DNA of 44,985 bases from Endomicrobium sp. (GTDB taxonomy: Bacteria; Elusimicrobiota; Endomicrobiia; Endomicrobiales; Endomicrobiaceae): NCBI GenBank assembly GCA_031290625.1, contig JAITND010000021.1, positions 1 to 44,985 of the forward strand, written 5' to 3'. Below the pieces are notes generated by a model. The model did not search any database and was not told where the DNA came from. It saw nothing but the letters and a program-made list of their open reading frames with translations. The position numbers were made by a program, and so were the translations under genes. This document shows, one piece after another, positions 1-44,985 of this stretch (position 1 is its first letter; each line of letters begins with the position of its first letter).

Positions 1-12
1 AAGGCCGTTGTC

Positions 13-240
13 TTAAAACTCATTAGGCGTTAAACCGTTTAAAGAACTATGCGGTCTTGTTTCGTTGTAATCAAGCCGCCGCTCTTTTATAATTTCTCTT
101 GCTTCCTGCAAATTCAAAAATCTATGCTCATTTAAGCGTTCTTTACATTAAAGCTTTCTATAATAGCTGTTTTCTACGAGTTTTGCGGTCCGCGGTTTGA
201 CTTTGCTTCTAAATGCCTGTTCGTCAAGAACTTTGCTCGC
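13..240 (-). mobile_element. IS3-family transposase C-terminal remnant
   Basis: Read on the minus strand, the last codons before a TAA at 13-15 encode a stretch containing LDYNETRPHSSLNGLTPNEF. This is the characteristic end of IS3-family OrfB (DDE integrase-core) transposases. The matching LNEHRFLNLQEAREII lies just upstream in the same frame, but an in-frame TAA (148-150) interrupts it, and sequence further upstream no longer resembles the core domain. The element is therefore dead. Its other end would lie outside the left edge of the window. No terminal inverted repeat could be recognised. Confidence 0.75.
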
Positions 241-469
241 TTGCGGCAATGGTATTGTTATTTGCGATATTTTAAACTCGCGTGGATAATCATTTCAGAT
301 ACAGAGCATTAGGGATTGAAACTATTAACCACTTAGACTTAGACGATTTTTTCACAATCCTATTCAGCACGTTCTATCTTTACAGTTTCTGTGACTATTT
401 ATCCTATACATATATCTTCGCAACGCGTTCCCATTTGATTATTACAGGTAAATCATTCACACCTCATTT

Positions 470-645
470 TTACAGATTTCCTTTAATAACAGATGTTCCG
501 AACCTCTCATAATCAAACGGGCTTATTAACGGCTCAAATTTCCATTTTTTAATATAAGGTATGGTTTTATACAGATTAGGAGGTTTGCAAAACATCTTTT
601 GTAAATTTCTTTCCACTGGTCTTCAATAATTTTAATCTTACTCAT
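470..645 (-). pseudogene. unrecognised gene fragment, divergent from the R-M operon
   Basis: An ATG at 645 (minus) opens MSKIKIIEDQWKEIY. The reading then shifts frame near 600 and continues as KMFCKPPNLYKTIPYIKKW and FEPLISPFDYERFGTSVIKG to a stop at 470. Both pieces have protein-like composition and join naturally if one frameshift is assumed. I do not recognise the family. Downstream (240-470, minus) no frame stays open for long, so this is the 5' end of a decayed gene. Confidence 0.4.
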
Positions 646-700
646 CTAAGTTCACTTATAGTATTAAAATACAAAAGAATAATACTTTTATCAATCTATA

Positions 701-730
701 TTGTATTTTTGTAATTCTTTATGGTATAAT
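701..730 (+). promoter_or_regulatory. probable leaderless promoter of the R-M operon
   Basis: A -10 box TATAAT lies at 725-730 with a TTGTAT -35-like box at 701-706 (18-bp spacer). The first codon of the HsdS-like gene is at 738, only seven bases after the -10 box, and there is no Shine-Dalgarno sequence. Transcription would therefore begin at or next to the ATG, giving a leaderless mRNA. The arms AAAATACAA (666-674) and TTGTATTTT (701-709) form an inverted repeat overlapping the -35 region, a plausible operator. That function is inference. Confidence 0.5.
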
Positions 731-737
731 ATTAAAT

Positions 738-1325
738 ATGAAAACACAAAAATTGCAGGATATATGCGCGGATATATTCGCAGGGGCAACTATATTCGCC
801 AATAACAATCTTTCAAGAGATTATAAAAATGGAGGATATAGGGTTATACGATTAGCAGATATTCAAAATAATGAAATTTATTTTAAGGATTGTCTGTTTT
901 ATAACACCCAAGACTATAAGAAAAACAGATACCTTTTGCAAGATAACGATATTCTATTATCATCTCGCGGGACTATCTTTAAGGTTGCAATTTTTAATAA
1001 AGAAGATACGTATAAAACAATCCCGTCAGGTTTTTTAACTTGTATAAGGTTAAAGCCAGAGCTTAATATCTCTGTCAATTATATTGCCGCTTATTTAAGA
1101 CGCAAAGAAAACAGTATAATAACAGGCGAGAAGAATATAAAAAAGACAAACGACAAAAAGCCCAGAATCCAATTAAAACTTACTGACATTTATAATATAG
1201 AAATTCCTATCATTTCAAGTAAGGTTCAAAAAGAAATTGATAAGTTATCTTCGGAAGCAACAGATTATTTAAAAAAGAGTATCCAAAAAACAAGAGAAAT
1301 TGAAGATATTATTTTTCGGATATAG
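738..1325 (+). CDS. HsdS-like single target-recognition-domain protein
   Basis: This 195-residue protein has the layout of one half of a Type I restriction specificity subunit. An N-terminal target-recognition domain contains the typical GYRVIRLADIQNNEI segment (IRxxDI motif) and a DILLSSRGTIFKVAIF core. A C-terminal coiled-coil region follows (about 140-195, rich in K, E and I). Full HsdS proteins carry two such halves (about 400 residues), and no HsdM or HsdR lies beside it here. Half-size S proteins can act as dimers or as DNA-recognition partners of other methyltransferases. The gene abuts the HNH gene (2 bases apart). Its C-terminal coding part is duplicated at 4909-5048. The family assignment is fairly safe; the partner is unknown. 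Confidence 0.7.
   Translation: MKTQKLQDICADIFAGATIFANNNLSRDYKNGGYRVIRLADIQNNEIYFKDCLFYNTQDYKKNRYLLQDNDILLSSRGTIFKVAIFNKEDTYKTIPSGFLTCIRLKPELNISVNYIAAYLRRKENSIITGEKNIKKTNDKKPRIQLKLTDIYNIEIPIISSKVQKEIDKLSSEATDYLKKSIQKTREIEDIIFRI
1155..1294 (+). repeat. direct repeat copy 1 (HsdS-like C-terminus)
   Basis: About 140 bp match 4909-5048 at a constant offset of 3754 bases with only a few substitutions (for example gacatt/gatatt, aaggtt/agggtt, cagat/caaat). The repeat covers the coding sequence from PRIQLKLTDIYNIEI to the coiled coil of the HsdS-like protein. Confidence 0.9.
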
Positions 1326-1327
1326 TA

Positions 1328-2710
1328 ATGCCGCTAACTAAAGAGGAAATCGTGAATAAAATTAAAGAATTTATATCACAAATTAACACAGAAATTTTTA
1401 CCTCTAATACGCATACTAAACAGACAAGGGTTTTTGGATATATTACAACTAACATGAGAAGTCCGCATACTATTGTCGGATATATTCAGGAACTTCTTCC
1501 AGAATATATAAAGCGTAAAAATAAACCTGCTGATTGGAAAGACTGGTGTTATAATATCGCCCAGCAAAACAGACACAAACAAAAATTTAGAAGATTAGAA
1601 CTCGCTACATTATTGTTTAGAAATGTTGAGAATAACTCTTCTTTAAATTTGTTATCTGAGAAATTATACGACATCATTCAAAAATACGGCGCAGAGTATG
1701 CTAATTCATTTTTATATCTGTATCTTTTACTGGGAAGATATTTTGGAATAGACAAACAACCATTAGTAAATATTGATAAAGTTTTGAATACATTTAATGG
1801 CGATTTCATTAAAGAGGCGCAAGATTTAATTGTAAACAACAATTTCCATAATAGACTTTTTCTATCAGCCGTTTTATATAATCCAAGCTGTGATATAGCA
1901 TATGAAATATCTTGTAAAGTTTTGGCTAATAAAATAAAAAATTCTGATTTGAAAAGTATATACGAATATATTGATAAAAATAATAGTCCTATAAGAATCA
2001 AAATAGTAAATGCTGGCGGTAAAAAGAATTTTGTATCAGATGTTTTCACAATGGCAAATTATTATATTTTCAAAGAAGCCTGTTTTGAAGGTAAAGAAAC
2101 AGATAACTTGAGAGATAAAAAGGAAAATATAATCAATAAATATGTTGATTTATTATTTTACTATAGATTTAATAAATTTCTTAAAATCACTGATAATGGG
2201 AAAGATGACTTAAAACGAATTTTAAAAGAATTGTCAAAATATATACTGGAAATAATTTTCTATGCTTCCGGAATAAAAAAAGAAGATAGAGAAACCATTT
2301 TTGATAAAAATACAAAGCGAAAATTTTTATTAGACCAAAAACAAGATATCGTTAGCAAGTATCAAAGCAAGTGTTTTTTTGATTACTCTGGGTGTCAGTC
2401 AAATTGGCACAAAGAGGGATATTTTTTAAACAAAAAGCAATTTGTCTATCTTGAGATTCATCACATCATTAAATTAGAGCATTCGCATTTATTTAAGAAT
2501 GATATAGATATAAAAGAGAATATGATTCCGCTGTGTCCAAATTGCCATCGTAAATTACATAATGCTCAAGATAATATAGTTAAAGATTTGTTAATAAAAA
2601 TATACGGCGGTATAGACAAAAAAGCGTGGATTAGAAACGGCATTTTTGTTGATATAAATACATTGGGTAGTTTTTATGGATTAGAAAAAGATTTGGAGCA
2701 AAGCAAATGA
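1328..2710 (+). CDS. HNH endonuclease, probable restriction enzyme
   Basis: This 460-residue protein has a C-terminal HNH nuclease domain. The first histidines are in EIHHIIKLEHS (residues 376-386), followed by the N/H half NMIPLCPNCHRKLH (398-411). CxxC pairs (CFFDYSGC near 350, CPNC at 403-406) could bind zinc. The first 330 residues are not recognisable and probably hold the DNA-recognition part. It overlaps the next methyltransferase start by four bases (ATGA), so the two are translationally coupled. An HNH nuclease followed by two D12 adenine methyltransferases is the layout expected of a Type II/IIS R-M system with an asymmetric site, one methylase per strand. Restriction activity and site are inference. 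No clear ribosome site precedes the ATG. Confidence 0.75.
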   Translation: MPLTKEEIVNKIKEFISQINTEIFTSNTHTKQTRVFGYITTNMRSPHTIVGYIQELLPEYIKRKNKPADWKDWCYNIAQQNRHKQKFRRLELATLLFRNVENNSSLNLLSEKLYDIIQKYGAEYANSFLYLYLLLGRYFGIDKQPLVNIDKVLNTFNGDFIKEAQDLIVNNNFHNRLFLSAVLYNPSCDIAYEISCKVLANKIKNSDLKSIYEYIDKNNSPIRIKIVNAGGKKNFVSDVFTMANYYIFKEACFEGKETDNLRDKKENIINKYVDLLFYYRFNKFLKITDNGKDDLKRILKELSKYILEIIFYASGIKKEDRETIFDKNTKRKFLLDQKQDIVSKYQSKCFFDYSGCQSNWHKEGYFLNKKQFVYLEIHHIIKLEHSHLFKNDIDIKENMIPLCPNCHRKLHNAQDNIVKDLLIKIYGGIDKKAWIRNGIFVDINTLGSFYGLEKDLEQSK

Positions 2711-3630
2711 TAAAATCTCCTCTAAATTACACAGGGAATAAATCAAGACTTTTAGATCAGCTGTTTTCGCGTTTCCCGCAAAAAATAAACAAATTTGTAG
2801 ATATGTGTTGCGGCGGAGCGAGCGTTGGGCTAAATGTAAACGCTAAATATGTTATTTGTTTTGACAATAATAAGAAAGTTATAGAGTTATTACAAACGCT
2901 TCGTTTTCTATCTGAAAAATCAATTGTTGACAGAGTGGAAGAATTTATAAATACCTTCAATTTATCAGACACTTTTAACAAAGGCTACGATATATACAGA
3001 AAATATATAGAGGGCAATAATGGTTTAAAACAGTTTAATGCTGAAGGATACTCAAAATTACGTAGTTTTTATAATGAAAGGGCTTTAAATACAAAAAGAG
3101 ATAACGCAGTATGTTTATTTACTCTTTTAGTTTTTTGTTTTAATAATGACCTGCGTTTTAATTCTGTAGGTAAATTTAATATGCCTGTTGGCAAAACGGA
3201 CTTTAACAAAAGCATTCGTAAAAAATTGACTTCTTTCAAGTATGGCGTAAACAATAAAGATGTTGATTTCAGTCAGAATGATTTTAAAATTCTTAAAGAC
3301 CTTGATTTAAATAGGGATGATTTTGTTTATATAGACCCGCCGTATTTAATTACAAATGCAGTTTATAATGAAAGCGGCTCAAAATGGGATGAGGTTAAAG
3401 AAACAGAATTGCTTTCAGTTTTATCATATTTGGATGATAGAGGAATAAGATTTGCTTTGTCAAATGTATTAAAAAAAGGGGATGAGGAAAATAAAATTTT
3501 ATCTTCGTGGATTAAAATAAATAAATTCAATACTCATTACATAAACTATCATTACCGCTCTTCAAGTTATAATAAAAAAGACAGAGCAACTCCGGAAGAA
3601 GAAATTTTAATAACAAATTATGATGTATAA
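2707..3630 (+). CDS. D12-class (Dam/DpnM-like) N6-adenine DNA methyltransferase
   Basis: This 307-residue enzyme should transfer a methyl group from S-adenosylmethionine to N6 of adenine. The opening LNYTGNKSRLLDQL (residues 6-19) is the D12-class N-terminal signature. Motif I is FVDMCCGGASVG (about 30-41) and the catalytic motif IV is DPPY (210-213). The length is close to Dam/DpnM enzymes. It overlaps the HNH gene upstream by four bases and the second methyltransferase downstream by 11. Presumably it protects one strand of the site cut by the HNH enzyme. The recognition site cannot be read from sequence. Confidence 0.88.
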   Translation: MIKSPLNYTGNKSRLLDQLFSRFPQKINKFVDMCCGGASVGLNVNAKYVICFDNNKKVIELLQTLRFLSEKSIVDRVEEFINTFNLSDTFNKGYDIYRKYIEGNNGLKQFNAEGYSKLRSFYNERALNTKRDNAVCLFTLLVFCFNNDLRFNSVGKFNMPVGKTDFNKSIRKKLTSFKYGVNNKDVDFSQNDFKILKDLDLNRDDFVYIDPPYLITNAVYNESGSKWDEVKETELLSVLSYLDDRGIRFALSNVLKKGDEENKILSSWIKINKFNTHYINYHYRSSSYNKKDRATPEEEILITNYDV

Positions 3631-4627
3631 AATACAAAATCGCAGATATATCGGCAGTAAGTCAAAACTTATAGGGTTTATTGCGAAAGTATTAAACAAA
3701 GAAAGTATAAATTTTAATACTTTTGCGGATTTATTTGCAGGAACAGGAGTTGTTTCCGAGTATTTTTTATCACAAGAGAAAAAAGTATATATAAATGACA
3801 ATTTGTTCTCAAATTATGTTTTTTATAAGGCGTGGCTTTCTAATGGTAAGTTTAATCAATCAAAGATATCTAAATGGTTAAATTATTATAACCAATCAAC
3901 CGATTATATACGAAATAACTATTTTTCAGATATATTTTCAGGGACATACTTCTCTTATTATAATTCTAAATTCATCGGTTCTGTTAGAGAACATTTAGAA
4001 ACAATAAAAAACACTTTAACCGAAAGAGAATACTATATAATTTTAAGTTCTTTATTATATTCTGCCGATAAGATAGCAAATACAGTCGGACATTATGAAT
4101 CTTTCTTAGCTTCAAAACCAAAAGAAACAAAGATAAAACTTTTTCCACTTGAAATTAAAGAGTATAAGCGTTCGGCAATTATTACTTGCGCTGACGCCAA
4201 TGCTATTGCTAACGCCATAAACACAGATTTAACATATATAGACCCGCCGTATAATTCAAGGCAGTATATAAATTTTTATCATATATTAGAAAATATAGCA
4301 GAATGGAAAAAGATGTCAGTTTCAGGTAAAACTCTGAAATTTCCGAGAAATAATAAAAAAAGCGATTATTCAAAATCAAAAGCATTGAATTCTTTAATAG
4401 ATTTGTTATCAAAACTCAAAACCAAGTATATTTTATTGTCATACAATAATACCTATAAAGCCAATAGCGAAGCCTCTAACAATAAAATTGAATTTGAAGA
4501 ACTTGAAAGGATGTTATCTAAATTTGGCAGATTAAAAATTTATGACTACGACTATAAATTTTTTAATTCAGGTAAGACATTTTTTGACGGACATAAAGAA
4601 TTTTTGTTTGTGTGTAAACCTCAGTAA
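3620..4627 (+). CDS. second D12-class N6-adenine DNA methyltransferase
   Basis: This 335-residue methyltransferase has the N-terminal signature YIGSKSKLIGFI, motif I FADLFAGTGVVSEYF (about 36-50) and the catalytic motif DPPYNSRQY (208-216). The DPPYN.RQY form resembles the FokI/NlaIII-like branch rather than the Dam branch of its neighbour, so the pair is not a simple duplication. It starts inside the end of the preceding gene (two tandem ATGs, 3620 and 3623). Together the two enzymes probably methylate the two strands of an asymmetric site. It is the last intact gene of the HNH cassette. Confidence 0.87.
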   Translation: MMYKIQNRRYIGSKSKLIGFIAKVLNKESINFNTFADLFAGTGVVSEYFLSQEKKVYINDNLFSNYVFYKAWLSNGKFNQSKISKWLNYYNQSTDYIRNNYFSDIFSGTYFSYYNSKFIGSVREHLETIKNTLTEREYYIILSSLLYSADKIANTVGHYESFLASKPKETKIKLFPLEIKEYKRSAIITCADANAIANAINTDLTYIDPPYNSRQYINFYHILENIAEWKKMSVSGKTLKFPRNNKKSDYSKSKALNSLIDLLSKLKTKYILLSYNNTYKANSEASNNKIEFEELERMLSKFGRLKIYDYDYKFFNSGKTFFDGHKEFLFVCKPQ

Positions 4628-4930
4628 ATGATATTAAAAAAATATTTTGATGTATTGGTGATAAATATGATGTATGGACTGAATTGAAGCGAATAGTTGC
4701 CTTATTTAATAGCCAAAATTTGACGGTTTTCGCGGAACTGTATGTTATACGATAAATAAATGGTAGATGAATTTAAGTTTTATGACTGGAAATCAAGAGT
4801 CGCTTGTTTAAATTGTGATGATATGAGAAACTCTTTTGGACTATCAGATAAACCAGAGAAAATAAGCAAAATTGATAAGATTTTGGATTATTTGAAATAC
4901 TATACAAAAAAAAGCCCAGAATCCAATTAA
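4628..4930 (+). pseudogene. unrecognised debris between the two R-M modules
   Basis: No intact gene. Several frames open briefly. The longest (ATG at 4760) encodes FKFYDWKSRVACLNCDDMRN and continues for about 50 codons before running out of frame into the duplicated HsdS-like segment, ending at 4930. It looks like the fragment of a gene truncated when the repeat junction formed. I do not recognise its family. Confidence 0.35.
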
Positions 4931-5048
4931 AACTTACTGATATTTATAATATAGAAATTCCTATCATTTCAAGTAGGGTTCAAAAAGAAATTGATAAGTT
5001 ATCTTCGGAAGCAACAAATTATTTAAAAAAGAGTATCCAAAAAACAAA
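4909..5048 (+). repeat. direct repeat copy 2 (HsdS-like C-terminus)
   Basis: Near-identical second copy of 1155-1294, in the same orientation. The two copies enclose the HNH endonuclease and both D12 methyltransferases. Confidence 0.9.
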
Positions 5049-5097
5049 AGAGATAGAAAAAATAGTTGAAAACAATCGTCATTTTGCAGGAGTATGA
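4909..5097 (+). pseudogene. HsdS-like C-terminal fragment
   Basis: This is the coiled-coil end of a second HsdS-like gene. It is in frame from PRIQLKLTDIYNIEI through EIDKLSSEATNYLKKSIQ to a distinct ending (EIEKIVENNRHFAGV) and a stop at 5095-5097. It lacks a start and the recognition domain. The last residues differ from those of the 738-1325 protein, so this copy may be the original C-terminus of the gene that once preceded the downstream methyltransferase. Confidence 0.8.
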
Positions 5098-5099
5098 TA

Positions 5100-6170
5100 A
5101 TGGAAAATTTACAAGCGTATGGAAATTTAGTAAGCAGAAGTTATTATGATGATACATTAAACATTAATGAAATATTAAATAAAATTCATTGTTCTGACGC
5201 TTTGTCTTTCTTAAAGAGAATGCCTGATAATAGTATGGATTTGATAATCACTTCTCCGCCTTATTACCAACAAAGAGATTATGGCTGCGGCGGTATTGGC
5301 AACGAAGCGACAGAAGATGAATATATAAATAATCTATTGCCTATATTTAACGAGTGTTCCCGTGTGGTAAAAACAACAGGAGCAATAGTTTTTAATTTAG
5401 GCGATAAATATTTAAATGGTAATTTATCGTTAATCCCGTATAAATTTGCTCTTAAAGTATTAGAAAATAAAAAAGTTTTCTTAATCAATCAAATTACTTG
5501 GGCGAAAACAAATCCAACTCCGAGACAAGAACATAGAAAACTAATACAATCCACAGAACCGTTTTTTATATTTGCCAAAACAAAAGACTATTGTTTCAAG
5601 TTGGATGAATATTTAAGCCATTTAGATAGAAAAGATAAAAAAGTGACTTCTAATTTTTCAAAGATAGGAAGAAAATATTTTGATACTATAAATCAGTCAA
5701 ATTTAACAGCAGAAGAAAAAAAGAATGCAACTCGTGAGTTAGAGAAAGTGATAGAAGAGGTACGACTTGGAAAAATAGAAAGTTTCAGAATGAAAATTCG
5801 CGGTATTCATAAAGAAGCATACGGCGGAATGGAAGGCGGACGAAACAATCAGATTAGAAGAAATGGATTTACGATAATCAAAATAACAGGTAATGCTATG
5901 AAAAAGGATTTAATAGAAAGCCCTGTTGAAATAACCAAAGGCAATAAACATACTGCGGTATATCCTTTATATATAATACAGGAATTAGTGAAATTGTTGT
6001 CCAATAGCGACGATGTAGTGTTAGACCCTTTTTGTGGTAGCGGAACTACTTGCGTTGCCGCTAAAAATCTTGGAAGAAAATATTTAGGTATAGAGATAAA
6101 CCCTGAATATGTGTCATTGTCGGAAGAAAGAATAAAAGAAGCAGATAATTATGAGGAGTTCTTTTTATGA
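5100..6170 (+). CDS. beta-class (SPPY) DNA methyltransferase, N4-cytosine or N6-adenine
   Basis: This is a permuted (beta-class) amino-methyltransferase. The catalytic motif IV, TSPPYYQQRDYG, comes first (about residue 53 of the longer reading) and the AdoMet motif I, DPFCGSGTTCVAAKNLG, comes near the C-terminus (about 311). The SPPY form occurs in both N4-cytosine and N6-adenine enzymes, so the modified base is undecided. I chose the ATG at 5100 because GGAG at 5089-5092 is correctly spaced for it; the ATG at 5094 is only one base from that site. It overlaps the stop of the HsdS-like remnant region and the start of the restriction gene (ATGA at 6167). Confidence 0.87.
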   Translation: MENLQAYGNLVSRSYYDDTLNINEILNKIHCSDALSFLKRMPDNSMDLIITSPPYYQQRDYGCGGIGNEATEDEYINNLLPIFNECSRVVKTTGAIVFNLGDKYLNGNLSLIPYKFALKVLENKKVFLINQITWAKTNPTPRQEHRKLIQSTEPFFIFAKTKDYCFKLDEYLSHLDRKDKKVTSNFSKIGRKYFDTINQSNLTAEEKKNATRELEKVIEEVRLGKIESFRMKIRGIHKEAYGGMEGGRNNQIRRNGFTIIKITGNAMKKDLIESPVEITKGNKHTAVYPLYIIQELVKLLSNSDDVVLDPFCGSGTTCVAAKNLGRKYLGIEINPEYVSLSEERIKEADNYEEFFL

Positions 6171-7292
6171 ATGAAAGAGGCGTTTTACAAAATGCTTATA
6201 TTAAAGCCTCTAAATTAAATGCTGACGATACGCCAAGTGTAATTAAGAAAGATATAGATATATTGATTACAAATATAGAAAGCAATAAATCTTTGGTTTC
6301 TGCGTTAACTACAAGTCTATTAAAGAAAATTATATCGCCAAAGCAAGATATTCGTCTGCATAGAACAGATTTTGCTAATGGTTATTCTGCAAGGGTATTA
6401 GACACTCATATAAATAACATCGCCATTTTTTAAAGATAATTTTCCAAAATATGCAAATAAGGAAAGCGCTTTTTTAACATTGGCTATAAGGGAAGAGATT
6501 AAATGGACGCAAAAGGATGGAAAGAACTTAAAAATACGCAACAAAAAACTTAAAGAGGCTTTTTTAAATATACTTGACCAAATAGAAACTTTCAACAAAG
6601 ACCCTAAAAAATATCTTGTCTATTTGTTTTTCAGTTTAAGAGAATTATCTAAAACAAATGAGGCTTTATTTAAGAGAACTGCAGTGCAAAAAACAGGAAA
6701 TGCAGAGAACTTAAACATAAATATAATTCTCTCAATGCTTGCCAAATATTTTCAAATTAAGAAAAGTTCAAGATTGCCTGTAATTGCTATTTATTCAATT
6801 TATGAAGTCCTTTTTGACAAATTTGACAGATATAAAAACAAGAAACTTATTCCTTTACAGGTTCATACTTCATCTGATAAACACGGTTTTGGCGATATAG
6901 AAATATATACAAAAGATGGGAAGCTTTTTGAAATAGTAGAGATTAAACATAATATTCCTATTGACGAGTATTTAATTTTTGATGTAATAAAAAAGATAAG
7001 CGAAATTGAAGTTGACAGATATTATATTCTTACGACTTTTCAAAATAGTTTTAAGAACGCTACTGAAGAAAAGAAAATTTCAGATATTATTTTGAAGATT
7101 AAAAAAGAGCGAGGCATAGATATAATAGCAAATGGCATTTTAACAACGCTCAAATATTATTTAAGATTTATAGATAATTATGACGATTTTTTGAAATGTT
7201 ATACTGCAAATCTCATTAAAGACGCAAAAGTATCAACTGAAATCAAAGACTTCCATATAGAAGAATGGAACAAAATAAAAGATAATTATTAA
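6167..7292 (+). pseudogene. Type II restriction endonuclease, possibly SacI-family, frameshifted
   Basis: An intact start (GAGGAG ribosome site, ATG overlapping the methyltransferase stop) leads to QDIRLHRTDFANGYSARVLD and then DTH. The frame then breaks at 6410-6425. Removing one copy of the tandem tetranucleotide ATAAATAA restores ITSPFFKDNFPKYANKESAF and joins the second frame, which runs uninterrupted to 7292. The C-terminal part carries GFGDIEIYTKDGKLFEIVEIKH, a PD-(D/E)xK-type arrangement with D and ExK. The QDIR....GYS.R..DT..T.PF pattern recalls SacI-family restriction enzymes, but I hold that assignment loosely. Its position directly after a methyltransferase supports the restriction role. 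As written the nuclease is dead while the methyltransferase is intact. Confidence 0.7.
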
Positions 7293-7339
7293 ACTAAAAT
7301 ACTATTTAAAATGATATACTGATTGTCGGAGGGCATTAT

Positions 7340-7572
7340 ATGACGTCGTTCATTTCAATATTGATTATACAACTTTGTTTTTTTTATCTTTATCTTTTAT
7401 TGCCCCTCAAGCGACGACGCTAGTTCAAATGCAACGAACTCATAGATTTCGGACTTTTGCAGATATTATACACGATGCTCACCCACGTTATTGGCATACT
7501 ATAGAAGAACAGCAAGCCCTAGCCCAAACCCGTGCGATGGGCGTGGATGCAAGATTTCGCGGCGACGCCTAG
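7340..7572 (+). pseudogene. small secreted protein broken at a run of eight T
   Basis: An ATG at 7340 after GGAGGG encodes MTSFISILIIQLCFF, a signal-peptide-like hydrophobic start. The reading ends early in the original frame. One more T in the eight-T run (7378-7385) would connect it to SLSFIAPQATTLVQ and then about 45 further residues ending at 7572. The protein would be about 75 residues with a hydrophobic leader. Its final VDARFRGDA resembles peptides often produced by translating dispersed palindromic repeats, so the tail may not be original coding. TATACT at 7315-7320 could be its -10 box. Function unknown. Confidence 0.4.
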
Positions 7573-7744
7573 CGGAACAGATATTTTAAGAGGTAATAAA
7601 TGTTTCAAACTTATGTAATTATTTTTCATTATTTATCAATTTTATTTCAACACATCCAGGATTGTGTAATACTTTTACGCTTCGACAATTACTTTAGAAC
7701 TGGGAATTAAAACGAGATTTTGAAAACGGATATTCTTTTATCAA

Positions 7745-8041
7745 ATGAGTAGTAAATGTCAAAATGATGTCAATAGTAAGTGCAAATATTCTTCAAAATC
7801 TTGGCTTCTGGTAATAATAATAGTCGCTCCTATTATAACTTCCTTGATTACAGTAGTGGCGGTTTCTTATTGTGGGCATAAAAGTTTTAATAATGCTCTT
7901 ACAGCAGCAGTATCTAAAACAACTTCAATTAGTTTGCCACAGAATAGTAATAATACTATAAAAATTACAGACGAAAATTCTTTCGTAGGGCATATAATGG
8001 ATTTTTATGGAACCGTTATAACAATATTCTCAATAGTTTAA
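7745..8041 (+). CDS. small membrane protein, possibly truncated
   Basis: This 98-residue reading frame has one clear membrane segment (WLLVIIIVAPIITSLITVV, about residues 20-38) and begins a second at its end (MDFYGTVITIFSIV). Ending inside a hydrophobic stretch suggests that the rest was lost. The ribosome site is weak. No family recognised. The neighbours on both sides are broken genes, so this may also be a remnant. Confidence 0.4.
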   Translation: MSSKCQNDVNSKCKYSSKSWLLVIIIVAPIITSLITVVAVSYCGHKSFNNALTAAVSKTTSISLPQNSNNTIKITDENSFVGHIMDFYGTVITIFSIV

Positions 8042-8120
8042 ATTATCAAACGCCGCTTCATTATACGCAAGAAGCTTTTAAATGCCAAAAATCCAATATG
8101 TTATGAGATACTACAAAGAT

Positions 8121-8149
8121 TTGAGACTTTAAGCGTTTTGTATTATAAT
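8121..8149 (+). promoter_or_regulatory. sigma-70 type promoter
   Basis: TTGAGA (8121-8126) and a perfect TATAAT (8144-8149) are separated by 17 bases. It lies about 100 bases upstream of the Shine-Dalgarno site of the reading frame at 8254 and probably drove it. Confidence 0.6.
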
Positions 8150-8253
8150 ACTCCCACAATCACAATGATGATATATAATGATTTTATGAGACTCGCCGCG
8201 TTAAGTAAAATAATTCGTTTTTTTGTTTTGCAGATTTAAAAAGGAGCCTAAAA

Positions 8254-8611
8254 TGGACGGAAATGGAAATTCTTTTGTTAATGATTTTGAGCGTATCATG
8301 AAAATCAAATCTCATAAAGAAAACTCCGACCAAGATACTTGCGTTATAAAGCAATGCTATTCTTTCCCCGAGGAAAGAAATGTACGACAAGTGACAAGAT
8401 AGATTATATTATCATTGAAGATAGAGATTAACCAAACTGGAAAGAAGTTCTTGATGAAATCAAACGGTTATCCATTCAACAATCATCTCTAAATCCGTTT
8501 GAAATAAAGAGGCTAGAGACGGACAATGGAAGCGAATTTGACGGATTGTTAAAATTATTGTTTAATTCAACATCGGATATAAGCCTCTCTACAGCGGGAA
8601 TGAGAGTATAA
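8254..8611 (+). pseudogene. unrecognised gene with frameshift and internal stop
   Basis: A good ribosome site (AAGGAG) precedes the ATG at 8254. The frame encodes about 49 residues (MDGNGNSFVNDFERIMKIKS at the start) and stops at 8403. Shifting frame near 8390 gives TSDKIDYIIIEDRD, a TAA at 8429, then PNWKEVLDEIKRLSIQQSSL and on to 8611. The pieces are compatible with one decayed soluble protein of about 115 residues. A TDNGSEF heptapeptide near 8517 recalls integrase cores, but nothing around it supports that. Downstream to 8770 no frame is convincing. Confidence 0.35.
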
Positions 8612-8773
8612 AACTCTAATAATTCGGCGTAGTTGTCAGATATAATTTTTCCGAATTCCGTCCAACTGTCTGAACTTATAAATATAGCTTTGCAGATTCT
8701 TGAAATGGTGTAAGTCATATATCAAGAAAATCATTTTTTCACCCGTCTTTAAGCGAAAGTTTGCTCAACGTCT

Positions 8774-10828
8774 ATGAAGACGCTTTGGAAAAGCGTGCAG
8801 AACTGCCTAAAAAGCATTAAACTTAAGCGAAACGATGGGATAATTTTTGTGACTACTTGGATAAAATGCTTTTTAAATATCAAATATCCTCAAGATGTAA
8901 AAACCAAGATAAAGATAGTATTATTGTACTTTTTCTTAATACTTGCCATATGCGCATTGTTTCGTCTACTGCTGTGCATTAGTTATCCGTCTATATTTTA
9001 TCAGTTGTCTTTTTGGGATAAGACTGCCAGTTTTATTTATGGTTTGCGTTTTGATATCGCTACTTTTTGTATCTTCCAAGGACCGTTTATAGTACTTTTG
9101 TTTTTCCCATGGCGTGGAAGCTGTGAAAAAAATATTATCCTAATTTCTTCCGTCTTATTAAGCGTAGTATCATTTTTGATGATTTTGACGTTAAGCGCAG
9201 ATTTTTTTTATTATCCGCAAGTGAAGCGACATATGACAGAAGATCTGCTTTTGGCTTGGAGAGACAAAACTTTCATACTCGGCTACGTATTTAAACGTTA
9301 CCTGCCTGCTTTGATTTTAATTGTATTCGTATTGTTTTTTTTAGAAATAAAAATTATTAAATTTATGAAACAGTACAATCCAAAGCTTATAAGCCTGTTT
9401 AAAAAGGTAGGAATTTTTATTGTAGTTAGTTTTTTTGTAATTTTGGGAAGAAGAGGCAGTTTTAACTTTTCCGGCATGCCGTTAAATCTAATAGATGCTT
9501 ATAAAATTCAAAAAAGTCCGGCAAATATTCAACTTATCTTAAACGGAATATTTACGCAGTATTATTTTCTTAAAGGAACAAACGACACAAAAGGCGTAAT
9601 AAATTCTGGTTATCCTGCGGAACAAGCGTTAAAAAATGCAAAGAGCTTTCTTTTGAGCGAAAATGAAATTTTTCCTGATGAAAAATACCCTATAATGCGA
9701 CGTTTAAAGAATAGCGGAAAGCACCAGAACTACAATGTTGTAGTTGTCTTGTTAGAAAGTTGGACGCCCAAATATATTGATTCTTTTAATGGAAATAAAC
9801 GTTATAATGTTACTCCTGTTTTTGATAAAATAGCATACGGCGGAATTAAATTTGTAAACGCCTACTCTGTTGGTCCAAGAAGCCAGTTTGGTTTAATTGC
9901 ATCGCTTGTCGGTATGCAAATAGTTCCAGGAACCGTTCATTATTATGGTTTTGATATTATGAGTGCTTTTACTAAGATTGCCGTCGCTTTTAGGAATAGG
10001 GGATACCATACTTTGTATGCTCAATCTTATGAAAGAAAATCTATAATGATGTGTTCTGTGGCTGAGAATATGTTAGGTTTTGATAAAAGTTACGGAAAAG
10101 AAAATTTCCCTCAGTTGATGAACTATAAATATGATAATATATATGATTACGAGATGTGCGACTTTATCTCTAAAAAAGCCGGGGAAAGCCATGATCAAGG
10201 CAAATCGTTTTTTATTTGTGCTTTTACAGGAACTACGCATGTTCCTTTTATTCAGACCGCTGTGCAATTTGAAAAATACCCGCCAAATTCAGAGGAAAAC
10301 AAATATCTCAACAACTTGTATTATGCCGATTATTCTATAGGGCATTTTATTGAACAAGCAAAGAAAGACGGGTATTTTGACGATACAATTTTTATTTTTA
10401 TGGCTGATCATATAGCTGGAAGTTTCGCTTCCACTACAAATACAAAACAAAGATTTAAAATTCCTATGGTTATATATGCTCCCAAAATTTTTAAACCGCA
10501 AGTTGTTGAATATACGGTTTCTCAGGCAGATTTAATTCCCACGCTGTATCACTTAATGGGTATAGATGAGCCGTTTTCCGCAATTGCCGTCAATGCTCTT
10601 GATAAGGATGCCAACCATTTTGCTTTGATATGCGATGGGATGAATATAGTCTTTATTAACAAAAAAGGCGACTATATAACTAATAACCGAATTATGGTTG
10701 TTGAATCTTCAGCCGATAAAGATAGTAGCGAATATAGTTCTCTTAATGAAACATTGTTGTCTTTGGACAAATCAATTACAGAGTTAATTAAAACTAACAG
10801 ATGGTATAATTCTGGAAAGGTTGTATAG
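8774..10828 (+). CDS. membrane sulfatase, LTA synthase/phosphoglycerol transferase superfamily
   Basis: This 684-residue protein has about five N-terminal membrane segments (residues 45-230) followed by an extracytoplasmic alkaline-phosphatase/sulfatase domain. The metal-binding acid is in LLESWTPKY (about 325). The likely nucleophile is the serine of VGPRSQFGL (about 369), where the family has Ser or Thr. The C-terminal metal ligands are in MADHIAG (about 541-547). Relatives transfer phosphoglycerol or phosphoethanolamine to glycolipids or periplasmic glycans, so a role in envelope decoration is likely; the substrate cannot be read. No ribosome site precedes the ATG, and the first 40 residues look unlike the family, so translation may start later or the 5' end may be a fusion with foreign sequence. 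Confidence 0.8.
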   Translation: MKTLWKSVQNCLKSIKLKRNDGIIFVTTWIKCFLNIKYPQDVKTKIKIVLLYFFLILAICALFRLLLCISYPSIFYQLSFWDKTASFIYGLRFDIATFCIFQGPFIVLLFFPWRGSCEKNIILISSVLLSVVSFLMILTLSADFFYYPQVKRHMTEDLLLAWRDKTFILGYVFKRYLPALILIVFVLFFLEIKIIKFMKQYNPKLISLFKKVGIFIVVSFFVILGRRGSFNFSGMPLNLIDAYKIQKSPANIQLILNGIFTQYYFLKGTNDTKGVINSGYPAEQALKNAKSFLLSENEIFPDEKYPIMRRLKNSGKHQNYNVVVVLLESWTPKYIDSFNGNKRYNVTPVFDKIAYGGIKFVNAYSVGPRSQFGLIASLVGMQIVPGTVHYYGFDIMSAFTKIAVAFRNRGYHTLYAQSYERKSIMMCSVAENMLGFDKSYGKENFPQLMNYKYDNIYDYEMCDFISKKAGESHDQGKSFFICAFTGTTHVPFIQTAVQFEKYPPNSEENKYLNNLYYADYSIGHFIEQAKKDGYFDDTIFIFMADHIAGSFASTTNTKQRFKIPMVIYAPKIFKPQVVEYTVSQADLIPTLYHLMGIDEPFSAIAVNALDKDANHFALICDGMNIVFINKKGDYITNNRIMVVESSADKDSSEYSSLNETLLSLDKSITELIKTNRWYNSGKVV

Positions 10829-11158
10829 ACTTATTTATAATTTAAAAGTCGCTTCGGATTTGCCGGAGGAACTGTTTCAGTTGTTCGTCATTGCGGGGCA
10901 GATCCGCAATCTTGTTTTAGTTGTTCGTCATTGCGGACTAGCTCCGCAATCTCAGATGGTATAGAGCTTCCGGCATTTGCCGGAATGACGAAGAGAAGTT
11001 TCAGCAGTTCATCATTAATTATAAATTGTAGAAGTTTTACAGACGCAATATCTGCAATAGCATGCCAAGCGGAAAACGACATGATTGGCTGAGCGACTAA
11101 ACATAACGTCCATTGAAGTCGTTTATGTTATTTTATTTAATAATGATTAGGATAATAT
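10829..11158. other. non-coding stretch with dispersed palindromes
   Basis: No credible gene. Two palindromes of the type attgcgg-spacer-ccgcaat occur at about 10889-10910 and 10931-10952, followed by the inverted pair ccggcatttgccgg near 10971. The rest (11015-11158) holds nothing I can identify. Confidence 0.6.
10887..11014. repeat. dispersed palindromic repeat element, copy A
   Basis: About 128 bp nearly identical to 16223-16350. It contains three nested palindromes (two attgcgg...ccgcaat units and ccggcatttgccgg) followed by aatgacgaagagaagtttca. Similar single palindromes occur at 14684-14714 and 14775-14806. This is the signature of a REP/RPE-like family spread through the genome. Confidence 0.85.
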
Positions 11159-11243
11159 ATGAAAAAATAAACGTTATCTTTTGGCGTTTCTTTTTCTTGT
11201 GATAATGTTGCCGACAACGGCAAGGGCTGAGCTTGATTTTTAG
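11159..11243 (+). pseudogene. signal peptide remnant of a secreted protein
   Basis: The ATG at 11159 is followed by a run of six A and an immediate stop. With five A, the frame reads a textbook signal peptide: KNKR, then YLLAFLFLVIMLPTTARA with an A-x-A cleavage site, then ELDF and a stop at 11241-11243. Only the leader of this exported protein survives. Confidence 0.55.
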
Positions 11244-11564
11244 GAGTGTTGTGAAGGATGATTCATTCTATTCTTACAGCGTCAACTTTTGCTGCGGAGA
11301 TTGTTTTCGTTTGGTGAGGCGTAATTTTATTGCGCACAAGTTTTTTCGCTTTTATAACGAGGAACGTGACAAAGCCTTATCGCGAAATCCTGTTTTACGT
11401 AGTTTCACGAGTTTAGTTTATTATAACAAAAGCGTTATAGATTTTCAGTTATATTTATTCTTGTCCAAAAGATTCACAAGCAAGATTGATTTTGGAAGGA
11501 TTTGACATGTTAAAAAAAGATGTTGTAAGTTACAATATGTATGTCAGACTGAGAAGTAGTATGC
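11244..11564 (+). other. degraded coding debris, no gene assigned
   Basis: One frame stays open from 11233 to 11505 (about 90 codons, TTG start, no ribosome site). It is rich in F, R and Y and resembles nothing I recognise. A second short frame with a good GGAAGGA site starts at 11506 and ends at 11628 inside the nuclease remnant. Both are probably chance or eroded sequence following the signal-peptide remnant. Confidence 0.3.
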
Positions 11565-11642
11565 AGAGAGGAAGTCAGTTTGTTAGCGGTAGCGTTTGGG
11601 AAGAAGAAAGGAATAGGGTGCAAATTTGAGAAGGAATGTTAA
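11565..11642 (+). pseudogene. C-terminus of an AAA-ATPase-like/PD-(D/E)XK (DUF1703) protein
   Basis: In frame, this segment reads REEVSLLAVAFGKKKGIGCK then FEKEC and a stop. It matches the end of the gene on the opposite strand at 14812-15432 (KEVSLLAIAFSNKKEIGCKF) nearly residue for residue, and the DNA is also close. It is the last 25 codons of a second, otherwise lost copy. Confidence 0.8.
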
Positions 11643-11703
11643 TAATCAATGGTTTTCTCTAAGTTTGGAAAGGGGCTTTTAAGAAAGAAAGAGGCGCTGT
11701 GCA

Positions 11704-12439
11704 ATGTTAAAGAAATTAGTCGCTATGTTGTTAGTTTTTATAATGATGTGTTTGCAAGTGATGACTGACTGTGCAAGGTCTGAATGACTTAGAGGACTTA
11801 ATACAACAAGATGAAAGACTTCAACGTTTATTGGCTATGCCGATAGGCCATAATACAGACTTAGAATTCTTAAGGCAGTATTACATAGTTCGCCCAGACT
11901 TTTTGATAAACAATGAACAAGGGAGGGGAATTTACGAGTTAAGGGTTTTGGGAGATTTTCACTATCTGCAGAGGCGGTATCAATTAAATCATTTAGATGC
12001 GGAACAGGAACCTGCTCCTGTAGCTGAATCGCCAACGGTATGGCAGAGAATAAAAGCGAACCCGGGTGTTGTCGCGGTGGCTGTGGGTGCTGTAGTGGTG
12101 GGTGTAATGGCGTTGCTGTATTATTATAATCGGCGTGCAAGGACAGGCGGTACAGAACCACAGCCGGAAGCGCCTCAATCTGGGGGAAAAAGAGAAGCAG
12201 TAGCGACTAGAGCAGAAGCCCCAGCGCTTCAGTCGGCGGTAGTAACACCACTACCACCAGCACCAGTAGCCCCAGCAGTGACAGCGCCTCAGTCGCCGGT
12301 AGTAACACCGCTACCACCAGCGCCAGTAGCCCCAGCAGTGACAGCGCCTCAGTCGCCGGTAGTAACACCACTACCACCAGCGCCAGTAGCCCCAGCAGTA
12401 AGTAGCGGGGCCCAGTACCAAAGCCAAGCGCCAATTTGA
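11704..12439 (+). pseudogene. secreted Pro/Ala-repeat protein, frameshifted by a 4-bp duplication
   Basis: An ATG at 11704 encodes a signal peptide (MLKKLVAMLLVFIMMCLQVM). The frame stops at about 11787. Removing one copy of the tandem ACTG in atgactgactgtg (about 11761-11771) joins it to QGLNDLEDLIQQDERLQRLL and a frame open to 12439. The mature part has an acidic helical region, one membrane segment (VVAVAVGAVVVGVMALLYYY, about residues 100-119 of the second frame), then a Pro/Ala tail of three 20-residue repeats. The signal peptide would export it; the internal segment would anchor it with the repeats as an extended stalk. The base composition is much more GC-rich than its neighbours. The start of the signal peptide is shared with the gene at 12864. 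Function unknown. Confidence 0.6.
12241..12400 (+). repeat. 60-bp tandem repeat, 2.7 copies
   Basis: Units at 12241-12300, 12301-12360 and 12361-12400 (partial) are nearly identical, differing at a few positions. Each encodes a 20-residue Pro/Val/Ala block (TPLPPAPVAPAVTAPQSPVV). The near identity suggests recent expansion by slippage or unequal recombination. Confidence 0.95.
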
Positions 12440-12480
12440 TGTAGAACCAATAGAGAACAAATAGACGGACTGAGACTTGA

Positions 12481-12657
12481 CGAGCTGAGGTGGTGCGTTT
12501 TAGCTTCATTTGTGAGATCATCCCAAAAGCTGAAGTACTCTATCTGTTGGGGCGCCGGATAACAGAGCGACTTGACGTGTCTGCAGATATTGGAAAGCTA
12601 TTCCCAGAGAAAAGGAGTGAACTTGTAGTGCTTGTAGGTATTATTACGGAGGAATAG
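12481..12657 (+). pseudogene. unrecognised coding remnant
   Basis: A 58-codon open segment without a start reads AEVVRFSFICEIIPKAEVLY, LLGRRITERLDVSADIGKLF and PEKRSELVVLVGIITEE to a stop at 12655-12657. The composition is protein-like. Upstream the frame has a stop just before it. Between here and 12864 only short acidic pieces remain (for example MDEEQRMVRTWFEQMN at 12664). Confidence 0.35.
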
Positions 12658-12863
12658 AATATATGGATGAAGAGCAGAGAATGGTACGGACTTGGTTTGA
12701 ACAGATGAACTGAGTTCCCACTTGAACCACAAACAGTATGGCAGTAGTGGACAGATTCAGATGACGATGACTAGAGAGCAGTCAGATTGCCAGCGTTTTC
12801 AGTTTGGAAAGTTTGGAAGTACAGATTTAAAAGACAGAAACGAATAAAACAAGGATGGTGATT

Positions 12864-13505
12864 ATGATAGAAAAGTCTCCAGGAAAGAAATTAGTCGTTA
12901 TGATATTGGCAGCAACTTTGGTTGCCGCTACAGTTGTAACTCCAAGAGCGTTTGCGAATAATGAAGATAGGGTGGAACAGGTTGCTGTTGCTTTTAGACC
13001 ACCAGTGATTTCGCCTGAAGAAGCGCTACGACAGTGGGAAGAGGACTGGGAACGATTATCACAGCTAAATCGGGGTATGGTTGAGCGTGAGGATGCGGTG
13101 TCGGAAAGAGTTTTAGAGGCAGCGGATTTTGAGTTTTCACTTTTTCCCCTCGCGGTGGAGTTTGTACGGCCAGAGCAGGGGACAGAACGGGAATTGCAGT
13201 GGCAAGACCGGGGGCGGCAGATGCGGGAATGGGGACAGCGGGTACGAGAACGGCGACTGCAACTGCTACGGCAACAGCAACATCAGCGACAGGAATGGCA
13301 ACAGGAACAGCAATGGCAGCGGCAACAGGATGCGGAGCGCAGGTGTCGTCGCAATTTACAACCGATACCTCAGGATGAAGCGGTTGCATTGTCAAGAAAA
13401 GATATTTTTGGCCGCTTGGTCACCATGGTCGCCTACTGGATATGTATATTTAAAATTTGTAATCCTATTTTGGCAAGACCAATATATGTACAGAGACCGA
13501 TATAG
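12864..13505 (+). CDS. secreted Gln-rich protein, C-terminus probably frameshifted
   Basis: The start at 12864 is chosen because AAGGA (12851-12855) is ideally spaced for it; the ATG at 12855 overlaps that site. A signal peptide (KKLVVMILAATLVAATVV, then TPRAFA with an A-F-A cleavage site) is followed by an acidic region and a strongly Gln/Arg-rich segment (QWQQEQQWQRQQDAERR), likely a coiled coil. The last 40 residues (from about 13400) change abruptly to a hydrophobic composition, and another frame looks equally coding there, so the native C-terminus is probably lost. The signal peptide is related in DNA and protein to that of 11704. Function unknown. Confidence 0.5.
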   Translation: MIEKSPGKKLVVMILAATLVAATVVTPRAFANNEDRVEQVAVAFRPPVISPEEALRQWEEDWERLSQLNRGMVEREDAVSERVLEAADFEFSLFPLAVEFVRPEQGTERELQWQDRGRQMREWGQRVRERRLQLLRQQQHQRQEWQQEQQWQRQQDAERRCRRNLQPIPQDEAVALSRKDIFGRLVTMVAYWICIFKICNPILARPIYVQRPI

Positions 13506-14024
13506 CTGTCTTAGAGGAGTTTGAAAAGGTTTGTCCAGATTTTCGGGCAAAGAATCCAGAAGAGAAGGAAGCTTACAAGGAAGAGATTTTGGAAGATTTT
13601 CGCAAACGGCAGGAAAGAGTATCAGTCAAAGCATAAAGCCGATGTACCAGCAGAAGAGACTTACAGCTTACCTAGCGGTAGACGCATAATGGACAGAAAA
13701 AAGAAAGATAGGAACAAAGTTTATAGTTACGTTTGCCAAAACGCAATCGCCAAAATGATTTGCAGATAAGATAACTGCGCAAGGGATATATAGTAGTAAT
13801 ACTTGATGATGAGCCGTTAATACAATTAGAGGCGTTAAACTTTCTAAGGTCAATGAAAGGTTATGATATGGAAAGAGAGACTGAAATAAAATATAACAGT
13901 TAAATACTTTACACAAGGGAAGGATAAAGTATTTTTAGTTGCAGATTATGAACTTAATGGAAACTCGGGATTGTTTTTAAGTCTCGGTGCAACAGTTGGT
14001 TTATTGCCGTTTATGATATTTTGA
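13470..14024 (+). pseudogene. fragments of one or more decayed genes
   Basis: Three good protein-like pieces occur in different frames. The first is at about 13508-13637 (VLEEFEKVCPDFRAKNPEEK, then EAYKEEILEDFRKRQERV). The second is at 13775-13903 (LRKGYIVVILDDEPLIQLEA, then LNFLRSMKGYDMERETEIKY). The third is at about 13893-14024 (VKYFTQGKDKVFLVADYELN, then GNSGLFLSLGATVGLLPFMI). Pieces two and three join with a one-base shift. The last resembles the end of a membrane or beta-rich exported protein. Families not recognised. Confidence 0.4.
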
Positions 14025-14050
14025 ACAGACCCAAAATAACTCTTCTGAGA

Positions 14051-14293
14051 TTATAGGCTCGTGAATTCCTTTATAACTTTCTTTGGATAATTAATCAGGT
14101 AATAGACAGCAATATGCGGGATTTCTGAGCATTTGTAATAAGGCTGTAGGGGATTAGCCTTAAATCCTTTGTTTATGAGTCCAAAAAGTTCCTTTATAAA
14201 AAGGGCTTCTTTGTTAGGAGTAATTTGTTTTTTCCCATTGAATTATACAAAATCCTCTCTCTCAAAATACATAAAGTCTAGTCGGTCGGGCAT
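14051..14293 (-). pseudogene. 81-codon gene with one internal stop
   Basis: A good ribosome site (GAGAGGA) precedes the ATG at 14293 (minus). The frame reads MPDRLDFMYFEREDFV, a single TAA, then FNGKKQITPNKEALFIKELF, GLINKGFKANPLQPYYKCSE and on to a stop at 14051-14053. Apart from the one stop codon the frame is intact. I do not recognise the family. It is the last of three small minus-strand genes in a row, a layout that recalls phage or plasmid genes. Confidence 0.5.
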
Positions 14294-14310
14294 GCTTTTG
14301 TCCTCTCAGT

Positions 14311-14480
14311 TTAAGTCTCCAATTCCCGCATCTCTATGACAAAAGCTTCTATCTCTCTCTTCCTATGCATTACAGCCGCCACTGCCATGCTCTACCGTCC
14401 TTTGCTCTCTCGGGTATCTATCCAACTCGTGATAGGTGAGAATCACTGTCAGTATGTCCATGTTTTTAATATCATCGGGG
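14311..14480 (-). pseudogene. small frameshifted gene
   Basis: On the minus strand, DDIKNMDILTVILTYHELDR then YPREQRTVE is followed, after a frame change near 14390, by MAVAAVMHRKREIEAFVIEM and RELET, with a stop at 14311-14313. That stop is directly upstream of the ribosome site of the next minus-strand gene, so the spacing is operon-like. Family unknown. Confidence 0.4.
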
Positions 14481-14511
14481 TGTTGGGGGGATGTAGGGTA
14501 GGCAGTGGGAG

Positions 14512-14666
14512 TTATTTGAAACGTTCGCTTAGCATATTGTAAGCGACACGCTGTTTCTGTGTTGAGAGATTGTCCATAAACTTTCGTAGGTAGCTGTCGT
14601 CCTGCTCTCCCACCCCATGCGTGTACAAATTTCCGCTGCTGAAAACACTGCTTTGTCTTTATTCAT
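14512..14666 (-). pseudogene. small frameshifted gene
   Basis: An AGAGGA ribosome site and ATG at 14666 (minus) give MNKDKAVFSAAEICT. After a frame change at about 14620 the reading continues as HGVGEQDDSYLRKFMDNLST and QKQRVAYNMLSERFK to a stop at 14512-14514. First of the three-gene minus-strand row. Family unknown. Confidence 0.45.
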
Positions 14667-14683
14667 TTGCTTCCTCTCAATTA

Positions 14684-14714
14684 GATTGCGGATCACGTCC
14701 GCAATGACAATTTA
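14684..14714. repeat. dispersed palindrome, single unit
   Basis: agattgcggatcacgtccgc and the following aatgacaattta form one unit of the attgcgg/ccgcaat family. A second unit with the same flanks lies at 14775-14806. Confidence 0.8.
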
Positions 14715-14774
14715 CTTATTCTCCTCCTACATCCGTATCTTTCTCTTTGGTCTTCATAAGCTGAAAACACCGCT

Positions 14775-14806
14775 AGATTGCGGGTCAAGCCCGCAATGAC
14801 AATTTA
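14775..14806. repeat. dispersed palindrome, single unit
   Basis: agattgcgggtcaagcccgc followed by aatgacaattta. It shares both arms and the aatgacaattta tail with 14684-14714, about 91 bases upstream. It lies a few bases after the stop of the nuclease pseudogene and could also fold as a terminator-like stem. Confidence 0.8.
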
Positions 14807-14811
14807 ACCTC

Positions 14812-15432
14812 TTAAGTTTTACATTCCTTCTCAAATTTGCACCCTATTTCTTTCTTGTTGCTAAACGCTATTGCTAACAAACTTACTTCCTTTCTATCAT
14901 ACTTCTCATAATATTTCTTCTCTTTTATTTGTTTTATTGCTTCTTTTATCATTTCTTCTTTACTTTTATCAGCGCTATACTTTATCTCCACTACTATTAT
15001 ATCATTCTCTTTCTCTTTCTTTAGTACTGCATCTATCCTTCCTTTATCTGTGTGTACTTCCCCTTCTACTTCAAACCCTGTTACTCTCATCAGCATTAGA
15101 ATCATTGAGTGATAGTATGCTTCTTTGCTTTTCATTTGTTCTAACAGTTTGTTTGTTAAACTATTTATCTCTCTCGATTGACGATTACTGTAATATTCTA
15201 TTAGATTTGTTAAAAATGAGTTCCTTACTTCCATCAAATAAATTCTTACTTCCTTTAAACAGTTCCTTTATTGTGATTATAAGTAACGATTTCCCAAAAC
15301 GACGAGGGCGAGATAGAAAATATACACTCCCGTTGTTTATTAAGTCCAATATATGCTTGGTCTTATCTACATATATAGCCCATTATCTCTTAATTTCTCA
15401 AATGTTTGCGTTCCTATCGGTAATTTTCTCAC
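14812..15432 (-). pseudogene. AAA-ATPase-like/PD-(D/E)XK nuclease (DUF1703) with internal deletion
   Basis: From a GTG at 15432 (minus, GAGG site) the frame gives [19 protein letters not shown], an opening typical of AAA-ATPase-like (DUF1703) proteins. After a small frameshift near 15373 it continues as [20 protein letters not shown] and [10 protein letters not shown], the P-loop region. It then jumps directly to the C-terminal nuclease part, which is open from about 15237 to 14812. That part carries GRIDAVLKK and IIVVEIKYS, the PD-(D/E)xK core. Full-length relatives have about 500-550 residues, so some 250-300 residues of the ATPase and linker are missing. The family is abundant in some host-associated bacteria; its role is unsettled. 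Confidence 0.8.
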
Positions 15433-15489
15433 TGGTTACCTCGGCTCTAGCTCTGAATATTTCTATATAGACACACCCCTAAAACCCAA

Positions 15490-15693
15490 TCAATAAGGCG
15501 GTAAACTTTGGTAAAAGTCTGCCATTTCCCTAGCCGCAACAGAGTTACATGTAAAATTGTAAAAATAAGTTGTAAGTACCGCTGCGAGCAGATAGCCGAA
15601 CAATATAATTGCGCATAGTTTTTTCGCGACAATCGCAACTCCGACAATGTAAAAATCAGCGCATATGTTACATCTTTTTTTAATCTTTATCAA
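15490..15693 (-). CDS. possible small membrane protein (weak)
   Basis: A 67-codon frame with a TTG start and no ribosome site contains one membrane segment (LCAIILFGYLLAAVLTTYFY). Another frame on the same strand (15447-15647) is also open, so coding is uncertain. The surrounding 15433-15790 holds no other candidate. Confidence 0.2.
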   Translation of the reverse strand: MIKIKKRCNICADFYIVGVAIVAKKLCAIILFGYLLAAVLTTYFYNFTCNSVAAREMADFYQSLPPY

Positions 15694-15793
15694 CTCTTGT
15701 CGTCGTTCGTTAAACGACGTTATCCATTTGCGGCTTTACCATCTTTACCATTATTTATATCGTTAGATGTTGTTGCATATAAATTTTCTAAAG

Positions 15794-16084
15794 CTAGTTT
15801 TCCTCTCGGTACTCGCTTCGTGTCACGAAACCGCCAGTAAAAGATTTAACAACTTCCCGACGGCGACAAAAAGAAAAGCCTACGCCTATATATAATAGAT
15901 ACGAAACGCCCGCCAATGTAAAATTTTCGCGAAATCTTTGCGAAACTTTGTATAATCTATATTGTTTTAAGGGACATTTTAGAAGACAACAAAAATTACA
16001 AGCGTTTTTGACCCAAATTTTAAGGCATAATCCGCTTAAATTCTTTTTCCCAGCCATGAATATATTTACGCTTTTTAAGGACAA
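15794..16084 (-). CDS. possible 96-residue protein (weak)
   Basis: An open minus-strand frame directly after the integrase remnant stop. It is Cys- and Arg-rich (NACNFCCLLKCPLKQYRLYK) with a short hydrophobic stretch (LAGVSYLLYIGVGFSFC). It has a TTG start, no ribosome site and no family. It may be eroded sequence from the mobile element that carried the integrase. Confidence 0.2.
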   Translation of the reverse strand: MSLKSVNIFMAGKKNLSGLCLKIWVKNACNFCCLLKCPLKQYRLYKVSQRFRENFTLAGVSYLLYIGVGFSFCRRREVVKSFTGGFVTRSEYREEN

Positions 16085-16184
16085 TTATTATATAGAGACT
16101 TCAAAAAAGCTGAACTTCCAAGCTTTTCAAATAGTTGTCAGTCACGCCAACTGAAGCATGATTGAGCAGCTTGCTAACTCTGTA

Positions 16185-16408
16185 AATGTCTTTGTCTTTA
16201 GCATACTCTTCCTTCTTTCCCTGTCATTGCGGGCCAGACCCGCAATCTTGTTTCAGTTGTTTGTCATTGCGGACTAGTTCCGCAATCTCAGATGGTATAG
16301 AGCTTCCGGCATTTGCCGGAATGACGAAGAGAAGTTTCAGCAGTTCGTCATAGCGGGACCGGCCCGCAATCTACTGTGAATGTCTTTATCTTTAGCATAC
16401 TCTTCCTT
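16185..16408. repeat. palindromic element insertion flanked by 30-bp direct repeats
   Basis: The 30-bp sequences at 16185-16214 and 16379-16408 are identical except for one base (g/a) and both encode the same integrase residues (KEEYAKDKDI). Between them lies about 164 bp of palindromic repeat DNA. The structure looks like an insertion with a long target duplication, or a duplication produced during repair. Confidence 0.85.
16223..16350. repeat. dispersed palindromic repeat element, copy B
   Basis: About 128 bp nearly identical to 10887-11014. Here one further unit (tagcgggaccggcccgc followed by aatc, to 16371) extends the element on its right side. Confidence 0.85.
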
Positions 16409-16591
16409 TCGCCGCTGAATCAAGTTCAGCGCGACGACACTGCGCTTCAGAAAATATTTTGCGATAAAATCCTTGTTTCTTTATTAATTGATATAATAAT
16501 TAAAACCATACAACCAATAAAAAAGGTTGTTGAAATGAATATTGTCTAAATGATATCAGTTTAAGAGTGGATTAATTGTTGGGGAAAAAAA

Positions 16592-17773
16592 ATGATAACA
16601 AAAGATTTGATTTTAAGAATTTTTTCTGCGGCAAATATTTTAAGATGGAACGATCATATTCGTCCGTCGGATTTTTTTGAATTAGACAAACAGTCTCATA
16701 AGATGATTATTGCCTATATAATTGCCAAGTTTGAAGAAGAAAATGGAAAATCCATTGATTGGATAAAGCTTATTGAGTGCGGAATTTTTGAGCTTTTTCA
16801 AAGAATAATGCTTACAGATTTAAAACCTGAAATATTTCGCGAGATCATGTCAAAAAAAGAAAAAGAATTAAATAAATGGGTGCTTGAAAACTTAAAAAGC
16901 GACTTAGACTCTTTGCCGCGCGGTTTTGCCGAAAGGTGTCGTAAATATTTTTCCGAAACTAACTATGCGAATAAGGAAAAAAGAATATTAAACGCGGCTC
17001 ACTGTTTGTCAACGAAGTGGGAGTTTGGAATAGTTTATCCTTGGAATTCAATGCTTTATGGCATAGAAAAAACAAAACAAGAAATAGATGAAAGCATTGC
17101 TGTTTTTGACGATTTGTTTGGTGTAACGCAATTGGTGTTTAACAAGAAATATTACGGGTTTTTGGATTTGTGCGGACAGCTTAGGTTTCAGCAAAGATGG
17201 GCGCAGGCTTTCAGAGTGCAAAAGACTACGGTTTTAGGGCATATGTTAATGGTTGCGATATTTGCGTATTTATTGTCGCTTGAGACAAATTCTTCGCAAA
17301 AGAGGCGATATAACAACTTCTACGCGTCGCTGTTTCATGATTTGCCTGAGATTTTGACTAAAGACATAATTAAGCCCGTTAAATCTTCTATACATGGTTT
17401 GGAAGACATAATAAAACAATACGAGAAGAAACAAGTTGACGAGAGAATACTTCCTTTAATACCTGAAAGTTGGCACGGTGAAATGCAATATTTTATAGAA
17501 GACGAATTTTCAGACAAAATTATTGAAAACGGCAAAATTAAGCGAGTTGACAATGCCGCTGATTTTGACGACGATAAATATAATGCGGTTGACGGGAATC
17601 TTATAGAAATGTGCGATAAGCTTTGCGCTTACATAGAGGCTTCTATGACTCTGGAATACGGTATAAATTCGTCTACGTTGACAAAATCAAAAGAAATGCT
17701 TTATAAAAAATACGCGGGTGTTAAAAAGAATAACTTAGACTTTAAACAGTTGTACGATTATTTTTTGAATTAG
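16592..17773 (+). CDS. HD-domain metal-dependent phosphohydrolase (YfbR-like)
   Basis: This 393-residue protein has an HD hydrolase core in its second half: first histidine in VLGHMLMVA (217), the HD pair in FHDLPEILTKDIIKPVK (249-250), and a later Asp in the CDKLCAYIEAS region (about 340). The HDxxE form followed by a P-V-K segment is typical of the COG1896 group, which includes 5'-deoxynucleotidases. The first 190 residues are an uncharacterised extension. A role in nucleotide clean-up is likely; the substrate is unproven. It starts after GTTGGGG. A TATAAT at 16492-16497 may belong to its promoter, though no good -35 box is in place. It is the first intact gene after the debris zone. Confidence 0.75.
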   Translation: MITKDLILRIFSAANILRWNDHIRPSDFFELDKQSHKMIIAYIIAKFEEENGKSIDWIKLIECGIFELFQRIMLTDLKPEIFREIMSKKEKELNKWVLENLKSDLDSLPRGFAERCRKYFSETNYANKEKRILNAAHCLSTKWEFGIVYPWNSMLYGIEKTKQEIDESIAVFDDLFGVTQLVFNKKYYGFLDLCGQLRFQQRWAQAFRVQKTTVLGHMLMVAIFAYLLSLETNSSQKRRYNNFYASLFHDLPEILTKDIIKPVKSSIHGLEDIIKQYEKKQVDERILPLIPESWHGEMQYFIEDEFSDKIIENGKIKRVDNAADFDDDKYNAVDGNLIEMCDKLCAYIEASMTLEYGINSSTLTKSKEMLYKKYAGVKKNNLDFKQLYDYFLN

Positions 17774-17779
17774 GTAAAG

Positions 17780-17863
17780 TGCTGAGGATGGGATTTGAAC
17801 CCATACCGCCCTTTCGGGGACAGGCTTCTGAGACCTGCGTGTCTGCCGTTCCACCACCTCAGC
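17780..17863 (-). tRNA. tRNA-Leu(CAG)
   Basis: An 84-nt minus-strand cloverleaf with a long variable arm (class II). The acceptor GCTGAGG pairs with CCTCAGC. The anticodon stem CAGGT/GCCTG has a CTCAGAA loop, giving anticodon CAG (bases 17828-17830). The T arm GGTTCAAATCC is present. CCA is not encoded. It lies 7 bases beyond the stop of the convergent HD gene. Confidence 0.95.
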
Positions 17864-17915
17864 TTTATTTAGGCTGGATACCGCTCGCTTTTCGCTTTAC
17901 AGAACCCAAATCTCT

Positions 17916-19307
17916 TTAGCTTCTAGCCTTAACTTTCATCTCAATGATACGCATTTTTTTCCATTCGCCCGACTTGTATCTCATGTAGCATGAAACGTTC
18001 ACCATGATACCATAAATAACCAAAATACTCCAGCAGCCGTATAGTCCGAAATGTTTTGTTGCTATATACATGGCAATCGAGGCTGTCATAAAAAGTATAA
18101 TCAAAAGTTTCATAACAAATTTTGTGTCGCCAGCGCCTTTTATCGCTGAAGAAAATATAACGCTTAAAGATTCAAACAGAGAAAATGCCGCTATAAATTT
18201 AAATAATATTATTATAGTAGGTCTTATCTGCTCTATAATCAGAGCTTCGGAACCTCTGGCAAACGGTTTTATAAGAAGATTTGGAACAAATAAAAACATT
18301 AAAAAGGTAAAGAGAATAAAAGTAAAGACTATTTGCGTGGCGGTTATTACGCTCTTTTGCGCCATAGAGGCTTTGTTTCTGCCGAGATAATTACCTGTCA
18401 TGATAGATATTGTTATGCCGCATCCTACAAGAGGCATATAAGCCAAATTGTAAATGTTCATGACAATATTTGTCGCCGATAATTCTAACTTGCCGAGAGT
18501 GCCGACTATAAGAGAAAAGAACGTAAATACCGACATATCCAAAAATATGTGGACGCCGCTTGGAAACCCAAATCGTATAAATCTTTTTAAGAATTTAAAA
18601 TTAGGTTTTAGTTGTCTTGCATTAAATTTAGAGTCATTCTTTTTTTGAGAGAATAAAATAAGGAATACAATAAATACGATGGCAAACCCGATAATTGTAG
18701 AAAGAGCTGCGCCTTCTATGCCAAGCGCTGTGAAACCAAATTGTCCAAATATTAGCAAATAATCTAAAATAATATTTACAAATATGCCTATAAGATTAAC
18801 TAACAACACCGTTTTAGTCTTTTCTCTCCCGGCGTAAAATCCAGACAATGCGGACGAGCCAAGATAGAAAAATGAGCCGTAGCATAAGATATTAAAATAC
18901 TTTATTTCTTCTTGAATAATATCTTTTGAGTGTCCTATGAAATTAAAAATATTAGAGGAAAACAGCGTAAACGAAAAAATGACGACGGAACTTAAAACGG
19001 CAAAATGAATAGCTTGCCAGACTGACGGTCCGATGGACTTGTATTCTTTTTTGCCGTTATATTGCGAAACAAAAACGTCAATATAAGCTACGGTGCCTTG
19101 GAATATAAATACAATTGAACTGTTTAACAGTCCCGCTGGAAACGCCGCGGCATAAGAATCATGCGAGTGCCATGCTAGAAAAAAACTATCTATAAAATTT
19201 TGAAAAGCCCAAGCCCCTGTTGATATTATAAGCGGCAATGCTATTTTAAAAAATTCGCAATACCCAGCTTTTGCTCGCCATCGTCTTATAATATATTTAA
19301 AAATCAT
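17916..19307 (-). CDS. MATE-family multidrug/cation antiporter
   Basis: This 463-residue integral membrane protein has about 12 hydrophobic segments in two similar halves, as in the MatE family. The first helix contains ALPLIISTGAWAFQNFIDSF, where the P-x-I-x(n)-D pattern is usual. The start of the second half repeats it (RFIRFGFPSGVHIFLDMSVF). These transporters expel drugs or organic cations in exchange for Na+ or H+; the substrate is not predictable. It is the only intact minus-strand protein gene of any size in the core region, downstream of nothing obvious and divergent from the ABC gene. Confidence 0.9.
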   Translation of the reverse strand: MIFKYIIRRWRAKAGYCEFFKIALPLIISTGAWAFQNFIDSFFLAWHSHDSYAAAFPAGLLNSSIVFIFQGTVAYIDVFVSQYNGKKEYKSIGPSVWQAIHFAVLSSVVIFSFTLFSSNIFNFIGHSKDIIQEEIKYFNILCYGSFFYLGSSALSGFYAGREKTKTVLLVNLIGIFVNIILDYLLIFGQFGFTALGIEGAALSTIIGFAIVFIVFLILFSQKKNDSKFNARQLKPNFKFLKRFIRFGFPSGVHIFLDMSVFTFFSLIVGTLGKLELSATNIVMNIYNLAYMPLVGCGITISIMTGNYLGRNKASMAQKSVITATQIVFTFILFTFLMFLFVPNLLIKPFARGSEALIIEQIRPTIIILFKFIAAFSLFESLSVIFSSAIKGAGDTKFVMKLLIILFMTASIAMYIATKHFGLYGCWSILVIYGIMVNVSCYMRYKSGEWKKMRIIEMKVKARS

Positions 19308-19453
19308 GGTTTGTATTCTATATAATTTACCGTTAATTTTCCAGCTTTGGCGTCGTCGGCAAAAACTATAAGTTTAGAGCGCGAATTAAAATCAAGAAAA
19401 ATAAAGGCTCTCTTCTTTTATTTTTACAAGATTTATTATAGAATCTTAAAACT

Positions 19454-20236
19454 ATGAGTAATTTTATAGAGATGGAAAATGTCTCGGTACTTCGCGGTTC
19501 AAGAGAAATTTTAAGCAATGTTAAGTTGACTATAAAAGCAGGCGAAAATGTTGCGATAATAGGTCCTAACGGCTCCGGAAAATCCACGTTTATAAAACTG
19601 GTTACTCGTTCTATTTATCCGTCTTATACAGAGTCTGGCGTCTGTAAGTTGTTGGGGCGCGAAGATTGGAACGTAGCGGATTTGCGCAATATGCTTGGCA
19701 TAGTTACAAGCGAGCTTCAATACGATTTTCACAACGAAATAACAGGGTTTGAAGCCGTGTTGTCCGGCTTTTTTTCAAGCGTTGGAATAGGCAAAAATCA
19801 TATTGTTACAAAGGCGATGGTTGAAAAAGCGGAGAAGACGATAGATTTAATGGAAGTGTCGTATTTAAAAGATGAAAAGTTTGAGATCATGTCTTCCGGA
19901 GAAGCAAGAAGGTTTTTGATAGCGAGGGCGCTTGTAAATGAACCCAAAGCGTTGATTTTGGACGAGCCTTCAAACAGCTTGGATATAGCCTCGTCGTTGA
20001 ATCTCCATAAAATTATGAGGAAGATAGTCGCGAGCGGCGCTAATATAATGCTCGTAACCCATTTAGTCTCGGATATCATTCCTGAAATAAACAGATTTGT
20101 GTTTTTTAAAAATGGCAAAATTTTTGCCGATGGAAAACGCGAGAACGTTTTTACAGAGAAGAATCTATCTTTTCTTTTTGGCGTCGATGTGGAAATCAGC
20201 GAAAACAACGGATTTTGCACTATTATGACAATATAG
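19454..20236 (+). CDS. ABC transporter ATP-binding protein
   Basis: This 260-residue soluble ATPase has Walker A GPNGSGKST (37-45), a degenerate signature MSSGEARRFLIARAL in place of LSGGQ, Walker B ALILDEPS and the H-loop THL. ModF/YlmA-like stand-alone ATPases have a similar layout. No membrane component lies nearby; the 23-base gap to mprF suggests joint transcription. Its transport partner, if any, is elsewhere. Confidence 0.85.
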   Translation: MSNFIEMENVSVLRGSREILSNVKLTIKAGENVAIIGPNGSGKSTFIKLVTRSIYPSYTESGVCKLLGREDWNVADLRNMLGIVTSELQYDFHNEITGFEAVLSGFFSSVGIGKNHIVTKAMVEKAEKTIDLMEVSYLKDEKFEIMSSGEARRFLIARALVNEPKALILDEPSNSLDIASSLNLHKIMRKIVASGANIMLVTHLVSDIIPEINRFVFFKNGKIFADGKRENVFTEKNLSFLFGVDVEISENNGFCTIMTI

Positions 20237-20258
20237 CAATATAACGTAGGGATAAACG

Positions 20259-22829
20259 ATGAAAAAGTGGATAAGAATTGTTCTGGTTCCTTTAGGTTTT
20301 TTAGTTTTTATAGGAGCATTGGCTCTTTTACATAATCAATTAAAAAATCTTAGCTATGTCGACGTTATCAATGCGTTAAAAGCAATCCCTGCCGCAAGAA
20401 TTGTAATAGCGTTGTGTTTGGCTTTGTCATACTATTTGATTTTAGGCGGTTATGATATTGTCGCTTTTAAATTTATTGACGCTAAAGTTCCAGTAAAGCC
20501 TAAAGACATCTTGTTTACGTGTTTCATAAGTAATGTTTTAGCCAATAATACTGGATATTCCATGCTTTTTGGCGGTTCCATAAGATACAGGCTTTATTGT
20601 TTATATAACGTTTCAATGATTGACGTTACAAAAGTGCTTCTGTTTTCTTCGGCGACAATATGGCTTGGACTTTTGGCTGTAGGCGGGATCATTTTTACTT
20701 TTGCTCCCGTTTCGTTAGAAGGGATATTAAATTTAAATATTTCAACGAGAATAATCGGGTTGATTTCCTTAGCTGTTTTGGTTTTGTATGTTTTATTAAG
20801 TAGGCTTCATTCAAAACCGCGTAAAATTTTTAAATGGACAGTCTCTTTTCCAAACATAAAGATTGTAACGGCTCAGGTGTTGCTTGCCACAAGCGATTGG
20901 GTTGTCGCTTCTCTTACGCTTTTTGTCCTTATGCCTGAAGGCTATATATCCTATTTTGTGCTGCTCAAAGTTTTCCTCGTATCGCAATTTTTTGTGATTA
21001 TAAGCCAAGTGCCGGGCGGAATGGGCGTTCTTGAAACGTCAATAACTCTTTTAATGCCGAATTCTGCAAACAATCCAGGCGTTATAAGCGCTCTTCTTGC
21101 CTATAGGGCGGTATTTTATTTCTTTCCGCTTTTAATAGCTCTTGGTATGTTAGGAGCTTTTGAAATTATGGTTTTTACTAAAAATTTCAATAGGACGGCG
21201 AAGGTTTTTGGGAAAACGGTTTCGTCGCTTGTGGTTCAAGTTATAGCTCTATGTTCTTTTTTTGTAGGTATGATAGCTATGTTTTCAGCGTATACTCCGT
21301 TTAATGTCGCCCAATTAAAGGTTATTATAGGCTTACTTCCTTCTTGGTTTGCGGATTTATCGCACTTCTTATTAAGTATTACGGCGATAGGCATTTTGTT
21401 TATGTCCCGCGCTTTGCAGCTTAGGATTAAAAAAGCGTGGAGCATATCTTGTTTTTTGGTAGCTTTTGCCATAGCTTTGATACTTATTGTTGGAGAACCG
21501 ATTTTAGTTCTTGTGTGCTTTGCGTCTTTATTAGTTGTTTTATTGTTTTCAAAAAAATATTTCTACAGGGATATTCCTATACTCAAAACAAATTTTAGTT
21601 CGTGGTGGTTTTGCGCGGTTGGCGGAGTATTCGCCTTATCTGTTTGGATAGGATTTTTTATAAATAGACAAGACATTTTCTCTTGGATACATCTTAATGT
21701 GTTTTTTAGCAATCTTTTAAACGCTAATGATGCGGCGAGATTTTTAAGAGCAAGTCTTGGCGGCGGAGCTATAATACTAATAGTTATTGTTGAACAGATA
21801 CTTAAAAACTTTTTTAATAAGACTTTGTCGTTTACAAAAAAAGATGTAGAGGCAATAGCGCGTTCTTCAGATTACGCGTACTCGTTATATGCTTTGGCTT
21901 CTGATAAGGAATTTATAGTAAACGACGAGAAAGATGCGTTTATAATGTACGCTAAGTCAAAAGACAGCTGGATTGTTTTAGGAGATCCGGTCGGAAGAAA
22001 TTTTAATAGAAACGAACTTTTATGGAAATTTAAAGAGATTGCTGACAGAGCTTCCGCCAAGCCTGCGTTTGTGGGTATAGATGGAAAATACGCGCAAATT
22101 TACGACGACGTTGGGCTTGATATTTTTGACATAGGTCAGGAAGCAAAAATAGCGTTGAAAAATTTTAATATATACGACGAGAAATTTAAAAGTTTTTATG
22201 ATTTGGAAAGTAAGATAGAAAATGCGGGGTTTACTTATAAGCCTCTAAGCGCAGATATGTTTAACAGGTATAAAGCTGAATTCTCAGAGATAAATAAGCA
22301 GTGGGTACAAGATAAGCGTTATTTTGAAATGAACTTTGTCCCGGGAAAGTATGATGAAGTATATATGCGACGCATGGACTTTAGCGTTTTGGAAAAAGAC
22401 GGAAAGGTTTACGCTTTTTCAATTTTGTTAAAAACAGACAATAGAAACGAAATATCTTCTGGCGTAGCGAGGTATTTAAAAAGCGAGTATGATTTATTTT
22501 CCTATATCATATTTAAAAATATTATTTACGCTAAAGATAACGGATATAAATGGTTTGATTTAGGGCTTGCTTACTTTAATAGGTCTGATAATAGCGGCGA
22601 TGCTGTAAAATATTTTGCAAAGATATTTATGTTTGCTGAACATTTTAAGCATGATATTGCGTCTTTAAGGGAATTTAAGGAGAAGTTTTATCCTCTTTGG
22701 CGCGACAAATATGTGGCTATACACCCGGACAAGTATATTGTTTCATTCATTAAAAATTTTACGGTCCTTATTTCTCCTAAGAAAATCGTTGACAGAAAGA
22801 ACTTTTTTAAAAGGTTTTTTAGAAAATGA
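20259..22829 (+). CDS. mprF: phosphatidylglycerol lysyltransferase/flippase MprF
   Basis: This 856-residue protein has the two-part MprF build. An N-terminal half with about 14 membrane helices includes the QVPGGMGVLETSITLLMP segment typical of the UPF0104/LPG synthase flippase. The C-terminal cytosolic DUF2156 domain (about 540-840) contains GDPVGR and the GYKWFDLGLAYFN motif. MprF aminoacylates phosphatidylglycerol from aminoacyl-tRNA and flips it outward, lowering negative surface charge and protecting against cationic peptides. Whether lysine or alanine is used cannot be read. The start is preceded by GTAGGG. It overlaps tilS by four bases. Confidence 0.9.
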   Translation: MKKWIRIVLVPLGFLVFIGALALLHNQLKNLSYVDVINALKAIPAARIVIALCLALSYYLILGGYDIVAFKFIDAKVPVKPKDILFTCFISNVLANNTGYSMLFGGSIRYRLYCLYNVSMIDVTKVLLFSSATIWLGLLAVGGIIFTFAPVSLEGILNLNISTRIIGLISLAVLVLYVLLSRLHSKPRKIFKWTVSFPNIKIVTAQVLLATSDWVVASLTLFVLMPEGYISYFVLLKVFLVSQFFVIISQVPGGMGVLETSITLLMPNSANNPGVISALLAYRAVFYFFPLLIALGMLGAFEIMVFTKNFNRTAKVFGKTVSSLVVQVIALCSFFVGMIAMFSAYTPFNVAQLKVIIGLLPSWFADLSHFLLSITAIGILFMSRALQLRIKKAWSISCFLVAFAIALILIVGEPILVLVCFASLLVVLLFSKKYFYRDIPILKTNFSSWWFCAVGGVFALSVWIGFFINRQDIFSWIHLNVFFSNLLNANDAARFLRASLGGGAIILIVIVEQILKNFFNKTLSFTKKDVEAIARSSDYAYSLYALASDKEFIVNDEKDAFIMYAKSKDSWIVLGDPVGRNFNRNELLWKFKEIADRASAKPAFVGIDGKYAQIYDDVGLDIFDIGQEAKIALKNFNIYDEKFKSFYDLESKIENAGFTYKPLSADMFNRYKAEFSEINKQWVQDKRYFEMNFVPGKYDEVYMRRMDFSVLEKDGKVYAFSILLKTDNRNEISSGVARYLKSEYDLFSYIIFKNIIYAKDNGYKWFDLGLAYFNRSDNSGDAVKYFAKIFMFAEHFKHDIASLREFKEKFYPLWRDKYVAIHPDKYIVSFIKNFTVLISPKKIVDRKNFFKRFFRK

Positions 22830-23794
22830 AGGCATGGGATATTTTCTATCAAGATATTATTCAAACCGGTTTAGTAAAATCCAAAGATAAAGTCGTTCTC
22901 GCCGTTTCAGGCGGACAAGATTCTATTTGTATGCTTCATTTGTTTTGGCGTTTGGCAAAAAAAATGCAAATAGAACTTTTGACGGCGAATTTCAATCATA
23001 ATTTAAGAAAAGAGTCCGTCAAAGAAGCCCAAATCGTTAAAAATTTATCATACAAACTTGGAATTGACTGCATTTTAGAAAGCGTCAATGTAAAAGAGTA
23101 CTCTAAAAAAGAGTCTGTCTCCATTGAAACGGCGGGACGGAACTTAAGATATTTGGCGCTTGAAAATATAGCTAAGAAACACAAATGCAATAAGATTTCT
23201 ACCGCTCACAACGCCAACGATAACGCCGAAACTGTTTTAATGTGGCTTTTGAGGGGAAGCGGAAATTTTACGGGCATGCCTCAAGAAAGGAATGTAAATA
23301 GAAAAATTGCCGTTATAAGACCGTTGCTCCCGATTAAAAGAAAATTGATTGAAGATTATATAAATACGCATAAATTACCTTTCTGCACGGACAAGTCCAA
23401 TTTTTCTGATGTTTATACCCGCAACAAAATAAGACTTTCTATTATTCCCTTATGTGAAAAAATAAATACTATGGCTGTTGAACATATATTTAATTTAAGC
23501 CGTATACAAACTATAGAAGACGCTTATTTGGAAGAGATTACGCTTAAATATTTGAGAAAATGCGCGAAAGTTGGTAAAAAGCGAGTTCTGCTTGATTTAA
23601 CAATGTTTTTGCAGTATAATAAAGCAATTCAATACAGAATTTTGAAGAATATTTTGCCTCAAAAAAAATACAATTCTTATATCAATTTAATAATGCGTAA
23701 AATTTTGTCGTCAGATTTATCTGTTTATAAGATATCGGACGAGTGGAGTTTTTACGTTAAGCCAAACAATAGAGCATATTTTATAAAATGGTAA
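22826..23794 (+). CDS. tilS: tRNA(Ile)-lysidine synthase TilS
   Basis: This enzyme modifies C34 of the CAU tRNA-Ile to lysidine using ATP and lysine. The N-type ATP pyrophosphatase loop is AVSGGQDSICMLH (28-40; SGGxDS). The conserved NFNHNLRKES and STAHNANDNAETVLM segments follow. At 322 residues it lacks much of the C-terminal region of longer (about 430-residue) enzymes, as in other short TilS proteins. It is essential in nearly all bacteria, so the gene is expected to work. Translationally coupled to mprF (ATGA) and followed by hpt after 7 bases. Confidence 0.92.
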   Translation: MKAWDIFYQDIIQTGLVKSKDKVVLAVSGGQDSICMLHLFWRLAKKMQIELLTANFNHNLRKESVKEAQIVKNLSYKLGIDCILESVNVKEYSKKESVSIETAGRNLRYLALENIAKKHKCNKISTAHNANDNAETVLMWLLRGSGNFTGMPQERNVNRKIAVIRPLLPIKRKLIEDYINTHKLPFCTDKSNFSDVYTRNKIRLSIIPLCEKINTMAVEHIFNLSRIQTIEDAYLEEITLKYLRKCAKVGKKRVLLDLTMFLQYNKAIQYRILKNILPQKKYNSYINLIMRKILSSDLSVYKISDEWSFYVKPNNRAYFIKW

Positions 23795-23801
23795 ATAAAA
23801 T

Positions 23802-24341
23802 GTGACAGGCAAACGGAATAACTATGATGTTGACGTTTTAATTTCGGCTGAAGATATTCGTAAAAAAGTTTCGGAAGTAGGCGTGCAAATATCAAAGGAT
23901 TATGCGGGAAAGAATATTCTTATAATTGCAGTTTTAAACGGTAGTTTTATTTTCTGCGCGGATTTGGCGCGCAGTTTAGATTTAGAATGCAAAGTTGATT
24001 TTATTTCCGTCGGTTCTTACATAGGCGTGCAAACGCAGAGAAAGGTGAAAGTAGTTTCAAGTATCAAAGAAGATATTATTGGCAAGGACGTTATCATAGT
24101 TGAAGACATTGTTGATAGAGGTTTTACTTTAGATTTCTTAATAAAAGAAATGTCTTTGAAAAAGCCTAAAAGCATAAAGACTTGCGTTTTTTTAAATAAG
24201 AAGCGCGCTAGAGAAAAGGAAATTGCCGTTGATTACAGTTGTTTTGAAGTGGGAAATGATTTTGTCGTCGGCTATGGACTGGACTATAATGGATTTTTTA
24301 GACAGTTGCCTTATGTTGGGAAAATAAAGGAGTCGGTTTAA
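23802..24341 (+). CDS. hpt: hypoxanthine phosphoribosyltransferase
   Basis: This 179-residue purine-salvage enzyme converts hypoxanthine or guanine plus PRPP to IMP or GMP. The PRPP-binding loop is VIIVEDIVDRGFTL (Arg where DTG is usual), with the flexible-loop segment DFISVGSYIG and the end VVGYGLDYNGFFRQLPYVG. It starts with GTG; the preceding ATG is followed directly by a stop. The tilS-hpt-ftsH order is widespread. Its stop shares one base with the ftsH ATG. Confidence 0.92.
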   Translation: MTGKRNNYDVDVLISAEDIRKKVSEVGVQISKDYAGKNILIIAVLNGSFIFCADLARSLDLECKVDFISVGSYIGVQTQRKVKVVSSIKEDIIGKDVIIVEDIVDRGFTLDFLIKEMSLKKPKSIKTCVFLNKKRAREKEIAVDYSCFEVGNDFVVGYGLDYNGFFRQLPYVGKIKESV

Positions 24342-26263
24342 TGAAGAAAAAAAGCCCATGGCATATACTTTTTTGGATAACGCTTTTTATAATTATATTT
24401 ATGCTTATGAATTCTGCCGGGAAGAAAGGTCCGGAAGCAGAGCTTGAATATTCCCAGTTTAAGCAGTATATAAGAGCGTGCAGCGTGTTCAAAGTTGTAG
24501 TTGGACAGGATTTTATAAAAGGTCAATTTAGAGATTCCGACGGAGTTTTAAAGAAGTTTAAAACTATCCCCATGAATGACCCCAACCTTATAAAAGACAT
24601 GGAGGAAAACAAAGTTCTTGAATTTTCTTCTGTTGAAAAAGGCGGTTGGCTTAGTTCTCTTTTAGTAGGCTGTTTGCCGATGGTTCTTTTCCTTTTTGTG
24701 TGGTTTTTCCTTATGAGAGGAATGATGGCGGGCGGCGGCAAGCAGGCTATGTCTTTTGGTAAAACAAAAGCAAAACTTGCAGGAAACAACGCCGCTAAAA
24801 AAGTTACTTTTAAAGATGTCGCGGGGTGCAATGAGGCGAAAGAAGAATTGCAAGAAATAATAGAATTTTTAAAAGATCCGGCTAAATTTCAAAAATTGGG
24901 CGGAAAGATTCCAAAAGGAGTTCTTCTTTTCGGATCTCCGGGTACGGGAAAAACTTTGCTTGCCAAAGCCGTCGCGGGAGAAGCCGGAGTTCCTTTCTTT
25001 TCTTCAAGCGGTTCTGAATTTGTTGAAATGTTTGTAGGCGTAGGAGCTTCAAGAGTAAGAGATTTATTTGATCAAGGCAGGAAGTCTGCTCCTTGTTTGT
25101 TATTTGTAGACGAAATAGATGCCGTCGGTAGGCATAGATTTGCGGGGATCGGCGGAGGTCACGACGAAAGAGAGCAAACTCTAAATCAATTGCTTGTTGA
25201 AATGGACGGTTTTGACACAAAAGAAGGCGTTATCCTAATTGCCGCTACAAACAGACCCGACGTCTTGGATCCCGCGCTTTTAAGACCTGGAAGATTTGAC
25301 AGGCAGGTTATAGTTCCAAGCCCGGATTTAAAAGACAGAGAAGAGATTCTTGCAGTACACGCCCAAAAAATTAAGTTGGATAGCGATGTAAACTTAAACG
25401 TTATAGCCAGAAGAACTTCGGGGTTTGTCGGCGCTGATTTGGCAAATCTCATAAATGAAGCGGCGTTGCTTGCCGCTAGAAACGGTCAAAAAGCCGTAAA
25501 TATGAAAAATATGGAAGAAGCTATAGACAGAATTCTTGCGGGACCTCAGAGAAAATCTCGCATGATGTCTGAAAGAGAGAAAAAAGTTATAGCTTATCAT
25601 GAAGCTGGACACACTATAGTTGCAAAACTACTCCCGACGGCAGATCCTGTCCATAAAGTTTCTATAGTGCCTAGAGGTCCGGCGCTTGGTTATACGCTTC
25701 AGCTTCCGGAAGAGGATAAATACCTAACTTCCAAAACTGAACTTTTAGATAGATTGGCGATACTCTTTGGCGGACGCGTCGCCGAAGAAGTAATTTTTTC
25801 AGAGATAACAACCGGAGCTCAGAACGATATTTCAAAAGCCACAGAAATTGCAACAAGAATGGTTATGGAATTTGGTATGAGCGAGAAAATAGGTCCAATG
25901 GCTTTACAAAGACCTAACGAAGAAATTTTCCTTGGAAGAGATATTTCAAGAGAAGTAAGACATTCCGGTAAAACTTCGGAACTTATAGACGAAGAGATTA
26001 AGAAGATTATAGATGGCGCTAAAACTAAAGCGACGAAACTTATTAAAGATAATTTAGCAAAGCTTGGTAAACTTGTAAATTGTCTTTTAGAGAGAGAAAA
26101 TCTTAATGGCGAAGAAGTTGATAAAATAATGAAAGGCGAAGATTTGCTTCCCGTCGCGGAAAAAGCGCCGGTAACAAAAGAAGACGGAAAAGAAGCCGCA
26201 ATTGAAAAAGAAGTTATAAAAGAAAAAATTGACGGCGGACAACGGGAAAGTGAAAAAATTTAA
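24341..26263 (+). CDS. ftsH: ATP-dependent zinc metalloprotease FtsH
   Basis: This 640-residue membrane protease has two N-terminal helices (residues 8-23 and about 103-126), then an AAA+ domain with Walker [10 protein letters not shown] (about 196-204) and Walker [12 protein letters not shown]. The [20 protein letters not shown] and the zinc site HEAGH (420-424) follow. The C-terminal tail is charged and variable. It degrades unassembled membrane proteins and regulatory proteins. Length and motifs are standard. The end overlaps the region before folE. Confidence 0.97.
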
Positions 26264-26825
26264 TTTTGACAAAAAAAAAGCTCAAGAAGCTATAAGACTT
26301 TTGCTTGAATCTTTTGGAGAAGATTTAAACAGAGAAGGTCTTAGACGCACTCCCGAAAGAGTAGCTGAGTTTTATAAAGAAGCTTTATCAGGCAATGAAG
26401 TTGACTCTTCGGAACTTGTTCCAGTTCACTATGCTTCGGAAGAGCATGAAGAAATAATACTTGTTAAAGACATACCGTTTTATTCGTTGTGCGAGCACCA
26501 CCTTTTGCCTTTTTTCGGCAAAGCTTGCGCGGCGTATATGCCGCGTAAAGATAAAATAGTAGGCGTATCAAAACTTGTAAGGCTTGTGGAAGTTTTCGCT
26601 AATAGACTTCAGTTGCAAGAAAGACTTACAAAACAAGTCGCTGATACTATAATGAAGTCAATAGATCCGCATGGAGTCATGGTTGTTATTGAAGCTGAAC
26701 ATTTGTGCATGACAATGAGAGGCGTTAAAAAACCGGGAACCAAGATTCTCACTTCAGCCATGAGAGGAATATTTTTAAAAGACGTAAGAACTCGTTGCGA
26801 GGCAATGTCTCTTTTGGGAAGATAA
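26250..26825 (+). CDS. folE: GTP cyclohydrolase I
   Basis: This is the first enzyme of tetrahydrofolate synthesis, making dihydroneopterin triphosphate from GTP. The zinc ligands are in SLCEHHLLPF and in EAEHLCMTMRGVKKPG; the GVSKLVRLVEVFANRLQLQE segment is conserved. I place the start at GTG 26250 (191 residues), inside the ftsH end, with GGGAAA upstream. A TTG at 26229 is possible but unsupported. folP follows immediately. Confidence 0.95.
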   Translation: MKKFNFDKKKAQEAIRLLLESFGEDLNREGLRRTPERVAEFYKEALSGNEVDSSELVPVHYASEEHEEIILVKDIPFYSLCEHHLLPFFGKACAAYMPRKDKIVGVSKLVRLVEVFANRLQLQERLTKQVADTIMKSIDPHGVMVVIEAEHLCMTMRGVKKPGTKILTSAMRGIFLKDVRTRCEAMSLLGR

Positions 26826-26827
26826 AA

Positions 26828-27994
26828 TTGATAACAAGAAAAGCTGCGGTAAATAATTTTAATGATGCTTTAAAACTTGTAAAAAATACCGGTTGCAGCG
26901 CCGTAGTTTATGAATCTTTGGCAAAAAAAGGCATTCTTGAACCTATAAGTATAGAAAAGATAGATAATAGAGCGGCAAATATTTTAAAACAAGAGGCTAT
27001 TTCCGTAGGCGCTGACGTAGCTTTGAGCGAGGATATCGGCAGATTTAAACGGGGATTTTCGGACGTAGCGTTATTTGCGACTATATCTCAGCTTGGCAAA
27101 CTAGCGGACAAACTTAGCTTTCAGCCTTTTGGTTTAAAACAGCTTGCCGGAGATTTTAAAAAAATAATAAGCAAAAGAAAAATTTTTAGATATAAAAACA
27201 AATCTTTGGATTTAACAAACCCAATTGTTATGGGTATAGTGAATATGGATCCGAATTCTTTTTCTGGCGATGGGTTAACCGGTCATGATAAAGCTTTAGA
27301 ACAAGCCGTTGAGTTTGAAAGGTTGGGGGCTGGAATTATAGACATTGGCGCGGAGTCTTCAAGACCGGGCGTAAAGCTTGTTGATGTTAAAACCGAGATA
27401 AAAAGATTGCTTCCCGCCTTAAAAAGAATAAGAAGACATGTTAAAATTCCTATTTCTATAGATACTTACAAATACGAAACTGCAAAAGTCGCGTTGTCAG
27501 AAGGCGCCGATATAATCAATGATATTTTTTCTTTAAGAAAAGGCAAAGACAAATTGGCTAAACTTGTGGCGGATGCAAAAGCCGGGTTGATACTTATGCA
27601 CATGAAAGGTCTGCCCAAGAATATGCAGATTGAGCCGAAATATAAAAATTGTACTTCTGAAGTTTACGAATTCCTTTCTGAAAGGAAGTCTTATGCTATG
27701 GAATTTGGGATACAAGAAGAGTATATTGCCGTAGATCCGGGACCCGGGTTTGGCAAGACAGTTAAACACAATATGGAACTAGTAAAGAATATGAGCGTTT
27801 TCTCTACGCTTGGAGCGGTAGTCGGGGCGGTATCGCGAAAACGATTTGTAAGATCTTTGGCGGGCGAAGATAAAACGTCGTTTATAACCGCTAACTTTCT
27901 TACAGCGTTTTGCGGAGCTGATATTGTAAGAGTTCATGACGTCAAAGAAACTGTCAACGTTTTTGAAATAATAGAAACTTTTAGAGGAATATAA
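26828..27994 (+). CDS. folP: dihydropteroate synthase, with N-terminal extension
   Basis: It joins 6-hydroxymethyl-dihydropterin diphosphate to p-aminobenzoate. The TIM-barrel domain begins near residue 125 with NPIVMGIVNMDPNSFSGDG and continues with DIGAESSRPG, SIDTYKYETA, LILMHMKG, AVDPGPGFGKTVKHN and RVHDV. The loop usually reads TPDSFSDGG, so this version is divergent. About 120 N-terminal residues precede the barrel, as in longer DHPS forms. The likely start is TTG 26828, three bases after the folE stop, with GGGAAG upstream. The stop overlaps the cdaA start (TAATG). Confidence 0.9.
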   Translation: MITRKAAVNNFNDALKLVKNTGCSAVVYESLAKKGILEPISIEKIDNRAANILKQEAISVGADVALSEDIGRFKRGFSDVALFATISQLGKLADKLSFQPFGLKQLAGDFKKIISKRKIFRYKNKSLDLTNPIVMGIVNMDPNSFSGDGLTGHDKALEQAVEFERLGAGIIDIGAESSRPGVKLVDVKTEIKRLLPALKRIRRHVKIPISIDTYKYETAKVALSEGADIINDIFSLRKGKDKLAKLVADAKAGLILMHMKGLPKNMQIEPKYKNCTSEVYEFLSERKSYAMEFGIQEEYIAVDPGPGFGKTVKHNMELVKNMSVFSTLGAVVGAVSRKRFVRSLAGEDKTSFITANFLTAFCGADIVRVHDVKETVNVFEIIETFRGI

Positions 27995-28761
27995 TGGAAA
28001 CATTGGTTGCTATTTATAACCTATATATTTCGCATGTCTTAGATATATTTATTCTTACGTTAATATTTTATAGAATAATCCTTATAATACAAGGAACAAG
28101 GACAATACAGATATTTATTGGCATATTGTTCATATTAGGATTAACCATAGTCTCCAGAGATATCTTACATTTGAAAGCGTTGTCTTGGCTTTTGGATAAT
28201 TTTTGGCTTGCGGCCGTTATTATATTTGCCGTGATCTTCCAGACTGAAATAAGAAATCTTCTTGCTCAGATAGGCGGACGTCTATGGGGAGCAAAGTCAA
28301 AAATCAAAGATTCTTATATTATTGAAATAGTCGACGCGATTGAGGATTTAAGCTCTTCAATGACAGGTTGCCTTATTGCTATAGAAAATGAAATTGGCTT
28401 AAAGAGTTTTACTGAGACGGGAGTGCTTCTTAATGCCGATATTTCAAGAGAACTGCTTCTTTCAATTTTTAAAAATAAATCTGCCCCTTTGCATGACGGC
28501 GCAATTATAATTTCCAACGGTAGGATAGTGTCCGCAGGCTGCGTTCTCCCTTTGAGCCATGACACAAATGTAAAATTGTTTGGAACAAGACATAGAGCCG
28601 CGCTTGGATTAAGCGAAGTGACGGACTCTGTTGTGGTAGTCGTTTCGGAAGAAACAGGGCAAATTTCGGTGGCTCATGACGGTAAGCTGCATGGGAATAA
28701 CTCTCTGTCAAAACTTCAGGAGATAATTAATACAAACGGCGAGGTCTTAAGAACAAAATGA
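27994..28761 (+). CDS. cdaA: diadenylate cyclase CdaA (DisA_N domain)
   Basis: This 255-residue membrane enzyme makes c-di-AMP from two ATP. Three N-terminal helices (about 15-80) are followed by the DAC domain, with the catalytic DGA in APLHDGAIII (168-170) and GTRHRAALGLSEVTDS (RHR motif). c-di-AMP controls potassium and osmolyte balance and cell-wall stability. The gene sits in the classical cdaA-cdaR-glmM order, but cdaR is reduced to a stub. Presence of cdaA suggests c-di-AMP signalling is kept in this reduced genome. Confidence 0.95.
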   Translation: METLVAIYNLYISHVLDIFILTLIFYRIILIIQGTRTIQIFIGILFILGLTIVSRDILHLKALSWLLDNFWLAAVIIFAVIFQTEIRNLLAQIGGRLWGAKSKIKDSYIIEIVDAIEDLSSSMTGCLIAIENEIGLKSFTETGVLLNADISRELLLSIFKNKSAPLHDGAIIISNGRIVSAGCVLPLSHDTNVKLFGTRHRAALGLSEVTDSVVVVVSEETGQISVAHDGKLHGNNSLSKLQEIINTNGEVLRTK

Positions 28762-28856
28762 CAAAGTTATTTGTTAAAATTAAAAAAAATTGGCGTCTGA
28801 AAGCGCTCGCGCTTATTCTTGCGATTTTTGTATGGCTGTATGCGAGATATATGTAA
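28758..28856 (+). CDS. 32-residue CdaR/YbbR N-terminal stub
   Basis: An ATG overlapping the cdaA stop (ATGA) opens a 32-codon frame with a basic start, then NWRLKALALILAIFVWLYAR, ending at TAA 28854-28856, one base before glmM. That hydrophobic segment preceded by NWxLK is how CdaR (YbbR-domain) proteins begin. Normally several hundred residues of extracytoplasmic YbbR repeats follow, and these are absent. Coupling to both neighbours is preserved, so either this is a clean deletion remnant or the single helix is kept for a purpose, such as contacting the CdaA membrane domain. The family call rests on the helix and position only. Confidence 0.6.
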   Translation: MTKLFVKIKKNWRLKALALILAIFVWLYARYM

Positions 28857-28857
28857 A

Positions 28858-30195
28858 ATGAAACTATTTGGCACAGATGGCATTAGGGGAGACTCTTCTA
28901 AATTCCCGTTTGATAATTCCACTCTTAATATCATAGGTCGTTGTATAGCCGAAGTTTTAGACGTAAATAAGAGTATTCTTATTATTCGCGATACTAGAAA
29001 ATCAGGCAAAAGGATACAAGCGAAACTTTCTGAAGGCATGTCTATGGCAGGAACAAAAACAGTGTTTGGAGGCATTATGCCGACGCCAGCGGCTTCGTTG
29101 CTTTTAAAAAAAGGAAAATACCGCGCGGCAGTCGTTATATCTGCAAGCCATAACCCTTATATGGACAACGGGATTAAAATTTTTAATTCTAACGGATATA
29201 AACTTTCAGAGTCAATAGAAGAAAAAATAGAAGCAAAGATAAATAAATACATTGCTTCAAAAGACATTTTTCCAAGAAAAAAGATTTCCTTAAAAGAAAA
29301 TTCAAAACTTATAAAGTTTTACGAAAATTTTATTGTAAAAAATTTCTCAGGCAAGAAACTTAAAGGCAAGACCATAGTTTTGGATTGCGCTAACGGCGCT
29401 TCTTATAAATGCGCTCCGCGTATTTTAAAAAGACTGGGTGCAAGCGTCATAACGTTAAACGCTAATCCTGATGGTAAGAATATAAATTTAAATTGCGGTT
29501 CTTTACACCCGCAATCTCTGTGTAAAGCCGTAAAAGAATATAATGCTTTTTGCGGATTTGCTTTTGACGGAGATGCCGATAGATTGATATGCGTTGATGA
29601 AAACGGCGTAATAAGAGACGGAGATTATTTTTTATCTGCAATGTCGGTATGGTTGAAGAGCAAAAAGAAGCTTAAAAACAATATTTTAGTTTCAACCGTT
29701 ATGGCAAATATTGGATTGTTCCGCGCTTTAAAGAGAGAAAAAATAAAAGTCATATCTTCTAAAGTCGGCGACAGATACGTTATGGAAGATATGAAGAAAC
29801 ATAAAGCCTCGCTTGGCGGCGAGCAGTCAGGACACTTTATATTTAAAGATATATTAGCTACTGGCGACGGACTCTTGAGTTCTGTTATGATTCTTTCGGC
29901 TTTGAGCGTCGCAAGTAAAACAATGTCGGAGTTCATGAACGTTATTGAGAAATTTCCGCAGGTTTTGGTAAATAGAAAGCTAACAAAGAAAATTCCTATT
30001 GAAAATCTTCCTAAGTCTTATAATCTAATAAAAACTTGCGAAAAATCTCTCGGTTCCGATGGACGCGTGCTTGTAAGATATTCGGGTACGGAAAATCTTT
30101 TGAGGGTTATGGTCGAAGGTAAAGACGTTGACGAGATTCGGTCTATTGCCGAAAGTATAGCCGACTCGGTTGAGAAAGAGACGTCTCTACAATAA
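28858..30195 (+). CDS. glmM: phosphoglucosamine mutase
   Basis: It converts glucosamine-6-phosphate to glucosamine-1-phosphate for UDP-GlcNAc, peptidoglycan and lipid A. The start MKLFGTDGIRGDS fixes the ATG at 28858. The phosphoserine loop is VVISASHNPYMDNGIKIFN, the metal loop is FDGDADR and the sugar/phosphate loops include GGEQSGHFIF and RYSGTENLLRVM. About 445 residues, a normal length. In many bacteria GlmM binds CdaA and inhibits it; the adjacency here fits. Confidence 0.96.
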   Translation: MKLFGTDGIRGDSSKFPFDNSTLNIIGRCIAEVLDVNKSILIIRDTRKSGKRIQAKLSEGMSMAGTKTVFGGIMPTPAASLLLKKGKYRAAVVISASHNPYMDNGIKIFNSNGYKLSESIEEKIEAKINKYIASKDIFPRKKISLKENSKLIKFYENFIVKNFSGKKLKGKTIVLDCANGASYKCAPRILKRLGASVITLNANPDGKNINLNCGSLHPQSLCKAVKEYNAFCGFAFDGDADRLICVDENGVIRDGDYFLSAMSVWLKSKKKLKNNILVSTVMANIGLFRALKREKIKVISSKVGDRYVMEDMKKHKASLGGEQSGHFIFKDILATGDGLLSSVMILSALSVASKTMSEFMNVIEKFPQVLVNRKLTKKIPIENLPKSYNLIKTCEKSLGSDGRVLVRYSGTENLLRVMVEGKDVDEIRSIAESIADSVEKETSLQ

Positions 30196-30211
30196 TCAGG
30201 GAGGCGCAAAG

Positions 30212-30949
30212 ATGATTAAATTAGGCGTAAATATTGACCACATAGCTACGTTGAGGCAGGCTCGCAGAGAAGGCGTTCCGTCTATTATTGAAGCCGCTCT
30301 TGTGTGCGAAAAAGCTGGCGCCGATGGAATTACCGTTCATTTAAGAGAAGACAGAAGACATATTCAAGACTATGACATTTATAGCTTGCGAGAAGTTTTA
30401 AAAACTAAATTAAATTTGGAAATGGCTGCGACTGAAGAAATTCTTAGCGTTGCCTTAGACGCTAAACCGGATTGCGTATGTATGGTTCCGGAAAAAAGAG
30501 AGGAACTTACCACCGAAGGCGGTCTTGACGTTAAAAATAACAAGGAAAATCTTTCTAGCATTGCGTCTAAGCTTAAAAAAGCTGGAATTACAGTCGGTAT
30601 ATTTATCGACGCGGATTTGGAACAAGTCGTCGCTTGTTCTGAAGTAGGGGCAGACGTGGTTGAACTGCATACTGGAAAATATTCTTTACTTTTTAGCGAA
30701 AGCGGCGCTTCGTCTAGCGAATGTAAAGACGAGCTTAAAAGAATTGCTGAAGCTTCAAAGGAAGCGAGTAAAAGAAAGCTTATATTGAACGCCGGACACG
30801 GACTTGATTACGAGAATGTAGGTCAAATCTGTAAAATTCGCGCAATGAATGAGTTTAATATAGGATTTTCAATAATCTCAAAAGCAATATTTAATGGTCT
30901 TGAAAAGGCTGTTTTTGATATGAAAAGTCTGATAGAAAAGAACTCGTAA
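30212..30949 (+). CDS. pdxJ: pyridoxine 5'-phosphate synthase
   Basis: It forms the pyridine ring of vitamin B6 from deoxyxylulose 5-phosphate and an aminoacetone phosphate. The start KLGVNIDHIATLRQARR and the segments DGITVHLREDRRHIQD, PEKREELTTEGGLD and LNAGHGLDYENV are all conserved. The ATG at 30212 has a strong GGGAGG site. About 245 residues. Placed between glmM and glmS, probably in the same transcript. Confidence 0.95.
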   Translation: MIKLGVNIDHIATLRQARREGVPSIIEAALVCEKAGADGITVHLREDRRHIQDYDIYSLREVLKTKLNLEMAATEEILSVALDAKPDCVCMVPEKREELTTEGGLDVKNNKENLSSIASKLKKAGITVGIFIDADLEQVVACSEVGADVVELHTGKYSLLFSESGASSSECKDELKRIAEASKEASKRKLILNAGHGLDYENVGQICKIRAMNEFNIGFSIISKAIFNGLEKAVFDMKSLIEKNS

Positions 30950-30975
30950 TTTACTAAATTCAGAAAGGACCGCGT

Positions 30976-32805
30976 ATGTGCGGAATAGTAGGCTATATAG
31001 GAAAGAAAAATGCCGTAGACGTAGTTGTTGACGGATTAAAAAAACTTGAATATAGAGGATATGATTCGTCGGGCATTGCTGTTGTTAAAGACGGGCGGCT
31101 GCAGATCAGACGAAGCGTAGGCAAGTTAAAAAACCTTGAAGAAAATATAGAGAAAAGACCTTTAAAAGCCAATATATCCATAGGTCATACTCGTTGGGCT
31201 ACGCATGGGAAACCATCGGAAGAAAACGCTCACCCGCACATGGATCCAACCAAAAGCATAGTTATAGTTCATAATGGGATAATAGAAAATTATGCCGAAT
31301 TAAAATCAGTCCTTGAAAAAGAAGGTAAAAAATTTAAATCTGAAACCGATACCGAAGTAATAGCCCATCTTATAAAAAAACATTACAAAGATACTTTGCT
31401 TTGCGCAGTTCGGGAAACTCTTAAAGAAATAAGGGGTTCGTATGCGCTTGGCGTAATATGTAAAAACGAACCCAATAAAATAGTTTGCGCAAGACAAGAC
31501 GCTCCTCTTATAGTTGGCGTAGGCAAAGGGGAGAATTTTTTAGCTTCAGATATTTCAGCGTTGCTTTCTTACACGCGAGATATGATCTTTCTTGAAAATG
31601 GCGATATCGCTGAATTGACGTCTGATAAAATAATAATAACTGATATTGAAAATAACGTAAAGAATAGAGAAGTGAAAAATATAAAATGGGATTGCGTGCA
31701 AGCCGAAAAAGAAGGCTATAAACACTTCATGCTTAAAGAAATATACGAACAGCCCAGAACTATAGAGGATACTTTCAGAGGCAGAATTTATCCCGACGAA
31801 GGACGCGTTTATATTGAAGAAGTCAAACTGTCAAAAGAAGATGTTAAAAATATATCAAACATTTATATTGTTGCTTGCGGAACTGCTTATCATTCCGGGC
31901 TTGTTTCAAAATTTCTGTTTGAAAATTTTGCAAAAATACCGACGGAAGTTGATATAGCGTCGGAGTTTAGATACAGAGAGCCTATTTTAAATGAGAAGAC
32001 GCTTGTTATGATCGTTTCTCAATCGGGAGAAACGGCTGACACTTTAGCGGCTTTAAGACTTGCTAAGAGCAAAGGCTGCGTAACATTAGCGGTTTGCAAT
32101 GTTGTTGGATCTAGCATAAGCCGCGAGGCTGATCACGTAGTTTACACTCACTGCGGTCCAGAAATAGGCGTTGCGTCTACAAAAGCTTTTACTGGGCAGC
32201 TTACGGCTCTTTATATACTTGCATTAGATTGGGCGTGCAAAAAAGAAAGTCTTTCAAAAGAAAAGTTAAAAAAATATTTAAAAGAATTATGGGAAGTGCC
32301 GGTAAAAATAGGAGATTTTTTAAAACAAGCTGAAAACGTTTATGAAGTTGCCAAGAAATTTGCCCATAAAAAAGATTTCTTATATTTAGGCAGACATATA
32401 AATTATTCCATTGCTTTAGAAGGCGCTTTAAAACTTAAAGAACTTTCTTATATACACGCTGAAGGTTACGCCGCAGGTGAAATGAAGCACGGTCCCATAG
32501 CTTTGATCGACGATGATATGCCCGTGGTTTGTATAGCCGTTAAAAGCAGAATTTATGAAAAAATAAATTCAAATATTGAAGAAGCAAAAGCTAGAGGCGG
32601 TATTATTATAGTAATAGCAAGCGAGTCTGACAAAACCGCTGCGGATAAGGGATACGGCGTAATATACGTTCCGGATTGCGACGAGTTTGTTTCCCCTATT
32701 TTGTCTGTAATTCCGCTTCAACTTTTGGCTTATTATGTGGCGGTGGCGCTAGGGTGCGACGTTGACCAGCCTAGAAATCTAGCCAAATCAGTTACAGTTG
32801 AATAA
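30976..32805 (+). CDS. glmS: glutamine-fructose-6-phosphate aminotransferase
   Basis: This first enzyme of the hexosamine pathway makes glucosamine-6-phosphate from fructose-6-phosphate and glutamine. Cys2 of MCGIVGYIG is the glutaminase nucleophile. RGYDSSGIAV, HTRWATHGKPSEENAHPH and SETDTEVIAHL complete the N-terminal domain; two SIS domains follow (SQSGETADTLAAL), ending in DQPRNLAKSVTVE. 609 residues. Only 26 bases separate it from pdxJ, so no glmS ribozyme is present. Together with glmM it feeds cell-wall synthesis. Confidence 0.97.
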   Translation: MCGIVGYIGKKNAVDVVVDGLKKLEYRGYDSSGIAVVKDGRLQIRRSVGKLKNLEENIEKRPLKANISIGHTRWATHGKPSEENAHPHMDPTKSIVIVHNGIIENYAELKSVLEKEGKKFKSETDTEVIAHLIKKHYKDTLLCAVRETLKEIRGSYALGVICKNEPNKIVCARQDAPLIVGVGKGENFLASDISALLSYTRDMIFLENGDIAELTSDKIIITDIENNVKNREVKNIKWDCVQAEKEGYKHFMLKEIYEQPRTIEDTFRGRIYPDEGRVYIEEVKLSKEDVKNISNIYIVACGTAYHSGLVSKFLFENFAKIPTEVDIASEFRYREPILNEKTLVMIVSQSGETADTLAALRLAKSKGCVTLAVCNVVGSSISREADHVVYTHCGPEIGVASTKAFTGQLTALYILALDWACKKESLSKEKLKKYLKELWEVPVKIGDFLKQAENVYEVAKKFAHKKDFLYLGRHINYSIALEGALKLKELSYIHAEGYAAGEMKHGPIALIDDDMPVVCIAVKSRIYEKINSNIEEAKARGGIIIVIASESDKTAADKGYGVIYVPDCDEFVSPILSVIPLQLLAYYVAVALGCDVDQPRNLAKSVTVE

Positions 32806-32887
32806 GTTTTGCTTTGTATTTTGAATTTATGCTTCCTTACGCGTCGCCGTTTCAAGCATCTCTTAAATTCAAAATACTTCGCAAAAC
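32806..32887. repeat. long hairpin after glmS
   Basis: GTTTTGCTTTGTATTTTGAA with the following TTTATGC pairs with GCATCTCTTAAATTC and AAAATACTTCGCAAAAC, with a small bulge, around a loop of about 23 bases. There is no T-run directly after it, so it is not a textbook terminator, but it could end or stabilise the long upstream transcript. Confidence 0.75.
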
Positions 32888-33250
32888 GTTCCTATGTGGA
32901 ATAATTTTAAGGATTTTTCTTAGCAAAAATCTTAAAATCCGTCGCTCTAATTTTTAGAAGTTGTTTTGTTAGCAAAAGCTTAAATTTTTTTACTCTTAAG
33001 TCGTCAGAGGAACGTTGTCTAAGCTCAAAATTCTTTGTTGTGCCATTTTTAAGTTTGTTTTTTAGAATTTTTGTTGTCGTCATCAACCCGCCTGCGGCTG
33101 TTATTATGTCTTTGCCGTCATGCTGAACTTGATTTGTCGTCTCAGACAACAATTGAAGGTCAATCCCGCAACGACAACCCGCGCGCGCCATTACGGCAAA
33201 AGCCGGAATCTCTATTTGAGTACGCGTTAAACGCTGTTAAAGAGGTTGAA
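32806..33250. other. non-coding gap with large inverted repeats and palindrome remnants
   Basis: No convincing gene. Just after the glmS stop, 32806-32832 and 32856-32887 form a nearly perfect inverted repeat (arms of about 27-32 bases). A second hairpin, ATTTTAAGGATTTTT / AAAAATCTTAAAAT, lies at 32904-32938. Fragments of the dispersed palindromes lie at about 33115-33215. A minus-strand frame (32907-33191) is open but basic and low in information. Confidence 0.6.
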
Positions 33251-33586
33251 ATGAACATAGGCATAGATATAGAAGAAGTTAAAAGATTTGATAAATATGT
33301 GAAAGATAAAAAATATCTTGAACGCATGTTTTCAAAAGAAGAAGTATTATATTCTTTGCCTAAAAAAAACGCATCGCAGCATTTGGCCGCCCGTTTTGCG
33401 GCTAAAGAAGCCGTATGGAAGGCGCTTAGCGCAAAAGATAAAAAACTTTTCGTTACAGATATTTCCGTCAGAAATAATAAAGACGGCAAACCTCAAGTTT
33501 ACATAAAAAATAAAAAATACGGGAGAATAGACGTATCCTTGTCTCATACGAAAAAATACGTCGCCGCGGTTGCAGTCGCTTTTTAA
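33251..33586 (+). CDS. acpS: holo-[acyl-carrier-protein] synthase
   Basis: It attaches 4'-phosphopantetheine to acyl carrier protein. The start MNIGIDIEEVKRFDKY (metal-binding Asp in GIDIE) sets the ATG at 33251, after AGAGG. The catalytic helix ARFAAKEAVWKAL and the end VSLSHTKKYVAAVAV are typical. 111 residues, slightly short but complete. It is followed after four bases by nnrD, a common pairing. Confidence 0.93.
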   Translation: MNIGIDIEEVKRFDKYVKDKKYLERMFSKEEVLYSLPKKNASQHLAARFAAKEAVWKALSAKDKKLFVTDISVRNNKDGKPQVYIKNKKYGRIDVSLSHTKKYVAAVAVAF

Positions 33587-33590
33587 CGTT

Positions 33591-34424
33591 ATGAAGAAAC
33601 AAGAAATTAAAAATTTCGTCTGCAAATTAAAAAGAAAACCTGACAGCCATAAGTATAATTTTGGGCATGTTTTGGTTATCGCAGGCTCTAAACTTATGCC
33701 GGGAGCCGGAGCTTTGTGTTGTTTGGGAGCAATGTATTGCGGAGCAGGTCTTGTAACATATGCCGTCAAAGAAGATTTTTTAATTCAAGCTTGCTTTTTG
33801 TCTAAACCGGAAACAATATTTCATGTGTACAAAACGGCCGCAAATATTGTTAAATACGCGAAGTTGAGAAAAGTTACGTCTATAGTCATAGGACCTGGAC
33901 TTAAATCGGATTATAAATTCGTTCATAAAATTATTTTTTCAGTTAATGTTCCTATAGTTTTGGACGCGTCGGGTCTTGCTGTTTTTAACGGTCTTTCGGG
34001 CAAGCTTAAAGACGTAAAGTCTAAACTTATATTAACGCCGCACTTGGGAGAATTTTCCAGCCTTTTAAATATTTCAAGCGAGGCTGTAAGAAACAATAGA
34101 GAAAAAGTAGTTGCGGAATTTGCAAGTGAAAATCATCTTACATGCGTCTTAAAAGGTAAAAATACAATTGTCGCTTCGGATGGGAAAGTTTATATAAATA
34201 ACACGGGAACGCCCGCGATGGCTACGGCGGGAAGCGGCGATGTTTTGAGCGGCATGATAGCCGCGTTTGTAAATATTGGCGACGATATTTTTGATGCCGT
34301 AAAATTTGCCGTGTTTGTTCACGGATTAGCGGGGGAATTATCTGAGAAAGAAAAATGCCAAGCAAGCGTCGTCGCAAGCGATATAGCTGAAAATATTCAT
34401 AGAGTCGTAAAGCAAGTTTCATAA
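33591..34424 (+). CDS. nnrD: ADP-dependent NAD(P)H-hydrate dehydratase
   Basis: It repairs damaged NAD(P)H hydrates. The ribokinase-like fold is shown by GHVLVIAGSKLMPGAGALC at the start, LTPHLGEFSSLL and the catalytic GSGDVLSGMIAAF (Asp about 217). About 278 residues, matching the dehydratase domain alone. The epimerase partner (NnrE), fused in many bacteria, is not in this window. The ATG at 33591 is chosen because it begins the conserved region four bases after acpS. Confidence 0.9.
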   Translation: MKKQEIKNFVCKLKRKPDSHKYNFGHVLVIAGSKLMPGAGALCCLGAMYCGAGLVTYAVKEDFLIQACFLSKPETIFHVYKTAANIVKYAKLRKVTSIVIGPGLKSDYKFVHKIIFSVNVPIVLDASGLAVFNGLSGKLKDVKSKLILTPHLGEFSSLLNISSEAVRNNREKVVAEFASENHLTCVLKGKNTIVASDGKVYINNTGTPAMATAGSGDVLSGMIAAFVNIGDDIFDAVKFAVFVHGLAGELSEKEKCQASVVASDIAENIHRVVKQVS

Positions 34425-34439
34425 CGATTATATGGATAT

Positions 34440-34820
34440 ATGGATACAAAATTGATAAAGACAAGCGTCGTAAAGAAAATTAAAGCTTTGGAAATTGCTT
34501 GCGGCGTTAAATGTAAAGCGGACTGCGTTCCCATTGGTAACGCTTTAATAAACACGTCTGAGATTAGCGAAGCCCGTATAAAAACAGCTAGAGAATTTTA
34601 CGGCGAAAAAAATATTGAAATATTGCAGAAACAGTCTATGGGCGGTGAAGATTTTTCACAATATTTAATCGAAGTTCCGGGGAGTTTTATCTATATAGGA
34701 ACGTCAAAAGATAAACATACGTCTTACCCTTGGCGTCGCCGCAATTTTAATGTAGATGAAGCGGTTCTTCCGAAAGCGTCTAAGTATATTGCATATGCTT
34801 TAGAATCGTTTTTAAAATAA
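34440..34820 (+). pseudogene. C-terminal fragment of an M20-family aminoacylase/hippurate hydrolase
   Basis: Only the last 126 residues of an M20D-type metallohydrolase remain: the end of the lid domain, then SMGGEDFSQYLIEVPGSFIY (a conserved catalytic-domain segment) and FNVDEAVLPKASKYIAYALE. The first 250 or so residues, with most metal ligands, are missing. The late metal histidine (usually HHxxF before the D/NxDE) is replaced by YPWRRRNF. The remaining frame is open and starts with an ATG but lacks a ribosome site. It cannot be a working peptidase. Confidence 0.8.
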
Positions 34821-34887
34821 AAAAGAGTTTATTTGTCGTCTGAAATTATTTTTTTCATTGACCGAATTATTTCAAGGGAATTTGAAT

Positions 34888-35454
34888 ATGACGAAATCTT
34901 GCGATACGTCCGACGAGTTTGAATTACCCAAGATATACGGCGACGCCAAAGTGGTTATTCTTCCAAAAGCTTCCGTTTGGATTTTTACTTATTGGGAATT
35001 CTCTTTCGGTAAATTTGGGGAGTTATCAAGACAATATAACGGCGATTTTGATTCTTCTGCTTTTATAATTAGAGTTTATGACGTTACAGGCATAGGTTTT
35101 AACGGTTGCAACGCTCATAAATATTTTGACATATACGCAAACTACGATGCTTTAAGTTGGTATATAAACGTAGGAGACTATAACCGTTCGTGGGTTGTTG
35201 AGGTGGGTTTTGTCCTCAAGAATGGAAATTTTGTCCCGGTTGCGAGATCTAACTTTCTTACAATGCCCGCGTATGGGGTTTCGGATATTGCTAATAAATT
35301 GCGGGGAACGCTCAAATTTGATTTTAAAAATCTTCTCAAGAAAAACATTGGATCTTCAAATATAACCGTAAAAAATATGAAAGAAATTTTGGAAGTTGCA
35401 GAATTGTCGTCAAGTGAAAGTTTTGCAAGTTCAAGTTTGCTTCCCAAAAAATAA
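34888..35454 (+). CDS. DUF4912 protein
   Basis: A soluble protein of about 188 residues with the DUF4912 signature: ELPKIYGDAKVVILPKASVW followed by IFTYWEFS, then FIIRVYDVTGIGF and the YINVGDYNRSWVVEVGFVL segment, where aromatic residues resemble a carbohydrate-binding beta-sandwich. The C-terminal 35 residues are Ser-rich. The start at 34888 has GGGAA upstream. DUF4912 genes often stand beside GH57 branching-enzyme-like genes, as here, suggesting a glycogen-related role. Since the neighbour is broken, its present use is unclear. Confidence 0.8.
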   Translation: MTKSCDTSDEFELPKIYGDAKVVILPKASVWIFTYWEFSFGKFGELSRQYNGDFDSSAFIIRVYDVTGIGFNGCNAHKYFDIYANYDALSWYINVGDYNRSWVVEVGFVLKNGNFVPVARSNFLTMPAYGVSDIANKLRGTLKFDFKNLLKKNIGSSNITVKNMKEILEVAELSSSESFASSSLLPKK

Positions 35455-35502
35455 ATATAGTTTACAGTAGCGTAAGACAAATCATTTTATAGAGGTTGTT
35501 TA

Positions 35503-36317
35503 ATGAACTATAAAGGCTACTGGTGTTTGCAATTACACGCTCGCCGCCCATACGTAAGACATCCTGAATATCCCGATTTCTTGGAAGAAGACTGGCTTTA
35601 TGAAGCAATTACCGAAACATATCTTCCTTTGCTTTCAGTGTTTGAAAAATTTGTTGAAGACAGAATAGATTTTAGAATTACTATGACCATAACGCCGTCT
35701 TTAGCGAACATGCTTTCAGACAACCTTCTGCAGTTTCGTTATTATGAAAGATTGAATAAACAAATAGAGCTTTCAGAAAAAGAACTTTCAAGAACGCAAA
35801 ACAGCGTTGAATTTAAGCCTGTTGCTCAAATGTATTATGACCGTTTTCAAAATTGTAAAAGATTGTGGGTGGAATAAATACGGCGGCAATATGCTTACAG
35901 GTTTCAAAAGGCTGCAGGATTTAGGCAAACTTGAAATTATCACCTGCTGCGCTACGCATGGTTTTCTACCTTTGATGAACAATGAAAAAGCCCAAAAGGC
36001 GCAGATAAGCATAGCCTGCAAAGATTACGAAAGACATTTTGGAGTTAGGCCGAAAGGAATATGGCTTTCTGAATGCGCTTATTATCCGGGAATAGATAAA
36101 ATATTAAAAGAGGAAAATTTAAAGTATTTCTTTCTTGAGTCGCAAGGCGTTTTGTATGCTACTCCGCGTCCTAAATACGGCGTTTTTGCTCCTGTTTACT
36201 GCAATAGCGGAGTTGCGGTTTTTTTCAAGAGATATGGAGACTGCAAGCCAAGTTTGGAGCGCAGAAACTGGGTATCATGGAGATCCAGCTTATAGAGAAT
36301 TTTATAGAGATTTAGGA
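35503..36317 (+). pseudogene. GH57/DUF1957 alpha-glucan branching enzyme, two frameshifts and truncation
   Basis: Starts well (GAGG, ATG 35503; YKGYWCLQLHARRPYVRHPE, then FLEEDWLYEAITETYLPLL). Most family members have HAHLP where HARRP stands, so one catalytic-domain histidine is already lost. The frame breaks near 35855, resumes as GGNMLTGFKRLQDLGKLEII, TCCATHGFLPLM and GIWLSECAYYPGIDKIL, and breaks again at a seven-T run near 36218. With six T it continues SRDMETASQVWSAETGYHGD and PAYREFYRDLG, then ends about 36317. The remaining two fifths, including the C-terminal domain, are deleted and the gene runs into the HD-GYP remnant. Confidence 0.85.
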
Positions 36318-37297
36318 TTGCTACTTCTCTTTCTTCTTCTGCTGTGTGGTTGTATTGTTAGATAGCAACACGAATGAACCGTTCATAGCCGCGTCAAAAG
36401 AACAAAGAAAAATTGAATTAGAATCTGAAGTTAAGTTTGCTTAGCGCGGCGAAAATTGTTCTTAAAAATGCCAATCCTGTTTTGATAAACGATAATACGT
36501 CGGATATTGCCGCAAGATTATTTCAGACAAGCGATAACAACAGCGCGTATAAATCTTTTATTGCAGTTCCTCTTAAAGTCAAAAATAAATTGTTGGGGGT
36601 TTTAATTGTCGTCGCTTTACCGAATGGTAAAATTTTTGATACGGGGGATTTAAATTTTATCACTATTTTTGCAGATCAAACCGCAACAATTCTTGACAAC
36701 CTTGAGCTTTATCATAACCTTTATGATTTCTACTTTGAGATTGTAAAAACATTGGCAAGAACAATAGATGCTAAAGATCATTACACTTTTAGTCATTCTG
36801 ATAGAGCTGGACAATACGCCAAACTTATAGCTGAGAAGCTAAATCTTCTTTCGGAAGTGGTAAGGCAAATAGAGTTTGCTGCTTTGATGCGCGATATAGG
36901 CAAAGTAGGCATAGCGGGGCATATTTTAAACAAAGTCGGCGTCCTTACGGAAGATGAGAAAGAAGTATTGAAAATGCACCCTATCATTGGATATAACATA
37001 ATTGCTCCGTTAGTTTTTCTGTCTTCAGTGGCGCCAATTGTTTTTTATCGCCAAGAGTGGTATAACGGTAAAGGGTATCCCGAAGGTTTGTCAAGAAAAG
37101 AGATTCCTTTAGGAGCAAGAATAATATCTGTTATTGACGCTTATGACGCAATGACTTCAGACAGACCGTACAGAAAAGCATTGGGAAAAGAGTACGCGAT
37201 TTCTGAATTAGAAAAAGGCATGAACGCTCAATTTGACCCTAAAGTTGCCAAAGCCTTTATAGATATACTAAAATCTAAAACTACAGTAAGCGTATAG
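36318..37297 (+). pseudogene. GAF/HD-GYP protein, frameshifted and catalytically degenerate
   Basis: GAF sequence begins right at the junction with the GH57 remnant (VLLDSNTNEPFIAASKEQRK), stops near 36442, and continues one frame over from LSAAKIVLKNANPVLINDNT to a 286-codon frame ending at 37297. The HD-GYP part keeps HYTFSHSDRAGQYAKLIA, HPIIGYNII and GKGYPEGL. However, the HD pair reads MRDIGKVGI (His to Arg) and the HHE site reads YRQEWYNGKGYP. These are metal ligands for c-di-GMP hydrolysis, so this protein should not be an active phosphodiesterase even if expressed. The N-terminal part of the original protein is deleted. Confidence 0.8.
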
Positions 37298-37312
37298 GAT
37301 TTGTTAAATTGT

Positions 37313-38014
37313 ATGAGCGGTATTTTATACGTAGTTCCAACCCCAATAGGCAATCTTGAAGATATAACCTTAAGAGCGTTAAGAATTTTAAAAGAGTGCG
37401 ACTTTATAGCCTGCGAGGATACTCGACAAAGTCTAAAGTTATTGTCGCATTTTGAAATATCCAAACCTTTAATAAGTTTTTATTCTTATAACCAGCAACA
37501 TAGAATCGGACAAATAATATATAAGTTGTCCGCCGGGAAAAAAGTTGTTCTTATCTCGGATGCAGGAGCTCCCGGAATTTCCGACCCGGGATATATTTTA
37601 GTAAAAGAAGCAATAGAAAAAGGTATAAAGACGGAAGTTTTGCCTGGCGCAAGCGCTGTTATAACCGCTTTGGTCGGGTCAGGGCTTCCTACGGACGGTT
37701 TTGTTTTCTGCGGTTTCTTGAAAAGAAAAACCGGCAAAATGAAAAAAGAGCTTGCAGAACTTATAAATTTAGAAAAAACGATAGTTTTTTACGAGTCTCC
37801 TCATAGAATACTTAAAACGGTTGAAACATGCTTAGAAGTATTTGGCGAAGACGCTAAAATTTGTCTTGCTAGAGAGTTGACTAAAAAATTTGAAGAATTT
37901 ATAAGAGGAACGATAAAAGAAGTATTAAAAGATATAAAAAATAGAAATAGTTTTCTCGGGGAGTTTGTCGTTTTAATATACCCTAAAAGCGATACGGAGA
38001 AAGAAATTGATTAG
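37313..38014 (+). CDS. rsmI: 16S rRNA (cytidine-2'-O)-methyltransferase RsmI
   Basis: It methylates the ribose of C1402 in 16S rRNA. The N-terminal [20 protein letters not shown], the loops [15 protein letters not shown] and [18 protein letters not shown], and [17 protein letters not shown] are diagnostic of the tetrapyrrole-methylase-fold RsmI family. About 233 residues, slightly shorter than usual at the C-terminus. The ATG at 37313 matches the family start; the Shine-Dalgarno is weak. The end overlaps argC by 8 bases. Confidence 0.93.
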
Positions 38015-39029
38015 AGCGGGAATTATAGGAATAACTGGATACGTTGGCGAAGAGCTTTTAAAGCTTCTTTCAAATCGCGATGATGTTAAGATAACTGGGC
38101 TTTACGGCAGGAGTTCGTCGGATGAAAGAGATTTAAAAGATATTTATCCCGGATTTGCGGGCTTAAATTTAAAAGTTGAACCTTTGAATACAAGACAAAT
38201 AGCAGGCAACTGCGATGTTGTTTTTCTAGCCTTGCCTCATGCCGTTGCTTTTGAAATTGCGCCGCCGCTTATTGAGTCGGGCGTAAAAGTCATAGATTTG
38301 TCGGCGGATTTCAGATTAAAAAGCGCCGCCGCGTATGAAAAATGGTATAAAGTAAACCATACGGCGAAAGATTACATAGGCAAAGCGGTTTACGGTTTAT
38401 CTGAACTTAACAACAAAGAAATTAAAAACGCATTGTTAATCGCAAATCCGGGTTGTTATCCTACAACCGTTATTTTAGGTTGCGCTCCGGCGATAAAAAA
38501 CAAGTTTGTAGATTTAAAAGGAATAGTTATAGATTCTAAAAGCGGTATTTCAGGCGCAGGTAGAAAATCTGCTCTAGAATATTTTAAAAACGAACGCCCA
38601 AACTTTAGAGCATATAAAATTGCCGGAGGTCACAGACATATTCCCGAAATAGAACAAGAACTTTCAAATCTTTCTGGCGAAGAAGTAACCGTAAGTTTTA
38701 CGCCTCACATCATTCCTGTCGAAAGAGGAATGCTTTCAACTATTTATATAAATCTTAGACAAGACGTTAAGACGTCTGCGGTAATAGAAAAGTATAGAGA
38801 GTTTTATAAAGGCGGAGAATTTGTAAAAGTTCTTGATGAAGACGTAATGCCGGGAATTAAAGACGTTGTAAACGCAAATTTTTGCGAGATAAGCGTTAAA
38901 ATAGATGAAAGAGCAAAAAGACTTGTTATAGTTTCAGTTATAGATAATTTAGTAAAAGGTGCTTCGGGACAGGCAGTTCAGAACATGAATCTTATGTTTG
39001 GTTTGCCAGAAACTGCAGGCTTGATATAG
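38007..39029 (+). CDS. argC: N-acetyl-gamma-glutamyl-phosphate reductase
   Basis: Third step of arginine biosynthesis. The Rossmann start [20 protein letters not shown] follows a TTG initiator inside the rsmI end. The nucleophile is the Cys of NPGCYPT (150); [12 protein letters not shown] supplies the catalytic His. 340 residues, full length. argJ follows after 12 bases. argB and argD are not in the window. Confidence 0.95.
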
Positions 39030-39041
39030 GAGAAAGTTCAA

Positions 39042-40244
39042 ATGCTTCCAAAAGGGTTTAAAGTGGGCGGAATATGCTCAGGGTTGTCAAAAAAAGAAAA
39101 AAAGAAAGATTTGGCTATTTTTATTTCCGATGTTCCGTCTAGCGCGGCGGGCATTTTTACACAAAATGTAGCCAAGGCCGCTCCTGTTCTTGTAGATATT
39201 AAAAGATTAAAAACCGGCGGTAAATTTTCAGGCGTTATAGCAAACTCGGGTTGCGCTAACGCTTGCACAGGAGTCAAAGGATTAGAAGACGCCGAGTATG
39301 TCTGTTCAGTGGGCGAAAATATTTTTGAACTGAATTCAGGCTCGTTGCTGTGCGCTTCTACGGGAGTTATCGGACAATATTTAAACATTTCAAAAGACGC
39401 CTTTCCTGAAAAAATTAAATTACTGAGAGACAACGTCGGCGCGGCTCTTAAAAATGAAGAAGAAGCTGTTCTTGCCGTAATGACTACTGATACGTTCATA
39501 AAAAAGCTTGAGAAAGAAGTTGTTTTTAAAAATGGCAAAATTAAAATTTGGGGTTGCGTAAAAGGCGCGGGAATGATTCACCCTAACTTGCGGGGGCTTC
39601 ATGCGACAATGCTTTCGTTTATATTAACCGACGCCGATATAGAAAGCTCAACTCTTCAAGAAATTTTGGAAAACTCTGCGGATAAATCTTTTAACTGTGT
39701 TTCCATTGACGGAGATACTTCCACAAACGATACTGTTATTGCTTTGGCAAACGGTCAAAGCGCAATAGGCAAATTATCTAAAGAAGATTTAGTAGTTTTT
39801 ATAAAAGCTTTTGAAGAATTGACCTTGGAGCTTGCCAAGTCTGTTGCCAAAGACGGCGAAGGTGCTACTAAGTTTATTGAAATTGAAATAAAAAACGCCA
39901 AAACAAAAAAAGATGCGACGCTTATAGCTTCTACTATCGCAACTTCTCCGCTTTTTAAAACAGCCATGTTTGGCGCTGACGCCAATTGGGGCAGAATTAT
40001 TGCCGCCGCAGGCAGAGCGGGAGTATCTTTTGAGTTAAATAAAGTTAATATATATATTGGCGGTATTCATACTTTTAAAAACGGCTTTGCTTTAAACTTT
40101 TCTGAAGAAGACGCTAAAAAATCTCTTTCTGAGAAGGAAATTAAAGTGATTGTGGATTTGAGTATAGGCAACGAGTCAAGCAAGTATTATACGTGCGATT
40201 TTTCATATGATTACATACGCATCAACAGCGACTACCGCTCATGA
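39042..40244 (+). CDS. argJ: bifunctional glutamate N-acetyltransferase/N-acetylglutamate synthase
   Basis: It recycles the acetyl group from N-acetylornithine to glutamate. The Ntn-hydrolase-type proenzyme cuts itself before the Thr in HATMLSFILTDADI; upstream KGAGMIHPNLRG is the usual glycine loop, slightly longer than the common APNMATML form. ANSGCANACTG and the end TCDFSYDYIRINSDYRS are conserved. 400 residues. GGAGAA precedes the ATG. Confidence 0.93.
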   Translation: MLPKGFKVGGICSGLSKKEKKKDLAIFISDVPSSAAGIFTQNVAKAAPVLVDIKRLKTGGKFSGVIANSGCANACTGVKGLEDAEYVCSVGENIFELNSGSLLCASTGVIGQYLNISKDAFPEKIKLLRDNVGAALKNEEEAVLAVMTTDTFIKKLEKEVVFKNGKIKIWGCVKGAGMIHPNLRGLHATMLSFILTDADIESSTLQEILENSADKSFNCVSIDGDTSTNDTVIALANGQSAIGKLSKEDLVVFIKAFEELTLELAKSVAKDGEGATKFIEIEIKNAKTKKDATLIASTIATSPLFKTAMFGADANWGRIIAAAGRAGVSFELNKVNIYIGGIHTFKNGFALNFSEEDAKKSLSEKEIKVIVDLSIGNESSKYYTCDFSYDYIRINSDYRS

Positions 40245-40366
40245 TGAAAGCTTCTTTTTAAAACGCATATTAAACGACGTATCTTTCGCCGCCGCAGGCG
40301 TTATTGGATTTGTAACCGAGAGAGGATATACGCGCTTTTATAGCTTGACGCAAAAAGGTAAATATT
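40245..40366 (+). other. short gap holding a possible gene remnant
   Basis: One frame is open from inside argJ through this gap to 40398 and reads SFAAAGVIGFVTERGYTRFY then [18 protein letters not shown]. It has no start of its own. It could be the tail of a deleted gene; I do not recognise it. argB would be expected here in some genomes, but this does not match it. Confidence 0.25.
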
Positions 40367-40975
40367 ATGACTTTAAAGATTTCTGCAAGAGAATCTGATT
40401 CCCATAAGAAAACGGCTGAAATAATAAAAAACGGCGGCGTGGCTATAGTTCCTACGGAAACGGTGTACGGTTTTGCTGTCGACGCTTTTAATATTGACGC
40501 TCAAAAAAGAGTTTATAAGATTAAAGGAAGAAGTCAAAAAAAACCTCTAATTCTAATGACGCCTAATATTGAAAGCGTTAGATTACTTGTTGATATTCCC
40601 AAAAAAGCGTTTGAAATCGTCAAAATGTTTTGGCCTGGTCAATTAACGCTTATATTTCCTACTACCGAAACAGGCAAAATGGCGTCTGGCGGAAGGAAAG
40701 ACTTGGGAGTAAGAATTCCCGATAGCGAGTTTATGCTTAAATTGCTTAAAGATATAAAAAAACCTATTTTTACTACGTCGGTAAACGTTTCAAACAAAAA
40801 AAGCGCAAAGAGTTCTAAAGATGTTTTAGAGTTTGACGGGATAGCCGACATTATAGTGGACGGCGGGCAATGTAAGTTTTCTTTTGAGTCTACAGTTATA
40901 GATATGGTACGATTTCCGTACGTTATTTTAAGAAAAGGCTGTTTAGATGCTAACGAATTGTTAAAGTATATATAG
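40367..40975 (+). CDS. tsaC: L-threonylcarbamoyladenylate synthase (Sua5/YrdC/TsaC family)
   Basis: It makes threonylcarbamoyl-AMP for the t6A37 modification of ANN-decoding tRNAs. Conserved parts: [49 protein letters not shown] and [14 protein letters not shown]. 202 residues, the YrdC domain alone (no Sua5 C-terminal domain). A good AAAGG site precedes the ATG. It lies between argJ and glyA on the same strand with short gaps. Confidence 0.9.
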
Positions 40976-40989
40976 TTTACGGGGAAAAA

Positions 40990-42240
40990 ATGGAAAATGT
41001 AAAGAAAAATGATTCTGAAATTTACGATTTATTGGCAAAAGAATTAAAAAGACAGAGAGAGACCGTAGAGCTTATAGCTTCGGAAAACATAGCTTCTCAG
41101 GCGGTTATGGAGACTCAGGGGTCTTGCTTGACAAATAAATATGCGGAAGGTTATCCTGGAAAAAGGTATTATGGCGGCTGCGAATTTGTTGACGTTGTTG
41201 AAAACATAGCTATTGAGCGCGCAAAAAAACTTTTTAATGTTAACTTCGCAAACGTTCAGCCTCATTCTGGCGCTCAGGCAAATTTTGCCGCGCAGCTTGC
41301 TCTTTTAAAACCCGACGAAACTATTATGGGGTTGAGACTTCCTCACGGCGGGCATTTAACGCACGGCAGTCCTTATAATGTTTCGGGAAAATGGTTTAAC
41401 ATAGTTTCTTACAATGTTAAAGAAGACACGGGCTATATAAATTACGATGAAATGGAAAAACTTGCTTTAGAGCGTGAACCTAAACTGATAATTAGCGGCG
41501 GCAGTGCTTATTCAAGAATTTGGGATTGGAAAAGAATAGGCGAGATTGCTAAAAAAGTCGGGGCTTATCATATGAGCGATATGGCTCATTACGCGGGGCT
41601 TATAGCCGCCGGCATATACCCTTCTCCCGTACAACACGCCGACATAACAACTACAACAACGCACAAAACTTTACGCGGTCCTCGCGGAGGGTTAATTTTA
41701 ACAAACAGCGAGGAAATTGCAAAAAAAATAAATTCAGCGGTTTTTCCAGGAGAGCAAGGCGGACCTTTGATGCATGTTATTGCCGCCAAAGCTGTGGCTT
41801 TTGGCGAAGCTCTTAAACCAGAATTTAAAGAATACCAGAAACAAGTTTTGATAAATTCCAAAAGACTTGCTCAGGAATTGGAGCAAGGGGGACTCAAGAT
41901 TGTTTCCGGCGGTACTGATTCCCATGTGTTTTTAGTTGACTTAAGACCGTTAAATGTCAAGGGAAATGTTGCTCAAGAGACATTAGAGAGAGCCGGTATA
42001 ACTCTAAATAAAAATGGAATTCCTTATGATACTGAGAAACCGACAATAACTTCAGGGATCAGAATCGGTTCCCCTGCGGTTACCGCAAGAGGTATGAAAG
42101 AGCTTGAGATGATAAAAATAGCTCAATCAATAGTAAAAGTTCTTAAAAACATTGATAATGACAAGGTCATTTCAGAAGTTAGAGAGAATATGTTAAAACT
42201 TTGCCAAGAGTTTACTATATACAAAAATTTACAGTATTAA
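40990..42240 (+). CDS. glyA: serine hydroxymethyltransferase
   Basis: This PLP enzyme interconverts serine and glycine, charging tetrahydrofolate with a one-carbon unit. It links metabolically to folE/folP upstream. The PLP lysine is in [14 protein letters not shown] (K226). [30 protein letters not shown] and the end region [19 protein letters not shown] are standard. 416 residues. GGGG precedes the ATG. A strong terminator follows. Confidence 0.97.
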
Positions 42241-42269
42241 GCTTTAAGATTGTACGTTAATAGACGTTT

Positions 42270-42309
42270 AACTTCGGTAAGACAATTATTATCTTGCCGA
42301 AGTTTTTTT
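42270..42309 (+). terminator. Rho-independent terminator after glyA
   Basis: A 13-bp stem AACTTCGGTAAGA / TCTTGCCGAAGTT with one G-T pair and a 9-base loop (caattatta) is followed by a run of seven T. It closes the rsmI-argC-argJ-tsaC-glyA run. Confidence 0.95.
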
Positions 42310-42389
42310 CTTTATCAAAGTTTAAAACCTGAGGTTGGCGAATTATATATCGTAAAAGTAAAATATAAATTCATAAAATACTATTCAAT

Positions 42390-42418
42390 TTGACATCTGA
42401 CGAGAATTCATGTATAAT
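42390..42418 (+). promoter_or_regulatory. consensus sigma-70 promoter for tRNA-Asp
   Basis: TTGACA (42390-42395), a 17-bp spacer and TATAAT (42413-42418) match both consensus hexamers exactly. It lies 14 bases upstream of the tRNA, as expected for a strong stable-RNA promoter. Confidence 0.93.
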
Positions 42419-42432
42419 AGCTCGTTAAGTTT

Positions 42433-42508
42433 GGGGATGTGGTGTAGCCTGGTTTAACACACTGCCCTGTCAAGGCAGAGACCGCGGGTTCAAATCCCGT
42501 CGTCCCCG
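42433..42508 (+). tRNA. tRNA-Asp(GTC)
   Basis: A 76-nt cloverleaf. Acceptor GGGGATG/CGTCCCC with discriminator G, D loop with GG, anticodon stem CTGCC/GGCAG around CTGTCAA (anticodon GTC at 42469-42471), T arm GGGTTCAAATCCC. CCA is not encoded. Its 3' end coincides with the end of an integrase fragment on the other strand, so it probably served as an attachment site. Confidence 0.95.
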
Positions 42509-42717
42509 TTTGTTTTAATATATTTTTTAAACTCAACCGCTTTATCTTTGTTAAATTTTGCATAATCTTCATTTCTGCTAAAACCGTCGTATTTAGATAA
42601 AGTTGTAAGATTAAATCTAATAGTAGATTCCAAAAGCCTACCCGCCTCTTTAAGATATTTTGCATAACTCCTTTTCAACATTTCATTGTTATAATTGCTT
42701 TTCATTTTAGTATCCAT
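42490..42717 (-). pseudogene. tyrosine recombinase N-terminal domain, truncated at tRNA-Asp
   Basis: The minus strand reads NYNNEMLKRSYAKYLKEAGR, LLESTIRFNLTTLSKYDGFS and KFNKDKAVEFKKYIK. This is the N-terminal SAM-like core-binding domain of a phage/ICE integrase family (N-E-x-x-K-R-x-Y-x-x-Y/W-L-K-E-A ... F-N-x-x-x-A-x-x-F-K). It then runs straight into the tRNA-Asp 3' end and stops at 42490. The catalytic domain is absent. ATG 42717 or 42705. An integrase fragment fused to the 3' end of a tRNA is the trace of an element that integrated there. Confidence 0.7.
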
Positions 42718-42740
42718 TTCATAGTATTTTGCGTCAAAGG

Positions 42741-42951
42741 TTAAATAAGCGCAGTAGTTGCGTAAGATACATTATGATTATGCGATATTTCCGTGACTTT
42801 TTCAGATAGGATAATTGCTTCTTCAAGCGTTTGTCGCCCAGCCTCGCGCACTTACTCTCATAGCCGCTCTGTTGCCGTAACTGTTATAAGGTTTTGAACC
42901 TGCTTGACAAAAAGGGATCATTACACTTACAATGAGAGCGGATTTCACCAA
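42741..42951 (-). pseudogene. lipoprotein remnant, frameshifted
   Basis: On the minus strand, VKSALIVSVMIPFCQAGSKP looks like a lipoprotein signal with Cys after a small-residue/hydrophobic box. It continues YNSYGNRAAMRVSARGW, shifts frame at a G run near 42845, and reads RQTLEEAIILSEKVTEISHN then HNVSYATTALI to a stop at 42741-42743. Start codon uncertain (TTG 42951). Family unknown. Confidence 0.4.
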
Positions 42952-43010
42952 AGTTTTACGCTATTTTTATAAATCAATTGAACATCGCTTTAATTTGCAG
43001 AGGTTAGTCT

Positions 43011-43890
43011 ATGCCTATAAATACTTTTAATGAAACTATAAAACAAACAGCAAGAAATTATTTGACGGCGATTGAAAAATATTTTGATTCCGCTAAAGCA
43101 GACGTCCTATTTTATTATGGATATATAGACCGCTTATACGAAACTATTTTTAGAGCGGCAATAGAGGAATTGACAGCGGAACATAAAAAGAATAAACGAG
43201 AAACCCTTATTATTATTTTACACACAAATGGCGGTAGCGCTGAAACGACGGAGAAATATGTAAATATGATAAGAACATATTATAAAAAAGTATATTTTAT
43301 AATTCCAAATTATGCTATGAGCGCAGGGACTATATTTTGTATGTCAGGTAATAAAATTTTTATGGACTGCTCATCTTGTTTGGGACCAATAGACCCACAA
43401 ATCTACTCTATAAAAGAGAAACGATATGTTCCCGTAAATGGTTATTTGGATGAGATAAAAAATATTATTGATAAATCAAAAAAAGGCGCGTTATCTAATG
43501 TTGAATTTGTTATGTTTCAGAATCAAGACCTTGCTTTTCTAAATCAGTGTCGTCAGACAGCTTTACTTTCTGTCAATTTACTTGAAGAATGGCTTGTAAA
43601 GTATAAGTTTTGTGATTGGACTAAAACGGAAACAAGGGGGTATTGTAGTAGATGAGGATTATAAAAGAGCACGAGCAAAAAAAATAGCTGAAGAATTAGG
43701 GAAGAATACAAAATGGCACGTTCACTCTCGTCCAATAATGATACCTGATTTAAAAAAATTGAATATAATAATAGACGATTATACGGCTGATGAGAAATTT
43801 AAAAAAATAATTAGGCAGTATGTAGATTTTATGCTAGAATATATACAATCGCTAGAAGGTCGTTTTATTCATACAAGATTGTTTTTTTGA
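43011..43890 (+). pseudogene. Clp-fold serine protease (SDH_sah type), frameshifted at a run of five G
   Basis: With GAGG before ATG 43011, the protein reads LIIILHTNGGSAETTEKYVN, then VYFIIPNYAMSAGTIFCMSG (nucleophilic Ser in M-S-A-G) and CLGPIDPQI. These are the hallmarks of the SDH_sah/SppA-like branch of ClpP-fold serine proteases. At TETRG the frame runs through GGGGG (43636-43640) and stops at 43655. With four G it continues GIVVDEDYKRARAKKIAEEL and GKNTKWHVHSRPIM to 43890, giving about 292 residues. All catalytic parts precede the break. It may be a recent mutation, a phase-variable tract or a sequencing slip. Family members are often encoded on mobile or accessory DNA; the role is not established. 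Confidence 0.75.
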
Positions 43891-43905
43891 TAAAGGGGAG
43901 CATTT

Positions 43906-44103
43906 ATGAAGAATTTAAATCTTGTTAAAATTGCTAAAAATAATGAATATATAGATATAGAAAAAATAGAAGAAGTAATGAAGTATATAAAAGAAATGGA
44001 GCCTTTTATTGAAAAGAAAGGTTATGATATAGGCGAGCCTGAACTCAATGAAAATACTCAGATACTCATAAGTTTTTCTAAAAATAATAATGGTTTGTTT
44101 TGA
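43906..44103 (+). CDS. small protein downstream of the serine protease
   Basis: A 65-residue frame with an excellent ribosome site (AAAGGGGAG, ATG 43906), 15 bases after the protease stop. It is charged, with KIEEVMKYIKEMEPFIEKKG at its centre and no membrane segment. Operon position suggests a partner, substrate or regulator of the protease. No family recognised. Confidence 0.6.
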   Translation: MKNLNLVKIAKNNEYIDIEKIEEVMKYIKEMEPFIEKKGYDIGEPELNENTQILISFSKNNNGLF

Positions 44104-44239
44104 TATTGCGTTATAATATTTCAGTAAAGTTCAGTATCAAAATCCGCTTTTTTCCATGCTGTGAATTTAGGGATTGGCGGATTTTTCATTTATAAAACTC
44201 AATGTAAATAAAGTTGCTTTTTGAGGATGACTTTCTTTT

Positions 44240-44614
44240 TTAATGCAAAATGATAGAATCAATAAAATAATTGAAACGGATAGGTCTAATGTCCGATAAT
44301 AATAAAATAGTAGTTTCTGAAAGCAAAGAAATCAGGCGGACTTGGCATAATGAGGAATGGATGTATTCGTGTCCAAAATTCTGACTTATCGCTTTTATTT
44401 CTTCGCTGTTTTTTGCTTTTGACATAGCAGGTTTTATGACGAGGTGCGTCTTATAAGCGTGCGGTTGAAAATATTCTAACCCGGCGTTTTTACTTCTTGT
44501 TTTGAATATTGACATAATTTGCGAACTGCTTTTCCAAAACTCAGGTTCTACTTCCGTCGCTTTTTCAAAACATAAATTTCCGTCAATCTTATTAACTTTT
44601 GAGCATGGTTCCAA
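44240..44614 (-). pseudogene. tyrosine recombinase C-terminal fragment
   Basis: The minus strand reads LEYFQPHAYKTHLVIKPAMS then SEEIKAISQNFGHEYIHSSL. In the integrase family with PHSFRxxLV and EExKAxSQNLGHExVxTT, these are the HxxR box II and the later GH box. Here the box II Arg is replaced (YKTH) and the downstream Tyr segment is unrecognisable, so the protein is dead. It belongs to the same general family as the N-terminal piece at 42490-42717, but their order is wrong for a single gene on this strand. Confidence 0.6.
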
Positions 44615-44867
44615 AATAATTACTAAAATTTCTATTTTTAAGCCGTTTCTGACGGCTTATATACGACGAACTCTCCTAAAATTTAATTTTTGTCTATTAT
44701 CGCAGTATTACAAATTATCGTCAAAAGGATGTGGCAATTTGCCACTCCCCTTTTTGATTTAAGTTTTAACAAAATTTTTGATATAATCTTTTACAGTTAT
44801 AGAGAATTTTACTTTCCGATTTTTTTATTGCAATATACATAATTCAATTTTGGGGAGTATTGGAATC
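44615..44867. other. intergenic region with two small hairpins
   Basis: AAGCCGT/ACGGCTT at 44640-44658 and GTGGCA/TGCCAC at 44731-44745, the latter followed by tcccc and five T, which could terminate plus-strand transcription. A TATAAT at 44782-44787 is a possible -10 box for the gene that starts at 44868. No gene seen. Confidence 0.45.
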
Positions 44868-44985
44868 TTGTATCAGGTTGATATTAACGATGTAATAAGA
44901 AATTATGAATTAAAAAACCAAGAGGGCTTTTTATTTTGCCTATTTGATGCAATATCAAATGCTCTGTATTCTTCTATTGATAATA
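44868..44985 (+). CDS. start of a possible GHKL-type ATPase (runs off the window)
   Basis: A TTG preceded by GGGGAG opens a frame that is still open at the window end. It begins YQVDINDVIRNYELKNQEGF and continues FLFCLFDAISNALYSS. The LFDAISNAL(x)S pattern resembles the N-box helix of GHKL/HATPase proteins (E/D-A-I-x-N-S-x-D/H). Only 39 residues are visible, so the call is tentative. Confidence 0.4.
   Translation, partial: MYQVDINDVIRNYELKNQEGFLFCLFDAISNALYSSIDN

Follow-up and report, generated by a model that had tools for sequence, protein, structure and literature searches.

In the operon order cdaA-cdaR-glmM (PMC8573169), the gene between cdaA and glmM encodes CdaR, and how CdaR acts on CdaA has been stated to be unclear (PMC8573169, PMC10243994). 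The Endomicrobium contig studied here (JAITND010000021.1; the window, meaning the whole stretch of 44,985 nucleotides that was analysed) has a cdaA, a glmM and a glmS-like gene that mirror the Firmicutes order cdaA-cdaR-glmM(-glmS), and a frame of 32 codons lies in the place of cdaR (Table 1). We asked whether this frame is the remnant of a gene or a gene in its own right. The first-pass annotation had described it as a CdaR reduced to one membrane helix, coupled to cdaA by an ATGA, one base away from glmM and about 32 residues long, and the coordinates 28758–28856 confirm this layout. The ATG at 28758 overlaps the cdaA stop codon TGA (28759–28761) as ATGA, and the stop codon TAA (28854–28856) is followed, one base on, by the glmM ATG at 28858. 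The product, MTKLFVKIKKNWRLKALALILAIFVWLYARYM (32 aa), has a single hydrophobic segment, with residues 16–32 averaging 1.9 on the Kyte-Doolittle scale.

Table 1. Features of the cdaA-glmM region, in window coordinates
Feature	Position	Strand	Remark
folP-like frame (Pterin_bind)	26795..27994	+	start codon uncertain
cdaA, diadenylate cyclase	27994..28761	+	CdaA_N PF19293 + DAC PF02457
helix-only CdaR microprotein, 32 aa	28758..28856	+	stop codon included
conserved core N11 to W26, one-sided stripe N11, K15, A18, A22, W26	28788..28835	+	
glmM, phosphoglucosamine mutase	28858..30195	+	
pdxJ-like gene, next after glmM	30212..30949	+	named from sequence alone
glmS-like gene	30976..32805	+	named from sequence alone

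The CdaA of the window is complete, scoring 35.5 bits for PF19293 and 142.6 bits for PF02457, its translation has the HDGA and GTRHRAA motifs intact, and its gene is the sole DAC match in the source genome. The last base of the folP-like frame is the first base of cdaA; a folP immediately 5' of cdaA is common to the window (26795–27994) and Bacteroides finegoldii (L183), the latter without a cdaR after cdaA. A search for YbbR gave no match in the source genome (1.18 Mb; the genome is 89% complete) and none in any of the 77 family genomes, which include it, and the same search was positive in four control genomes. Relocation of the YbbR domain to another place in the genome was thus rejected for the source genome and for the family, and none of these family genomes was found to carry a full-length cdaR. 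The earlier claim that the whole YbbR domain is missing while the helix is kept held up on both counts, as the helix matches the membrane helix of CdaR (see below).

The nearest named relatives of the source genome are Candidatus Endomicrobiellum MAGs (L031, CdaA identity 96%). Genus mates in Endomicrobium carry the same frame after cdaA, usually with the ATGA overlap, and a check of the sister species, which the annotation had proposed together with a selection test, found the short frame (hereafter the stub) and its helix kept in nearly all of them. Over 27 codons in Endomicrobium, pN/pS is 0.30 in frame, compared with 0.80 and 1.17 for frames offset by one and two bases. Purifying selection acts on the 32-codon frame, a conserved coding gene, and a recent pseudogene is ruled out by the conservation and the pN/pS value. 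Frame-disrupting changes were seen in a few exceptions among the sisters. In one genome (G027), stop codons and a change of frame disrupt cdaA, and the stub is broken too; in a genus mate (L012) and its near-copy (L038), W26 is replaced by R and an early stop follows, and the loss of the stub may be under way there. Two other genomes (G005 and G014) have no glmM behind cdaA and pdxJ comes next, with cdaA and the stub both intact. The G014 locus (L022) had been considered as a broken cdaA without a stub; this was rejected, the stop being the end of cdaA and an intact in-frame stub following it.

We then looked at the stub across Elusimicrobiota, in a sample of 123 loci with a window-type CdaA. 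The stubs share a 20-residue core, [K/R]NWxLKLL[A/S]LxL[A/S]xxxWxY, and a profile of this core, built iteratively from the same 123 loci that were scored, found it beside or fused to cdaA at more than 30 bits in 114 of them, with 432 shuffled regions reaching at most 2.4 bits. Most stubs score 39–67 bits; the window copy scores 59.7 bits, and the runner-up among 34,493 six-frame windows scores 8.4. The core was missing next to cdaA in nine loci, belonging to families f8 (five), f23 and f24 (two) and to genome G081, where an intact stub lies directly before glmM and cdaA is on another contig. CdaA of f8, f23 and f24 has no adjacent stub and can therefore do without it. A second profile, made of 36 members, was searched in 341 genomes of the phylum and gave matches in 181 of them at E ≤ 0.1 and in 157 at E ≤ 1e-3, every one of the 157 also having a cdaA match; the window copy, itself one of the 36 profile rows, matched this profile with E = 1.1e-13. 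Family f13 is largely without cdaA and its stub matches are at chance level, the exception being one genome (G181) in which both were found. In the loci of family f18 that were read, the stub in most cases still overlaps cdaA or directly adjoins it, and no glmM match lies within about 1.2 kb after cdaA. Of the 341 genomes, no more than 5 gave a match to a YbbR domain.

The genomes that bear the stub include ones of 2–4 Mb in different parts of the phylum, and the helix-only form is therefore ancient. The annotation was right that the frame is a helix matching that of CdaR, whereas the reading as a reduction within this termite symbiont does not stand. Its view that this is not random decay is supported by the pN/pS value of 0.30 and by the core in 114 of 123 loci. 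That almost the entire phylum has the stub beside cdaA, or at times fused to it, suggests that selection maintains no more of CdaR than its helix. No family was detected for the stubs with Pfam and NCBIfam models, and the stubs constitute a microprotein family that these models have overlooked.

To relate the stub to CdaR, we ran the stub profile over all six frames of reference loci, canonical operons drawn from a plasmid collection. In four of five Firmicutes loci (L176, L177, L180, and L182), the best match of the whole locus was the first helix of CdaR, or of the long frame in its place. The first helices of CdaR score 17–24 bits, and the next best separate match in those four loci reaches 11.2 bits (L176). 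In the fifth locus (L181), the first helix of CdaR was not the best match, and the three loci with no cdaR next to cdaA (L178, L179, and L183) gave no match to the profile. Over about 20 residues, the stub helix is most likely homologous to the anchor of CdaR. Firmicutes CdaR likewise is encoded between cdaA and glmM and has a single membrane helix with this core at its N-terminus, but it carries YbbR and has 331–433 aa in three annotated proteins, compared with 32 aa and no YbbR here. The microprotein thus has the CdaR-type helix and the gene place between cdaA and glmM and lacks the defining feature of the CdaR family, YbbR (PF07949); by its domains, therefore, we do not count it as a member of that family, but as a helix-only form of this kind of regulator.

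The helix also occurs as part of CdaA itself. In three loci (L061 in G067, L080 in G098, and L084 in G099), the CdaA chain runs on without a break from its C-terminus into the stub, and L061 lies on a different branch of the CdaA tree from L080 and L084; the stub has been fused to CdaA at least twice, and CdaA is its only fusion partner. In the 30 loci of family f28 that were read, a helix of this type (ENWREKLIAVAVSLLLWVFFVGIG, for instance) closes the CdaA chain, and no YbbR domain follows; a CdaA match of this type was found in 43 of the 44 genomes of the family. Having a fourth membrane helix at the C-terminus and lacking YbbR, these proteins (L146–L175) represent a distinct CdaA architecture. 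In f25, in two genomes of f27 and in the second CdaA of G057, the chain of CdaA and helix runs on into a YbbR domain. CdaA-CdaR fusion proteins have been reported in some streptococci (PMC10243994); those and the fusions found here (L047–L050) have a CdaR-type helix on the C-terminus of CdaA, as do L061, L080, L084 and f28, but they carry YbbR, whereas the latter end right after the helix. In the CdaA tree, a quick tree with long branches, the YbbR-bearing fusions branch outside f28, with a support of 96 setting L047 apart and a support of 87, under the mark of 95, setting L048 apart. This placement speaks for a loss of YbbR in which the helix stayed, and f28 has probably lost YbbR independently in this way. 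It is solely this second CdaA lineage that suggests descent of the microprotein by shortening of a full-length CdaR, not a gain of YbbR elsewhere. It should be noted that G057 holds both types of CdaA, one with a separate stub and glmM (L104) and one with the fused helix and YbbR (L105/L047). In L047, L049 and L050, the fused gene has behind it a phosphoesterase-like frame, apparently of the DHH/DHHA1 type, which may encode a hydrolase of c-di-AMP or pAp.

Given that so little of CdaR is present, we considered how a helix could act on the cyclase. N11, K15, A/S18, A/S22 and W26 give the helix one strongly conserved face, and positions 18 and 22 are A or S in all 114 members. To judge from this residue pattern, a stripe of small residues between the cytoplasmic Asn and Lys and the outer Trp would be easier to reconcile with a specific contact between helices than with simple anchoring. 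Covariation between residues of the stub and of CdaA had no preference for the membrane region of CdaA. Contact of CdaR with CdaA is reported to be made by membrane domains (PMC10243994), and GlmM keeps CdaA from forming active oligomers and so inhibits it (PMC8573169). In view of the one-sided stripe and of this block of CdaA oligomers, we propose that the microprotein may be a constitutive subunit determining how CdaA is arranged in the membrane. It would be inserted so that the basic N-terminus lies in the cytoplasm, like that of CdaR, and the face formed by N11, K15, A18, A22 and W26 would pack against the three membrane helices of CdaA. A small subunit of this kind would fix an arrangement of the cyclase that either permits or limits c-di-AMP synthesis; YbbR-type input from outside the membrane would be lost, and cytoplasmic control, for example by GlmM, would be left.

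In our preferred reading, to which we give a probability of roughly 0.6, the microprotein is a CdaR stripped to the helix that would dock on CdaA, a working microprotein without YbbR that serves as an obligate small subunit of the cyclase. Single-helix small subunits of membrane enzymes, such as CydX and KdpF, have about 30 residues and are encoded beside the large partner. The microprotein resembles them in size, in its one helix and in a gene adjoining that of a large membrane partner; the partner is a different one, and the comparison is of kind only, with no sequence relation claimed. More tentatively, at odds that we would put a little short of even, the membrane helix would be the essential core of CdaR, and a microprotein found throughout Elusimicrobiota would control c-di-AMP synthesis by intramembrane packing alone, the stripped state having arisen at least twice, once with a gene of its own and once as a fourth helix at the C-terminus of CdaA.

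A true subunit of CdaA could also have a different origin, as an independent single-helix partner that came to resemble the CdaR anchor by convergence. The similarity covers only about 20 hydrophobic residues, the CdaR helices score 17–24 bits against 39–67 for most stubs, and one reference locus (L181) fails. However, the gene occupies the same place between cdaA and glmM, the helix at the start of CdaR is the best whole-locus match in four of five loci, and the CdaA-helix-YbbR fusions of the same phylum join the helix to YbbR, so that we consider convergence unlikely. A role with some other partner in the membrane or envelope, or in recruiting GlmM to the membrane, with co-transcription as the only tie to cdaA, is also quite unlikely. 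The stub that stays with glmM and away from cdaA in G081 would agree with this, but the stub is fused to CdaA only, it stays with cdaA where no glmM lies behind, and every genome with a match at E ≤ 1e-3 has cdaA.

Two further readings give the peptide no function. The frame could couple the translation of cdaA to that of glmM and encode an inert peptide, for which the ATGA overlap and the one-base gap in the window are well suited; the conservation of residues across the phylum, the pN/pS value of 0.30, the fusions to CdaA and the stubs that are kept without glmM behind them or away from cdaA make this very improbable. Or the frame could be what is left of a cdaR that decays as the symbiont genome shrinks. 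With 1.18 Mb the genome is small, and other genes of the window look broken, but the same stub in genomes of 2–4 Mb across the phylum and the selection on its residues leave this reading hardly credible.

In the open-access literature, which leaves subscription papers mostly outside, searches on small or truncated CdaR, on diadenylate cyclases of Elusimicrobia and on c-di-AMP in Endomicrobium returned nothing relevant, and we found no published description of a helix-only CdaR there. Searches of the PDB brought up DAC domains, GlmM and YbbR domains and no CdaR helix. The entry 9g69 was considered as a complex of full-length CdaA and rejected, as it holds, according to a published description, the DAC domain together with GlmM. 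A natural CdaR with the helix alone separates the intramembrane effect from YbbR sensing, and the natural fusions of CdaA and helix offer a minimal single-chain form for structural work.

Some other features of the window and the source genome were recorded. At 35503–36292, a glycoside hydrolase family 57 domain extends over two overlapping frames (PF03065 positions 3–68 and 83–201), likely a frameshifted gene, and a DUF4912 protein precedes it. A 126-aa frame at 34440–34817 matches the C-terminal part only of the Peptidase_M20 model and is likely a gene remnant. Two frames without a Pfam match, at 11771–12436 and 12855–13502, include one with repeated proline-rich units (VVTPLPPAPVAPAVTAPQSP) and one rich in Q and R. 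A PgpH-type domain (PF07697) is absent from the source genome (G000), which has two DHH proteins (L190 and L191; C7 and C14). One of them resembles RecJ; the second, encoded by a stand-alone 330-aa frame with truB- and infB-like genes as neighbours, is a candidate c-di-AMP hydrolase.
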